DNA of 64,000 nucleotides from Gracilaria domingensis. Its lineage: Eukaryota; Rhodophyta; Florideophyceae; Gracilariales; Gracilariaceae. Positions within the stretch are counted from its first letter, which is position 1; the number at the start of each line of letters is the position of its first letter. Shown here piece by piece: positions 1 through 64,000 of this stretch. Under the pieces are notes generated by a model that worked only from the letters and a program-made list of their open reading frames with translations, was not told where the DNA came from and made no database searches. The stretch lies in assembly GCA_022539475.1 (NCBI GenBank), contig VCMS01000124.1, positions 1 to 64,000 on the forward strand. The letters are read 5' to 3'. The position numbers and the translations under genes were made by a program.

Positions 1-7
1 GCAGTCC

Positions 8-1890
8 GTGACGAAGAGGAGGACTCCCGCTGCTGCTGCTGCAACATCTGCCAGTGAAGAAGGGGAGCCGCGAAGAAATGCAGGAGAACGGGCGCAGGTG
101 AGTTATAGGGAAATTGAGCACGGCCGAAATCGAGGTGCCATAGAAGTTCTGGATAGCTCTGAAGAAGAACAGCGGGCTCCGCCGAGGAAGAAACGGAGAA
201 AGACTTTCACACAACAGATGAGATCTACTCTGAACAGCATGACACCGGATGACCTGATGTCTCAACTAAATGAACATGTGCTGAGAGGAAGGTCGATGAA
301 GGTTCAGTTCGTGGCATTGGGAGAGGGAGCGAATGCAGAGAACGCAGGCAGTTCTGCATTTGTGGATGACGAAGAGCTTCTTTCTGTGACAGTTCCACGG
401 GTTGTCACCGTCGAGAAAGATGCTGCGCCAGACGATCAGCAAGAGACAGGTGGGGGTCATTTGATGACGAGTTACCTACAGCTCTTCCGGAATCTGAGGA
501 GCACGGACTTGTTCGAGGTGACCCATATGATGGCCCACTGAACCCATCATGGTGCGGGTATGCCAGGCTGAGACCGCAGGAATGGCAAGGGAAGAACGTA
601 ATTGAGCACAAGGACCCCTGGCTCAGAGTCATTCACTTGCCGAAGGGACATAGGTCGGAGCTGCTAAGTGTCTCGAATCTTAGAGATGTACACCATCTTG
701 TCTTTTGGCACGCTGCAAGGGCTGAACATCGCCTACGGGCGGAGACATTTGGTATGCAGTATCCTCGTACTCGACCGACAGGTATGGATGATGAAGAGGT
801 GCTGTGGGTTGCTGCGAAGGAGCATGACGAATTTGGGCAAATGTTCTTCGCCCGAATGCAAGCTGAGCTAAGGCAGAATGGATATTGCGTGCTTGATGGC
901 TTTGCGACGGATAATGGTGTCCCTAAATGGGAGGAGTTGGAAGAAGTTCGGGAGTTCGGAGATGTGTCGGGGAAGTTGGTGGACTTCTTCGAGAATGAGT
1001 ATGGAGCGATGCCGGATATACGGAAAGGAGAGGAACAGAAGTCGTTTGTTCAAATAATCAACGATGATAAAGGATGGAAGGACGGTAGCGATGGACCATT
1101 TGAGGGGAGAGTGATGTCGACACGTTGGGGTACGGTGGAGAAGCCGGAGGATAATGAGGAGCTCAGGTGGGTTGTAAGGTCGCGTGCTTTACTTGATGTT
1201 CGAATGGGTACAATTGCTGCGGCTTTGGGACTATGGGACAATGAAAGGGAAGCTGTGAAGATGTACACTCCGAAAACTGGTGGTCGATTTCTGGGGACGA
1301 CGAGAAAGTGCAAGCGCCAGACGCTGCACACCGACTTCAGTGGTCTGGTTACGAAGGAAACAATGAATACTGGCAACCCCGGATACTTTGTAATGGCCTC
1401 TGGGAAAGAGGGCTTTCCTCTCTGGGTGAGCGCTGGAAGCCATCAACTGGTGGGGATGAACAACCAACAGTTGCGAGTGATGTCGGAGGTGTATCCAGCG
1501 AAGAAGATAATCATCCCACCGTACTCTGTATTCGTGGGCCGTGGTGATGTGACACATGCTGGAGCAAGTGGGAAGGACAAGGTGGATAGGCCCGAGTCTA
1601 TGGATTTGCTGGTTAGATACCACATGTACATGGTACCAGAGGGCTACGCACTACCTGATGCTGTTCATCGGGTGCGGGATTTCCGACCCACGTTTGTCAA
1701 TGGTGACGAGGAGGAGGAGGCGGAGGATGAACTGTTGTCCGATAAGGAGGTTGGGGCGGTTGACATGGACGAAGACCAAGTGGTCGTGGAGATTGGTGTG
1801 GAAGCGGACGCCGGTAGAACCGAAGTGCTCGAGAGTAGTAGTGATGACGATTTGCCAATAATGAGGCTGCGAGCGCCTCGAAGTGGATGA
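8..1890 (+). CDS. 2-oxoglutarate/Fe(II)-dependent dioxygenase-like protein with acidic, NLS-bearing N-terminus
   Basis: Two open stretches appear to form one gene: ATG at 8 in frame 2, then frame 1 from about 420 to the stop at 1890. Removing a 32-nt GT...AG segment (450-481) joins them exactly, giving about 616 aa. The N-terminal part is acidic and Ser-rich with a basic PRKKRRK patch, so nuclear location is likely. Numbering from the Met codon at 637, the C-terminal part carries the double-stranded beta-helix signature of the dioxygenase superfamily: HTD (H231, D233), the distal His in VTHAG (H307) and an Arg at R327 that could bind 2-oxoglutarate. The extreme C-terminus is acidic. The substrate cannot be told. 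The start is near the window edge, so further 5' sequence is possible. If the 32-nt segment is not an intron, the gene has a frameshift. Confidence 0.6.
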
Positions 1891-2190
1891 GAATGAGATG
1901 ATTAGTAAATTATGTGTGTCTTGCGAGTATTAAGAGTAGTATACTATTACAAGGCTATACATATGAACATAGAAAAGGTGCGGCAGGCTGGTAATTGAAC
2001 AAATGTCAAACGTCTTTGGTCCAGTTGCGTCTAATTGCAACATGCCAAATGCTCGGTATCGTTAACATCATTGGTGGCACCATTCAATTCGCAATTGAAC
2101 ATGTAGCGTCCTAACACTTCTGAAACTGCACTTAAGGTTGCTTTTAAGAGAAGTATATGCAGTTCCTGTCTATGCGGTACTTGTGGCAGT

Positions 2191-3051
2191 ATGGTGACTG
2201 TATCAGGAAAAATGGCAGAGGAACAGAGAGACTTGGCGGAAATTTCACCAAATACCTTGTCTAAGTTCATATATGCCAATGGTTACGGTATATTAAGTTC
2301 CGTTGATGGAACGTTGAGAAGAGAAGGAGAGTCAATTCCAGAAGAAGTTGTGAAGTGTATGAAGTTCATTGACGAACGTGTTGGTTTCGGACTTGTCACA
2401 GGGGGTGATGTGGGCGACGTGGAGGGGAAAATGGAAGGACTCGGAGACTATAAGTTTGGTGTCTCGGCGAATCATGGAGCTTTCATGCGTTTCTCTGACG
2501 AGAGGGAAATTAAGGGTGCATTCAATGATCACACCCTTGACCACACTGTTGACGGACTACTGTTCCTGGCAAGGGATTTGAATAGGAGGCATGGTATTGT
2601 GAATGATGATGACAAGGGGTTCGTGGAGACCAGAAGTGATAGTGGCCTTCCCAATTTCGTGTACAACAAACTGTGGCAGTGGAAAGAAGAAGTGGATTCT
2701 GCTATTGGGGACCTGTTGCAGAAGATGGATGCGTTTGTTATCTATCCCGGCGATAAAAGTTGCGAAATTGTGGACAAGCGATACACAAAAGGAAGCGGAG
2801 GAGAAAATCTTGTGGATAATGAACCGAGATTTATTGATACGGATGACGTCGTGACGTTCGGAAGTGCTTTGAGCGACGGGCCTTTGCATGAGGTAGGCGT
2901 GTACGGCGTTCACGTCAAAGAAGATTGTATCCCGCGTGGAGTACACAACCTGTTCGAAAGCGTGGAGGATGTACATTCGACAATTATGTTGGTGGCTCTG
3001 TTGTACGGCTACGAGGAAAAGCAGCACGATAAAAACCACCATGAATCATAG
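2191..3051 (+). CDS. HAD-superfamily phosphatase paralogue lacking the nucleophile Asp (likely inactive)
   Basis: This 286-aa protein is clearly paralogous along its length to the minus-strand protein at 3104-3976. Both look like the class IIB (Cof/trehalose-phosphatase-like) HAD group: DxDGT loop, a TGRD-like motif II region and a GNxxxNDGP-like motif IV. Here the first Asp of DxDGT is Ser (SSVDGT, S37); the second Asp (D39) is kept. Motif II reads TGGD instead of TGRD, and motif IV reads GSALSDGP instead of GNASNDGP. In HAD enzymes the first Asp forms the phospho-aspartyl intermediate, so ordinary phosphatase activity is not expected. The frame is intact over 860 bp, which suggests retained function, perhaps binding or regulation. 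A second Met at codon 8 is an alternative start. The gene ends 52 bp from its converging paralogue. Confidence 0.72.
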   Translation: MVTVSGKMAEEQRDLAEISPNTLSKFIYANGYGILSSVDGTLRREGESIPEEVVKCMKFIDERVGFGLVTGGDVGDVEGKMEGLGDYKFGVSANHGAFMRFSDEREIKGAFNDHTLDHTVDGLLFLARDLNRRHGIVNDDDKGFVETRSDSGLPNFVYNKLWQWKEEVDSAIGDLLQKMDAFVIYPGDKSCEIVDKRYTKGSGGENLVDNEPRFIDTDDVVTFGSALSDGPLHEVGVYGVHVKEDCIPRGVHNLFESVEDVHSTIMLVALLYGYEEKQHDKNHHES

Positions 3052-3103
3052 AAGGGTATTGAGATATATACGACACTTTTATTACTGAGATCTCATATCA
3101 TAG

Positions 3104-3976
3104 CTAAGTATTACAGGCATCGTAGCACTGGAAACAAATTCCAAGAGCATTTCTAAACCATTGACACTTGCATTTTCTGTACCCGTACAGTTCTGCCACC
3201 CTTCTGATGGTCTCATGCACGTCCTCCACCCCATCAACAAGATATGTTACCGCTGGTGGAGGGTCGTCTCCCTTCACATGAACTGCGAGGGTTGCCATTT
3301 CATATAGAGGACCATCATTGGAAGCATTCCCGAAAGCAACGATTAAATGTGTGTCGAACTGGGGGTCGTTTTCAACCAAGGCTAGCGCCCCACTATTTTT
3401 CGTGAAACGAATGTCCCCTATGTCACAGTTTTCATCTTGAGGGTACGCAACCAGGTTCGGAAAGGATGTCAACACTTTTGAAATACCGGAGTTAACTTCT
3501 GTTTTCCACTTCGATAGTCCATTGTACGTGAAGTTAGGGAGTCCACTGTCTTTTCTAGTGCTCACCACTGCTTGTTGACGCTCTTCGTGAAGTCCGTGCG
3601 ATTCATTTAAGGAGAGTGCAAGTCTCTCAAGTTCGGCTGCACATCTTTCGTAACCTTCCCTGTCAAGGTCCTGATCAATTTCGGTACCATTGGATAATCT
3701 CACCCGTGCGCCTTGGTTTCCAGAGATGCCAAAAGTGTAGCCACCCAGGTGCTCCATGAAACTCTCGGCATCCTCTATATCTCGCCCAGTAGCAATTCCG
3801 AAACCAACGCGTGCGTTGATGTACTTCATGCATTTGACTGTTTCGGCAGGAATGTTCTCCCCAGCTCTTTTCAGAGTACCGTCAACATCACTAATCACGG
3901 CGTAGCCATTTTCGAATATTTCGTTAGCCAGCTGCTGAGGAGTTACTTCTTGGGCTCTAACTTCCGAGTTATACAT
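3104..3976 (-). CDS. HAD-superfamily phosphatase (Cof/trehalose-phosphatase-like)
   Basis: The frame is open from 4075; Met at 3976 is preferred because homology with the paralogue at 2191-3051 starts just after it, giving about 290 aa. The protein has an intact SDVDGTLK catalytic loop, TGRDIEDAE in the motif II region, a Lys/Thr-containing FTKNSG segment in the motif III region, and GNASNDGP in motif IV. These are the expected residues of an active Mg2+-dependent HAD phosphohydrolase. The cap region resembles sugar-phosphate phosphatases such as trehalose-phosphatase, but the substrate is not defined by sequence alone. The gene is tail-to-tail with its degenerate paralogue, 52 bp apart, so the pair looks like an old inverted duplication. 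The C-terminus has a short Cys-rich tail absent from the paralogue. Confidence 0.75.
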   Translation of the reverse strand: MYNSEVRAQEVTPQQLANEIFENGYAVISDVDGTLKRAGENIPAETVKCMKYINARVGFGIATGRDIEDAESFMEHLGGYTFGISGNQGARVRLSNGTEIDQDLDREGYERCAAELERLALSLNESHGLHEERQQAVVSTRKDSGLPNFTYNGLSKWKTEVNSGISKVLTSFPNLVAYPQDENCDIGDIRFTKNSGALALVENDPQFDTHLIVAFGNASNDGPLYEMATLAVHVKGDDPPPAVTYLVDGVEDVHETIRRVAELYGYRKCKCQWFRNALGICFQCYDACNT

Positions 3977-4572
3977 GTTTTGAAAGCTTTCGAAAGGGTT
4001 CGTTTTGCAAATGGGTGTGGGTATACGAATGAGAAGGATGTGATTGATGTTCACAAGGTGTTTCGTAGTATACAAAGAGTCTAAGAACGACCATATACGG
4101 GTATTGTAGTACTGTTTTAAAACGTTACTAGGAGGAGAAGTTTTTGCATCGATTTGAAGTAAAGAAAGGATGATTTAGTCATAAATTATATGTACGGGTT
4201 CAAGTGGGTAAAGAAAACTGTAAATATCTTTAACATGAGCTTAGAAATCAAGAAGAGTAAAACAACCTCCATTATGGGTTGAAACCCATAAAAGGTTTAC
4301 CTTACTTTATACGGGTGCCCCAAGTAATGCAAACGCTTAGTTCTTCAGAAATATCACAATTTTTGTACTTGTTTCGTTACTAGTATCGTGCACTTTAATG
4401 ATATGGAATGACCATTTTCTATCTAGCAAAGTCTTAGCGAAGTATTAGTGATAAGGGATGTAGGATTTAAAGGGGCATATTTGAACCACAGAAGGACGAA
4501 CAATATAAGTAATGTAATAGGAACAGGTCATTTCGATAAAGTAACTTTTATGTTTAACTATCTCTAAAAGGT

Positions 4573-5505
4573 TTACAACACCGAAAAGTCATGTGTTCTA
4601 ACCTCAAAGCTGGGGAATGGGGAGGGGGATAACTTTTCCTTAACAACGTTGACGTAGTTTGTATGAAAAGGAGCGGGGTCACCGCCTACAATGTTTCTTT
4701 CTTGGCGGGAAAAGTCGTAGAAGTACGCGTTCCTAAACTGAAAGTCGGAGAAAGAAGTAGGGAAGCCAATGAGAGTTTTCCCATATGCAAGAAGTCGCCC
4801 AACGGTCTCTTCCAGGTTGAAAGTAGTACCTGTCTTAAGCGAAACTATCTTCAACAGCTCTTTCATTATTGTGAGCACAACCGTACTGCACTCCGTAGCG
4901 ACTACGTCCATAGGAATGAGACCTCTTGAGGCCCCGACGATGTTGAACGCTGATAGCCACACGAGCTTCTCATAATAGCTTACGAGAAATGTGTCTTCGT
5001 CGACAACCCCGCAAGTGAGACCCATAGACCTAAACCTGTCTGCAACGTTGGAGGCCCACTTTCCTGTTGCGACAGTGAGACCATCCGGACTTTGAGGAGT
5101 GACACCATCCTGCGGAGCTGCGTTTCTTGAGGGGACACCAACGTATAGGACAACTTTTGAACATTTGTCCACACCGAGCTTCGAAAGCAATGGTATGATG
5201 TCTCCATTCTGGAAGAAAACGAGATTCTCTCTGAGCGAATAAGGGCAAGCCTGAATTACGGTCTCCAGGGTGTTCGTTCTTCCACAAACTAGTATCGGTA
5301 CATCAGAAAGATGAGAGGTAGCAGCCATGCTGCAGAATTCGTGTGCGGAAATGACCGTATCTTCTTCGTTCGCCAGCATGGTACCTATACGCCCCCTTCC
5401 AACAATAACGGCCCGAGTCCTTCGGGCGGGAGATGAGGCCTGAGGGACGTCAGAGTATCTGGGACTCGGAGGCGGAGTCGGAGGCATGTCGGACTGGGAG
5501 TTCAT
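4573..5505 (-). CDS. Ketopantoate-reductase-like NAD(P)-dependent oxidoreductase
   Basis: Starting at Met 5505 the protein is 310 aa. A Pro/Ser-rich leader of about 30 residues precedes a Rossmann nucleotide-binding fingerprint, AVIVGRGRIGTML (GxGxxG at 36-41). The C-terminal half has a conserved-looking KLVWLSAFNIVGA helix, similar to the helical C-terminal domain of ApbA/PanE-type reductases. The assignment rests on the fold-level pattern, not on proven catalytic residues, so the substrate is open. The frame stays open to 5820, but the upstream extension is compositionally odd and more likely a 5' untranslated region. A TATA-like run lies near 5868-5875 on this strand. The truncated epimerase begins about 400 bp away on the other strand. 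Confidence 0.55.
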   Translation of the reverse strand: MNSQSDMPPTPPPSPRYSDVPQASSPARRTRAVIVGRGRIGTMLANEEDTVISAHEFCSMAATSHLSDVPILVCGRTNTLETVIQACPYSLRENLVFFQNGDIIPLLSKLGVDKCSKVVLYVGVPSRNAAPQDGVTPQSPDGLTVATGKWASNVADRFRSMGLTCGVVDEDTFLVSYYEKLVWLSAFNIVGASRGLIPMDVVATECSTVVLTIMKELLKIVSLKTGTTFNLEETVGRLLAYGKTLIGFPTSFSDFQFRNAYFYDFSRQERNIVGGDPAPFHTNYVNVVKEKLSPSPFPSFEVRTHDFSVL

Positions 5506-5902
5506 TGCAAGTGTTCGATTGTTTTTGTGTGACGATAAAAAGGGAAGATGGGGCGGAGAACTGCTGGGGTAAAGAGTGATACGTAAGTACAAACGGTTGG
5601 GAAGCGCAGAACGGGAACATGGTTCACTTTGTGAAAGTGAGCGAAATGTATGATATGTGATTGTACTGAATGAATGATAGGCCTTGTATGAGACGACAAG
5701 CCACAAAGTGTGATGATGTTTTATGAAAGGTAGGTGGAAGAGTAGAAAGTGTGCAATGAATGAAACTGATTTCGAACCTGAGTTGTAAAGTAGTTGTAAA
5801 GTACGAGTTACGGGGAGCATGAATACAGGATGAAAGGAGCCATTTTGGCTTCATAAATGACGTGAACGGGTTTTATAGCTTCACTCGGATTGCCATAATT
5901 AA

Positions 5903-6223
5903 AAGGATGGAGTTGGATTGCGCCCGAATACGTCTATAAAGGTCGTAGAAGCACTTATGAAGGAAGGAGTTGTAGACATGTTATTGTTGATGACGGTGGA
6001 GCCAGGGTTTGGAGGACAGGCGTTTATGGAGGGTGTTCTTGATAAGGTGCGACATGCAAGGGAGTTGTACCCAAGAATAGGGATACAGGTGGATGGAGGT
6101 ATTGGACTGAGTACTGTGAAAGCAGTAGTGAAGGCCGGTGCAAACATTTCAGTTGCAGGATCTGCCATCTTTGGCTCGAGTAACCCAGCTCATGTCATAG
6201 CTGGTTTTCGAAAGGTTGGTTAG
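5903..6223 (+). pseudogene. rpe: Ribulose-phosphate 3-epimerase, C-terminal fragment
   Basis: About 106 codons up to the stop at 6221-6223 match the second half of ribulose-5-phosphate 3-epimerase: GLRPNT, then MTVEPGFGGQ, VDGG and VAGSAIFG. The VDGG aspartate is one of the two catalytic acids of this TIM barrel. The first half, with the other catalytic Asp and the metal-binding His residues, is missing. A stop codon sits in frame at 5900-5902, and only the antisense gene lies upstream. The piece is therefore a truncated copy, or a terminal exon whose upstream exons I cannot see. AAAAG at 5901-5905 could serve as a weak acceptor. No damage is visible inside the retained part. Confidence 0.75.
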
Positions 6224-6856
6224 AGATAGTAGCATAAATTTATTGTTTATTACATTGTTACCTTTACGTGTTATCACGACTATATTCTCCGTCTCCATTG
6301 GAGATGTATTTCTCTTGTATGACAACCGGGAAAGGATGTGAGAGAACATAAATATATCCCCAGTGGACGCTGAGAGGGAGGATGAACTACTCTACGTGCT
6401 ACCATTGTTACCCATCCGGTGTCGAGTGGTGACATATTCTTTTTTTGTCACAACCCACAAAGGATGTGACGGAAGAAGAACATGCCCCCAGTCGAGACAG
6501 AGGGTGAGCAACTCTAAGTACAATCACTAGTCCCTAGCTTGCCTCCACTGGCAATATCTTCCTGTTTTGCTATAACCATCGAGTGGGGTTATGGTGGAAG
6601 AGAAAAATATCGCCGGTCGAGGCGAGGTGGGTGGGGACTATGTGAAGAGGGGACAGAGAGATGGCGCTTAAATAGTGGAAGGTGCGGAGGTGTACAGTGG
6701 ATGTTTTGGCGGGAAATGGGATGAGGGAAACAGGGACAATCATGGTGCTGGATATAGCCCGTGTGGTTGGACAGTGGGGGTGGACAGCACAGTTTAGCTC
6801 GATTGCACTGTATCGCAGCGGAAACTTCGATCCAACTACTACTTCTTCTTCTGAAT

Positions 6857-7786
6857 ATGTCGAACGGATACGTGAAGGATGAGGAGCTGTGGGTGCTGTT
6901 GGAGGGGAAGGAGGTACCGCAGACGCCGTCACCAAAGCGGGAAGAGGACGTGATTACGGCGGCTGGTCGGATGTCGCAGAAGAAGGAAGTGGCTGAGAAA
7001 GGAAAGAAGTGTGAGGCGAGGAGAGGGGATGGTGATGAGGTGGAGAAGGGGGTAGAATTGGAGGTGGAGGGGGTCGCAATGGAGGGAAGGGGTGCGGTGC
7101 ATCTGAGTCAGTTAGAGGTTGGAGACCAGATAGAGAGTGGGGGCGGAGAGGGTGACAGGGAGATGCGGTTTGTGGGGGAGATGAAGGCGAGGGTGGGGAT
7201 GTTGGGGTTGGTGATGAAGGAGCAACTGGACGATGGAATTGTGGAGATTGTAACGGAAATGGGCGGTGTGGTGCTGAGTGGGGGTGGTAGTGGTGTTTCG
7301 GTTGAGGCGATTTCGAGCTTGCGGAATTCGTTGTCGGTATTGGGAGTGGAGATGAGAAATCATGTGTATGGGATAGTGGAGTGTGCGGGAAGGGAGGTTG
7401 GAGAGTTGCGGGAGGAGAATAGGGTTCTGAACGAGAGGTTGGACGTGCTGGAGAAGGAGGTGAAGGAGCTGTGCAAGAGGCAAAGATTGGTGGAAGAGGA
7501 GACGGTGAAAGGAGGTGTGGAGGGAAAGACGGAGAAGGGAAGTGTGGGAAGGGTGGCGGTGCAGAAGGGGTCTCCTGTGACACCGAAGACAAAGGGTGGT
7601 GGGGTTGGGGATGGGAAGAGCCGTCTGAAGAAGAGGCGTAAGGAGATGAAGAAGGTGGTGGAGGAGGTGCCGCGGGAGGGAGTGGGAGCTCCGGTGGTGA
7701 CTGGGTTTAGGAGTGCGGCGGAGGTAGCGCGGACTGCGAAGGGGATTCTGAGGGGACAGGAGGAGAGAAGAATGGGAGGGATTTGA
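6857..7786 (+). CDS. Coiled-coil protein of unknown function
   Basis: From ATG 6857 the frame encodes 309 aa. The N-terminal third is charged and Glu/Lys/Gly-rich. A clear heptad region (AGREVGELREENRVLNERLD and on to about residue 220) predicts a dimerising coiled coil, followed by a basic Lys/Arg-rich C-terminus. The DNA strand is strongly purine-rich (GGA/GAG runs), and the opposite strand has long Pro/Ser/His-rich open frames that look like by-products. No enzyme domain is visible. It lies just upstream of the truncated Ty3-type element and could be a host gene or a structural (gag-like) ORF of another element. Low sequence complexity limits certainty. Confidence 0.45.
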   Translation: MSNGYVKDEELWVLLEGKEVPQTPSPKREEDVITAAGRMSQKKEVAEKGKKCEARRGDGDEVEKGVELEVEGVAMEGRGAVHLSQLEVGDQIESGGGEGDREMRFVGEMKARVGMLGLVMKEQLDDGIVEIVTEMGGVVLSGGGSGVSVEAISSLRNSLSVLGVEMRNHVYGIVECAGREVGELREENRVLNERLDVLEKEVKELCKRQRLVEEETVKGGVEGKTEKGSVGRVAVQKGSPVTPKTKGGGVGDGKSRLKKRRKEMKKVVEEVPREGVGAPVVTGFRSAAEVARTAKGILRGQEERRMGGI

Positions 7787-8178
7787 AGCCGTTTTGGGGC
7801 GAGGCGGGTATACGAGAAGGGGGAGAGTTGTGCACCTGACTTCTACAAAATGAACGCGTGATGGGCGAGAAATGCGTAAATAGCGGGGGTGGTGTGGACT
7901 GGGAAGAAGTGATGGGATGATTGAGGTGGGATGAGTTGCGATTGGCATTGCAACATGGGAGAAAATGGAAACGCAAACTAGCACGAGTGCAGTTTTGAGA
8001 GAGGGTCGCGGAAAAGAGTGAATGGGGTGGTGCGGCGAAGTAGAACCTCTACAAAAACTAGGGGACCCAAGCACTAAACTGCGCGAAATGGAATTTAATA
8101 TTCCAAAATTTCTTAATTTTTTGAGTGCCAGCCTCTGCTACCCCCTCGCGCGCCCCAAATAGCCCCAAAACTAGCTAG
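7787..8178. other. Intergenic, no gene seen
   Basis: This stretch of about 390 bp between the coiled-coil ORF and the first recognisable codons of the Ty3-type element has no supported gene. The boundary at about 8178 is where retroelement homology stops, so it marks a 5' truncation point. Confidence 0.5.
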
Positions 8179-10310
8179 TTTCCAAAGCGAACAGACTATA
8201 TTCCACTTTGCAGAACACAGACGACGGATCACTCGTCCCTCCGTTGGCTTATGGAAATTGCTGAGCCATCCGAACGCTTAATGCGTTGGCACTTGAGGTT
8301 ATCGGAATTGGATTTCGCAGTTACGTACAAAAAAGAAACGTTGAATCTGCAGGCAGATGCGCTATCCCGCTTGCGAACAAACGCAGAAGCAGCACCAGTG
8401 GACGACTTGGATATACTGTGCTTCATGGTGGAAGACCAGACGGGATGGGTCTGATCCCTGTCGGATGATGTCTGTGACGACATTTTGCTCACTTCTGAGA
8501 AGTCAGATCCCTTAGTTGGATCTTTTGTACCCATAACTCCGGAGGAGATGATCCGAGGACAGCAAACGGATGAGTTCTGTACACGGATCCGTGCTCGTCT
8601 CAACGAAGGAGATGGTATACTTTCCAAGGTTAACAATCAGAGGTACCTGGTTAGGTTGGTCGAAGCGTGCGCTCAAATAGTGGTCTCATACTCGCTGCAA
8701 CACCGTGTATTGGTCATGTCAAACTACGTGAAAGTAGGAGCTCACCCAGGGGGTCGAAAGTTATACTTGAACTTACCTGGGGACGTCTACTGGCCATCTA
8801 TGGCATTGGACTGCTATGCAGTACGACGATCTTGCACCGAGTGTGCGAAGAATAACGTTAGACTTCGTAAGCACTCGAAGAAGTTAACGCTGTTCCCAGC
8901 ACGGTCTCCTTTGGAGTTTATCTCCATCGATATCTTAGGAGAATTGATCCGGACTGCTAGAGGTGACCGATAACTTTTGGTGATTAGCGATAGGTTCACT
9001 AAGTTGGTACGGACAGTCGAGTTGAAACGAATTACGGCCACCCTGGTTGCACAAGCCTTTGTCACCCACTGGGTCTTTGTGTACGGTCCACCGGTTCATC
9101 TATTATCAGATAACCGTTCACAGTTTACGTCAAAGTTTTTCCAGGACGTCTGTCTGATCTCGAGTGTCAAGAATCTATTTACAACCACCTACCACCCCCA
9201 AACAAATGGTCAGGTAGAACGATTTGACCGTACAATGCTAAATGCATTAAGATCTTATTTAGCAGATCATCCCAAGGATTGGGATTTGTATACGGACGCA
9301 ATCACGTACGCGTTCAACACTCAAGTCCACCGGGTAACGAAGTTAGCACCTTTTGAGTTGGTATTGTCAAGGGAACCGCCACCGGTTGCAATCGAGGCTC
9401 AAGAAACGCTTTCTACGTACCCGTCCGTTGGGTTATACAAGAACGCTTGGAAGGATTGGTTAACCAAAATGGTACCGGTCGCTCGTACAGCGATGGATAA
9501 GGCGGAGGCCGTTTATAAGCGCAACTTCGATGCTAAGGTTAAGACCCCATTACCGAAGGTCACACCAAACGAGATGGTATTTCTCCGAAAGGAATACTAT
9601 AATCCGGAGAAGAAACGCCGCCATAAGCTCTCGCCAATCCCGGAAGGATCTGACAAGGTTGTTTCTGTTACGGACGATACCGTCGTATTGGATATCAGTA
9701 ACCCCCACGAACGGATATCGTTAGACCGTGTCACGTTGGCCCACCGCCATACGTTCACGTTAACCCCCAACCGGGTGAAGTTACAGGAGACGAACAGGTC
9801 GTACCTTCGCGCCCTGCGACTCTCCGCCCTGATCGCGGTTTATCCGACCTGTCGAAATCGGAATCACCCCGGCGGGTAAGGCAACCCGTTGCGGGAATTG
9901 AGGAGGAACACTCAACTAGAGTTGACCCCCGACCTCACCTTGTGGCTCCCGTGCCACCGCCTAAGGAGGGGGAGGGAAGTACGGAAACCGTTACACCGGC
10001 GTCAAACGGTTACACTGTATCGAAAGGTACCGCAACCAATCTCGCGGTCTCTACCGATCACGTTGTGACGCGCCAAGGCGCTGTACCTCGTGGTAATACT
10101 CCGTCGAGCTCATTGAGCAACGCTCTTGAAACAGCGAGCCCGGCTCAGGCAGTACACACCGCTGTAAATAACGTAACCCCGTCCGGAACACCCCAACCGA
10201 GTGAGGTCATCACCCGCGGAGCGGAAAAGACAGTATTCGTAGACCCGGGGCCTCTGGAGGGTGCAGAACCGCAAGCGGTAGACCAGCTCGACGTTACCGA
10301 CCGGTGTTAA
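8179..10310 (+). pseudogene. pol: Ty3-type pol fragment: RNase H end, integrase (broken)
   Basis: The frame opens in RNase H (TDHSSLRWLM, then DALSRL). A TGA at 8452-8454 interrupts it, followed in the same frame by a zinc-binding region ending SCTECAKN and an integrase core. The catalytic triad is visible: D in ISIDILG, D in LLSDNRSQF and E in TNGQVERFDR. A TAA at 8971-8973 lies between the first and second acidic residues. Near 9780-9800 the frame shifts: the plausible continuation, Pro/Ser/Thr-rich, runs in the next frame to the stop at 10308-10310. With two stops and one shift no full polyprotein can be made without recoding. Confidence 0.85.
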
Positions 10311-10894
10311 CCACGCCGTGGTACGAGGAAACGAGAAGTCGTACTTACCCGAGTATTATTTGGGAGAACAACCTTGGAAAGGTGTAGTATGAAGTACAAG
10401 TGTAGAAACCGTCGATGGTGCACCTACGTCGCGTGGTAGAAGACTCAAGACACACTCAAGTGCAGAGTAATACGTTGTGCAACGTGGCGAAGTATGAAAA
10501 GCACCGCCGATGCGGAGAACCGCTGACAGCAAGCCGCGTGCGTCGGCAACACACGTGCACGGTGCACTCCGTACGGTCGCCGTCCAATGGTGAACGGACA
10601 CCTGTTAGGGTAACTCGTGGCGCGCGCGTGTGCCATCGCTCAGCCAACCAGAAGGCCGCGATATGCACCGTGATCGGTCAACCCGCCTCCGTGGCGAACG
10701 AGCGAAACCTTGCCCGTTCTCCGTCAAACGGACGACCCTTCTGAATAGTGAGAGGGAGCTCGAAGTCCCGACTCTACCGTTGGACGGTCGGAAGCTCAAC
10801 ATTAACGAGCCGAAGCTCATCGGGCTCAGGAAGAAGAGTACTTTAAGAAGAACCTTTCAGGTCGGAGATTGGACGCTTCTTGCGTAAGTTGTGA

Positions 10895-11248
10895 TTGTCG
10901 CGCAGCGAGGAACTCGGAGTGAGTCGTGACTGGTTAAGTCCAAGAGAGACCTCTCTAGAGGCTAGCCGGGTACCAGCTCACCACCCCGGAGGGCGCGGAA
11001 CCACAATGGGTGAGAGAGAGCAGTCCAACACCGAGGTGTATCCACAGGAATACGTGGTCGAACGTATCGTACGTCATGTCATAGACCCCGATGGGACAGT
11101 TCTGTACCAAGTGCGCTGGTATGATTACTCCGCCGAGGAAGACACCATGGAGCTGGTCGAGGACCTACCTAGGTCAAAGATCATTTCATACCACCGTCGC
11201 ACCAGGTCAGCGTTGCCATCCAACCTGGACCAAGCCCGGGTGGGATAA
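10895..11248 (+). CDS. Chromodomain ORF of the Ty3-type element
   Basis: The 117-aa frame carries a chromodomain at about residues 50-95: EYVVERIVRHVIDPDG, then YQVRWYDYSAEEDT and a helix ending KIISYHRR. This matches the aromatic-cage layout (Y/V-E-I, W-x-x-Y, E-x-T-x-E) of chromodomains fused to the integrase C-terminus in chromoviruses, where they target integration to heterochromatin. Here it is detached from the integrase by about 600 bp of broken sequence, so it is probably a remnant of the same polyprotein. The start codon is uncertain; an internal ATG follows at about codon 38. Confidence 0.7.
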   Translation: MSRSEELGVSRDWLSPRETSLEASRVPAHHPGGRGTTMGEREQSNTEVYPQEYVVERIVRHVIDPDGTVLYQVRWYDYSAEEDTMELVEDLPRSKIISYHRRTRSALPSNLDQARVG

Positions 11249-11622
11249 AACCGTCCCCTGTCAGGAGCCAGCGACTATACCGCGATGCGGAAGACTCAAG
11301 ATGAAGAGTTGGCACCCTTATAGGTGGGGATGAACGAGAAAAGAAAGACCAACGAAGTGGTGAGGACTGAATGAGCTGAAGTGAGAAGAAAGAAGGAAGA
11401 GCACACCGAATTGCCGGTTATACCGATTTAAAACGGTTAAAGTAGAAGAAGCACCAAGGAAGTGAAGTACACGTGAATATAGTGTGAAGGAAGAAGAAGT
11501 AATCGAAGATCGATCAAGTTCGTGAAGGACAGGCAAACGGGCAAAGGGAAAGTTACCACTAGATGGTTTTACTGTTTCTATCTTTTAACTAAGCGCCTAG
11601 CCCTCCAACCACGCTGGTCATC

Positions 11623-13362
11623 TCAAACCCCGGAGGGACCGGCACCGCCGGTACCATAAGGACCCTGAGCAGGGTGCGGAAAGGCGTGAGCCAGTATCTC
11701 GGTCATCGTAGTGAGATGATCGGGCACGATAATTCCAGCGTTCTGGAGGCTGGCGCGCAACATCGCAATGTTCGCCGGAGAATCTCCTGGAGCGACGGGA
11801 GCTGTTGGAGCCGGTAGGACCGATGGAACGGTAGCCATTTCAGGAGCCGGACCTGCCACCGGAACACTCGCTTGAGTCGGGACATTCCAACCCACAGGAG
11901 CCTGGGGTACACCGCCGCTGGCGTGCAACACCTGGTTTGCCACCAGTAGGTCATTCACCAGTTCCTGGTCTATCTCAACGAGCGCTCCTGCCGCCTCTCC
12001 ACCAGTATCCATATTTGGATCATCCAGGTCCACTGGGGCGACCCAGTCGTCGCTGAACATGAACCCAATAGGGTGACCGTCTGGAATCGACCGTGGCTGG
12101 TTCGCTGCCCACTCAGCATACGCGCTAGTCGTCGTAGTACCCTCCCATGGGTCGTAATAGACGAAATCTCTCACGGTGGGATGCCTCCTACCGGGTGAGC
12201 GGTCGTAGTGAAGACGAGAGCCTTTCCCGCGTTGCGAACGGGGCACCGCTTCCCAATCGACTCCATCGTTAACATGCAAGATGTAACGGATCGCATCCAC
12301 GTTCTCTTCGGACCCCAAGGGAGTGTGCAAATCCAGTGAGCGGATAATGTTGCGGAGCATCGGCGGAATATACCAAACACGGTAGTTGTCGTAAGCCTCC
12401 CAGAGGAGAAACGCTGTTACGCGTGCCGCCCACTCGCCGGCCACGAGACCCCACCATCCTGAATGCAGATCGTTGATCAATCGGGAACCGATGTAACTTA
12501 AGCACGGAGGCAGTTCTGCGAAACACTCTTTGGGTACCTCCACGTCGCGCTACCAATCTGGTAGAGGAGGGAACCGTCCAACGAAGGCCTGCAATCTGTA
12601 CCTCTCGGTTTCAATATTCGGATACGGGATCAAGTACCCATGACGGGAACGAGTTTTCCTCTCAAACCGAATGCGGTTGACGAACACACCTTGGGAAGCG
12701 TTCTTGCGAAGGTAACGGAATTCCGCTCGGAGTATGGGCCGAATCCAGCACAACATCAACCTCGATGTGTTCAGACCATCGCCTGCGTACCGCGCGTGGT
12801 TGAACGTCGCCACGTTGTTTCCATATCGGACTTCACCGAAAGTGCGGTAGGACGGAATGTCGAACCCATAGAACGGTGGAACCAAATGCTCGAGGCGCAC
12901 TCGACCAAATCTCTTGTACGCCAGCTTCCCGTGTTCCGCGCGCGCGGTGTTCAGGTTCTCACCCTCGCGGGTATCGTACCGGAGAAGCATCGGGTCAATC
13001 GCTATGCGAACTTTCCATTCCTGGGACTGCGCTACCGCCAACGGAAAACCGCCTGGTATGAAGCCGTTCTCGGCGTACGACTTCAAGAGAGTGTCATCGT
13101 TGACAGCTACCGGATGAAACCACGGTGCACGGCTGAACGCAAACCCATCGCGGAGTAGATCGCGTACTGCCAGAGATTCCTTCGATATCCAACCAGCTTG
13201 GTTCGCCATCAACGGCATCGCTTGCGCCGAATTCCATAGCGGGAAGTTCACCGGAACCATCGGTTGAGACTGAGGCAGTGGAGCTGTCGCAGAACCCGGC
13301 AGAGGGTAGTTCGACGCGCTCGCGTGACCCGTTGGGTGATTGGGAAACTGGTCCGCGTTCAT
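11623..13362 (-). CDS. 580-codon ORF interrupted by one UAG; unknown, possibly gag-like
   Basis: Two open frames on the minus strand, 13362-12550 (270 aa) and 12549-11623 (about 308 codons), lie in exactly the same frame. A single TAG codon (12552-12550, next codon CGC) separates them. The first begins with ATG and a Pro/Ser/Gln-rich leader followed by a folded-looking, aromatic- and Arg-rich region. The second is an acidic, Trp-rich domain and then a Pro/Val/Ala-rich tail ending PYGTGGAGPSG. No zinc knuckle or known domain is recognised. The gene converges on the Ty3-type remnant, 370 bp away. Either it is one gene killed by a point mutation, or the UAG is read through. Function is unknown. 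Confidence 0.5.
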
Positions 13363-16275
13363 CGGAACGATAGAAGACTTACTGCGATCTAGTGCGGATG
13401 CTTGAATACTCTGTTCACTTCACTGTGAATAGCGCTTGCGAGGGACAGAAACCGTGGAGTCGCTACCGCTCATCGTGGTCAAGTATTTACGTACTCGAGT
13501 TTGCGCAAAACTTCTGCCTCGAAGTCGTTCTAGGCTCCAAGGAGTAGGAGGTGTAGAGCAACGCCAACCGCGCGGTAATCGGAATGATGCAAGTCATATA
13601 TTAGTTGTTTGTTGTTGTTGCGTGTTTCTTTTCCTCTCGGGACTACACGGGTCATTGGTCGCGACGCATCGTTGCCGATATCACCCCATCTCTGGAATTT
13701 CTCATCGTTTCCCCACGATCGTACCTGGCATCTCTGTAGGTATAGCCAGTGGCCACTTCCGTCTTACACCCGTGCTGCGGTGGTACAGAGGTCTCTGTCA
13801 CTGGTCTACCATCTTGCAAGAGAGCCGACCTTTGGACAGTCTGGTGGGTTTTCACTCTTCCAAGTTTGCCCCACATTTTTGAGATGAATAGTCAAGTGTG
13901 CGACACTGTTTACCACTTTTTCTGCAGTACTTAGAGGCAGTTTTCAAAGTGGTTAGATACACTGCTGTAAAAACTACAAAATTGATTTGGAATACCTCTT
14001 TACAGGCATTTGTTGTTGAACTACAATTGTAACAAGAGGTGTGCTAAAGTATACAAACCCTACTCAAAGTGTGTTGTGGCACAGTTACGAAATCTGCCAC
14101 CGATGTTACGCGTCCTACAACAGTTGTAAGTTACTTTCACGTATACTGGAAGACGCGGGAAATGTCACTAGTTGGCATTAAAAGCGTGCGTCACTAACGC
14201 TCAAATTAATTTTGGACATAGTTGACAAGAGAGTAATAACTAATATTTCGTGTCACATTAGTTACGTTACTATTTTGTCGCTTACAGTGAATGATCGTAA
14301 GCTACAATTGAAAACGCTATAAATTTCAATTATTGCCTTTCGATGTGTTACTTTCGAAAGTTAGCTTTTTAAGTTTTACATTAAGCCGAAAGTTTTCTTA
14401 TGGACTACACTAGACTTTAGTCAATTCCATAATTGTAATCAGAGATGGAATGCGAACAACCAATTAGCTCATTTTTGAAACAAAACTGTCTCTTGGAAGA
14501 ATTCTGCGTGGAAACAAAACCTTAGTATTAACTCTTTTTGTTGATTTTTACGTTTAGATTGCGTCGAAACTTTTCTGATAATAACATGTAATGATGTAAG
14601 TTGAATTACGATGTCAAATTTACTCGTCTAAACTACGTATTTATGAAGTAATATCTGCAGTATCAAGTGTACGTTCTTTAATACTTGACTAAAGAGAAAG
14701 TGCGTTTCGGCATAAGAGCGATACACAGTTTGGTACATAGTTTGGGTGTTTTGAGCCAAAAAGCTCATGACGCTGTACGTTGTAGTAAGTAATATCGGGA
14801 AATGTGAGAAAATTGTAAACGAATAAACGCGGAAGGCAACATTTATATCATGCCCGGTTTGTGAGAGAATAAAAACCTAACAAACAAGTTAAATAGTACA
14901 AAGGCATAATGTAAGGTAAGAAAAACTTTTGTAATGTTTTTTCCCGTGAGCAGCATAACACCAGCACGTAACCCTATCGGTGCCGCCTTATGTACCAAGG
15001 ATATATATTTCAGACACCTTGAAGATCTTGTACTGTTCTTTAACACATCACACAACATATCGCGATGTGTGATATGTTATCATTGATGACTAATGTCAAC
15101 TGCTTGAGACTAAAGAAAACGAACGAAGTTCCAATTGAGACGCTAAGTTTAGGGTAGAATTATTCTATGAGAGTGGTTTGTACCTAAAATGAAAGAAATT
15201 GATAATGCCGAGTAAAAGATATTTAAAGTCTCACCCCGCTAATTTCAAAGGAAAACTGCAAAAAGGTCTAGTTTGTAACTTCTGTGCTTTAAATTTGGTT
15301 CCTTCTCAGAGGTAAAACTGTTGCGTTCACGAAAGAACTACGATTAGAGTACAAGTTTGTTAGATATCTTAGACTGACCATAATTCTAACCATGAAGGTC
15401 GGGCCTCAAAACTGTGATGTAATCAAAGTTATCATCACGACTTCGCATGATAACTTTGATGCTATCATGTTATAAATTTGTAGTTATTATTAAAATAATT
15501 CTAAGGAAATTGTCGCGGTAGGTCTTCTTTTGAGGTCTCTTGTTGTTAGGATTTCGTTAATTCCGGTCATGTTTTTATTTGAATTTGTTATATTGCTATG
15601 CGTTTAGTTAGTCATTTAATGTTTTGATGCTTTCTTTGAATTCCCCGTAATCTAGCGATCCGATGTGATACCCTAATGATCCTCAGAGTCTTTGTTTGAC
15701 ATTAGTTGTCATAATGTTACCAAGACATGTCACGTGTGATGTCTGCCTCGTTCGTTGACGTCATGACTGACTTCATAGTTTCGGTGCCTTGCTGGAACTT
15801 CTACAAATGGACACGTTGCAGGAACTTCTAGAAGCTTCTAGACGACTCCACTGTCGATTTCTACGCAAAGTTTCTACACTAATTCCGACGCAAGGGCCAG
15901 TACTCATAGACACATTAGTTTGAGGGACATTCTAGAAAGCTGCGTTAGCGACCTTATTTTCGAAGGTCCGATTCTCCATATAAACCCTGGTCGACTGCCC
16001 GACCTCGCCTCGGCAGCCACCATCGTTCACGTCCTCAACCTCAGACCCAGTGTTCTAACACTTGTGTATTGTGCATTTTTTTATTTTTCCTCACAAAAAT
16101 GCTTTTCTCTGACTTGTTGTAACTTACATACACCAAAAAGCGTACTCGAAATGAATTTCAACTCTTCATTTATATGTATGCCTTACAGGATATATTTTAT
16201 TTTTAAATTCTTCTTAGTTTCGGCATTTCCCGCATTTCCCTGTAAACGTGTTGGGAAAAAGTCAAACTGTCCAAT
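13363..16275. other. AT-rich gene-free stretch
   Basis: Up to about 13885 the DNA is still of mixed composition and may be the 5' flank of the minus-strand ORF. From there to about 16240 it is strongly AT-rich with no credible ORF. A 14-bp perfect stem (15422-15435 with 15447-15460, 11-nt loop) is the only local structure noted. Nothing else is supported. Confidence 0.6.
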
Positions 16276-16311
16276 GGGTGCAGCCAAGAATTCCTAGAAT
16301 CCTAAACGTGA
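16276..16311 (+). repeat. Left terminal inverted repeat of element B
   Basis: Begins GGGTGCAGCC and ends just before the conserved AACGTGAC segment; it pairs with 24271-24306. It is stranded 66 bp to the left of element A, which inserted into the subterminal region of B. Confidence 0.75.
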
Positions 16312-16341
16312 CAGCACTCCACGAATGAGAGCTGCATAAGT

Positions 16342-16378
16342 GGGTGCAACCGGAAATTGCTACTTTCCTAAAGGTGAC
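16342..16378 (+). repeat. Left terminal inverted repeat of element A
   Basis: Begins GGGTGCAACC and ends GGTGAC. It is preceded by AGT (16339-16341), which recurs after the right repeat. Confidence 0.8.
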
Positions 16379-16536
16379 TGAGGAACTATCTGCCACGCTG
16401 GCGAGACAGAACCAGAGTAGTTACACACTTTCGTCTGTAACCATGGCGTGTTTATTGCAAGCGATGCATAAGACGCGAGTAGTCTTGGAGTGGCCACCGC
16501 TTTCACAGGACGCAACTGCCGTTTCGGTTTCGAGCG

Positions 16537-17593
16537 ATGCAGCGCATGAGCAAAAAGCGCAGGCTGAATTATAAACTTCAACACGATAGAGCGTTTCTAA
16601 AGAGCATGAACCGTCAAATGCTGCGTATTGAGAACCTGGTTAACGTCGAAGAGGAGGAGGAGTACTTATTAGCAGAAGAGGACGACGACAATTGGGGTGA
16701 CCTTGACGAGACCCAGCCACCAGAAACGCAGGTCCCGGAATGTTTGGAACACGAACGACAGCAACGCAACGATCTGCTTCCACACAAACAACAGCCCGTA
16801 TCGGCACAGCAACCGACTCAGCAAAACTCTCAAGTGCAGCCAGCGCAAGATGTAGACACCGTAGAACCAGCTAAAACCAGTAAGAAGAAAAAGAAGAAAG
16901 GCTGCAGAGGCAGGACAATCAACACGTGGAACTACACCGTGCACGATGTTAATGTACTTCTAGACATCATTGAGGAACACGAACCAACAGGTATGAATGG
17001 ATGGGCATTAGTCTATCGCGACTACAACCGGTACGCACGGGATAATGACAGACCACGAAGACGTTCCGTCGCACTGAAGAAGAAGTATGACAAGCTGCTA
17101 TACTACCAAAAACGAACGGGTGATCCCACATGTCCTGAGTACGTTCGCCGAGCTAAGAATATCCAAAAGGAGATACTGTCCAAAATGGTATCTCTAAGCT
17201 ACAACTCCAATCTCGAAGATCACATTGGGCTAAGCGCCAAAGAAAACGAATCTGTAGCAGGCCCTTCCGGGCAACAGAATCAAGCGGGTAGTCGGAACAA
17301 TAATGTTAGTCAGAACCAGCAAAAGCGGATGGAGAGTGAGTAGACCATACATTACACCTGCCAAGCGACGGGAGACGGAGCTCCAGGACACTATGAAGGA
17401 TTTGGGAAGGAGTTTGCGAGACTTTCAGGACGCCCAGACTAGTCGGATGAGGCAACAGATGGCGGCAGCGGATAGAGACATGGAGTCGTTGGTGAAGGAA
17501 GTCGTGGAGCGCAGCCGCCAAAGCATCCAAGCGATGGTTGCTTCAACGATTGAGGACACGATCACACGCGTGCTCGACAAATCAAGGAACTGA
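16537..17593 (+). CDS. Harbinger accessory SANT/Myb-like DNA-binding protein
   Basis: The first ORF (16537-17343) has a basic N-terminus, an acidic Glu/Asp run at about 36-60, a Gln-rich linker, a Lys-rich patch and a SANT/Myb-like helix-turn-helix at about 129-210 (WNYTVHDVNVLLDIIEEHEP through the PRRRSVALKKKYDKL segment). The C-terminal coiled segment (MKDLGRSLRDFQDAQ to LDKSRN, ending 17593) lies in the next frame. The same order of parts occurs in the degenerate copy in element B, so the parts belong together. A small GT-AG segment at about 17291-17339 (49 nt) would join them in frame. In Harbinger elements such a protein binds the transposase and carries it to the nucleus and to the ends. 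Confidence 0.75.
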
Positions 17594-17598
17594 GTCAT

Positions 17599-18665
17599 TC
17601 ATTGCGTTCGCCGTCCCGCCCGTGTTGTATCGCTGGTGAGCGACAGCAGCACGTCGTACTTGCCGTCGATGTCGACGCCGGTGTTGTGATGGATCTGCGT
17701 GAACGTGAAGGCTTGCTGCTCGGCGCGCAGAACGTTATGCACGCGCGCCAGCTGCAGGCCGACGGGCAGGTCCTCCGTCATGGCGGCGCGTGGGGGGTCG
17801 GTTTGGTTGCTGCGGTTGGGCGCACCAGGCACTTGATACGCCTGGTCAGTGGCGGTGGGCATCGTTCACCGTGCCGTGGGCGCAGCACTTTTCGAAGGCG
17901 GGACGAGTGCATTCTGTGACAAAGCACTGCCACGTATGGCGATGTGTAGCGCGCGTGCGATGGCGGAAAGGCGCGTACCTTTTGGCAGCTGCACGGCTGG
18001 TGCCAAGTCAGCTTGGTTGCGCACGCTGCTCTGCGGTCCTAGCGACGCTACGCGCCGCCCCCCGCCCTTCCTCGCGCGCGTCTTTCCCGCGTCATATGCT
18101 ACGAGCGCTGCTGCGTAAACACTCGTCCGACGCTGTTGATCGCACGCGCCGGCGGGAAGCACGCCCGAAATGCAACAACACGCAAAGCACTACCTGTTTT
18201 CGCCGCAAACGCCCACACGAGCTCGCACTGCTGCGGCTGCGGCGCGCTCGGCGAAGAGGCCGAAAACGCCGCGCACGCCGGGGACGGGCGGTTCGGTGGG
18301 TGGCGCTGCTAATCGACGCGTGACCACAGAGTTACCCATCCCCCTCGCGCGCGCTCCCGCCGGACGCAGCAGCCGTCCACTGCGGGCGCGGCCGGCTCGC
18401 CGTGCAAGTCGTCGCTAACGCAAAACCCGCACACGTCGCCCACCTCCTCGCCGCCTCCGCCGCCCGCGCATCATCGCTGGGGCACCTCGCGCGCCGCCTG
18501 GCTCTCGCAACCATGAGATGAGCAACATCGGACAACATTGTGACGCGCAAGTTTGTCCAATGTGCGCCGGCGCTGCGCGCTGTGTGCGACGCCGCTGCAT
18601 GCGGCCGCAATGCACGCGCGGCGTTGAAGTAGCAGCTGCTGAACGCCACGCTGTGGGCGAGATGG
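17599..18665. other. GC-rich core of element A with a possible captured gene fragment
   Basis: This CpG-rich block sits between the two convergent transposon genes and has many overlapping frames of no clear merit. The best candidate is on minus, 17862-17599 (87 aa), with LQLARVHNVLRAEQQAFTFT followed by a TGVDI segment. It reads like a winged-helix piece, perhaps similar to the TFIIE-beta core; this is only an impression. The rest shows nothing I can support. Confidence 0.35.
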
Positions 18666-18684
18666 ATTGTGAGCCACGGTTATT

Positions 18685-19893
18685 TCATTGCGTTGGAGCT
18701 CTACTATACACGGACGCTATTTGGTTCAGACCAGCTACCCGCGTTCTGTAGTTGACCAGATGACAGGCAACGCTCAGCAGCCGTCCCCGCTTGTAATGGT
18801 CACCGGGAAGGGTCCTGGTCAGGCGACGGAAAGGTGCTTTGAGGCCTCGTACACCCCATTCGGCACTTTGCCTCTCACTCGGATACATTCGCTGCAGCAG
18901 AAGCTCAACAGCAACACAACCGTCGGACACTGGCAGATTCTTCCACTCGTTTACTTTGCGAGCTCGTACGACCTTTCCGGTTCTTCTGTCGTTCACAAAT
19001 GCGCTGTCTCCGAGAACAGCGTATCCCGGTGGTGTGTTGCTGTCCAATGCCAGTGAAGGCCAGTACAGCCCGGAAATGTAAGCTAGCCGACTATCGTGCC
19101 AGCTGCCCGGGAAGTTGAGCGCTGCGTGAATGATTTCTCTACGAAAGTTCCAAACAAGCAGATTGGTGGCTTCGACGCGTTGCGTCATTGCATTGTAGAA
19201 GGCGTTCTGCGTGTCGGGGTCCACGAAGTCCGGAACGCGCAATCTGGCTCCGTCGCTGATGGCAAATACACCCCGTAATGCGTAACCAAACAATCTATTC
19301 TTCCTTAGAAGCTCACAGGACTCTTGCATCTCACATGCTGTCGGCCATTTTATACGAAAGGGAGTATGCTTTTCGTCGGTAACGAGTTCAGACATGACTT
19401 CCATACCGTATTCCAACCACTCCGCCACAGAAGACGGCGTAATTCCGAACACGGGACACAAACTGTACTCCACATCTCCGCTTTTTAAGTACCATAATAC
19501 CATCCCGAGAAGGTCTTCAGTTTCTAGCAGCGGTTTACGACCTCGCCTCGAATGCGAACGTCGAAACGGGGAGCCATTTCTAATATGTTTTCTTTTCTCT
19601 GAGAACCAAGGTATCAAATCACGGAGAAGCAAAGAGCGCGGAAAGCTTGTCGCTACAAGAAACTCGGCGTTTGAGCCACAACGGAATAAGTGCCGCCAAG
19701 GTGTGGTGTGAAATTGAGGTCTGAGCAATCCAATTCGATGGAACTTAACGGGCTTTGCATACCGTTTGAACTCCCTTTTGTGCCTCTGTTGTTGATGTTT
19801 ACGTATGAGTGACAAACAGAACAGTTGTAGAATGAAGATAATAGATGGAATCTGGACAACAAAGGCTAGTTCAATGCTTGGATCGGAAGCCAT
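18685..19893 (-). CDS. Harbinger-type DDE transposase (element A)
   Basis: The intact 402-aa ORF starts at ATG 19893. A hydrophobic N-terminal stretch (11-30) precedes a basic region. A helix-turn-helix candidate lies at 125-160 (LETEDLLGMVLWYLKSGDVE onward). The RNase-H-like DDE core has Asp in AISDGAR (D214), Asp in LGDSAF (D296) and Glu in SAEWGVRG (E345), the spacing and flanks of PIF/Harbinger transposases. Its closest relative is the copy at 20369-21570, alike over the whole length. It would cut the terminal repeats and make 3-bp target duplications, as found at the ends of this element. No stop or shift is present. Confidence 0.9.
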   Translation of the reverse strand: MASDPSIELAFVVQIPSIIFILQLFCLSLIRKHQQQRHKREFKRYAKPVKFHRIGLLRPQFHTTPWRHLFRCGSNAEFLVATSFPRSLLLRDLIPWFSEKRKHIRNGSPFRRSHSRRGRKPLLETEDLLGMVLWYLKSGDVEYSLCPVFGITPSSVAEWLEYGMEVMSELVTDEKHTPFRIKWPTACEMQESCELLRKNRLFGYALRGVFAISDGARLRVPDFVDPDTQNAFYNAMTQRVEATNLLVWNFRREIIHAALNFPGSWHDSRLAYISGLYWPSLALDSNTPPGYAVLGDSAFVNDRRTGKVVRARKVNEWKNLPVSDGCVAVELLLQRMYPSERQSAEWGVRGLKAPFRRLTRTLPGDHYKRGRLLSVACHLVNYRTRVAGLNQIASVYSRAPTQ

Positions 19894-20031
19894 GAAGTAG
19901 GGGCTCTTGGATGTACTTGCGAAGTGAGGATGGTGCTTGTTTGTCTGTGTGGTTGGGATGGTTTACAAATAAACATGTATCTTGCGCGACAATGTACGCG
20001 CCAGTTACGTGAAACTTTCACTGGTGTCACG

Positions 20032-20078
20032 TTTGGGATGCTGGTCGGGGGTTGGCTTACCCCGACCAGCATCCCAAA
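20032..20078. repeat. Perfect 19-bp subterminal hairpin of element A
   Basis: Arms 20032-20050 and 20060-20078 are exact reverse complements around a 9-nt loop. Element B has the same position occupied by a degraded version (about 20188-20232). The conserved place next to the transposase-side end suggests a transposase-binding or promoter structure. Confidence 0.75.
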
Positions 20079-20127
20079 TTTCGGCAACAAGATGGTGTAC
20101 TTGTCCATCACTTATTTGCCAGAAGCG

Positions 20128-20164
20128 GTCACGTTTAGAACTTTGGAAATTTTCGGTTGCACCC
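20128..20164 (-). repeat. Right terminal inverted repeat of element A
   Basis: Its reverse complement begins GGGTGCAACC and ends CGTGAC, matching the left repeat at 29 of 37 positions. AGT follows at 20165-20167. Confidence 0.8.
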
Positions 20165-20368
20165 AGTACACCACCTTGTTGCCAGAATTTAAGATTCTGG
20201 TTGGGATAAGCCACACTCCGACTAGAATCCTAAACGTGACTATCTTTAAACTTTCGCGTAACCGAAGCGTAACTTGTCGCGCTATCATCATGTTTATTAA
20301 GACAAAGCTCACCAACCGATGGCATATCATCAACTCTGTCGCAAAGTACGTTCTCCAAACCCTCGCTA

Positions 20369-21570
20369 TGGCTCACGCTTCAAGCACTGACGTTTCCTCT
20401 CTATTACCATCGTGCGCGTTGATACTGCAATTATACTGTCTGACATTAATACAGAAACGTAAACGAGAAAAAATACAAAGAACGTTCAGACGTTGCTCAA
20501 AGCCCGTCAAGTACTACCGTTCAGGTCTACTGCGGCCCAAATTTCACACTACCCCATGGCGCCATCTTCTTCAGTGTGGCTGAGAAATCGAGTTTCTAGT
20601 TGCGACTTGCTTCCCACGATCATTGGTTCTCCGAGATTTAGTGCCATGGTTTTCCGCGAAACGCCAGCAGGTTCTGAACGGCTCTCCCTTTCGTAAAGTG
20701 GAAACAAAGAGAGGTAGAAAACCAATGCTTGAAACAGAAGATCTTCTCGGCCTTGCACTGTGGTATATGAAAAGTGGTGATGTTGAATATAGTCTCTGTC
20801 CGATCCTTGGATTAATTCCATCAGCCATGTCGCAGTGGTTAGAGTACAGTATGGAGGTGTTGTTAGCGGTTGTGATGGACGAAGAACAGAGCGAATTTCG
20901 TATTACATGGCCAACAGAAGTTGAAATGAAAGAGTCTTGCGAGCTACTTCGGAAGAACAGGTTGTTCGGGTACGCGTTGCGGGGTGTGTTTGCGATCAGC
21001 GATGGTGCGCGCATGCCTGTCCCGGATTTCGTTGATCCTCAAACTCAGAACGCGTTTTACAATGCAATGACCCAAAGGGTGGAAGCCAGGAATCTCCTTG
21101 TATGGAACTTTCACGGTGAGGTCATACACGCAGCTCTGAATTTCCCCGGGAGTTGGCATGATAGCCGCCTGGCGTATGCATCTGGACTTTACTGGCCCTC
21201 ACTGGCACTAGATTCCAACACACCTCCTGGATATGCAATCCTCGGGGACAACGCTTTTGTGAACGACCGACGGACAGGGAAAGTGGTACGGGCGCGTAAC
21301 GTCAACGAGTGGAAAGACTTGCCAGTGTCTAACGGGTGTGTCGCAGTTGAGGTGGTGCTTCAACGCATGTACCCTTGTGAAAGACAAAGCGCAGAGTGGG
21401 GTGTTCGTGGGTTGAAAGGACCTTTTCGTCGGCTGACAAGGACGCTCCCTGGAGATCATTACAAGCGCGGGCGACTGCTGGACGTTGCATGTCGTCTTGT
21501 GAACTACAAAACGAGGGTAGCTGGCTTAAACCAAATCGCGTCCGTGTATCGTACCGTTCCAAGGTGGTAA
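20369..21570 (+). pseudogene. Harbinger-type DDE transposase of element B, one in-frame TGA
   Basis: ATG 20369 opens a frame homologous from start to end to the transposase of element A. After 70 codons a TGA (20581-20583) replaces the Ser/Asn position that follows LFRCG in A; the frame then continues open to 21570. The catalytic residues are kept (AISDGAR, LGDNAF, SAEWGVRG). With the stop, only the 70-aa N-terminus would be made, so this copy depends on another source of transposase or is dead. The rest is well conserved, suggesting that the stop is recent. Confidence 0.85.
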
Positions 21571-21839
21571 GCAATCTGCGTCCATAGCTACGCTGCGCAC
21601 AAAGGCGATACCAACATCGACTTCATCAACGACAGCGATCCAGTCTGCGCACCCAGCGAGAACGGCCGAGTACTCCCACTTTCTTGCGCCACTTGCCCAC
21701 TCCCCCTAGGCTATTTCGTTGCTGTCCGTATGTGCTCCCCTGTCCTACCATTCCAGCACCACCACCACTACTTGCGACATTACTTACTCCTGTAGGAACC
21801 CCATCGGCGACGCGGCGACAATGACTGGCATCTGCGTGC

Positions 21840-22460
21840 TGCCCCGATGAGCGGCGCGGAGACAATGTGCGGCATCGGCGTGCTGCGCCTATAAGCGGGG
21901 CGGCCGGGATCGGCGATGGAGCGAACGGCGGAGGAGAGGGGCGCGGCCGCGATCAGCGACGCCGCGTACGGCAGCTATGAGCGGCGCAGCGGCGACCTGT
22001 GGCGCGGCGGCGATGAGCGGAGCTGCGTACGGTGGCGGTGAGTGGCGTGGCGGCAATCGCCGGCGATGAGCGGCGCGGCGACAATGAGCACCATCGGCAC
22101 GCGACGACGACGAACGGGGCATCGGCAATCACGGAGGCAGCGTACGGCGACGGTGAGTGGCGCGGCGGCGATCAGAGAGGTGGCGTACGGCGGCGCTGAG
22201 AGGCGCGCCGGCGATGAGGAGCAAGGCGCGCGGCAGCGGTGAGCGGCGTCACGTACGGTGGCAATGAGCGGTGCGTTGTGCGGCGGCGTTGAGAAACGCA
22301 ACATCGATCAGCGAGGCGGCGTACGGCGGCAATGAGCGGCGCGGCGGCGAAGAGCGGCACGCCGGCCATGAGTGGCAACGCGCGTGGCAGCGGTGAGCGG
22401 CGGGGCGTACCGTGGCGATGAGCGGTGCGGCGTACGGCGGCAATGTAAAGCGCCGCGACA
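21840..22460. repeat. Degenerate GC-rich minisatellite in the core of element B
   Basis: Variants of a GATGAGCGGCGCGGCGGC-like unit, alternating with GTACGGCGGCAATGAGC-like words, fill about 600 bp. Copies are imperfect and of uneven length. This occupies the same place as the GC-rich core of element A but is not the same sequence. All ORFs here are low-complexity artefacts. Confidence 0.65.
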
Positions 22461-22684
22461 CCCACGCTTTAAGAGTTCGGGATCCAAGATTTTGATTCCA
22501 ACAGGATGTTGGCAACAGCTGCTTGTCACCCATTTCGGCGTCGCACCTCACGATTGGCGCCTCGCGCACCGTACGGCGCCGAATGTTCCGGAGTGCGTTT
22601 GCTCGGTTGTTAGCTCGCTCGCCGAGCGCCTTCGCCGGGCGCGCGTTTTCGCCCCGCCGCCCACGCAATTCATGGGCCATGCTG

Positions 22685-22945
22685 TAACGGTTTCTTGTCT
22701 GCGGCAGCGACGTGTGCCTGCGCTGCCCCATCTGCGTGAGTCATGTAATGGAATTCATCGCCGAGAGTTACTTCTGTTCACAGGACTGTTTCTGCCTCTC
22801 ATGGCCCGTCGACAGGCAAATTCTCAACAGCTCTACTCTGGTTCGCGGCACGGATCCCTCCGCAAGCCCCCGTCGCCTCCTTTTTGGAGTTCACCACTAC
22901 ACTGCTCACCTCCGTGACGAAGAGCTGTCGATGCTAAGCATATAG
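22685..22945 (+). pseudogene. Methionine-aminopeptidase-type zinc-finger fragment captured in element B
   Basis: The plus-strand frame reads CGSDVCLRCPICV, then SYFCSQDCFCLSW. This is the pattern of the C6H2 (MYND-like) zinc finger at the N-terminus of eukaryotic type 1 methionine aminopeptidase: CxxCG..C.CP.C..SYFCSQxCF..W. The metalloprotease domain is absent, an in-frame stop lies shortly upstream, and the His residues expected after the Trp are not seen. It lies inside element B between the two transposon genes, so it looks like a host exon picked up by the element. The GT at 22733-22734 (TGCGTGAGT) could also be a captured splice donor. Confidence 0.5.
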
Positions 22946-23094
22946 TTCAATTTACGCATCAAATCCAACATCGAAAGTCAAGACTCAATTGGCATCCTCG
23001 CATGACACTCTGTTCTATCGCTCACTTTCTGTTCGCACTCGGTTGTCTTTCTCTGCAGTGCGTAGTGTGGCGAAGCTGTTTCGCAACAGGTCTC

Positions 23095-24112
23095 TCAATT
23101 GTGGGATTTATCCATCACACGTTTGATGGTTTCTTCAATCGATGAGGTGACAATTGTTTGAATAGCATATCGACTCTGCTCGACGACCTCCTTTGCCAAC
23201 AAATCCATATCTCTGCCTCCCACCGCTAACTGTTGTTTTCCACGACGGGTCTGGACGTCGTATAATTCTTTCATACTTTTTACCAGGTCTTTCATTGCGT
23301 CTTGGAGCTCCAGCCCACGTCGCTTCGAGGGGGAAATGTAAGATGGTCTGTTCAGTGGTGCTTTCTCGTACTCACAGTAACATTGTTCTCACGATTGTCG
23401 TCACCTTTTGTGCCTCCGAAGCTCTTTCAACAGTCTCATTCTGTGCGACAGAGAATTCGATGTGTTTTTCGAGATTAGAGTTGTATGTTTGACAAACCAT
23501 TTTTGAAAGGATTTTTGTCTGTATTTTTATCACACGTCGAACGTATTCAGGACATGTGGGGTTGCCTGTTTGCTTCTGATAGTACTGAAGTTTATTATAC
23601 CTCTTTTTGAGTGTCTCTGATTGTCTTCGTGGTCTTTGATTCTGGTACGCGTATCCATTGTAATCGCCGTGGACCAATGCTCATCTATTTATGCCTGTTT
23701 GTTTATGTTTTTTGATGATATCTAACAAAACATTTACGTCTTCTACTGTGTAGTTCATCGCGGTGATTGTGCTTTCTATTTTCTTTTTACTCTTCGTGGC
23801 TGATTGTAAACTGTCTTTTTTCTCGTCATGTTAGACTACAGGCGTAAGTTGAGTTGGTGTTTGTAGATGTAAAGGATTTTGGTGATTTTTGTTTCGGATT
23901 TTAGCATTTTTTGCCTTTAGTGCGTCGGATTCCTGCGTTACATCGAGATCACCAGAATTGTTACCCTCTTCTTTTGCCAATAGATACGCTTCTTTGTCTC
24001 CGATATAAATCAAATTTTCTATTCGAAGCATTTTTTCCCTTAATTTGTTCATAAAGAATCTGTTTTCTTTCAGTTCGTAGTTTAGTGCGCGATTTGGGTT
24101 GAAGCTGAACAT
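23095..24112 (-). pseudogene. Decayed SANT/Myb-like accessory gene of element B
   Basis: Pieces match the accessory protein of element A in order. 24112-23831 matches the N-terminus (LNYELKENRFFMNKLREKML, GDLDVTQ). Next comes a SANT region with DVNVLLDII, where a TGA stands in place of the Trp codon of NGWALV. Then 23677-23372 (RPRRQSETLKKRYNKLQYYQ) and 23295-23095 (MKDLVKSMKEL to DKSHN). Several shifts and stops separate them. Compared with A the copy is AT-shifted, as expected from cytosine deamination in methylated, silenced transposon DNA. Confidence 0.85.
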
Positions 24113-24270
24113 CTGACGAAACCGAAACGGCCGTTGCAGCCTAGAGCGCGGGAGGCCACTCGAAGACTACTCGCTTGTTTTGCATACCTGCAAAAAGACA
24201 GCCAGTGGTTACGACGTCAATTGTGTAACCAGTTTGGGTGTGTTCTGCCAGCGCGGCAGTTATTGCCTTT

Positions 24271-24306
24271 GTACCATTTAGGAAACTAGGAATTTTGGCT
24301 GCACCC
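24271..24306 (-). repeat. Right terminal inverted repeat of element B
   Basis: Its reverse complement begins GGGTGCAGCC. The adjoining inner 50 bp align with the inner flank of the left repeat of element A (shared CTGCC..CGCTGGC and GGTTACAC/AGTTACAC words), which identifies it as the accessory-gene end of the element. Confidence 0.75.
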
Positions 24307-24309
24307 GAT

Positions 24310-25914
24310 GCTGGATAATAATGCGTTTATTTTTAATTGCCGTGACATGGTTGTCACACTTCTAAAAGCATGGCAGGATAACGATAGGTGCAAAAAGCGC
24401 TATTTCCCGCAACTTCCTGAAATATTGTCGAAAATTAATGGTCGCGCAGAAAACACTGTGAGGTACACGTTGCTTCGGAGCTGCAGGTGCTTTAAAGTTG
24501 CAATATTTTATTGACAAATTGTAACTTTTTGATGTTCAAAAGAGAGTGAATTTCCTGTTTTCCCGCGTCTCCCAGCCTGTTGTCCATCTCACCATGACAT
24601 AGTGACAAAAACTGGACGAATTGCATGATGATTTATTGGAGCCAATGGGAGCGGGACGCATTTGCAAAGACGTATGTGATGACATGGATATCGGGCAGCC
24701 ATGTTCTGGAAATTCATCATCTGTACAGACCTTGCTGGACTCTACGTTTTCTGCGGCTAGCATTTGCGTGAAGCTCGTGAACGTGTGGTGCAACCACGTG
24801 GGACGGGAACTGCGTAGGTTGCACTTTTGCAGAGCAGTTGAGCATGGGAACTCCGCTCCTGGGTGACAACCGAGGTCAGGAGCGAGATCAGTCCCGTAGA
24901 GTCACACAGCTTGGTCTCAACGGTCATGCTTGGGGTCCCAAGCTCTGGAAGGTGAGTCAAGCCGAGAGTTCTCAGAAAACTTCTGTCGTTTGCCACACCC
25001 CCGTTGTGCCTTCCAAGTCGTCGTAACTCTCCTTCCTGCTGTCTCTCTTGACCTTGCCCTTCTTGTGCTTCCCCACCCACCACATCCCGGTTCTACACTT
25101 CTATGTTTACCTTTTCTTTCTATGGCGCGCGAGAGAGATAATCTGGGACGCGCAAACAGAAGCTTTTGCGAAGCCGCAGCTCGGTGCTGCGACGCAACCA
25201 TTTCACGAAGATTTGGTCGCTCTCCTTCGGCGCAAACAGAAGCTTTTGCGAAGCCGCAGCTCGGTGCTGCGACGCAACCATTTCACGAAGATTTGGTCGC
25301 TCTCCTTCGGCGAAAGAAACGCTTGGCGCGCAAACCAAGCATTCCCACATTAGTAAAATCTACTGGTTCTGGCCCGCGTACAGTGCGGAATAAACGAGTT
25401 ATATTTTCCTGATGATGAATTGCCACGCAATTCATTGTGAACTTGTGCACTGGCACGCAATGCGCTACACAGGCCATCCTCCATTTAAATCACGGTTCAA
25501 AATGTTGTCGACCAAACTGCAGAATGGTTTACATTCTGTGCAAACGAGACGTCGACGACGTTCAAGATTCACAGTTTGGCTCGATTCAAATTGTTTCAGA
25601 TGGGTAACAGATACTTTTAGTTTACTAATGGCAATGAAGAAGATATTTTATTACGCCGAATGGTGAAATATCTTATGAAGTGAGGCGGTATGGAAATGAT
25701 GAGTGACAAGCGCTTTTCTGACGGTGTGACGATCAATATCAGGAGTGAGTATGTCGAAGTGAACAAGAGACGCATATTGATGTGAAAGGATATCCATTGC
25801 TTTCAAACAATAATTGATGTTGAATGGATGATTGACCGACTAAGGCGGAACACGAAAGAGTAGCTAGGTAGCTGCTAAACCAAGAACAGGGAATCTTTAC
25901 TCTATATCTCAAAC
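24310..25914. other. Intergenic with a tandem duplication; no gene seen
   Basis: About 1.6 kb downstream of element B has only short overlapping frames. The one firm structure is the perfect 80-bp tandem duplication at 25151-25310. No promoter or RNA gene is supported. Confidence 0.5.
25151..25310. repeat. Perfect tandem duplication, 2 x 80 bp
   Basis: Units 25151-25230 and 25231-25310 are identical (both start CGCAAACAGAAG and end CTCCTTCGG). The unit length is not a multiple of three and no gene spans it. Confidence 0.9.
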
Positions 25915-27459
25915 TCAGTTAAGATCGAGTGCAATCTTTTTCACTATCTTCAAGTCGCAGTGTACTTTTGTCGCAAGGAGACGCCCATACTGTTCATCGG
26001 CCTTGTAAAAGTGCGCACACATCGTATTCTTCACCTTGTCTGACTTAACCTGGACCAGATCTGCCGCAAGGTTGTCCACTAGATTCTTCCGATCCTTTCT
26101 GGAAAAGCCGCGGTATGTGTCACCTGCCTGCTCGAAGTTGAGCGTCTTCTCAATGCTCGCCTGTTGGTAGCTGCCACACACCCCAATGCTTGAGTATTTG
26201 AAAGCCAAATCTTCGCGATAGGAGTTTGGCGAGTTGTTCGGTTCGTAGTTGATGGAACCATTCCAAGCATGCTCGTACGTCATGACTCCATCTTGATTGT
26301 ACGTGTGCACGTCTGACTTGGGCCTGTTCACAGGAAGTAGATTGAATGAGTTGGATCCAAGTCGGTGAGTCTGAGATTCGTGATAGGAGACGAGACGGCC
26401 TTGCAACAAACGGTCCTCCGAAGGCTCTATCGCTGCTGGGAGGAAGTTTCCAGGGTCGAACGCAGACTGCTCCGAGAAGATGTGGAAGTTCGTTGGGATT
26501 CGATCAAGCACAATCTTGCCGATTGGCGTGAAAGGGAACTGACGTACAGGCCACTCCTTTGTTGCATCGAGGGGATTGAACTCAAAGTCGTCAAGCTGTT
26601 CCGGTTTCATGGTCTGAATGGCCAGTTCCCATGATGGGAAATCTTTCCGTTCAATAGCGTCGTAGAGATCCTTCGTAGCGTGGCTGAAACTCTCAGACTG
26701 AATGCGTGCCGCCTCCTTTCGAGTGAGGTTTCGAACACCTTGGTTGGTGAACCACCGGAACTTCACATATGTGACCTCCCGATTCTTATTGACAAACTTG
26801 AAGGCATGCACAGAGTTTCCATCCATAAACCGATAGGAAGCCGGAATGCCAAGGTCCGAATACACGTGAGTGAGCATGTTGGTGGCCATTCCGCCCAATG
26901 CCGAGAAGAAATCGAAGAAACGGTTCGGGTCCTGCAGGTTTGTCACCGGATCGGGCTTCAGGCTGTGCACCATGTCCGGGAACTTAATGGCGTCGCGAAT
27001 GAAGAAAACCGGCAAATTGTTTCCGACCAGATCCCAATTTCCCTCCTCAGTTTTGAACTTGATTGCGAACCCTCTTGGATCCCTGACGGTTTCCGGCGAA
27101 TGTTTTCCATGAATCACAGTTGAAAAACGGACAAATACTTCTGTCTTGGCGTTGGTATTGAAAACTTTCGCTTTCGTAAGATGCGACAGGGATTCATACG
27201 GTTCGAAATAGCCGTGAGCACCTGCTCCCCTTCCGTGAACAACTCGTTCTGGGATGCGTTCATGATTGAAACGGCGGAGCTTTTCCAGCATGTAGATATC
27301 TTGAAGAAGAACAGGACCGTTAAGAGATGCTGTCTGTGAGTGCTGGTTAGATCCGGCATATCGCCCGGTCTCTCCAGTCAGAATCTGATGCCCTGAACAT
27401 ATTTGAATCAAAAGGGCAACCAATATGCATTTCGGGAATCTCATAGTGAAACGACACAT
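25915..27459 (-). CDS. Haem catalase with N-terminal signal peptide
   Basis: The 514-aa protein is a full monofunctional catalase that breaks H2O2 into water and oxygen. The distal His is in ERVVHGRGAGAHG (H75), the catalytic Asn in LVGNNLPVFF (N148), and the haem-ligand Tyr in RLVSYHESQTHRLG (Y359, with R355 nearby). Small-subunit length (under 550 aa) and the lack of a flavodoxin-like C-terminal domain fit the common small-subunit clades. The first 23 residues (a second Met at 6, then a hydrophobic stretch ending CSG) look like a secretory signal. The C-terminus (ALDLN) is not a peroxisomal PTS1. Several NxS/T sites occur (for example NGS, NLT). It is thus likely extracellular or in the secretory pathway. 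There is a TATA-like TTATAAAG about 285 bp upstream. Confidence 0.93.
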   Translation of the reverse strand: MCRFTMRFPKCILVALLIQICSGHQILTGETGRYAGSNQHSQTASLNGPVLLQDIYMLEKLRRFNHERIPERVVHGRGAGAHGYFEPYESLSHLTKAKVFNTNAKTEVFVRFSTVIHGKHSPETVRDPRGFAIKFKTEEGNWDLVGNNLPVFFIRDAIKFPDMVHSLKPDPVTNLQDPNRFFDFFSALGGMATNMLTHVYSDLGIPASYRFMDGNSVHAFKFVNKNREVTYVKFRWFTNQGVRNLTRKEAARIQSESFSHATKDLYDAIERKDFPSWELAIQTMKPEQLDDFEFNPLDATKEWPVRQFPFTPIGKIVLDRIPTNFHIFSEQSAFDPGNFLPAAIEPSEDRLLQGRLVSYHESQTHRLGSNSFNLLPVNRPKSDVHTYNQDGVMTYEHAWNGSINYEPNNSPNSYREDLAFKYSSIGVCGSYQQASIEKTLNFEQAGDTYRGFSRKDRKNLVDNLAADLVQVKSDKVKNTMCAHFYKADEQYGRLLATKVHCDLKIVKKIALDLN

Positions 27460-29532
27460 TCAGAGGAAGAAGGGATACTCAGAGAAAAACACCGTGCGGC
27501 ACAGATGACAGTTCACAGGTATGCGAGAAACAGGAGCTGCTTTGCCGTGACATGGACGTTTGATTGCCGCCGTGGTCATTGTCTTTGTCTTAAGAGCACG
27601 TTTCCGGCTCAAGAATGGATGATTGGGGACCGAGTGTAGTGGGTTGTGGGTTGTGTGCAATGCACTGCACTCGAGCACTTCTGGAGTGCTTCCCGTTCTG
27701 GATTGAATTGATTGACAGCATCTTGGGGTGCTTGTCACTTTATAACGGAATTGCCCAAACCAGGACGTTGGGTGACAGAACAGGGTGACCTGTTTCCTTT
27801 TCAGGATCATTGACGGGGTAAGTTATTGATGGGCATGTCAGCATGAGGCAGGGATAAGCCTCTTACTGTTCTTCGTAGCATGCTTCAAACGTTCTAGTCA
27901 CCTATAAATCCCGACGGAGCGCGTGGATGCCCAAATTGAGGAGCAGGGCTACGTCAGTGGATTAACAAATCTTGGAGCCACCTGCTCCGGTTGGTTTAGG
28001 AACTGTCAGAGAAGCCTCACCCACCGTATCACACGAAGCTTTGCCACCATTCTTAGACCTGATGCAATCGTTGGGATTCCCAACACCTTTGCCACCCATT
28101 ACATGGTCGCCGCTGACGTCTGCGTGCGTTGCTCGCAGTACTATTATATCTGTTTGACGACCGTCTGATTTGAGGGTGTGGGGAGAACAGATAGCATTTA
28201 TCTAGTAAGTAATAGGTAGAATCTGTCTGCTACACCTGGGGTGGCGAATAGAGCCCGTGTTGCGTGGGCTAGGAAGCACGTAAGTCTTGTTCATTCCCAG
28301 CAGCACGTACAAACTATGGCGTTTCTGCTTCGTGTTGCGGATTTTCGAGGAACTAACAAGTGGAATTATTTGAACGAATCTGCCGTGCGAGAGCGAAAGA
28401 TGATCTTTAGATTGACGGCGGTGGCTGTCGCATACCGTCCTCACATTTGTTTTGTCGCTTTCACTGGCGCAGCACCACCGCCCTCGAGCCGACAATCATG
28501 CTCCACTCTTCGATCCCGGGCCCCCTCGTGCGCTCCGGCCCCCTTCGAAAACCCACCCCTCCCTCCCAGAGTCAAATATGGAAGTAATTACTCTGCGTAC
28601 AGTATGAATTGTTAGTTGTACTGTTAGTGATGCTAGACATGTCCGTCTGCATCATGTTAATTGGGAGCAGCGCCTCTCTGGTCGAGAGTGCTGTGTGCGA
28701 TAATTTGTGAGCATCTGCAAGACGGAGATCGTGGCCAGGTTCTGTGACCCACCTCTCCAAACAGAAATGATCTTGAGCGAAAGTTTGGCTAGCTATCTTA
28801 AGAATAAACTTGAAACTTGATTACTACTCTGTGAGATGGAATTATTTGACATAGGAGCAATACAAAATTGAAATAAAGCTGGTTCATTTCGATGTATATT
28901 GTTAACAAAAGCATTCGATGGCAGAAACGGAGGGACGTCATCACCAGAAAGCTACTTGGACCGCTTTTCAGACGCCAGATTTATTAGCAAGATTGGCGGC
29001 ACACGTGGAGAGACTCCAGTTGACAGACAGAAAAGTTGACGATGAGGTGTGAGTCGTCCCACAGTCACGTGCACATTGTCCAATCAGAGAATGACGAATG
29101 CAAATCAATCCGCCTCCGTCCATCTATCACGCACTAGTTCGACGTCCCACGGGACTCATCGAAGTCGAAAGCGCCTCCATCCGCGGCACGGAGGTAATAC
29201 ACCTTCGTGCACTACTTTTGCAGATATCGGAGAGGCAGTTGTGCCTGTTGGGAACATCGATCAAACGGATCGATCTACGCCAGAGGTACCTGTAGTGCCA
29301 CACGTATCTCTGATTTATATTAGATCGGTCCCTGTATTCCTCATCTCAATTGACCAAGAACACTGCACGTGGGCGATGTGTTATCATTGCTCTATGGCTG
29401 TACTAATGTATGGTGTCACATATGGTCAACGCATGAGCTCGTGTAACTGAAGGTGCAAAAGAAATGTTTACTTCTCATCTGACCTGGAAACAGATCTCGC
29501 CTCGCCGCGTGTTGAGGCTAGCAAGCTCGACG
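27460..29532. other. Intergenic; short ubiquitin-protease-like box only
   Basis: About 2 kb has no supported gene. At 27926-28000 the plus strand reads GYVSGLTNLGATC, very like the Cys box of ubiquitin-specific proteases, but homology stops after 14 codons and the rest of the frame is unlike a protease. Other frames are short and unconvincing. Confidence 0.45.
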
Positions 29533-31005
29533 TCATGCGATGATCGTCTGCGAGGAGCACAACAACGTGCGCATCATCTTCCACAAACTCCTCATCCTGC
29601 TCGCGACACTGTCCACAATCCGTCTAACTCCGTTATCTACTCGCGACCACCATCTCTTCATCATCCCTTTCGGCTTACCCTCGCGCTGGGAACCATTCCT
29701 TCTCATCTTAGCAGCCATACGTCGAACGAATACGTCATTCAACTCCCACCCATTTGACGCCCCGGATGCTACACTAGGTTTCGACGACCGAAGCTGGAAT
29801 GGAACATGGTGGCGATCCCACAACTCATAATTTTTGGGCGGTTCACCTTGCAGCCTCTTCTGGTGAGCCAACACTTGCTGCTTCCATTCTTCTGCTCTCA
29901 TTTCCGCCAGCGTCTTAGGTCCAAACGTTTTCATCTGACGTACAACTTTCCTACGCAGGGTACTGAATCCGGTCTTGTTCCCTGGTTTATCTGTTTCGCC
30001 CTTCCTCTCCAGTTTTTTCATTCCCAATACCTTCCCTTTCTTCGTACCACTCTCATGAGATGATAGCTTCAATCCCCTATCAAACAGCTTGTCCTTTTCG
30101 TTACCAAAGGTACCGTTCTCCATGTCTCTAGTCTCCTTTGGTATTACAGATCCTGAACGATTGCCAATTGTGCCCTTCATTCCTTGCCATCTCACGTCCT
30201 GACGAACCTCCCCATTGCCGGCAAGCTGTTTTTCGAACGGCTTCTGTGGAACCAATGGGGCAAACCAACTGCGACCTGTATGGGTCATAGTTGGTGAGAG
30301 AATGTCTTTCCCAAAATCGTAGCTGTTTGCGTTCGGAACCGATTTTAAGTTCGTCACTGCAGCCGAACGAGACTGATGAACTTCGGATTTGATCTCGTCA
30401 AAGATCGCCAGGCTCTCAGCAGACGGGGTGAAATGCTCAGAACGTGGTGACACATTGAGCGAAGATTTCCCTGCAGGCCTTTGTGGGGTGCCTGCTTCAA
30501 CTCGATTTTGGCAAACAATGGTAGCTAAAGCATTTTGCTGTCCCATCCCATATCCGCCACTGCCGTTATTGGAGGAGCCATCTGTCCTTGAAGTAAAGAC
30601 GTTGGAACGGTTTTCGAACATGACCCTCCTTCCTGGGGAGCTCACTTCGTTGTGAACGTTTACCTTGTCGGCACGCTCTTTGCCAGAGGGCTTCTTTGAA
30701 CAGCATGGGCCAAACCAGCTGCGAGCTGTAATGCTGCTGAAGCCCGGTCCACAACTTTCAGGGTCGGATGCGTTGATGTTGCTAATCGACTTCAGATTGG
30801 TTAGTGCGTCTGAACGGGACTTGTGAGTCACAGCCTTTATCTCGTCGAAAACGGCAAGGCTTTCGAGTGATGGTTTGAAATGGTTCGATTGCTGTGTCTC
30901 CGTACACATGGAGTGGCGTGTAGGCTTCGGTGGGGTGCCTGCTTCAAACCACGCCCATGTAACGGTTTTTATCTCTCCCGTTCCAGTTTGCTGACCCTGA
31001 GTCAT
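29533..31005 (-). CDS. Protein with a duplicated ~88-residue module, unknown function
   Basis: The 490-aa ORF starts with ATG at 31005. Residues 19-106 and 169-256 are an internal repeat. Both contain EAGTP, then ESLAxFDEIK, SRS, TNLKS and a closing RSWF(G/A)P. The linker is Ser/Asn/Gly-rich. From about 330 the protein becomes basic, with a helical stretch (LAEMRAEEWKQQVLAHQKRL) and an Arg/Lys/Trp-rich C-terminus. No signal peptide, membrane segment or known domain is seen. The conserved short words inside a disordered background look like paired docking motifs. Composition suggests a nuclear or cytoskeletal scaffold, but that is a guess. Confidence 0.65.
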   Translation of the reverse strand: MTQGQQTGTGEIKTVTWAWFEAGTPPKPTRHSMCTETQQSNHFKPSLESLAVFDEIKAVTHKSRSDALTNLKSISNINASDPESCGPGFSSITARSWFGPCCSKKPSGKERADKVNVHNEVSSPGRRVMFENRSNVFTSRTDGSSNNGSGGYGMGQQNALATIVCQNRVEAGTPQRPAGKSSLNVSPRSEHFTPSAESLAIFDEIKSEVHQSRSAAVTNLKSVPNANSYDFGKDILSPTMTHTGRSWFAPLVPQKPFEKQLAGNGEVRQDVRWQGMKGTIGNRSGSVIPKETRDMENGTFGNEKDKLFDRGLKLSSHESGTKKGKVLGMKKLERKGETDKPGNKTGFSTLRRKVVRQMKTFGPKTLAEMRAEEWKQQVLAHQKRLQGEPPKNYELWDRHHVPFQLRSSKPSVASGASNGWELNDVFVRRMAAKMRRNGSQREGKPKGMMKRWWSRVDNGVRRIVDSVASRMRSLWKMMRTLLCSSQTIIA

Positions 31006-32228
31006 GGTAAATTATGTCCAGAAAGGGAGCGATAGAATTGTTGACAAGCTTGTTTCGCGAAGATGTTGTACGAGATAGAGAAGTAGAAGGCGAAGGGCAA
31101 TGAAAGAAAAAGGAGGCAAATGAGAATTAGAAAACGCCCTCTTGAGTGGCTGAGCGTACTCGGATGCGAAGTTTCTTCCGACCTTGCAAAAAATTGTTCG
31201 AGTGCTGACTCACCGGAAGCAAATGCTCAAGTGCTGACTCTCTGAGACCTAAAGCTCTGAGTGCAGACTTTCCGAATGCTGACACAATTGTGGCAATATC
31301 CGGAGTTTGAAGGAAACATGAAAGCAAGCGACATCTACTATTGCGTGTCCTGCATTCAATTCAAACACAGAGCAGCGCCGTTGCTGAGTATGTGGTTATG
31401 AAGACGCCGGTCACGATAGTGACGTGCTCATTTTCGAATACTGTGAGCAAAACTGTGGAGACGTCTAATGTGCACACTATCGCTGGGAGTCGTCATTGCG
31501 TTCCCCTCACGCGTGTACCGGCAATGCGTGCACGTTGATGTTGGTGGCACCAGGCGAGGGAAATGGAGCGCACTAGACATTCTGAACCAGCGTTTTATCA
31601 CCGACACCGCACAGAGACGCAAGAAATTGGGAAGAGGAAAGTTACAAACCGTACCGACGGTGCACGTCATATTAGATTTTCCTTGGTCATCTCGATTTGC
31701 TCTCGAACCAAGATTTTGGTCTACAGGTAACTGCATTTCAATTCGACGTAAAGCAAGGAAGGTGTACCGGGCTTTCGACATGAAGATCTTGTGAGCCGAG
31801 CACTATACCATTCGTGGCCATACTTTCCACGTGGACGTGGGGGTTGTAATTGACTCATCGTGACTGGAGATCATCGGCGTCCCCGAAAGTGGACGAGTCT
31901 CCATAGCATTGTGCTCCATTCACCGCTCGCGCGGAGCGCCTCGCCCTCCACGTCGTCGGCCACGGGGGTGACGTCCACGAAACCATCACCGTCAACATGA
32001 CCCGAAACAGCACACACTTCCCCGAGCCGCCGTGAAAATGACGCGCGCTTTGGGAGAGGCCGCCCGCCATTGTGCGGGCGGAAGCGTACAAGAACCGAGC
32101 GCGTTGGTCGCCACCCGATACATCCCGCTGCCCTTCTCCTCTGCCTCCAGCCTCCAACCAATCTGCTTTCCTTCTCTCATTCTAACTCTGTCATTCAGGC
32201 TTCCGCCTTTCTTACCAACCCTTAAACC
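31006..32228. other. Intergenic and upstream region of the Ser/Ala-rich gene
   Basis: No gene is supported up to about 31850. From about 31990 the sequence resembles the region upstream of the related remnants near 35300, 42480 and 46610 (shared GACATG.CC.AAACAGCA and CCGTGA.AATG.CGCGCG words). It is therefore probably the promoter/5' part of the repeated family. Confidence 0.45.
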
Positions 32229-33818
32229 ATGTCGTCATCCACTCCCACCGGCACTCACTCCAGCTCCGCCGCCTCATCCTCATCAGTCCACCCCCCGTAC
32301 GGCGAACGAGCCTTTCCCTCAACCGTTCGTCAGCCCCTGTTTCACCCAGACCCGCACCGCTACGCTGCTGCCTCATCGCCGCCAGCATTACGCGACGCTG
32401 TGGAAGCCCCATCCGACGGCTTCATCCTCCGATCCCACCATTCTGCGGATGTTCCCCTGGCAACAGCCTTGCGGCCCATCACAGACACATCGAGAGAGGA
32501 ATGGGCGTCATCTCCTCCATGTTCGTCTGCTGTCGCCGCTTCTGGAGCTGAAGCGTTTGCGGAAAACGCGACCGAAGCCGTCTTGCCGGGTCCCCCATAT
32601 ATACCGCCCCAGCGTCCACCCCGCAGTCCAGTCGCGGACCTCCCTCATCCCCGCTGCTACCTCCGCCCCGTGGTCGTGCCCATGCAGCGCACGTATCTCG
32701 TGGCGACATGTCCTTCGCCGCCCATGGCGACACGACGCGGACGAAAGAGAAACGCTGACAGCATTTCCGCTGACAGAACTCAGCGCTCGCAAACTGTCGC
32801 CGCTCCGCTGCCGTCCAACATGGCTCCGTCCGCGCCCAGTTCCAGTTCCTCACCGAAGCGTCGTCGTGTGCACTACGTCGCTCGCCAGCGTTTCGCCTCC
32901 AGTGATAAACTCCGTGAGACGAGCACCGTGCTCGTTTCCCGGCGCGTTAGAGGACGTGAAGCGGCAGAAGAGCCGGGCAGCCGGGTGGTGGAGGAACAAG
33001 GTTTGAGGGCGGTTGGTGATTGTGGGCGTCGCGCCAGACGCGCTTATGTCATCGAAAGCCCATCCTCCTCGGTACAACATGGTGCTTCTCCCGCGGCGGC
33101 CGCTTCTGTCCCGCAGACGGTGGCGGAGCAAGGCGAGCTGGCGGGCGGTGACTCTGGGCGTGGCACGAGATGCGCATACGTCATCGAAAGCCCGTCGTCC
33201 TCTGTGCGACATGGTGGCTCTCCCGCTGCCGCCGCTTCTGTACCCCGCGAGCAGAGCGGCCAGGTTGTGCACAAGCCAATCGCAGAGGCTGTCGGCGAAA
33301 GCGGTGACGCGAGAGGAGCTTCCATGATCGAAAGCCCCCGCTTCTCGGAATACCGCGACGACTCTCACGCGTATGTCGCTGAGGATGCAGGCGCGCATTA
33401 CCGTACAGCGGCGCAAGGCCGGTCGCCTTCAGTGCGCGATGGCGCGCAGGCTGTGCATAGCCCGCGGCGATACGCCGGGCAGGAAGACGACAGCGATGGA
33501 TATCGTGCGTGGGAGGAGGGGGCTGGTGCGGCGACGGCGCGCGGCGAAGAGGCAAGGCGGGCGGGCGGCTTGCGGGCGGTTGCGGGTGTGGGTGCGAACT
33601 GGGGCCGGGATGGGGCGACGGATAGAACGAGCAGCTACTCGTCGTCTTCCTCGGGTGGCAGGGGCTTTGATCGCGTGGTGGAGTGGGCGGCGGCGCCGCT
33701 CGAGAGAGCGCCAGAAGTCTTTGCCGCAAGCGTTCGGCGCGCTTCTGGAGCCGAGGCAGCAGAGTTTGGCTTGGGGTGGTGGCACGGCATGGACGACGGC
33801 GTGGACAGGAGGCGGTGA
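32229..33818 (+). CDS. Ser/Ala-rich repeat protein, intact member of a local multi-copy family
   Basis: The 529-aa protein starts MSSSTP with a long Ser/Ala/Pro-rich region. Two basic, NLS-like patches follow (RRGRKR about 169-174; PKRRR 209-213). The middle contains three imperfect repeats of about 43 residues marked by RRAYVIESPSSSVQHG, RCAYVIESPSSSVRHG and RGASMIESP. The C-terminus is Gly/Arg-rich. No enzymatic domain is recognised; it looks disordered and nuclear. Decayed relatives lie at 46834-48167 and as 5' or 3' pieces near 35530, 36640, 37350 and 42720. The high CpG content makes antisense frames long; the plus frame is supported by the repeats and by the paralogues. Confidence 0.6.
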   Translation: MSSSTPTGTHSSSAASSSSVHPPYGERAFPSTVRQPLFHPDPHRYAAASSPPALRDAVEAPSDGFILRSHHSADVPLATALRPITDTSREEWASSPPCSSAVAASGAEAFAENATEAVLPGPPYIPPQRPPRSPVADLPHPRCYLRPVVVPMQRTYLVATCPSPPMATRRGRKRNADSISADRTQRSQTVAAPLPSNMAPSAPSSSSSPKRRRVHYVARQRFASSDKLRETSTVLVSRRVRGREAAEEPGSRVVEEQGLRAVGDCGRRARRAYVIESPSSSVQHGASPAAAASVPQTVAEQGELAGGDSGRGTRCAYVIESPSSSVRHGGSPAAAASVPREQSGQVVHKPIAEAVGESGDARGASMIESPRFSEYRDDSHAYVAEDAGAHYRTAAQGRSPSVRDGAQAVHSPRRYAGQEDDSDGYRAWEEGAGAATARGEEARRAGGLRAVAGVGANWGRDGATDRTSSYSSSSSGGRGFDRVVEWAAAPLERAPEVFAASVRRASGAEAAEFGLGWWHGMDDGVDRRR

Positions 33819-34821
33819 GGCGGTGTCGAAGACATCCACTTGAATGGGAGCAGTTTGTAGAGAAGAGGTAAAGCGCGTTCAGCTCGCATCCTGATCTCCG
33901 CTGTCCCCCTCAATTTGAAGTGCGCAGCAACAAACAATCTCAGCTGCGCGCGTCCTGACACGCTCCAATTCGAATGGCGCTGTTCCAATTGCCGCGCTCA
34001 CCTTCGCACCTTCTGTCAGCGCCGTGCGGCGGCAGCCATGCAAAGCAATGAATTCGGAAGGTGAGAAGGTGCAGACAGTCCCACGTGTCCACATCCTCGG
34101 TGGTGGCATAGCTGTGGCGCCGAGCGCGATGAAAGCTGCAGCTTCGACGGCGGCTGGAAATAAATTAGCTTTCGAGAATAGCAATTGCGAAATGGTTTCT
34201 GAGCATTTCGCAATACAGAGTATGTCCTGAGGTTTGCTCTTTCTGACGAAGATGGCAGCTTGATGGCAGCTTGATGGCAGCCATTTGTGATATCCTTCCG
34301 TCACACTTCACATTGCTGCGCCCACCGGCAGCGATCAAAGAGCGAAGCTTGTTGTGCTGGTCGCATGTGGCTATAAAGATGCGAATTGGGCGGTTGTCAG
34401 TCCTGGTGGTTGTGTTTTGAGTAAGATAGACATCTGATGGTGCATATAATCACGATGTCGACACGATTCTCGCGCATCGAAGCTAGCACTTGACCATTTG
34501 GCGCGGACGCTACTCTCAACGACGCGTTGGTACTGTGAGTGGTGAACGATACTTGCATTCTGTGGAACGCCTGCTCCCAAAAACCCGTCCTCCATCGTAT
34601 CAAGTTTTACGTCGCGTGAACTACAGGTATAGTGGTTACTCTATCGCACGAAGTGGTAAATTGTGTCACAGCTGCTTCGAGGACGCACTTCACAGTGAAC
34701 AGAACGGGCTCACTCCATTGCCAGGTAGCAAGAGTGACCACAACTTCGTCACTCCCAGATTCGGGTTCAAGACGTCTGGCATCGAACACAATAAGATTCT
34801 CGTGCACGCCGAGCACATTTC
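33819..34821. other. Intergenic; short triplication only
   Basis: No gene is supported. At 34251-34280 an 11-bp unit (GATGGCAGCTT) occurs almost three times. Confidence 0.4.
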
Positions 34822-35526
34822 GCGCCACCTGCTGTCCGTCGATAAGAGCGATGCGCCGAACCGCATCGCGGCCCATAGTGTAGGGGAACAGATATCGCTC
34901 TGTGATGCGCACGTCGCACAGGAACTGCAGAGAGTGAGCTTGGTTTTGTGGTGGCATTGGGCGTTAAGAGCATGCGGACAAAGAAGAGACGAAGAAGCGT
35001 TTCAAAGTTGTGACTCGGCTGAAGTTTTGGTAGGTCTGAGTTCCAAGACCCTGGCAACGGAGAAAGACTGCAACAGTATGGCGTCCACGACGGCAACCAA
35101 TGAGGCGGTGGCAACAAGTTGCGGATAAGATACGAAGGTAAACTGCCCTTGCCCTGCGTGAGAGACGCCCAAAGTAGCCCAACACAGTCAAATGGAAGCA
35201 ATTTAATCAATTTCCCGCAGATATTTGCAATTCAGAGCGCGTACAACTCGCAACTGCCTGGCCACCTGTTCCACGTTGACCCTGCTGTCGCCAGGAATTG
35301 TGCTTTGCGCCAACTGCGCCGAAACAGCAACAGCTCCGCGGATCCAAAGTGGCAATGGCACGCGCGCGTTGGGATAGAGCGGCCTGCCTTACGGTGGCAG
35401 CAAGCCATCAGACGCTAGCGCGTTTGCCACGTCCTACTGCCGCACCCCGCCCTCCTTCCCCTCCTTCCCTCCATCACATTCAGTCTACCTGGCGCCACAT
35501 TCTCACCTTCTCATCCAATGTGTGTT

Positions 35527-35630
35527 CACCCACACGCACGGCCAGCCACTCCAGCTCCGCCGCCTCATCTTCATCACTCCGCGCGCAGTACAGCGATGTT
35601 TCCCACTCTCTTGTGAGTGCTGAAAAGTAA
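35527..35630 (+). pseudogene. 5' remnant of the Ser/Ala-rich gene family (in repeat copy 1)
   Basis: The DNA closely matches the start of the gene at 32229 (CACTCCAGCTCCGCCGCCTC, then a Ser-coding run) but the frame stops at 35630 after SHSLVSAEK. Only the first ~35 codons of the family are kept. Confidence 0.65.
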
Positions 35631-35712
35631 GCCAGGGGCAGCTGCGATAGATGCCCGCCCCTGGCAGTATTGTTGTTTGCATGCTGCGAAATCGTCGCAG
35701 TAAACATACCCA

Positions 35713-35747
35713 CTGTACAAGAAGATAGACCATATCTTCTTGTACAG
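35713..35747. repeat. Conserved hairpin in repeat copy 1
   Basis: Perfect 15-bp arms (35713-35727 and 35733-35747) enclose a 5-nt loop. The same place in copy 2 (42908-42955) has the outer stem conserved and a longer inner part. Confidence 0.75.
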
Positions 35748-35852
35748 CCGCCAGCAACGCGAGTAAGTACTACCAGTGTTCGCACTCGCGTGTGCAGATC
35801 CCGCTCTGATCTCCCGACATCCATCTCCTTACTATCCTCCCAGTCTCGTATT

Positions 35853-36022
35853 CTTCTTCTTCTTTAATGCGGACAACATCCTCTAATTCCTAGGATGTAG
35901 TAAAACTATCATTACAGAAAGTTTTCTCTCGTCAGAAAGGCCAGCAATCTATGTGGGTGTTGTCTAATCAAGTCAGGAAGAGTAAGGTTTTGACGCTCAG
36001 CTACTGGTGGGAGTGTTTCTCG
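35853..36022 (-). mobile_element. 5'-truncated LINE insertion, 170 bp, with 11-bp target duplication
   Basis: Read on minus, the insert ends a reading frame with LPDLIRQHP, LLAFLTREN and a stop, then an untranslated tail and ATTAAAGAAGAAGAAG. The same protein ending and tail occur in the LINE remnant at 62400-62945. AGTCTCGTATT flanks it on both sides (35842-35852 and 36023-36033), while the sister repeat has a single copy at 43050-43060. Target-primed reverse transcription explains the short 5'-truncated insert. Confidence 0.88.
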
Positions 36023-36212
36023 AGTCTCGTATTGCCCAGTACGAAAATAGACACCACGCACTTTGTCGATGTTTCTCCTCTGATTGTGGGCTGCGTTGAG
36101 CTGCCCCGACAGCGAGTCGCGCGACTTGATCCGGCGCCACACGCGATCGACATGAGCACCCGTGAGTTTTACACTTGTATGTGGCAACAGCTCAATAGGC
36201 ACGCAGTCGCCA

Positions 36213-38816
36213 GAAAGCTTGCGCCCCTTCGTTCGGCTTTCATACCTTGGCAGGGAGCTTAACCTACGGCGACTCAAGCCCCGCCTCTCACATTCAGGTC
36301 AATTTGCGGTGATGCAGGTCATCTCGGCGCTCTCATCGCGAGACAGTGGCGAGGACTATATCCAGCTGCCGCTACCGTCACTGGAACCAGGACTGAGTAT
36401 TCGCGCTGCACTCTATGCAATATCGGAAAAACTCCCGCACTGACTTGCTCCTTGTCCAAAGCGTTTCCGTGAGTGGTGTCCTGCGTCCCGCCAGGTGGAA
36501 TTTCAGCGTAACACATGCTTGTTGAAGCTGCTCCAAAGCGTTGTACTAAGATTTGTGTTCATGTCCTCCGCTTTGGTTCACGGTATTGCAAAGACCGCGA
36601 GCACACTTAGCGAACAGATGCTGCCGGGCTTGTGCACGGCGGAGCGGACGAACGCGTTCTTTCCGCTGGTACCGCGGCCAGCGGGGGAGCGACGCGCGCT
36701 GCATGACGTGCGGCGCGGCGCGGCTCGGAGGGCGTCGGCGTCGTGGAGGAGGTTGACCCTCGACTTGACGTTCTGAGCGGACGGTGGTGGTCACTGCAAT
36801 TGAAGTTTCGAGGACCGACGGCAGTAAATTACCTTTAGCAAATTGCAATTACATTATTTGCACTTCACGAAAGTGACCGATCGCGTGTCGTGCGTGGAAG
36901 AAGTGGCCGCTGTCAGTCGTCCAAGTCGTCGCCCTCCAGTCGTCTTCGTCAGCCGCTCCCCAGCACGCCTGTCGTCGCGAAAGCCGCCACGCGTACTGCT
37001 GACTGCTCGCTGTTTGCGATTGGCTCGGCCCGCGACGCGAGAAGTGAAACGAGTACGAGCGATGTTCTCGAAACCAGAGCAACGCCAGTGACGAAAGCGC
37101 AGCACTGGTTGCTGGCCACCGCTGGTCAAGGCTTAGCATTGACAGATATGTATGGGATTCACAGTGCGCTCATTCACGTACGCAAGTCTCGCAGAATTAA
37201 ATCAAGAGGCGGCGGCAGCTTTTGAAGTCCAATAGGAGGTTTGCGTGAGGTGCAGCGACGCATTTCCTCACAAAGATGGAAATGTAGGCATTGGAGGTTC
37301 GCAGGACACAGACCGAAAGGGAATGCAGACGCCTGACAAGCAGTTATGGTCCTTGACGGAAGTGCTATGGTCGGGCGTGATGCAATGACTCTGCTTAAAC
37401 AGTTCGAGCGGTCTCGTTTGTCGCGTGTTGTAGAAAGATTGTGACAAGATAGGGTAAATTGCGAATTAAATGTGCTTCAAGGCTGTGTGGATCGCGAACG
37501 ACGGCCGTGAAAGGGGCCGAAACCATTGCAAGTTTCGGCACATTTGTTTCGATGGCCAGAACGAATCGCCATCGCTGTTGTTCTTATTTGCAGTCATTCT
37601 GCGACTTTAACGGAGAATGAGCTCAAATCCGAACAACAGTGACGGCGTTTCGTTTTGCCCAATTTCGGTTGATTCAAGTACAGCGGAATGGGGGCTTGAT
37701 GAATAGACGGATTAGAAAAGAAAGAAGAATAGAGGCGCAAGAGGATTTGTTACTGCTTCACGCAGCGAAACGGCAAGACAACCGCAGCACCGCGTCGGTC
37801 CACAACGCCCCCAACATCTGCTCTGCGCCACACAACGGAAGCGCGTCTACGGCAGGGGCGTATTGGTGACTACTTGTAGTCAGAGGCCAAAAGTCAAGAA
37901 GTCAGGCGTATTTGGCTGTAGTCGCCCCTGTAGTAGTCAGTGGTAGTCAACAGGCAATCATTGGCCAAGCACATGAATTGTTTAGTTTGTATGTGTAACT
38001 CACTGCTCTAAAATCTTGTTTGCGAGCTTTAGAACAGTCCTACGAAACGCTGATGCCTTTGGATCGAGCAAAGAGCTTTGAGGCTAACATGGTGTTTGTA
38101 TCTCAGAATGAACAAAAGACCTTATAATCTCCGTCATTTCCAAAGTTCCAGACAATAGAAACTGTCTTTGATGGCCTTCAATGCGACCTATGTCGCTGAA
38201 GAGAAGTTGGGTTGACTCTAACGGGAGATCTAGACAGCTTGACTACTTTTATGACTACACTTCAGATCTAAGAAGTCACGGAGTCATAGTCATGTGAAAA
38301 ATGGCCGTAGTCAGCCAGTCATCGATTCGGGCCTGGTCTACGGACGTGCTCGACGACGCTCAAAAGCGCGGCAACGACAGCCCCGAGTCGGCGGTCTGCC
38401 TCACACACGGACGCGCGTCCAGGAAAGCATTGAGGGCCTTCCAAGCAAGCGTCCCAGCCAAACCAGCCGTACCAGCTGTGCCCCTCCTCGGATTACATTA
38501 TTCCTTTTCAGTGGAATCGACTGTAGATCATAATGGAAAGAAATGACAAAAGCATTCAGATAGAGATAGAGAACTGTGCGATGACACCAACGCACGTTGA
38601 TGCAGAACGATTCACTTCAAGAAATCCGATTTCGGGTGGTGTCCCTCTTCTCCGAACACTTCACAACCACAGTACATGTTCTACAACATATTGTTCCTCT
38701 CCTTGTGTGTAGTATATCAATATAACGCATCAAGCAAAACATAAGTCTCACTTTGGACCTCAGTTTCTCCTCACTACCAAAGAAGAAGAGCAGGCTAACA
38801 TTCATTGTGCAGCCCT
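36213..38816. other. Gene-poor stretch with 3' remnants of the Ser/Ala-rich family
   Basis: Two weak traces are seen on plus. AERTNAFFPLVPRP at about 36640-36690 resembles SERLYAYFPLTLRP of the decayed copy at 46834-48167. VLWSGVMQ followed by a stop near 37355-37380 resembles ALWSGVIQQ there. Order and spacing are disturbed. The rest (37400-38816) shows no supported gene. Confidence 0.4.
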
Positions 38817-40596
38817 TTACACTCCGAACCGCAAAGCAAAAGCAAGGACTGCCTCTTCCAACCCGCTGCCGTACCTAGCGGCCAACGCTGTGAACATCAA
38901 CCCACCAGAGTTTGACTTCAGAAGCTTCCCTCTAACGTATCTGGGACTGTTCACTTGGTGAACCTTCTCCGAGCATTCTACGAGCTCGCAGTACCGTCTC
39001 ATCATCATTGGTTTGTCCTCATATTTAACGATATGACCTGGCGTGGCACAGCTGTTATTTTCGTCACAAAGAACCCGAGCCAATCTGTTCTTCGGGTACA
39101 TGACTTCCTCTGGCGATAATGCAGTCAAATGATGAGATGATATACAAACATCTGTGTTCTCCACTTCCATCAGGCATCTGGCAGTTCCATCAATCTCAAC
39201 ACATATCCTATTTGGTCCGCAATCGCCATTGCTTTCACATTCGTCATCAATAGAAGGAGTTGAACTAATTTCCCCACTTGGAGTTTCAGGAGGACCGGTT
39301 GACGTTGGAGTGGGAACAGGATCCGAATCGCTACCGAACTGCACCTTATTCGCAACACATACCTCCCCGGAAAACAATTCCGGGTGCACATCGCAGCGTT
39401 CGCCTACATCACAGTCATTATCGGAAGTACATATTGGAGGCTCTAGACTGGCACAAAAACATTCACCCTCCCCAGCGCATTCGGAAACACCTTCATCCAC
39501 AAAAACTAAACAGATACGATCTCCCGCACATTCGGAAGTCGTGGAGCATGTTTCAAAGTTCAGTTTGTCTCCCGTGGATGTAGAGATAGTGTTGTCATTT
39601 CCTGGAGAACTTGGTTCTTCTGGTCCGGCATCTGTAGCACTTTCTATCTCATTCGAAACACACAACAAATTAATATCGATTCCCGCAGGTTCAACACAGC
39701 GTTCGCCTTCCTCACAGTCATCATCGAAAGTACAAATTGGAGGCTCCAGAGGCCCACAAAAGCAGTCATCCTGCACGGTGCAGAGGTCAACAAATCCCTC
39801 ATCCGTAAAACCTAGACAGAAACGATTTCCTGCACATTCAGAAGCGGAGAAGCATGGTTCGAAATTCAGTTTGTCCCCCGTGGATGTAGAGATAGCGTTG
39901 CCACTTCCTGGAGAACTTGGTTCTTCCAGTCCGGCATCTGTAGCACTTTCTATCTCATTCGAAACACACAACGAATTAAAATCGATTCCCGGAAGTTCAA
40001 CACAGCGTTCGCCTTCATCACAGTCATCATCGGAAGTACATATTGGAGGCTCTAGAGGCCCACAAAAGCAGTCATCCTGCCCGGTGCATTCTTCAGGAAC
40101 TCCCTCATCCGTAAAACTTAGACAGAAACGATCTCCCGCACATTCAGAAGTCGAGAAGCATGGTTCGAAATTCAGTTTTCCATCTGTTGCTATTTCAGAA
40201 TCATTAAGTGACTGGCGATGAAAGAAATCCAGAAGCCTGTATTGTGACTTGAGAGTCTTCACACTTGATGCATCTATTTGTTTCGAAAGAAAATCTTGAG
40301 GAAGGCAAAGGAATGACACCATAATCATATTACATTAGTGTTTGAAAACGTTTCTGCGCTAAGCATTGTAAGGGAATTGTTCGGAAAAACTTACTGGAAG
40401 TAGATGCAGTTAATTGCGAGACAGACTGAGATTTCTCGGTTGTGCTCGACGGTCCGTCGCTTGGGTCTGAACTTCTTCTAAAGCGCTTGAGGTGTGAAAC
40501 GTTGAAGGGCGCCTGGCGAATATGGTGGCGGGCAGTTGTGTCTTGGAAGGGTAGAAGAATGAGAGCAGACAAAAATAGTTTCAGAGAAAGAGCCAT
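38817..40596 (-). CDS. Secreted modular Cys-rich repeat protein (two exons)
   Basis: Exon 1 (40596-40395) encodes a signal peptide (MALSLKLFLSALILLPFQDT). A 205-nt intron (40394-40190) with a strong GTAAGT donor and ATAG acceptor follows; exon 2 (40189-38817) continues in frame, total 524 aa. Splicing restores the sequence STTDGKLNFEPCF, matching the STSTGDKLNFE lead of the later repeats. Three repeats of about 90 residues follow, each with the pattern FEPCFS.SECAG.R.C, D.CFC, PPICTSD.DCD.GERC. A shorter Cys cluster (CESNGDCGPNRIC) and a Cys-poor C-terminal domain come after. All this suggests an extracellular, disulphide-rich protein, perhaps cell-wall or protease-inhibitor related; no family is firmly recognised. 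TTTAAAAG lies about 65 bp upstream. Confidence 0.8.
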
Positions 40597-41910
40597 GATT
40601 GTTTATGTTTCTTGAAAGGAACATCGATAGTCGAGGGGGTCAAGCTGAGGCAGAGAAATGTTGCTTTTAAAGATATCTATGGCGGTCGTTCGCTCAGTCG
40701 TCAGAGAGCCTTCACAGTGTATCCGAACAGGTACACTCCTGAGACTCTTGTTTGACTTCATTAAAGAGATGCTTTCAGCAGTAGTCAGGGGGCCGCTCTG
40801 CTCCATGCAAAACCAAGATGTGTTCGAGAGGATGCGTAAAGTTGGGTTTTCTATTCAACCCTTTCTTCTGCTTTAATCTAGATACACGAATATTCGACGG
40901 GACCCATCTAAAGAGCTCCATTTCCACCCGACATGGAGAAAGTAAGCGCACTCATCTGCGCTGGATCACTTGTTCACGGTGAGTCTCAAGACATTTTTTA
41001 TACACCCACACGAATTTTTATGCCACTATGATTCAATCGAAGCAAACTCTGCAGGTTTCAACCTCTCTGCCAGGATTTCGTGCCGGTTTAGGTCTTTAAG
41101 AAAAGCCGTCGTGCTCTTTTCGTGGGGTTTGTCTTTAAACAGCCAGAATCCCGAAGTGAGGCAACAAGATGGTCTATCCTTCTAGCACCTGTCTCTACTT
41201 GAGGCAAGATACGTTTACGATATCTTCTCCGAACACGTATCTCACTTACCAGGAAGAGCTACCGCCAGTGCGGAACCAAAAATATTTCCTGGATCCCAGT
41301 GCAATTGTGATGATCCCAGTAGGACGTGTTAGGCGAGCAGTAGAAGGGTAAGGCTATTCTCCACCATTCATTTCGAATCGGTGAAGTTCATAATGCTTAC
41401 TATGTGGGTACTGCAAGTTTGTGTAGCTGAAGGCACAAAGTTGTGTACAAAAAGACTGCATCGACTTGCCAACAATTTGCCATGCGAACACATGTTTCAC
41501 GATTTGAATATCAAGTGGAACGATATAGAACGGAACCTCAGGTATTCCTGCGTTCGTGTCCTGTGTTCCCAGATAACTGCGATGACTCACGAGAACAGCT
41601 CCAGACCCGAACATGTTGTCATGATCTCGTGATATCATTCTTGTTCTCATATCGCGCAAAGTTAGTGCGTGCTTGGAAAGCGCGCAACAGCTAAAGAGCC
41701 CTCCGAGTTGGCATTGCCAACAAGACTACTGCTACAACAGGCTTCTTCGATAGTGAGCGAGTGGTGCGCTGCTTTCGAGCGTTGCGAGTGCTCGGTCTGT
41801 AGCTAGTTCTTCCTCAACATCTTTGATTTTTACACTTGAAGGGTACTGGACTAATAGTGATGATATTTTATTGGAGCAGGCAGGAGCAGAACGCAAATGC
41901 AGTGATGACT
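40597..41910. other. Intergenic, no gene seen
   Basis: Several short frames occur on both strands, none with recognisable content. The first 100 bp are the likely promoter of the Cys-rich gene. Confidence 0.45.
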
Positions 41911-42715
41911 ACGTTTCGCGCCACCTGCTGTCCGTGGGTAAGAGGGATGCGCCGAACGGCATCGCGGCCCGTGGTGGAGGGGAACAGGTATCGCAGGAAC
42001 TGTGGCGAGTGAGCGTGGCTCTGTGGCGGTGGTGCACCGCATCGCAGTGCGCACTGCTGCGTGTGGGAGAGCTGAAAGACGAGGAGGAGGAATGCAAACT
42101 GTGCGCGTGTGCGGGACGTTTGTAGTTGAGAGAAAGAATTTGGACACGAATAGCAAGCGGACAAAGAAGAGACGGAAGAGCTGAGACTCGGCTGATTTTT
42201 TGTTAGCTTCAGACGGCAAAGACGGAAACGGTATGGCTTTGTGGGCGCCAACCGAGGCGGCGGCAACAATCCAAATTGCAGAGCAGGTACGAAGGACAGC
42301 TGCTCTTGCCCTAGGCTGGAGATGGCATCTCATTGCAGACACTACCTTTGGATGCATCTCCGAGATGCCCTCAAGGGTAGTGTATGCAATTCGACCAATT
42401 TGCCGCAGATATTCGAAATGTAGAGCGTGTTCAACTCTGGCCACCTGTGCCTCGTTGACCCTGCTGTCTCCTGGCATCGTGGTTTGGGCCGACATGCGCC
42501 AAAACAGCAACAGCTCCCCGAGCCTCGGTGAGAATGGCGCGCGCGCGTTGGGACACAGCGCCCTTCACTACGGCGGCAGCAAGCCATCAGACGCTAGCGC
42601 ATTCGACGCGTCCTACTGCCGCACCCCGCCCTCCCGCCGCATCCTTTCTCCTTCCCCTCCTTCCCTCCAGTACATTCAGTCCACTTGGCGCCTCATTCTC
42701 ACCTACTCATCCAAT

Positions 42716-42826
42716 GGGTGTTCACCCACTCGCACAGCCAGCCACCGCACCTCTGCCGCCTCATCTTCATCACTCCGCTCGCAGTACAGCGATGTTTTCC
42801 ACTCTCTTGTGAGTTCTGCAAAGTAA
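42716..42826 (+). pseudogene. 5' remnant of the Ser/Ala-rich gene family (in repeat copy 2)
   Basis: Resembles the start of the gene at 32229 and the remnant at 35527. The frame closes after HSLVSSAK at 42826. Confidence 0.6.
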
Positions 42827-42907
42827 GCCAAGGGCAGCTGCGATAGATGCCCGCCCCTGGTACTATTGTTGTTTGCATGCTGCGATATCGTGGTAGTAAA
42901 CATACCC

Positions 42908-42955
42908 ACTGTACAAGAAGATGGACCATAATATGGTACTATCTTCTTGTACAGT
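42908..42955. repeat. Conserved hairpin in repeat copy 2
   Basis: The outer stem ACTGTACAAGAAGAT pairs with ATCTTCTTGTACAGT, with an inner GGACCATA/TATGGTAC extension. It corresponds to the hairpin at 35713-35747. Confidence 0.75.
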
Positions 42956-43533
42956 CGCCAGCAACGCAGAGTAAGTACTACCAGTGTACGCACACGCGTG
43001 TGCAGATCCCGCTCTGATCTCCCGACATCCATCTCCTTACTATCCTCCCAGTCTCGTATTGCCCAGTACGGAAACACACACCACGCACTTTGTCCATGTT
43101 TCTCCGCTAGTTGCGGACTGCGTTGAGCAGCTCCGATAACGAGTCGTGTGACTTTATCAGGCGCCACACGCGATCGACATGAGCACCCGAGAGTTTTACA
43201 CCTGTATGTGGCAACAGCTCAATAGGCATGCAGTCGCCAAAGACATGATTGCATCAATCCAAGTACTACCCACAAAGAGCAACAACACACACCGATTCAA
43301 GGTTCCAATACTGCCGATCGGCGTGTCGCGTGAGATTCAGCAGTTGACTCACAACCTAAGTGATACGCTCGCTCAGCTCGACACGATGACAGTCATTGGA
43401 CTGCTGTAGCGAACGTGAGCTGCTCAGAACTCCAGCAACATAAAGGATAATCATAAATCGATCAGAAAACGTCAGTTTCGTCACCCAACACCTTGTAGAT
43501 GCTTCGTTCGAGTCTTGCAAAAGCGTCGCTACA

Positions 43534-44823
43534 ATGTTTCAAGTCAATATCAATTCCAACATTGTAAACGGTATCTACAGCGCGACTGGAGTGCTCTTGT
43601 TCATCCTGGTCAGTTTCTTCATTAACACTATTGTCCACTGCCATAATCTGCACAAGATCTATGATGCACGAAAGCCATTACGTCTCAGCACAACCCGTCT
43701 CTCCATCTTCATGGATCCCGGTCTGGCCCCTCGTGCTCTTTCTCGCCTCATGGCTCTGATCGGCTTACTGTTTGTGGCACTCATAACGGCTGGCGGCTTT
43801 GCTTTCGTTGGCGCCACAGAGCCCGTTTATGAGGAGGTGCACGTAAGAAATAAAGTGGTGAACGCTACTCGTGGAAACTATATCGATTTTCGGAACCATG
43901 TATCAATCGATGGACGCTTGGTCTCAGCTACACTTTTGATGTGTCTTTCAGAGTGTAGTGAACAAAACTTGAAAACTTCCACTTTTTATAATCAAATCAA
44001 CGACGATTTTCGTGATCTCAGAGATATAAAACATCGTCTGGACTACGCCCGCAACTCCACATGCGTCACTGAAGCAAATGGATTCGTCGAAGAGAGACGA
44101 GGCGAGTATGTCCGTGACAACCACCAGGCCCGGGAAGCTTGTTTGGATCTTATTCCTTACGAGGAGACCGGAAGGCTGAACCGGGCAAATGTATTTCGTC
44201 AGACACCTATGAACGGCACTTGTCCGTACCAAGACATAGAGGTGCGCTGCTCCGATTCCGATTCGGGTTTATATTGTGTCGGAAATGCTAGAAGGCAAGA
44301 TGACTTGGGTGGCTTTGTGTTTTTTAAGTTTGTGAGGCTAAGAATACGGAGTGCTCGCATGCAAACCATGGTAGATCACCAAGTCTTCAGATTACGCTTA
44401 CCAGAGAGAGACGATACAGACGTACTTACTTCGACTGCATTCCTTTTATCACGATTTACGGGGAGGATGGATGCATTCGTGCTGAGGAATTGCGCAGCCT
44501 CTAGGGTGGAAAAAAATGCGAGTGTGCAAAAAGTTGTGGGGGACAGAAATGTTACGCAGTTGAGAATTGCACTTCTCATGTCTACGTTTGGGCCAGCTAT
44601 GGCGCTTCTGGTAGCGTTGGCTACGGTCGCATTAGTAATGTGGGTTCGCGTAGTGTGGGTCAAGGGGCGAGGTGGATACAATGGTTTCAGTTCGAATGAA
44701 GATGCGTTGGCAAGTGCAGCTCAAGCGCTTCGCTGGCATACTGATGGTGAAGCGGAGCGCGCGGGGAACGGCGTGGTGGTGAGGGGTGTGCACGAGAGTT
44801 ATGTGGCATGCAAGCCTGAGTAA
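43534..44823 (+). CDS. Three-pass membrane protein with large glycosylated loop, paralogue 1
   Basis: The 429-aa protein has hydrophobic segments at about 16-38, 72-93 and 348-375. Between the second and third lies a domain of about 250 residues with 8-10 Cys and several NxS/T sites (NAT, NST, NGT, NAS, NVT), consistent with a luminal or extracellular position. The C-terminal tail (GYNGFSSNEDALASAAQAL and on) would be cytosolic. It shares NSNIV.G.Y, NLHKIYDARK..LSTTRL and the tail motif with the gene at 45135-46502, 310 bp downstream in the same direction. The pair arose by tandem duplication and is well diverged. No known family recognised. Confidence 0.75.
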   Translation: MFQVNINSNIVNGIYSATGVLLFILVSFFINTIVHCHNLHKIYDARKPLRLSTTRLSIFMDPGLAPRALSRLMALIGLLFVALITAGGFAFVGATEPVYEEVHVRNKVVNATRGNYIDFRNHVSIDGRLVSATLLMCLSECSEQNLKTSTFYNQINDDFRDLRDIKHRLDYARNSTCVTEANGFVEERRGEYVRDNHQAREACLDLIPYEETGRLNRANVFRQTPMNGTCPYQDIEVRCSDSDSGLYCVGNARRQDDLGGFVFFKFVRLRIRSARMQTMVDHQVFRLRLPERDDTDVLTSTAFLLSRFTGRMDAFVLRNCAASRVEKNASVQKVVGDRNVTQLRIALLMSTFGPAMALLVALATVALVMWVRVVWVKGRGGYNGFSSNEDALASAAQALRWHTDGEAERAGNGVVVRGVHESYVACKPE

Positions 44824-45075
44824 GGGTACCCGCCTTAGTAACCATTGTGCCAACAATAAAACACATACATTCGTTTTGAGTAAATCGCGACGCATCTTAG
44901 GAGGGAACCCACGGTAGATATCGAGCAGAGATAGATGCCAACTGGATAGCTCTGCCGGGAGTCTCGAGACGACCGAACGACTTTTATATTGCATTCGATG
45001 GAAGAGAATGCAGCGGTAGAAACGCCTTGCTGGGCGCGCACAGCGGTGCCCGTCTAATTATGAGAGAAACAGGAG

Positions 45076-45084
45076 CATAAATAT
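45076..45084 (+). promoter_or_regulatory. TATA-like element before membrane paralogue 2
   Basis: CATAAATAT lies 51-59 bp before the ATG at 45135. Confidence 0.35.
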
Positions 45085-45134
45085 CGGGGCATCTATCCAC
45101 TTGGTTCACCCCCGACATCGTCTCCAAAGATACA

Positions 45135-46502
45135 ATGATAATTCCTGTGCACTCAAACATAGTGAGCGGGTTGTACGTTGTCATCTTCGAAACAATCCTG
45201 CCCCTCATTCTTTGTGCAGCGCTCCAAGCATACATATACGCACACAACTTGCGTACCTTACACAACCGAAAAAGCTCTATACTCCTCACAACCACCCGAC
45301 TTTATATTGTAGCTGGCTTTGGTATCACAACGAAGAAAATTGCACGGCTCACATCTTTGGTAGGATGCGCTTCATTGCTTCTCACCATAATAGGGAGCTT
45401 TTCAATAGATGGGGAATCACGCCAGGCTACAAAGTTTGTCATCATGCCTCTGTTGGTTACAACAGCCAATTCTTCAAATGAATTAATCGACTTCACGAAG
45501 CATACGTCCCCCGATGGCTTTAATGTGTCTGCCACTTACTTACTAGCGAGGCAAAGATCCGCTTGCGTTAGTGAGAATCTGACAAATAAGGTGCTCTATC
45601 CTGCCATCGGCGACTTTGTTGAAGCTGAGAGTATGAACAGCGTCACATACGAAGTGAATTATTTCATTTCTAGTGTATCATGTGCTTCTAGCGACAAACA
45701 GTTTGAGCGCATTCAACACAGTGAAACCCTTCAGCTCTCTGCAGAGACAGATCTCTCTGGTCTCTGTCAGTTTAACAAGTCATTGAGTAAGAGACACTCT
45801 TCTGTATGGCAGGAGAATGGAGCAGTAACATGTAAGGGGAATGATACTGAAGTTATGGACATGTGGTGTGCAAGCTTTCTTTTTTTCGCATGCATTGCTC
45901 ACTTTCGGAGGGACAATATACATTTATACTTGCATGGTTCAACCCCTAGAAATCTTGATGCAAATGATGAGGATATGGAATGGACGCTTTATGCAGTGTC
46001 TTATCCTGCAATTCACAGCCAAACGCTTAAGTCGGCAGCATATTTGGTTGCACTGGGTCGGGAGCTATTTCCCAGAGTGATCGTTTTGTCGAGAACGACC
46101 ATCAAGCGAAACGTACCAGTTGAAGTAGTAGATGGGAAAGTGTTCGAAACAAAAGTATCGGTGTCACTGTTTCTGGGTTCCGCCGGAGTGGTGACGGTGA
46201 TCACCGTCGCGGTGTGCATTATTGCGCTGATCGAATGGAGACGAGAAGTAGTGCAGCACGGGCTGACGGGAAAGAACGGGTTTAAAGAGGCTATGGACCT
46301 GCTCACACTGGCGGCAAAACTGGGCGCGGACGAAGAAGAGGTGGCATCGAACGAGGAGGTGGTTGTCGGGGTGTCGGGGGGTGAGCCGCGAGTGGGGCCG
46401 ATGGCGGAGAGCAGCATTGGCGACGGTGCGTTCGATGAGCACGGCGTGGACGGCAGGCTGCGCCGCCGCACGAGGGAACTGGTGCTGCGCGTTGAGCAGT
46501 AA
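45135..46502 (+). CDS. Three-pass membrane protein with large glycosylated loop, paralogue 2
   Basis: The 455-aa protein has the same plan as paralogue 1. Start MIIPVHSNIVSGLY, membrane segment at about 12-35, NLRTLHNRKSSILLTTTRL, second segment at about 68-90, a luminal domain with Cys and NxS/T sites, third segment at about 350-372, and a tail GKNGFKEAMDLLTLAAKL. The C-terminal tail is longer and acidic, with a Gly/Val-rich stretch. The luminal domains are much less alike than the membrane parts and tails, which suggests faster change on the exposed side. Function unknown. Confidence 0.75.
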   Translation: MIIPVHSNIVSGLYVVIFETILPLILCAALQAYIYAHNLRTLHNRKSSILLTTTRLYIVAGFGITTKKIARLTSLVGCASLLLTIIGSFSIDGESRQATKFVIMPLLVTTANSSNELIDFTKHTSPDGFNVSATYLLARQRSACVSENLTNKVLYPAIGDFVEAESMNSVTYEVNYFISSVSCASSDKQFERIQHSETLQLSAETDLSGLCQFNKSLSKRHSSVWQENGAVTCKGNDTEVMDMWCASFLFFACIAHFRRDNIHLYLHGSTPRNLDANDEDMEWTLYAVSYPAIHSQTLKSAAYLVALGRELFPRVIVLSRTTIKRNVPVEVVDGKVFETKVSVSLFLGSAGVVTVITVAVCIIALIEWRREVVQHGLTGKNGFKEAMDLLTLAAKLGADEEEVASNEEVVVGVSGGEPRVGPMAESSIGDGAFDEHGVDGRLRRRTRELVLRVEQ

Positions 46503-46833
46503 CTAAATGCACCCCAAACCAATTGCTATTTACAGCCGCCACGGCTCGCGCGTGGACACGCCTTTCCAACTGACGCGACGCCCGCGAAAGCGCCGCGCGT
46601 CAGCATGCACCGGAATATCTACGAACACCTCTCCCGAACCGCCGTGAGAACGACGCGCCCGCTGAGATCCGCGCGCTGCGAGAGGCGCCTAGCCATCATG
46701 ACGGCGGAAGCCTACAAGAGGCGCGGCCGTCTGCCGCATCGCACCGCCACACCATCCTTCCCCTCCAACCTTTCTAGTTCCATCCGTCTTTTCAGCCGTT
46801 CAGTCTTCCTCCGTTTTTGCACGCTCATCCACC

Positions 46834-48167
46834 ATGTCTTTGCCGATCGCCACAGCCACCCTCTCGAGCTCCGCCGCCTCGTCATCAACGTGCTGCTTCT
46901 ATTGCAGCCAGCGCACCAGCGCACCCTCTCCTCGTCAGAATGCGTTGGACGCAAACAAGAACCACACCGCTGTCCTTTTGTCGCCGACACTCGATCCATC
47001 CAGCGCCTGCCCGCTCCTTCACAGGCAAGTTTCAACCTGATTGTCGCGGCTATGAGAGAGCCATCGCTACCCAATCCTCTCAACTCCTCATCCACGCCTG
47101 CAACTGCCGCAGAATTCCCGACCGAACCCCCTACGAAGACCGCCGGACATGAGACGCTCCGTTTCGGATCACGCAGCCTGGGGAACAGCCGAAGTGCCAT
47201 CCTCCCGTCTCGAGCTCCCACACGAAACAGAAGAAAGAGAGCCCATGGCAGCGATCCCGACGACAGAATTCACCGCAACACTGACGGCAGTCACATGGAA
47301 TCTCCTTCGCGAAAGCGGCGCTGTATATTGCGCGCCGCTCGTTAGTGCCGCGACGCGCGCGACTTGCCCCATGAGACTAGTACCGCGGACCGTTCCATGC
47401 GACGCCGGCGTGATGGGACGACGCCACCGAGACGGGCGGATGTGACTGAGGTCTCTCCTTCTGGCGAGAACGCCCTCGAAATTGACCAAGGAGCTGCGCT
47501 TGCCACTCGGAATACGCCCGCTAGACGCGCACACGTGATCGTGAGCGCTAACTCGGAGAAGCCCCACTCTGCTGACAACGGCGCACCGCCTGCCGCACAG
47601 ATCAGCTCCGCGAGACGTGCTTACGTGCTCCAGAGCCCAAATTCGGAGAACGTCCACTCAACTGACAATGGCGCAGCGCCTGGCGAGGTGGAGATGACCA
47701 ACGTGCACAGCGGCACGCGTGTCGAGAACGAAGATGTTGTGGTGGGGGATGGCTCGCGGCGAAGCGAGGATAAAGAGATGCAATTGCGTGAAGAAGGGAT
47801 GACACCGTTGGATGAAGCGCTGTGGTCGGGAGTGATTCAACAACGGCGTCTGAGCAACAGCGAGCGGTTGTACGCGTACTTTCCACTGACGCTGCGCCCC
47901 CCTGACCGCGAGGACCCGCTGTCGCTGGTGCTTGTGCCAGACGGAGCTGGGGGTGGGGAGCGGTGCGGAGCGGTGAGCGGTGGATGGCTGGATCGGGGGA
48001 CTGGCGAAGAGCTTCAGTGGTGGTTTGGCTCTGAAGTAGGCGTTGGTTTGGAATTGGGCACGACGAAGATTTGGAATGGTTTCATGGATGGCAGTTGCAT
48101 GTCCGGAGGACGTAAGTGCGTGAGGGAGGTGTATGAGGTACGAGCACGTAGCGGGTTGGCTGCTTGA
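46834..48167 (+). pseudogene. Decayed member of the Ser/Ala-rich repeat family
   Basis: The start (MSLPIATATLSSSAASSS at 46834) and the DNA upstream match the family. Homology moves to another frame around 46990-47040. That frame has the basic SPSRKRRCILRAAR segment (compare SPKRRRVHYVARQR) and a TAG at 47343-47345. After it, in the same frame, come HETSTADRSMRRRRDG (compare RETSTVLVSRRVRGRE) and two RRA(H/Y)V repeats (ARRAHVIVSANSE, ARRAYVLQSPNSE). A longer C-terminal domain (ALWSGVIQQ to ARSGLAA) follows to 48167. With one shift and one stop the full protein is not made. The frame after 47364 remains open for 267 codons and could be used alone. Confidence 0.6.
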
Positions 48168-48535
48168 CACATGTTGAAGGGGAGAAGGGCGCGCGCATAT
48201 GTCGATTTGATGCGGATCGTCGCAGGTGCGAGGCAAAGTGAGTTTGCGGCGCGAGCGGCGCGATCTTCGGGGACTTGATGACGCCCTGCGGATGGTGGGA
48301 GGGAGCGGCAGACGCTGGAGCTTCACATCGAACATCACGTGTGTGACGCGTCCAAGTGTGCCCTGAAGTACACGTGGACAGGAGCTGACGACGGCGCGAG
48401 GAATTGGGCCGTCGCCAAATCGACACAAAGCGGTCCGCCCGACCACTTGCCGGTCGCGGCGCGTCGTCCTCGCCGCAGCGCCGAGCGCCAACGTCGTCGT
48501 CGCGCGCCAACAACGTCGTCGGTGCCCGCGACCGC

Positions 48536-48563
48536 CGCGTCGCGCGTCGCGCGTCGCGCGTCG
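48536..48563. repeat. Heptamer tandem repeat (CGCGTCG)4
   Basis: Four exact copies in a CpG-rich block between the decayed family member and the end of the IDO-fusion gene. Confidence 0.9.
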
Positions 48564-48623
48564 CGCCCCGCCGTCGCGCTCCGATCAAAGTACAAAAGTA
48601 AGTTTACTCTACAGAAGTCGTAA

Positions 48624-51600
48624 TCAGCAACCGCCGCGCATCGGCGCGTACACCGCCGTCACGCCGTCCACGGCACGCCGCGCCACCTCCGCCGCCATGG
48701 CGCCCACGCCGTCGCGCGCATCGCCGCTCCCGCCGGCCGACCGTCTCGCCGCGCGCTCCGCCACGCGCTGCAGCTGCACCGCCGTCTGAATGAACTGCTC
48801 CATCATGGCGGCGCACCGCTTAAGCATGCCATGCGTTCGTGCCCGATCCCATCCGGCCCCGACCTCCGCGTCGAACCGCATCGCCTCGCTGCGAATGGCG
48901 TCCAGCTTCTTCAACAAGCTCTCCGCGTCGGTTTCACGCTTCGGCACGTGTTTCGTCAGCTTCTCGCCCAGATAGTCCTTCAGGAGTTCGAACATCTGCG
49001 GCTCGTAGCAGGTCACCACCTTCTTCAACGCGCTCTCCGCCTCGTCGTGCTTCGTGTACCGCCCCGTTTTCGCCGTGCGTTCGCCTGCGTCGCCGCCCAC
49101 GTCAATGTCGTCGAACTGGTTCCAGTCCAGTTCGAACACGCCCCGCCGCTCCATAACCGTCGCCAACAACGGCTCGCTCCACTCGCGCATGAACCGTTTT
49201 GCCCGCTCATCCGCTTGCTCGAACCCTTCCAGATGACCGATCTTGTACGCGTGGAGCATGGACGCCACGCGATAATTGTCCGCTCCGTGCGAAGTTTCAA
49301 AGTCGGCTGTGATGTCCTGGCCGCCCTTTTCAAGCAGCAGCTTGGGACCCCCGGGATGCACCTGCAGATATTGTGAGATATCGTACACGCCGTCGCGGAA
49401 CGTTACCCAGCAGTCATTGCTCGTGCGGTGCTCGGCCACCTCGGCGCGGCTGTACGTCTTCACCAATTGGTCTGGTTGACCGCTGTCGTAACAGTCTGCG
49501 TGCAGCCGTTTGTTCGCGGATAAACTGTCTGCAAACTTGGTCGCGTCCACCTCGTGTTCGTTATTTGCGCCGAATTGTCGAGCACCGGCTGCCAACGCGT
49601 GGCGCGTCATCAGCTCCAGTTCTGGCTTGCCGCACACGAAGATATGTGCGCCCTCGCCCGTTACAAGTTGCCACAGCTTGTGCAGTTCGCTGTGTGACGA
49701 GGTAAACAGGTCAGCAACATGTTTTCTCGGCGCGGAGCAGAACTGCAGATGATCTGAGTCTTGTGTCGTGGTGCTGTCGAGCTCAAAGTCTTCGCGGGAT
49801 ATCGCGAGCGAAAGATCGGCTACCTTGTGCTTGCATACGGCCTCCTCGATGTCGGAGATGAACGGAATTTTGTCCCGCGATTTCACCCCGAGAATCAGCC
49901 AGCTCTTCCGTCTTGGTGTGCCGTCGCGCTTTTGCAGCGCCAGCTGCTTGAGGAAGGGCCGGAAGGGCGCGAAGCCGGTGCCCTGCGCGATCATGATGAT
50001 CGGTACGGAGGGGTCTTGCGGCAGGTGGAAGTCGAGCGTGGGTACGATTCGCGCTGTGACCCGGTGACCGGGAGAAAGCGTTTTCAAGTAAGATGAGGAA
50101 ATGCCTTTCAGCGTGTCCAGTATTCTGTCGTCGCTGCTTTGGAACGATTCGAGGGAGGAAGGCGAGTGCACTGCAGTGGCCGTGTCTGCCTCCGCTTCAT
50201 CTTGACTGGCAGAGGATGCTTCGACGGTGTGAACGCCTTCTGAGATCCTTCTGCGCTTTGCGGCCTGTTCGCGGTGCGAAGCGTCGTTCTCGCGCTTGCG
50301 GCTGCCCTCTTCGGCTGAGGAGTGACTGGAAACGTCAGAGGCGAAGTTCTTGCACGAATCTAGAAGATGTTTTCCAGACACTGAGAGAGAAGAGTGGTGC
50401 GCGATTAAGGACTTGGCCGAGTACTGCACGCGTCCAACAACGATCTCCACGACATTTGGCTCGACTCGGATGTGCGATGCAATCGAGTAGTATCGAGGAG
50501 TGAGAGGTTCAAATATCGCGTCGAGCCTCGAGAGTAGTTTCTCTGTTGACGAAACTCCAACATGCTTCAAGAGCTCAAGAGCTCCTTTGACATTGGTGGC
50601 TTCTTCTGCCTGCAACAATGCGACGACAGAGGGGTCTGTTACGGACATGGCCTGAGCCAATCGCGAACCAAGTTGTCGATCGAGTGGCTGAAGCTTTGCG
50701 TATCGGAGAAAGTCTATCATCGTGAGTTCGACCTCCTTCTCTTTCTCAACATGCAGTCCTCTACGAGCCAACAGTCGAACCCAGTGCGGATCTGTGACCA
50801 AGACTTTTGAGTCGGGTTTCGCCTTCAATAAGTGCAACACGTCCTGAACGAGAGGATCTCGATTCTCGGGAAGAATGCCGAGAAGATCACCAGGTTTGTA
50901 GTGGAAGGCACCGTGTCCGTCTATGAGAACGCGGAAAGCATCGCCCCCAGGTATGGCAGACACTTCCTTGATCGTCGCTTCCGTGTACCAATCTTCCCGC
51001 AACCCAACTCGTTCCTTCATAGAGTTCTTCATAGACCTGTTGATAATTCTCCAGATGCGTCGGTCCCAACTGACCGACTGTCCCATACCATTTCCAGTAG
51101 CGGCCCGGCCTATCTTAAACATGATCTCAAGATATCCAGTTAGCCGAATCCTATGCTTTCCCAGAAAACCACTCTCGCCGCCAAAGGCGAGAACAGCTCG
51201 ACGGAAAAGAATGAGGAGTGCCTTGTTCTTATTAGACAGCACGTAGTCCATGGTAGATGTCTCCAAAACCTTTGAGAAGAACTCCTGGTGAATCTTGGGA
51301 AGCCAGGACTTTTCATGAGTCGCCAGCTTACCCAACTCTGATTCATACTTCCTGCGGCAGAAGAAGGCATCAAGCAAGTGAATGCTTGGAAAGAGTAAAC
51401 CAGAACCTCCTTTCTCGCCCTTTTCTACAGGTGAGGCTGATATGTCAATCGATCGAGACCAATCCACAGTGTCCATAGAGAACTTGTTCAGTGGTCTTGA
51501 GTCCGGTTTGGTAAAGGCTTTTGTCATGTTCTCCAACACGTCGATCATCTCTATAAGAGTATCTCTTAGTTGTCCATCATCAGCGTTCACCACAGCGTTT

Positions 51601-52178
51601 TGTGCAATGGTGATGAGTTTGGGGAGTGGGCGTGCGGCATGCTCAATCGAATACCCTTTCAGAACATAGTTGTGTTCCGCTTTAAGGGCAGTCATTGTGA
51701 TAGACGGGCGCATTTGGGTAAAAGGAGAGTCAATCTTCATCCCTTCGTACTTGGATAGAGCCTCGGGGTTGTAGACGAGGAAATCAATAGACGCCAAACA
51801 CGGAATTGATCGACCAAGTCGTTCAGATACCTTCTTCCATGGTATCGAAACGCAAGGCGGAATAGGCTTCTTGGCCACATGAAAAATGGCGTGAGCAATC
51901 GAGCCAAGAGCGAGATTGGCTCGGAGAAGATGTTGATCTGATAGAAAATCAAGGGGAAAATTGTTTTCGTCGGGAAGGGATGTGATGAACTGATCCCATT
52001 CGCCTGACTCGTATAAGTCGGGTAGCTGACGTGCTAGGGTGTGCCACTTCGAGAACGGTGCGGGAAGGGCTGGTAGGGGAAACGGGGGCAGAAAGCCATC
52101 AGTGTCCGACAGGAAAGCCTTTCCGTTATCGTCCGGATGTGCTGAAAGGTACGCATGACTGGGAGCGTATTGCGGCAT
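48624..52178 (-). CDS. Fused indoleamine 2,3-dioxygenase - FAD/NADPH reductase - cytochrome b5
   Basis: From ATG 52178 the uninterrupted frame encodes 1184 aa. Residue numbers below count from the TTG at 52217 (13 more). About 40-400 is an IDO domain: PFSKW..LA..LP, LALGSIAHAIFH, IPWKKVSERLGR, GGSG (270-273), WLPKIHQEF and KHRIRLTGY, where H355 fits the proximal haem His with Thr +5 and Tyr +7. About 412-600 is a P450-reductase-like FAD module (PRYYSIASH, 574-582). A low-complexity insert spans 605-695. About 700-880 is the NADPH module (GISSSYL, GTGFAPFRPFL at 746, VCGKPE at 861). About 918-1000 is cytochrome b5 with both haem His residues (HPGG H954; SHGAD H977). The last ~195 residues are unassigned. 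No FMN domain is present. Expected flow is NADPH to FAD to b5 haem to IDO haem, for tryptophan cleavage to N-formylkynurenine. The distal Arg region of IDO is not clearly conserved, so the substrate may differ. Confidence 0.85.
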   Translation of the reverse strand: MPQYAPSHAYLSAHPDDNGKAFLSDTDGFLPPFPLPALPAPFSKWHTLARQLPDLYESGEWDQFITSLPDENNFPLDFLSDQHLLRANLALGSIAHAIFHVAKKPIPPCVSIPWKKVSERLGRSIPCLASIDFLVYNPEALSKYEGMKIDSPFTQMRPSITMTALKAEHNYVLKGYSIEHAARPLPKLITIAQNAVVNADDGQLRDTLIEMIDVLENMTKAFTKPDSRPLNKFSMDTVDWSRSIDISASPVEKGEKGGSGLLFPSIHLLDAFFCRRKYESELGKLATHEKSWLPKIHQEFFSKVLETSTMDYVLSNKNKALLILFRRAVLAFGGESGFLGKHRIRLTGYLEIMFKIGRAATGNGMGQSVSWDRRIWRIINRSMKNSMKERVGLREDWYTEATIKEVSAIPGGDAFRVLIDGHGAFHYKPGDLLGILPENRDPLVQDVLHLLKAKPDSKVLVTDPHWVRLLARRGLHVEKEKEVELTMIDFLRYAKLQPLDRQLGSRLAQAMSVTDPSVVALLQAEEATNVKGALELLKHVGVSSTEKLLSRLDAIFEPLTPRYYSIASHIRVEPNVVEIVVGRVQYSAKSLIAHHSSLSVSGKHLLDSCKNFASDVSSHSSAEEGSRKRENDASHREQAAKRRRISEGVHTVEASSASQDEAEADTATAVHSPSSLESFQSSDDRILDTLKGISSSYLKTLSPGHRVTARIVPTLDFHLPQDPSVPIIMIAQGTGFAPFRPFLKQLALQKRDGTPRRKSWLILGVKSRDKIPFISDIEEAVCKHKVADLSLAISREDFELDSTTTQDSDHLQFCSAPRKHVADLFTSSHSELHKLWQLVTGEGAHIFVCGKPELELMTRHALAAGARQFGANNEHEVDATKFADSLSANKRLHADCYDSGQPDQLVKTYSRAEVAEHRTSNDCWVTFRDGVYDISQYLQVHPGGPKLLLEKGGQDITADFETSHGADNYRVASMLHAYKIGHLEGFEQADERAKRFMREWSEPLLATVMERRGVFELDWNQFDDIDVGGDAGERTAKTGRYTKHDEAESALKKVVTCYEPQMFELLKDYLGEKLTKHVPKRETDAESLLKKLDAIRSEAMRFDAEVGAGWDRARTHGMLKRCAAMMEQFIQTAVQLQRVAERAARRSAGGSGDARDGVGAMAAEVARRAVDGVTAVYAPMRGGC

Positions 52179-53469
52179 ATCGAGAAGAGAGGGGGCCGGG
52201 GCGAAAATCTTTCTCAATGAAAGAAGATCAAACTAATTGAGCTCGGGTAGAATGTGCAGCAGGTGAAGAAGTTCGCATGGGTATTTTTGGCGATGATGGA
52301 ATCGACTGCCCTCTCTGCTTGGTTGGCGGCAGAGAGTAAGAGAAGTGGCTGTTATACTGACCGGCAACGGGACTCATATGAGGCTCGTGGGCTGTTTGTG
52401 GGAGACTGGTATCTCTTGAATTCCTTGCTGACACAAGCAAGGACATTTGAGGATGAGCAACAAATGCGCCACCCGCATTTTGATATGGATGGCTACTACG
52501 GGCATTCCGTGCGGTTTCTGCATCATCCATCAAGATCGATGGTAGTAAAGAGTGAAGTGGTGCAATTAGCTCACCTCGTCGTAGAAGAGGACGAGTGGGT
52601 TGTAACAAAGAACAGATCTCGAGGACATGCGGACAGCATGCGACTGGAAGGGCTATGTGGATGGGCGACGCTGGTCAGCTTTCTTGGTGCGCCGAAATGC
52701 TGACGTGGCTGCGGTCAGCTCTCAGCTTTCCTTTATCCGTCCGAATTGAAAGAGAAATAGGTTGAAAGTGCTTTCTTCTTGTCAACCAATAGGCTTCGGT
52801 TTTTCGAGTCCTGTGACACGCTTGAAGGGAATGGGTGTACTTGTTGTTGTCTTCTGACTTGAAGAAGTTTGTCAACTTCGATCTAAACCGTTAGATGGCT
52901 CATGTGCGGTGGGGTGTCCTTCGTTTATAATGCAAGGTAAATGCATCAGAACATACACACACCAAAGTGTTCCGAAGCCGGTCGTTTGTGGTCTTAGAGG
53001 TACTAAAGCGGAACATGATATTTACGCTTTTTTTAAATTCTGCGCGTAATGTTATCCAGTGGGAGAGGATGTGCGCGACGAGTACATATGCCAGACAATT
53101 CTGTCCGACATGATGTCGGGCAGCGTTGTCAGTGCTAACACGAAAGCGCCGGCAGCGTGGCGTATCCTCTGTGGATCTTGCGGGCGCCAAGAATGAGCCA
53201 CAGAAAAATTGCTGGGGTGGATTGGGCTGTGCCAACGAGCGCGCACTGCTGCCGAAGGACGCGGTGTGCTCCACGCTGGCATTGCCGCGCCGCGTGATAA
53301 GGCGCCAGCAATGCTGCTACGCTGTAAACACCGCGCGACGTGTAGGCCGTTAGCCCGCTGCCAACGCACGACCCGGCCAGCGCCGATGCCGCAATTGCAA
53401 GTACGCGCAAACATTTACTAGAGAAGTAATGACCTATGCAAGCCAAAACTGCTCAAAACTTTTGACAAT
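52179..53469. other. Intergenic with two overlapping ORFs of uncertain status
   Basis: A plus ORF at 52254-52703 (149 aa) and a minus ORF at 52608-52228 (126 aa, Ser/Pro-rich) overlap each other. The minus one ends just before the IDO-fusion gene and could be an upstream exon or leader, but no clear splice pair is seen. Beyond 52710 nothing is supported. Confidence 0.35.
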
Positions 53470-53946
53470 TTAACCAACAAAAGTTCCCGGCCTCTGGCCC
53501 CTGGGGCACGCCACGCAGCAGCAGCCAAACGGCCTTCCAAACTCCGGCACCGCCACATCGATCGGGACGCCGGCCAGCAGGCCCGAGGCGGAATCGCCGC
53601 CGATCCCCCTCAAAGCGCAGCCCGCCACGAGCCCGTCCGGCAGCTCCTCGAACTCCACGGCCGCCGGCACGCCCGACACTTCGTTGCGCGTCACCACGGC
53701 GCGGTGCGACACCACAAAGCGCCGCGTGCTCTCCTGGTACGTCGCGTGGTACAGCGACGTTGCGAATGGCAGCTTCGTGTCCGTGATCGTGCGTCCGGAG
53801 CAGCTCAGCCGCACCCCATTCTCCAGCGTACAGATCGGCTCGGCGTCATGCGTGCACGTGATGAGCTCGCCTGCCGAGAAACGCAGCAAAGCCAGTATGA
53901 GCGCCGAAATCGGAAGGAGACGGATCGTTTTCATTATGGTGATCAC
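53470..53946 (-). CDS. Small secreted protein, unknown
   Basis: The 158-aa protein has a signal peptide (MKTIRLLPISALILALLRFS from the second Met at residue 5, cleavage near SAG). The mature part has about eight Cys: C-T-H-D-A-E-P-I-C, LSCSG, AGCAL and a CCCVACP cluster near the C-terminus. A TATAAAA box lies 59-65 bp upstream of the first ATG, as expected for a short 5' leader. GC content is high relative to its surroundings. No family recognised; it may be a structural or effector-like extracellular protein. Confidence 0.65.
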   Translation of the reverse strand: MITIMKTIRLLPISALILALLRFSAGELITCTHDAEPICTLENGVRLSCSGRTITDTKLPFATSLYHATYQESTRRFVVSHRAVVTRNEVSGVPAAVEFEELPDGLVAGCALRGIGGDSASGLLAGVPIDVAVPEFGRPFGCCCVACPRGQRPGTFVG

Positions 53947-54004
53947 GCGTTGGCCATGGAACGCTTGCGGCGGACGAGCAGCTGAGGGTGCGCTTACCGC
54001 CCTC

Positions 54005-54011
54005 TTTTATA
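54005..54011 (-). promoter_or_regulatory. TATA box of the small secreted protein gene
   Basis: TATAAAA on minus, 59-65 bp before the ATG at 53946. Confidence 0.5.
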
Positions 54012-54622
54012 CGAACGTGGCGTCGCAGACGCTGTTCTAGACCCAACGGTACGTCGAGTCCGGTCTGGTAGACCGTGTATGGCGCCATTTGACTACACCC
54101 CACGGCCATCAATGCGACAGCGACCGAGTGTACCGTTGTACGTACCTTTAGAATCGAATAAACTGTCAGCAGCAATGTGCTTTCAAAATTCTTCGTAGCT
54201 GAACCACTCATATCCATCGCAGCACATCAACGCACACATTATTTGAAAACATCCTTGTTCGCTCGGTCGTAAAGTCGAGCCACTCACCCCACACTTCTGT
54301 TCTTTCCGTTATCGCACCGGGCCCATCGGGCACCGCCAATACCAACTCGGAAGGGCAAGCTGTTGAATAAGGAAACCAAGAGCTGATTGGATCAACTGAA
54401 GGTACGTACAGAGCCCTTTGAAGCCATTTTAGCTGAGGGTGTTGCGCTGTGCTGAACACCACAACCATGCGCCAGCAATGCATACACGTAACTGTGCTCC
54501 TCTTCACGAAACCGAACCGAGCTCGCCAATCACACAAATGTGATCTGAGAAACTAGCCAATTGATCTACGATGCAGCTGAGATTTTTTTGTTTTTCACGG
54601 CGGGAATGACACCGCACGTTCC

Positions 54623-54680
54623 ATCTTGTTGGGATTTTTATGCCAACTACTATCTCTGGCAAACAAAATCCCAACAAGAT
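54623..54680. repeat. Inverted repeat with perfect 16-bp arms
   Basis: Arms 54623-54638 (ATCTTGTTGGGATTTT) and 54665-54680 are exact reverse complements; inner bases TGCCA/TGGCA extend the pairing. Possible miniature transposon end pair or hairpin. Confidence 0.7.
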
Positions 54681-55653
54681 AGAGATCCCGATGCACAACA
54701 TGGAACACCAGTAGACTAGTCGTGCCTGCGCGTATGGCTTCTGCTGCAAAAGCATTACGGGCAGATATGCAATGTCATGTTCCCCACCGTCATTCTTATC
54801 GATAGAAGAGAATCCGCACCTGAAGAAAAACTCGGTTGTAACCAAGTGCATCAATTGTACTCGAGGGTCGCGAAGGCATCCTCAATAATAGCCAAAGTCT
54901 ATTACAGCTGTGTGAAGAAGAGAGAAGAGTCGTGGTCTGATAGGCAAGAACTGAAGGTAAGGGAATACCATTTCTCTATATTGTGAAACAACTTGTTGCT
55001 GAGAGGGTGCGACGACCTAACGAATGGTTTCATGGACCTTTCCAAAGACAAGGGCTCAATCAAAGACAATGGATAAAGATTTACATAACGACAGCATACA
55101 GCCGCGTAAACTACGTTTTGAATATCAAATACACGAAGGTAATCTGAGATTGTAATTCCTTTAGTCATTGGCTATCACGAAAATAAAAGTCGGGGTACGT
55201 GTATGTCGAACACTCGTCGAGCAGAGGATGGCTGCAGTGTATTCTCTCTTCTCCACAAGTGTGTTACATGCTTTGAGCAGCTGTAGCAAGTAGCATTATT
55301 CGCCGGAGAAACGCTTGTGTCCAGGTGAGCTCTTGCCCGACATTGAGAAACCACCGAGAAACCACAAGCAATTACGCGGAATGCCGCACGCGAAGCGAAA
55401 ATCATCTTTGTTCGCAGCAGTATGCGACCGTTCTCACCTCGAACCCGTTCCCCAATGTTTCGGGGTTCCATTCGATGACCCACTTATTTTCTCGCTCAAA
55501 CAACTCAAACTTGTCGACAGAAGCGAGGAGCGCGCTATTGGCAGGCGGAGCTTGCCATCTGGTGCCACTCATTTTGATCGGTGCGTAGCAACCTTTCCGC
55601 ATTAAACCTTCAATACTGTCCCTGGATATTGCGATGTATAATGCCACCATGCC

Positions 55654-56610
55654 TTAACGCTGCGCGTGCGTCATACTCGTAAGAGAGCCCTTATAAAGAC
55701 CTTGAAATATGGAGAAGATACGGCCTCTGGTCAAGATCTCACCAAGCCCAAATATCCAGAGCACAAAGTTTGATACCCATTCGGTAAGTGCCTTCCCGAG
55801 AGCAAATGTAGGCAACATTTGGTCATTGCTTGTCTTTGCTTCATTCAAAACCTCAGCAAATGCCCATAACGCAGACAAGAAGAACAAAGCACACAGGAAC
55901 AAGCCAGAAAATACAGGTAACCAGGCGGACTTTTCAACAAACTTGACGACCCCGTCATCAGTGTGTTGAACATGTACAAAGTCTTCCACCAACCGCTTGA
56001 CATAGAGTCTATCATCGTTGGTCAAGTGCTCCACAGCGGACCACGGAATTACTGTTCCTTCTTCATGGCATTGTGCACCTTCGATGATGCCTATCACATG
56101 TGATGAAGAACTGCAATGCCACCAGCGGGGTGAAATATGCAGTTTGAATAGAGAAAAAATCGAAGGAGCATGGTGGGTGCGTCGGATACGACTCTCATGC
56201 ATCTTTAGTAAAGAGGCTATTGGCACACCGAAACAAGTAAGAATCCATATGAAAAGTGCGGTAACCCATGTCTCATGTTCCAATGCATTGTTATTCAAAA
56301 GGACGGGAACGGCATCTGCCAACCTACGTATGTCACGGGCAATTAAGAGACAAAAGCCGATAGAAAGAAAACATAATATGTAATTGTAAATTATTAGACG
56401 GCGGATCATTAATGAGCTTGGAATGAAATCAAGAGCGGGAGAAACTGAGCATAAACTGTGGGAGCGGTTGGATTGAACGACGATGAGTTGCTCAACTGTG
56501 CTTGAGTCGAGAAAAGCGACATTTTTTCGTTGTACAGTTTCAAAGTCATATGCACGCTTATCACGTTGGAAGTACAACTCTTTGTTGTTAACCTCTGTTG
56601 TCAGGGCCAC
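55654..56610 (-). CDS. Four-pass membrane protein, unknown
   Basis: The 318-aa ORF has hydrophobic segments at about 71-91, 115-135, 230-256 and 277-297. A soluble loop of about 95 residues (136-229) with His, Cys and Trp lies between the second and third. The N-terminal 65 residues are polar. The last segment holds WVSNFVLWIFGLGEIL. It does not resemble the three-pass paralogues at 43.5-46.5 kb. The annotated Met is the first in frame; Met at 68 would still keep all four segments. No family recognised. A 52-bp tandem duplication lies just upstream. Confidence 0.6.
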   Translation of the reverse strand: MALTTEVNNKELYFQRDKRAYDFETVQRKNVAFLDSSTVEQLIVVQSNRSHSLCSVSPALDFIPSSLMIRRLIIYNYILCFLSIGFCLLIARDIRRLADAVPVLLNNNALEHETWVTALFIWILTCFGVPIASLLKMHESRIRRTHHAPSIFSLFKLHISPRWWHCSSSSHVIGIIEGAQCHEEGTVIPWSAVEHLTNDDRLYVKRLVEDFVHVQHTDDGVVKFVEKSAWLPVFSGLFLCALFFLSALWAFAEVLNEAKTSNDQMLPTFALGKALTEWVSNFVLWIFGLGEILTRGRIFSIFQGLYKGSLTSMTHAQR

Positions 56611-56611
56611 A

Positions 56612-56715
56612 GTGGCCCTGTCTTACCAAGCGTTACAGGCCCTGTGTTCACATGTATGAATTTGTGGCCCTGTCTTAACAAGCGTTACAGGCCCTGTGTT
56701 CACATGTATGAATTT
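56612..56715. repeat. Tandem duplication, 2 x 52 bp
   Basis: Units 56612-56663 and 56664-56715 (GTGGCCCTGTCTTA.CAAGCG...) differ at one base. It lies directly 5' of the membrane-protein gene. Confidence 0.88.
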
Positions 56716-57630
56716 GTGCTCAAGAAGTGTTCGGCGAAGCATGACGAAGCTAGCAAGTTTTATGCTTTAATTATATGTGACCAAATTACCCTCCACGTGG
56801 CATACGTTTCTCTACGCTTTTCAATGGTTTTCCAAGAATATTTTCGAAGACAACGGTTTTCAAAACTTTTCGAAGAACGTGACCACGTACAGTTTTGCAC
56901 GTGGCCATGTGTTCATGTTGCACACGAACATCCCGTAGGCATTGCTGGAACTACCATGCGTTGTCGCAACTTTTCCCTTCACGCAATTGCAAACAACGAA
57001 CAATGCCAGCAAATGGCATCAAGCGCCTGAATATCATTTGCCACAGAATGCTCTGTAGGTGGCGTGTCGAAATCAGGACATCGATCGCCTCGTGCGAATG
57101 GAGACCTTCCAGTACACACAACACGACAAAAGAAGTGCTGCTCCCACGGGAAGGGAGGCTTGGGAAATGCAAAGCAACCGCACAGGAAGCAAGCGACGGC
57201 TGCACATCCACCAACGACTGCAGTAGACACATTGCTGTAAAGAGCATCTTGAACTTCCACTTGTCAACCGCTTAAATTAAAAAGACACTTGTTCGTCTCT
57301 CGAAATTCTATTCTTGCTATAATTCTTGCCATAGCCACGGCGCAGTTTTTATTCACGACAATTTTGAAAAATGGCGTCATTCTAAGCGGGCAAATTTCAC
57401 ACCCAGTGCCATCCGAGGCTCGGAAACATCAAGCTTCTGTGGCAGTCTCCTTCGAATATGCTCATGAAATATACTTAGAGTTCCTTTACAGGGACAGAAT
57501 CTCCGGACGGAGTTTCGTCTCCAGGAAACAGTTTGCGGCAGTAACGGTTGCCACTTCAAATTCCCCCCCGCTCAGTGGGCCGTTCGTGGGAAGGGTCGGG
57601 GCAATGTACAGAAGCGTGAACCCACACACC
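56716..57630. other. Intergenic, no gene seen
   Basis: Short frames on both strands only; none shows a recognisable domain. Confidence 0.45.
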
Positions 57631-57636
57631 TATAAA
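57631..57636 (+). promoter_or_regulatory. TATA box before the macrodomain-like gene
   Basis: TATAAA about 100 bp before ATG 57733, followed by a C/T-rich stretch suitable for initiation. Confidence 0.45.
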
Positions 57637-57732
57637 TGCTGCGCTCCTTTCACACGGTAAACGAGGTCCCTTTATTCTCCTGCAAGGCAGCAGAAACCCA
57701 CTGCCGTCGAATTTATCAGACCGTTGTACACA

Positions 57733-58719
57733 ATGCTGTGGTTCGAAAAGCTCGTCGGTTTTGCGGAGGAGTCTCCGGAACAGGTAAGAAAGAACCTCTA
57801 TGTCGTGGAAAACATGCTACACTCTCGCGTGAACGACAAATATTATCAATGTGGAACGCTCAGTACTCCGTCCCTCGCTGAACTCAGGGCTCAGACCTGC
57901 TCTCTGGTTAGCGGACGAGGTAATATTGTCGTTAAGGAGGTCGTTGCAAATGTACAGCTCCTGCATCAGGACCCAGCTTTGAATGGAGCCGTTTTTCAGG
58001 TTGCATCACAGTTCAATCTTCTGGAAAACAACCCGAGAGTGGACCCAGAAATGGGTGTAGGTAGATACCAGTTCCAGAGAACGCAAGGTCCGGCATGTGC
58101 CCTGGCCTGTGGAGCAGGAACTATTTTCCGCAATTACTTTGCAGAACATCATGGACAAATTGGGCAAGATTCCAATAAACAAATCGACTGCACAGAGGAT
58201 CTCGGAAAGAAGCTCGGCAACGAGGACAACGCGCTTTGGAAGGTTAAGAACGGGTACCTTTTCGCCAAGGAAGTTGGACTTCGTTATATAAATGACCACC
58301 TGAGGTTTATTGGAGAAGACGGGCAGGATGAACTTCGTGGTCTTCTTCGAATTGGGGTTCAAGAAGACACAGAAGAAACACTTGCAGATAGTCGTAATAT
58401 CGTAACACAAGTGTTTTGTTCGGCTCTGTCAGTAGCCTATTCCCGACTCCCTGTCTCTCTGTGGGAATCCTTCGCGAAACTAGTTCTGGAAGCAGCTTAT
58501 GAGAGCACGTTGCGGGTGGCGTTACTTGCTCGAGAGAGAACAGGCTGCAACAAGGTGTTTCTGACAATGTTGGGGGGCGGTGTCTTTGGAAATCGCATTG
58601 AATGGATTGTTGATGCAATGGAGCGCGCCATTAGGATTGCAAGTGAATCTGGACTGGAAGTTACTATTGTGAGCTACGGAAAGCCTTGTGCCGAAATCCG
58701 ACGTATTTTAACGTCCTAA
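57733..58719 (+). CDS. Conserved protein with macrodomain-like motifs
   Basis: ATG 57733 gives 328 aa (a TTG three codons earlier is ignored). Blocks that look strongly conserved are NGAVFQVASQFNLLE (about 84-98), RTQGPACALACGAGTIFRNYF (116-136), KVFLTMLGGGVFGNRIEWIV (274-293) and LEVTIVSYGKP (308-318). The paired small-residue loops, A-C-G-A-G and G-G-G-V-F-G-N, plus a beta strand before each, recall the ADP-ribose-binding loops of macrodomains. I believe this is a widespread uncharacterised eukaryotic family of that fold, possibly acting on ADP-ribose or a related nucleotide. No signal peptide or membrane segment. The assignment to the fold is by motif only. Confidence 0.6.
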   Translation: MLWFEKLVGFAEESPEQVRKNLYVVENMLHSRVNDKYYQCGTLSTPSLAELRAQTCSLVSGRGNIVVKEVVANVQLLHQDPALNGAVFQVASQFNLLENNPRVDPEMGVGRYQFQRTQGPACALACGAGTIFRNYFAEHHGQIGQDSNKQIDCTEDLGKKLGNEDNALWKVKNGYLFAKEVGLRYINDHLRFIGEDGQDELRGLLRIGVQEDTEETLADSRNIVTQVFCSALSVAYSRLPVSLWESFAKLVLEAAYESTLRVALLARERTGCNKVFLTMLGGGVFGNRIEWIVDAMERAIRIASESGLEVTIVSYGKPCAEIRRILTS

Positions 58720-60049
58720 ACCTTTGTTTGTGAGAGAAGCACGGAGCGAAAGATTTGCTCGGCTTTGTTTTTATGTCATTTTGAATAAATTGCTTGTTGT
58801 GGTTCGTTGCTACAAACGTGTACCTATAAATTACATCAAGTGTTGCACTTAGATGGGAGGTAGAAATAACGGATGAATGTCCCTGGACATGTGCAGGCAA
58901 CGAAATATAGAATAATGATTCGCATTCACGTCGTTTCTCACCTCTCAGGAAAAGTATCTTCATCGGTTCGCTTCCAAAAGCTCTGTTACAACGTTTAACA
59001 AAGGGAGGCAAAGGTGTGGTAAAAGCTGCCTGAGGTAGCAAGTACGTGAGGTACTCCCAGGACGAAGATATATTCGAGTTTGAACCACAAGAGCATGAAA
59101 CGTGTGATGCGGCACAGAAGACTGATCAGGTGGGAATGAGCGTGAGACGGGTTGGCGAGAGCGCGTGGAAAGGGCGGGGCCTTGAAACGATGCCCGACAA
59201 GACGGTGGCGGTGGGGCGGCAGCTCGGGCTCGGAGCATGAACGCCATGGCGGGGGAAAGCAATTCCGCCACACTGTAAATGACTGTGTCGCAAGCGCCGT
59301 GAGTGGGCGGCATGCGCCTTACGGCACGTGCTCGGAAGCTGCGCGCCCAGAGCGCGTGTGGACCAATGCGGTGACAGCAACCATGCAAACCAGTACGCCG
59401 GCAGCGATGACGCCGCAACTTGCGGCGCCACGCATCACCACGCGCCGCGACGCGAGCGACGCGCGGGCAGCCGCGCCGCCGCGCTGCGCGCGCGCGCTTG
59501 GCGCGAGCAGCCGCGCCGCGCGCGCCGCGCGCGGAAGAGCGCGCCGTTGGGGGCGGAGCGCGGAGCTGGTGCGCGCGCGCTCGCGCGCGGAGGCGGAGCG
59601 AGCGGCGCGTGGGCTTCGCCGCGAGCTGCGGGGGTGCGGCGATGGTGGGCAGTTCCGCGCGCGTTGTTGAGCGGCTCGAGCGCGACGTCAGTGCTTCATC
59701 TCTTTGCACCGATGCTGCTGGCCATGGCGCGCTCGGCGGGCCGTTGCCACGCCGTGCTCGGCGGCGTCTGAGGCCGTCTCAGCCTGAGACGGTGCGCGAC
59801 TGGACACCATCATTCAAGTTCCGTGTACACGTACCAAGGCACGGCGCGATGGACGGGTGCGTCATTGTTGTCCCGGTACAAATCTTCGCTCGCGCACCAA
59901 TCAGCTCTCGCTCAGCAAAATCGTCGTGAGCAAACGCGAGCAACCCCCCCTCATCAGATGATGGCACAGATTCTGTGCACCTCCCGCTCGCCATGTCTCC
60001 GTCCCGCCAGAAAGCGGCCGTCCAGTGACTCCCTTTCCAGCGCCCTCCA
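58720..60049. other. Intergenic with a CpG-rich island
   Basis: 58720-59280 has no supported gene. 59290-59770 is extremely CG-rich (long CGCG runs) with overlapping Arg/Ala-rich frames on both strands that I regard as artefacts. The block leads into the promoter region of the glycine-rich-domain gene, so a CpG-island promoter is possible. Confidence 0.45.
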
Positions 60050-62314
60050 ATGCACCGCTTCGCCTTTAGCCGCCACGGAGGCGCGTCCGGAGCGAGACGC
60101 GCTCTGCTGCCGTCTGTGAAGGCCCTGGTGTCCGTTCTCAACCAAGTCGACGAGCATCCGGCTTTGTATCTCAACCACGTCGTGCTGCGCGACGCCATCC
60201 GCCGCTACGAGCATGTGTGGATCCCGCTTCTGGCACAAGTGAAGCCTGAGCAACGTTCGCGTCTCGTTCCGCCGCTCGACGTCGAATGGGTGTGGTTCTG
60301 CCACATGCTGTGCCCCGTCAAGTACGCCGCCGACTCCGCCGCCATGTGGAACGCCGTGCGCCCTGAAGAGTCTGGCGTTATTGTGGACCACGAGCTGCTG
60401 CCACCGAAGAAGAGACTGGCTGGAAAGCTGGAGGCTGAAAGACTGTGGCGCCAGATGTTTCCGAATGAGCCCTTCGACAACACCGATGTAATCAAGAACG
60501 CACCACTGCAAGCGTCCCACACGGCGGGGACGCACTCCACGAGCAGTGCTTCCGCTAAGGAGCCCTCGCGCATCTCCTACGACATCATAGCCGCTGCGGA
60601 ACGCCAGATGGCCTTTCAGTATCAGGTTGGCATTATGCCGCAGTATCAAGATAACAGCTTTCTCAGGTCAGCCGTCCAACGCTACCACAAGTTTCTCAAA
60701 TTGCAACAGTTGCACCCGAGCAAGGTGTGGGTCCCGACTTATGACATCGACGTGTGCTGGCACGCCCATATGCTGCACCCACGGTGGTACCGCGCCGAGA
60801 CAGTGAAGTTGCGCGGTTCGGTGCTCAAACACAATGATACGCTCAACGATAGAACCGATGAATCCGAGCTCAAGCAGCGTTGGGATGCAACTGTTACAAC
60901 CTGGAACCAGTTGTTCTCTTCCCCAATATACTGTGCCGGCGGAATGTGGAGGGGTAATGTGGAAACCTCGGAAAGAATATTAAGACCTGCTCTCGTTGAG
61001 ATGATTGCTGCTCTACGTGCTGGTTGCTCGACGTCTCCAAGAGCTTCGTATCAAATCTGGGATGCTGACTTGAGTGCAATGGAGCTAAGTGCCGGTTCAG
61101 ATTGGGTTCACAGGACGGAATGGCGTTGGAAGAATCATCCTGCCGCTGGCAGTAGCAGCCAAGACAGTACACAGCGCAGTTTGGAACGCTATTCTTGCCT
61201 CGGAAAAAGCACCAAAGATGTCATCCTGGTAAGCCGAACGACACACTTTCTCATGTACATGAATAGCTCCGACGCTAAACCAAGTCGTCATTCCTCAGTG
61301 GTCGAGGTGCACGCATCTAAGGCGTCGGCTCACAGACCACGCTATCCGTTGGCTACAGCGCACCTCGTGCCTCCAAATACCGTGTGCGCTTCGACGTCGT
61401 TCTTCAGTTCGTCCAGAAAATGCGTTGCATCTCCTGAGGAGACCGTTTTCGTGTTGAGAGTTGGTGGAGAGGACTTCGCTCTTCTTGCTGGCAAGTGGGA
61501 GGGCTTTAAGTCTCCTTTGAAGGGCATTCCTGGCATTCCATTTGATAAGGAGACTAGAAAGCCAGGAGTGCGAGGCATCCGAGGAAGTCGTGGCAATCCG
61601 GGTTTTCTGAAGCTGAGTATATGGCTACTTGGTGCGAGCTCTCAAAACGGCTGGCGCAACCTCGAGCACTCGGGCACAAACAAAAAGCCGATGATGTATT
61701 CCTTCATGCTACCGTCTCTTTCAGCTGCAGGAGGCATCTCCCCAGGTCAAGTGGCTTTCAGTCTTATAACTTCAAAGCTCGAGGTTAATCATGCGAGCCA
61801 ACTCTTGCCAACGTATCTGATAAGCACGGCAGCGGCGACGCTCTACGTCTTGTTGCAGCCAAGATTCGACCCTCGTGGCGGAGCGCAGATTGGCAGCCAC
61901 GAAACAATGTATCCCGCGTGGTCAGCGGGGCAGAAAGACTACGCCATGATTCGGGGAGCAGGTGGAGAAATGCCCACTGAGCATGGTAACCAAGGTCTAG
62001 GGAACATGCTGCTCGGACTTGGGAACAGCTCATGGCATTGTAGCGACTTTCCAGGGTCTCCAAGGCGAATATTTAAGATCATAACGAATCCGACAGACAT
62101 ACGCGAGCGTGGTGGTGGCAGAAAAATAACGAGAAGCATGCTGTTCGCCGGGCGTGTGGATGATATCGGTGATCCTTGTGGGGCGAGTCCTGGTGATGGA
62201 GGGAATGGTGGTGGATGTGGTGGATGTGGCGGCTGTGGCGGCTGTGGTGGGTGCGGCGGCGGTGGGTGCGGCGGCGGGTGCGGCGGCGGCGGGTGCGGCG
62301 GTGGCGGCGGTTGA
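60050..62314 (+). CDS. DUF1399 / glycine-rich-domain protein (GRDP-like)
   Basis: The 754-aa protein carries the twin motifs of this family: PPLDVEWVWFCHMLCP (about 74-89) and VPTYDIDVCWHAHMLHP (228-244), each Asp/Glu-x-x-W..H followed by a Tyr a few residues on. A middle region of about 400 residues, Ser-rich in part, follows. The protein ends in a Gly/Cys tail (from about 718: GGCGGCGGCGG-type repeats of GGC, GGGC). Plant GRDP proteins share the N-terminal DUF1399 and a Gly-rich C-terminus and are tied to stress and auxin responses; whether that role holds here is unknown. The start is the first ATG after the CpG-rich block. The repetitive tail DNA is prone to length change. Confidence 0.8.
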   Translation: MHRFAFSRHGGASGARRALLPSVKALVSVLNQVDEHPALYLNHVVLRDAIRRYEHVWIPLLAQVKPEQRSRLVPPLDVEWVWFCHMLCPVKYAADSAAMWNAVRPEESGVIVDHELLPPKKRLAGKLEAERLWRQMFPNEPFDNTDVIKNAPLQASHTAGTHSTSSASAKEPSRISYDIIAAAERQMAFQYQVGIMPQYQDNSFLRSAVQRYHKFLKLQQLHPSKVWVPTYDIDVCWHAHMLHPRWYRAETVKLRGSVLKHNDTLNDRTDESELKQRWDATVTTWNQLFSSPIYCAGGMWRGNVETSERILRPALVEMIAALRAGCSTSPRASYQIWDADLSAMELSAGSDWVHRTEWRWKNHPAAGSSSQDSTQRSLERYSCLGKSTKDVILVSRTTHFLMYMNSSDAKPSRHSSVVEVHASKASAHRPRYPLATAHLVPPNTVCASTSFFSSSRKCVASPEETVFVLRVGGEDFALLAGKWEGFKSPLKGIPGIPFDKETRKPGVRGIRGSRGNPGFLKLSIWLLGASSQNGWRNLEHSGTNKKPMMYSFMLPSLSAAGGISPGQVAFSLITSKLEVNHASQLLPTYLISTAAATLYVLLQPRFDPRGGAQIGSHETMYPAWSAGQKDYAMIRGAGGEMPTEHGNQGLGNMLLGLGNSSWHCSDFPGSPRRIFKIITNPTDIRERGGGRKITRSMLFAGRVDDIGDPCGASPGDGGNGGGCGGCGGCGGCGGCGGGGCGGGCGGGGCGGGGG

Positions 62315-62399
62315 ATGAATGAATTGTTTGCAAGTACGTTTTAAATTGTTCATGCCCAAGAGTTAGCGTTGATAATTCACATAAGCAAGAAGGAGGTCT

Positions 62400-62945
62400 A
62401 CGTTAGTTGAATACCCAGCCATTGCGGAATTCCTGAGAACGAAAGAGTGGATAATCTCGCAAAGGAAGGTCTGAACGTAGCGCTCTCTAGGCAGATCCTT
62501 GTGCCGATGGACATGCTTGACGCGTAAGATTCTCCTTTCAAACAGAAAAAACTCCCTTACCTTTCTGCGAGAATGCTCTGATTTCTGTGCGGAACATGGA
62601 GCAACCCGGAAGGCTGAAGTGACAATGGCGCAATTCTTCACAGGACATGTGCCATCACTTCACCCTGTGGCCTCCCATGTGAACCATAAAACCTGCGCTG
62701 CTCCTGTGGTACAAAGGTTAAGAAAGACTGCGACCATGTGGTTTTACGATGCCCACTTCTAAACATGTCTCGACGATTCCTCTTGGCTGGACAGCCACAA
62801 GAAGCGAAATCATCAGTGCCGTATCTGATAAAACAGAATTCACAGAACTTTTTGGCCTTTTTAAAGAGAGAGAACCTCTTATGAGGTTCTACTGTAGTTT
62901 AGGAATAAGAAACTACTGTCCAAAATAAAGAAGAAGAAGAAGTGA
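62400..62945 (+). mobile_element. 5'-truncated LINE with RNase H and Cys motif
   Basis: A frame near 62415-62525 reads SHCGIPENERVDNLAKEGLN, the end of an RNase H domain (H-x-G-x-P-x-N-E..D..AKEG). After stops, CSCGTKVKKDCDHVVLRCPL (about 62695-62755) resembles the C-terminal Cys/His motif of LINE ORF2. The protein then ends VPYLIKQN, FLAFLKREN and a stop at 62881-62883, and a 3' tail AATAAAGAAGAAGAAGAAG. Several stops show it is dead. Its ending matches the 170-bp insert at 35853-36022. Confidence 0.82.
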
Positions 62946-64000
62946 TAAGTTGTGAGTGAAATGATTGAGACATCCGAGAGGCTCAGCACTTGCTTGCTGC
63001 ACGATTCTCTCAGGAGCGTGCAGCGACCCCTATACATGTGCTAATAAGGTAAACCAAGAAGATTTCAAATCACGGTTGCGTACGATATAGCTGGAGGAAG
63101 TTTCCAAAGATGTGAAGGAAAATTCGAGGCAAATGAGGGCAAGGAGGAGCGGCCCACATGGGATCCGCCGCGGCACAGCGCCACAGGCTGATGAAGAACT
63201 TGTATTTTTCTTCCGTTTAGGATTTGACTATACTTCGCAGGTTCTCCAGTTTCTTCACGCAGTAATCGGTGTAATAGTCTGACCATATCGTGCGTGCGTT
63301 CTGCAACGCTTTACTCGGTGCTGAAGGTGTTTCGGCGGTACGCATACCGTTCACCGCGGTTGCTTAGAGATTATTCTATAGAGAGGTATCTAGTGATACG
63401 CCTAAAACTTCAGCCCTGCACTTCAAGCATAAGATTTCATGGTACGTATAGGCTATCTGTTGGTACCCAACACCGAAGAGATCACGCAGTTTCGTCCAAA
63501 TCTTGTGCAAATCTATATTCGTCTGCCGTTCGCAGACATCTTGAAATCAAATATGCATCTATCCTTCAGTGAGAGTTTCTCAAAGCTGTATTGTGACCAT
63601 CTTCCAAAGTGTAGTGCTGTCAGCCTGACAGCACTACACAAAGTTAGAGGTTGACTCGCTCGAATTGAGTTCCCAATCCTGAGGAGGGGATAAAGGGTAC
63701 GGTTACGGCTACCCGGGTAGATATAACCAGATTCTGTCCCCAATGAATTTATCGAGAAGAGAAGGTGCGGAAGTAAGACGCAAGTGCGGAGTACCAGTGT
63801 ACACGATTTCCAGGAATAGCTGCGTTGTTCCACTGTCAGCAATGTAAACTCTGGAAACACCGAACGTGGACACCTGGAAATGCAACAGCAGATAAAGATC
63901 GGAGATTCACGGGCGCCGTTTGGTTGCGAGTCTCCGACGGCAAACATGCGCGACAGAAGCAAAGTGTGCCCTCTCTACGAAGCCGTTTCGAGCGGTAATC
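62946..64000. other. Intergenic, one perfect palindrome
   Basis: No gene is supported to the window end. A 31-bp palindrome (63609-63639) is the only distinct structure. Confidence 0.5.
63609..63639. repeat. Perfect 15-bp palindrome with 1-nt centre
   Basis: GTGTAGTGCTGTCAG (63609-63623), one C, then its exact reverse complement (63625-63639). Confidence 0.85.

Follow-up and report, generated by a model that had tools for sequence, protein, structure and literature searches.

Domain architecture of the locus

The window analysed here, a 64,000-nt stretch of Gracilaria domingensis DNA, carries on its minus strand a stop-free frame of 1184 codons that runs from an ATG at 52178 to a stop at 48624–48626, as the sequence-only reading had stated. 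A TTG start further upstream, assigned mechanically, would extend it to 1197 codons; the plus-strand frame that was translated contains many stops. The gene resides on a 150.6-kb contig of a 77.9-Mb genome assembled into 680 contigs, and, at 55% G+C, is bordered by 5-kb flanks of 54% and 50%. The window also contains a catalase gene at a distance of about 21 kb, a proximity that may be fortuitous. The frame and the features deduced from it are as follows.

48624..52178, minus strand: single open frame of 1184 aa, comprising an IDO-fold haem domain, an FAD–NADPH reductase, cytochrome b5 and a helical C-terminal region
50979..52178, minus strand: IDO-fold haem domain (residues 1–400), from Pfam IDO and the predicted fold
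51153..51155, minus strand: His342, presumed proximal haem ligand, from conservation and structural alignment
50415..51002, minus strand: FAD-binding module (residues about 393–588) with RxYS at 562–565, from Pfam FAD_binding_1
50097..50429, minus strand: probably disordered insert at the FAD/NADPH junction (residues 584–694), pLDDT <50
49509..50123, minus strand: NADPH-binding module (residues about 686–890) with GxG at 733–735, Ser794 and CG at 849–850, from Pfam NAD_binding_1
49209..49466, minus strand: cytochrome b5 domain (residues about 905–990) with haem His941 and His964, from Pfam Cyt-b5 (E 1.2e-19)
48627..49208, minus strand: C-terminal helical region (residues 991–1184), helices in the predicted model

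A Pfam scan of the window protein placed all four expected domains above their curated cut-offs: IDO (residues 24–224, E 1.3e-20; 74 bits against a cut-off of 26), FAD_binding_1 (E 5.5e-11), NAD_binding_1 (residues 729–859, E 1.1e-7) and Cyt-b5 (residues 911–983). The short motifs from which these assignments had originally been proposed were all located, namely KHRIRLTGY (341–349), PRYYSIAS (561–568), GTGFAPFRPF (733–742), VCGKPE (848–853) and the HPGG of b5 (941–944). By sequence, the reductase part matches the modules of CysJ, BM3, NOS and FNR, and its top Foldseek match is the FAD domain of P450-BM3. Pfam detected no Flavodoxin_1/FMN domain in the window protein at E≤1, while five Flavodoxin_1 matches occur elsewhere in the same genome; the reported absence of an FMN domain is thus borne out.

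Two further segments, the insert at 584–694 and the helical region at 991–1184, did not feature in the sequence-only reading. The former, about 110 residues modelled at low confidence, is probably disordered. The latter belongs to no Pfam family above cut-off, its sole match being EF-G-binding_N at a sub-threshold E of 0.18.

The fusion is conserved across bacterial phyla and eukaryotes

A first protein search, in which 7993 candidates were scored, returned 22 matches at E≤0.001; the window protein and 15 others contained an IDO domain, and two of the matches were of bacterial kind. Among them are P0002, a full-length homologue (62% identical) from a EukProt transcript-type record, and P0004 from Gracilariopsis chorda, which bears the name nitric oxide synthase. 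This latter identity can be rejected, as IDO takes the place of the NOS oxygenase domain: the NOS-like FAD/NADPH module is shared by sequence, whereas neither a NOS oxygenase nor an FMN domain was found by Pfam in the window protein (E≤1 for the oxygenase domain) or in the G. chorda protein (E≤0.01).

Searching with one bacterial-kind member yielded 663 matches, and two short peptide patterns, run against bacterial and archaeal genomes, identified 54 loci, with Chloroflexota, Actinomycetota, Armatimonadota, Pseudomonadota and Myxococcota among the phyla represented. For conservation analysis we combined 134 of the 140 P-numbered proteins (P0017–P0022 are not IDO) with 53 of the 54 loci (the frame of L048 was left uncalled). 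In 184 of these 187 sequences, profiles built from 16 members detected IDO, FAD, NADPH and b5 in that order, the three exceptions being short pieces (L040, L052 and L056); because fused proteins served as queries in assembling the set, this proportion says nothing on how frequent lone IDO domains are. The conserved fusion therefore spans bacterial phyla and eukaryotes, including red algae. That an assembly or gene-model error joined separate genes can be rejected with near certainty, since independent assemblies and the transcript-type record keep the same domain order, the frame is uninterrupted and no point in favour of an artefact was found; the view that IDO, FAD/NADPH and b5 parts lie in one polypeptide thereby stands, and the recurrence in relatives that it called for was observed.

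Within the FAD module, 184 of 185 rows carry Y564 and S565, and 183 carry R562; within the NADPH module, G733, G735, C849 and G850 are present in all 185 and S794 in 183. R795, directly after Ser794 and presumably corresponding to the 2′-phosphate contact of CPR, is kept in 133 of 185 rows only, and position 897 is aromatic in 184. The first b5 histidine, His941, occurs in 185/185 rows, and the second occupies column 964 in 14 rows and the next column in the other 171. A profile of the C-terminal region, likewise from 16 members, detects it in 136 of the 187 homologues.

In a quick 60-row tree, 14 eukaryote-type proteins, so labelled on the basis of linker, tree and named rows, lie together to one side of a branch with full support. 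All 14 have a linker of 85–172 aa between the FAD and NADPH modules, compared with a median of 6 and a maximum of 29 in the 173 others. Because the tree lacks an outgroup and its long branches meet, it carries no information on which way transfer went.

The bacterial genes have a consistent neighbour. By tblastn, 51 of the 54 loci have a gene for a CBS-pair protein upstream of the fusion and in the same orientation. Counted from where the CBS match ends, the called start of the fusion frame lies at –124 to +325 bases (median 62; 50 loci); the next commonest neighbour families reach 9 loci each. Two of the three exceptions (L033 and L052) start at the locus edge and could not show an upstream gene. 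The third, L056, has upstream DNA and is a true miss; its fusion gene, a partial match (query residues 395–653), may be broken. Many of the Actinomycetota loci are closely related, and the link holds in other phyla too. CBS pairs usually sense adenine nucleotides. Our Pfam scan of neighbours covered eight proteins. Each of the three CBS proteins scanned contains two CBS stretches, and that of L010 additionally has a REC-like part just under the Pfam cut-off (27.8 vs. 30.2 bits). The L010 CBS gene is preceded by a RidA-family gene, the one such gene scanned, whose cluster recurs in 9 loci; RidA proteins hydrolyse imines.

A second potential signalling element is fused directly to the enzyme. 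Pfam FHA was found in 36 of the best 120 of the 663 matches to the bacterial-kind query. Among 51 IDO-containing proteins, the domain is preceded by more than 60 residues in 33, all of which match FHA (E≤0.01). Sixteen of the remaining 18 are without such an N-terminal stretch, and two (L033 and L040) are uninformative here, as their sequences start within the domain. The bacterial enzyme is thus probably switched by signals via the neighbouring CBS-pair protein and, in part of the family, the fused FHA domain. For the alga, the Pfam scan of the protein detected no FHA, and a genome search for a CBS relative gave no match, a weak negative as it had no positive control.

The haem domain and its distal pocket

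PF01231 was matched by all 27 IDO domains tested (E≤0.001). In the algal protein the Pfam match covers profile positions 8–209 of 412, leaving the second half of the domain unmatched. For this second half, support comes from a phmmer match to IDO2 over residues 21–333, from a comparison of the family profile with IDO1 and IDO2 that reaches profile position 337–338, from one bacterial member whose Pfam match extends to profile position 338, and from the predicted fold, which is that of IDO up to residue 399–400. A search for stand-alone relatives of the IDO domain gave none among 7994 scored candidates; this is uninformative and due to the word prefilter, since in the PDB the family profile detects human IDO2 at 1e-36. 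The profile's matches there were IDO chains plus three unrelated proteins (E 0.15–0.84), with no chain of the IDO relative PrnB up to E 10. The best 50 rows of the structure search were likewise all IDO, with neither PrnB nor another fold among these 50.

The histidine of KHRIRLTGY, His342, is present in 184/184 rows with a letter at this position (one further row is without the domain). As the ends of the structural alignment shift by 0 (N-terminal) to 3–4 residues (C-terminal) relative to IDO1, His342 falls at IDO1 342–346, consistent with His346, which we take to be the proximal haem ligand of IDO1. The earlier assignment of His342 as the putative proximal ligand thus agrees with both its invariance and its place in the predicted fold. 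Similarly conserved are Asp270 and Gly260 (184/184 domain-covering rows) and Arg358 (183/184).

The distal side appears divergent from IDO1. Judged by profile alignment, the place of IDO1 Ser263 is Ser in 160 of 184 rows and that of Asp274 is Asp in all 184; the place of Ser167 is not kept (Gln in 117/185 rows), and that of Arg231, presumably the substrate-binding arginine, is not basic in the alignment, which is gapped there. Lys or Arg occupies position 242 in 152/184 rows, near the Arg231 place in a predicted helix, and might stand in for this residue.

Electron route and candidate chemistries

We consider it reasonably probable that the protein is a self-sufficient haem oxygenase of IDO fold, in which electrons would flow from NADPH via FAD and b5 to the His-ligated IDO haem and on to O2. 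NADPH would reduce a tightly bound FAD; b5 would take single electrons from the flavin and hand them to the haem; and the ferrous haem would bind O2 and oxidise a small substrate, probably aromatic or amino-acid-like. With the FMN domain absent, b5 is the likely one-electron shuttle, and we favour this route because the kinds of parts that support IDO1 are here united in one chain and the whole set is conserved. Against it count that the profile alignment shows neither Arg231 nor Ser167 at its place, that no adjoining substrate gene was identified in the alga, and that PrnB, according to PMC11791213, was inactive both with b5 and with P450 reductase. The presence of RidA beside some of the bacterial genes is a hint, and no more, of a substrate resembling an amino acid.

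Classical IDO requires electrons only for conversion to, and maintenance in, the ferrous form. Since a dioxygenase of this kind needs priming only, a permanently attached reductase would be either a guard against autoxidation or part of an oxygenase that spends NADPH at each turnover, and may thus point to chemistry different from that of classical IDO. An NADPH-per-turnover oxygenase would also explain the altered distal pocket and the retention of a TDO alongside.

This TDO (E 2.1e-93) bears on the alternative that the protein is a true tryptophan (indoleamine) dioxygenase which forms N-formylkynurenine and is reduced via its own reductase and b5. The IDO fold and profile match, the residues kept at the Ser263 and Asp274 places, and the presence of kynureninase (E 7e-115) and 3-HAO (E 2e-61) in the genome would all fit; yet, given the separate TDO, the fused protein is not the sole candidate for the first kynurenine-pathway enzyme and the ordinary first step can proceed without it, making a role as the alga's housekeeping tryptophan dioxygenase unlikely. 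The change at the aligned Arg231 place also argues against it, although the nearby Lys/Arg 242 might compensate, and several divergent IDOs turn over tryptophan very slowly (PMC4217691). NadA had no match in the algal genome in a search positive for 12 of 14 control genomes; its absence together with a kynurenine-type gene set is described for red algae in general in the same source (PMC4217691). As the Pfam scan covered only eight bacterial neighbours, gene context, kynurenine genes included, does not decide the matter. Overall, we regard tryptophan dioxygenation as unlikely. Of the original proposal of a self-sufficient IDO, the domains, the IDO fold and the missing FMN domain hold, whereas tryptophan as the substrate is doubtful.

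A nitric-oxide dioxygenase, or another flavohaem enzyme handling O2, NO or peroxide, would resemble flavohaemoglobin with an IDO-type haem replacing the globin. Flavohaemoglobin indeed combines haem and FAD/NADPH in one chain, and signalling-type neighbours (FHA, CBS and the one REC-like part) would suit a stress response; the catalase gene in the window also speaks for this option, though its position may be fortuitous. Flavohaemoglobin, however, has no b5, we know of no IDO-fold NO dioxygenase, and none of the eight scanned neighbours is NO-related, rendering this option improbable. We give still less credence to a haem sensor, in which the IDO domain would sense O2, NO or indole and gate electron flow from reductase and b5 to another protein: the FHA and CBS partners and the divergent distal pocket would be compatible with sensing, but the whole reductase is kept in 184 of 187 homologues, and the algal protein lacks FHA and has no detected CBS relative.

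Extending the favoured self-sufficient oxygenase to the entire family, we tentatively propose, at somewhat less than even probability, a multi-phylum class of IDO-fold oxygenases in which b5 replaces FMN as the shuttle, a CBS partner senses nucleotides, FHA serves as a switch in part of the members, and the substrate is other than free L-tryptophan. With human IDO1 and IDO2 (PF01231), the fusion shares the fold of residues 1–399, the profile match, a histidine consistent with the proximal place and the Asp274 and Ser263 places; it is only ~20% identical to them, differs at the Arg231 and Ser167 places and adds reductase, b5 and helical region. By sequence and predicted fold, it joins a haem oxygenase to a C-terminal CPR-type FAD/NADPH module in one chain, as do P450-BM3 (CYP102A1), NOS and other P450/reductase fusions. 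Compared with the P450-BM3 type, an IDO fold replaces the P450, a presumed His ligand the Cys, and a b5 positioned after the reductase the FMN domain. To our knowledge, neither PrnB nor the His-ligated HDAO has a reductase fusion, which sets them apart from the present protein. Both nonetheless combine an IDO-related fold and a His ligand with chemistry other than tryptophan dioxygenation, as described in PMC11791213.

Separate cytochrome b5 and NADPH-P450 reductase are reported in PMC13142367 to support human IDO1 in vitro, and the in-cell reductant of IDO is there still called unclear. The same kind of redox parts recurs here, with the FAD part and b5 covalently joined and FMN missing. Conservation of the fusion across bacterial phyla and red algae constitutes strong circumstantial evidence that such an electron route is able to supply an IDO-type haem, and suggests IDO-fold enzymes with a steady electron demand and chemistry beyond tryptophan cleavage. 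In agreement with the sequence-only reading, which knew of no such IDO, no description of an IDO–reductase–b5 fusion was found among the matches listed in open-licence PMC literature. The protein offers a one-protein system for testing the supply of an IDO-type haem by an NADPH reductase and b5, and the bacterial CBS–fusion gene pair opens a genetic route to the substrate.

One intact copy of the fusion gene was found in the algal genome. A second IDO match, on contig C38, is about 40% identical over residues 8–227, continues in another frame and ends by residue 271, with nothing further found; this copy looks broken, although a short intron that escaped recognition may account for the change of frame. 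Stop-containing pieces of the 3′ half are scattered on contigs C17, C213 and C174.

Naming and partners of fusion-gene homologues

The homologue from Gracilariopsis chorda (P0004) bears the name "nitric oxide synthase" in its public record. Pfam detected an IDO domain and no NOS oxygenase in this protein, and the name is likely a misannotation carried by the reductase part. Part of the fusion family possesses an N-terminal FHA domain, and in bacteria a gene for a CBS-pair protein immediately precedes the fusion gene (51 of 54 loci, L003–L056). Two members, P0013 and P0014 (the latter from EukProt), harbor repeated CPVTG / CPMGFG motifs ahead of the IDO domain, which resemble Cys-Pro haem-regulatory motifs.

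Further copies in the algal genome

The genome holding the window (G000) contained additional stretches of the fusion gene:

C38:110860–111691, partial or broken-looking copy
C17:98481–98964, partial or broken-looking copy
C213:90248–90731, partial or broken-looking copy
C174:30847–31370, partial or broken-looking copy

Across 3.4 kb, the C17 stretch shows 98% agreement with the one on C213, and both additionally match the DNA directly downstream of the fusion gene (window about 47.4–48.4 kb).

Other genes and paired frames in the window

Elsewhere, the window encodes a full-length catalase and several pairs of similar frames:

25915–27459 (−), catalase gene (E = 4.8e-154)
18685–19893 (−) and 20725–21570 (+), pair in opposite directions, 82% alike (279 aa)
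43534–44823 and 45135–46502 (both +), adjoining pair, 26% alike (429 aa)
2191–3051 (+) and 3104–3976 (−), facing pair, 48% alike

Because frame 18685–19893 matches DDE_Tnp_4, the first pair probably represents transposases. The adjoining frames contain hydrophobic stretches and returned no match in a Pfam scan; they look like a tandem pair from an unnamed membrane protein family. Within the facing pair, frame 2191–3051 weakly matches a HAD-like hydrolase.
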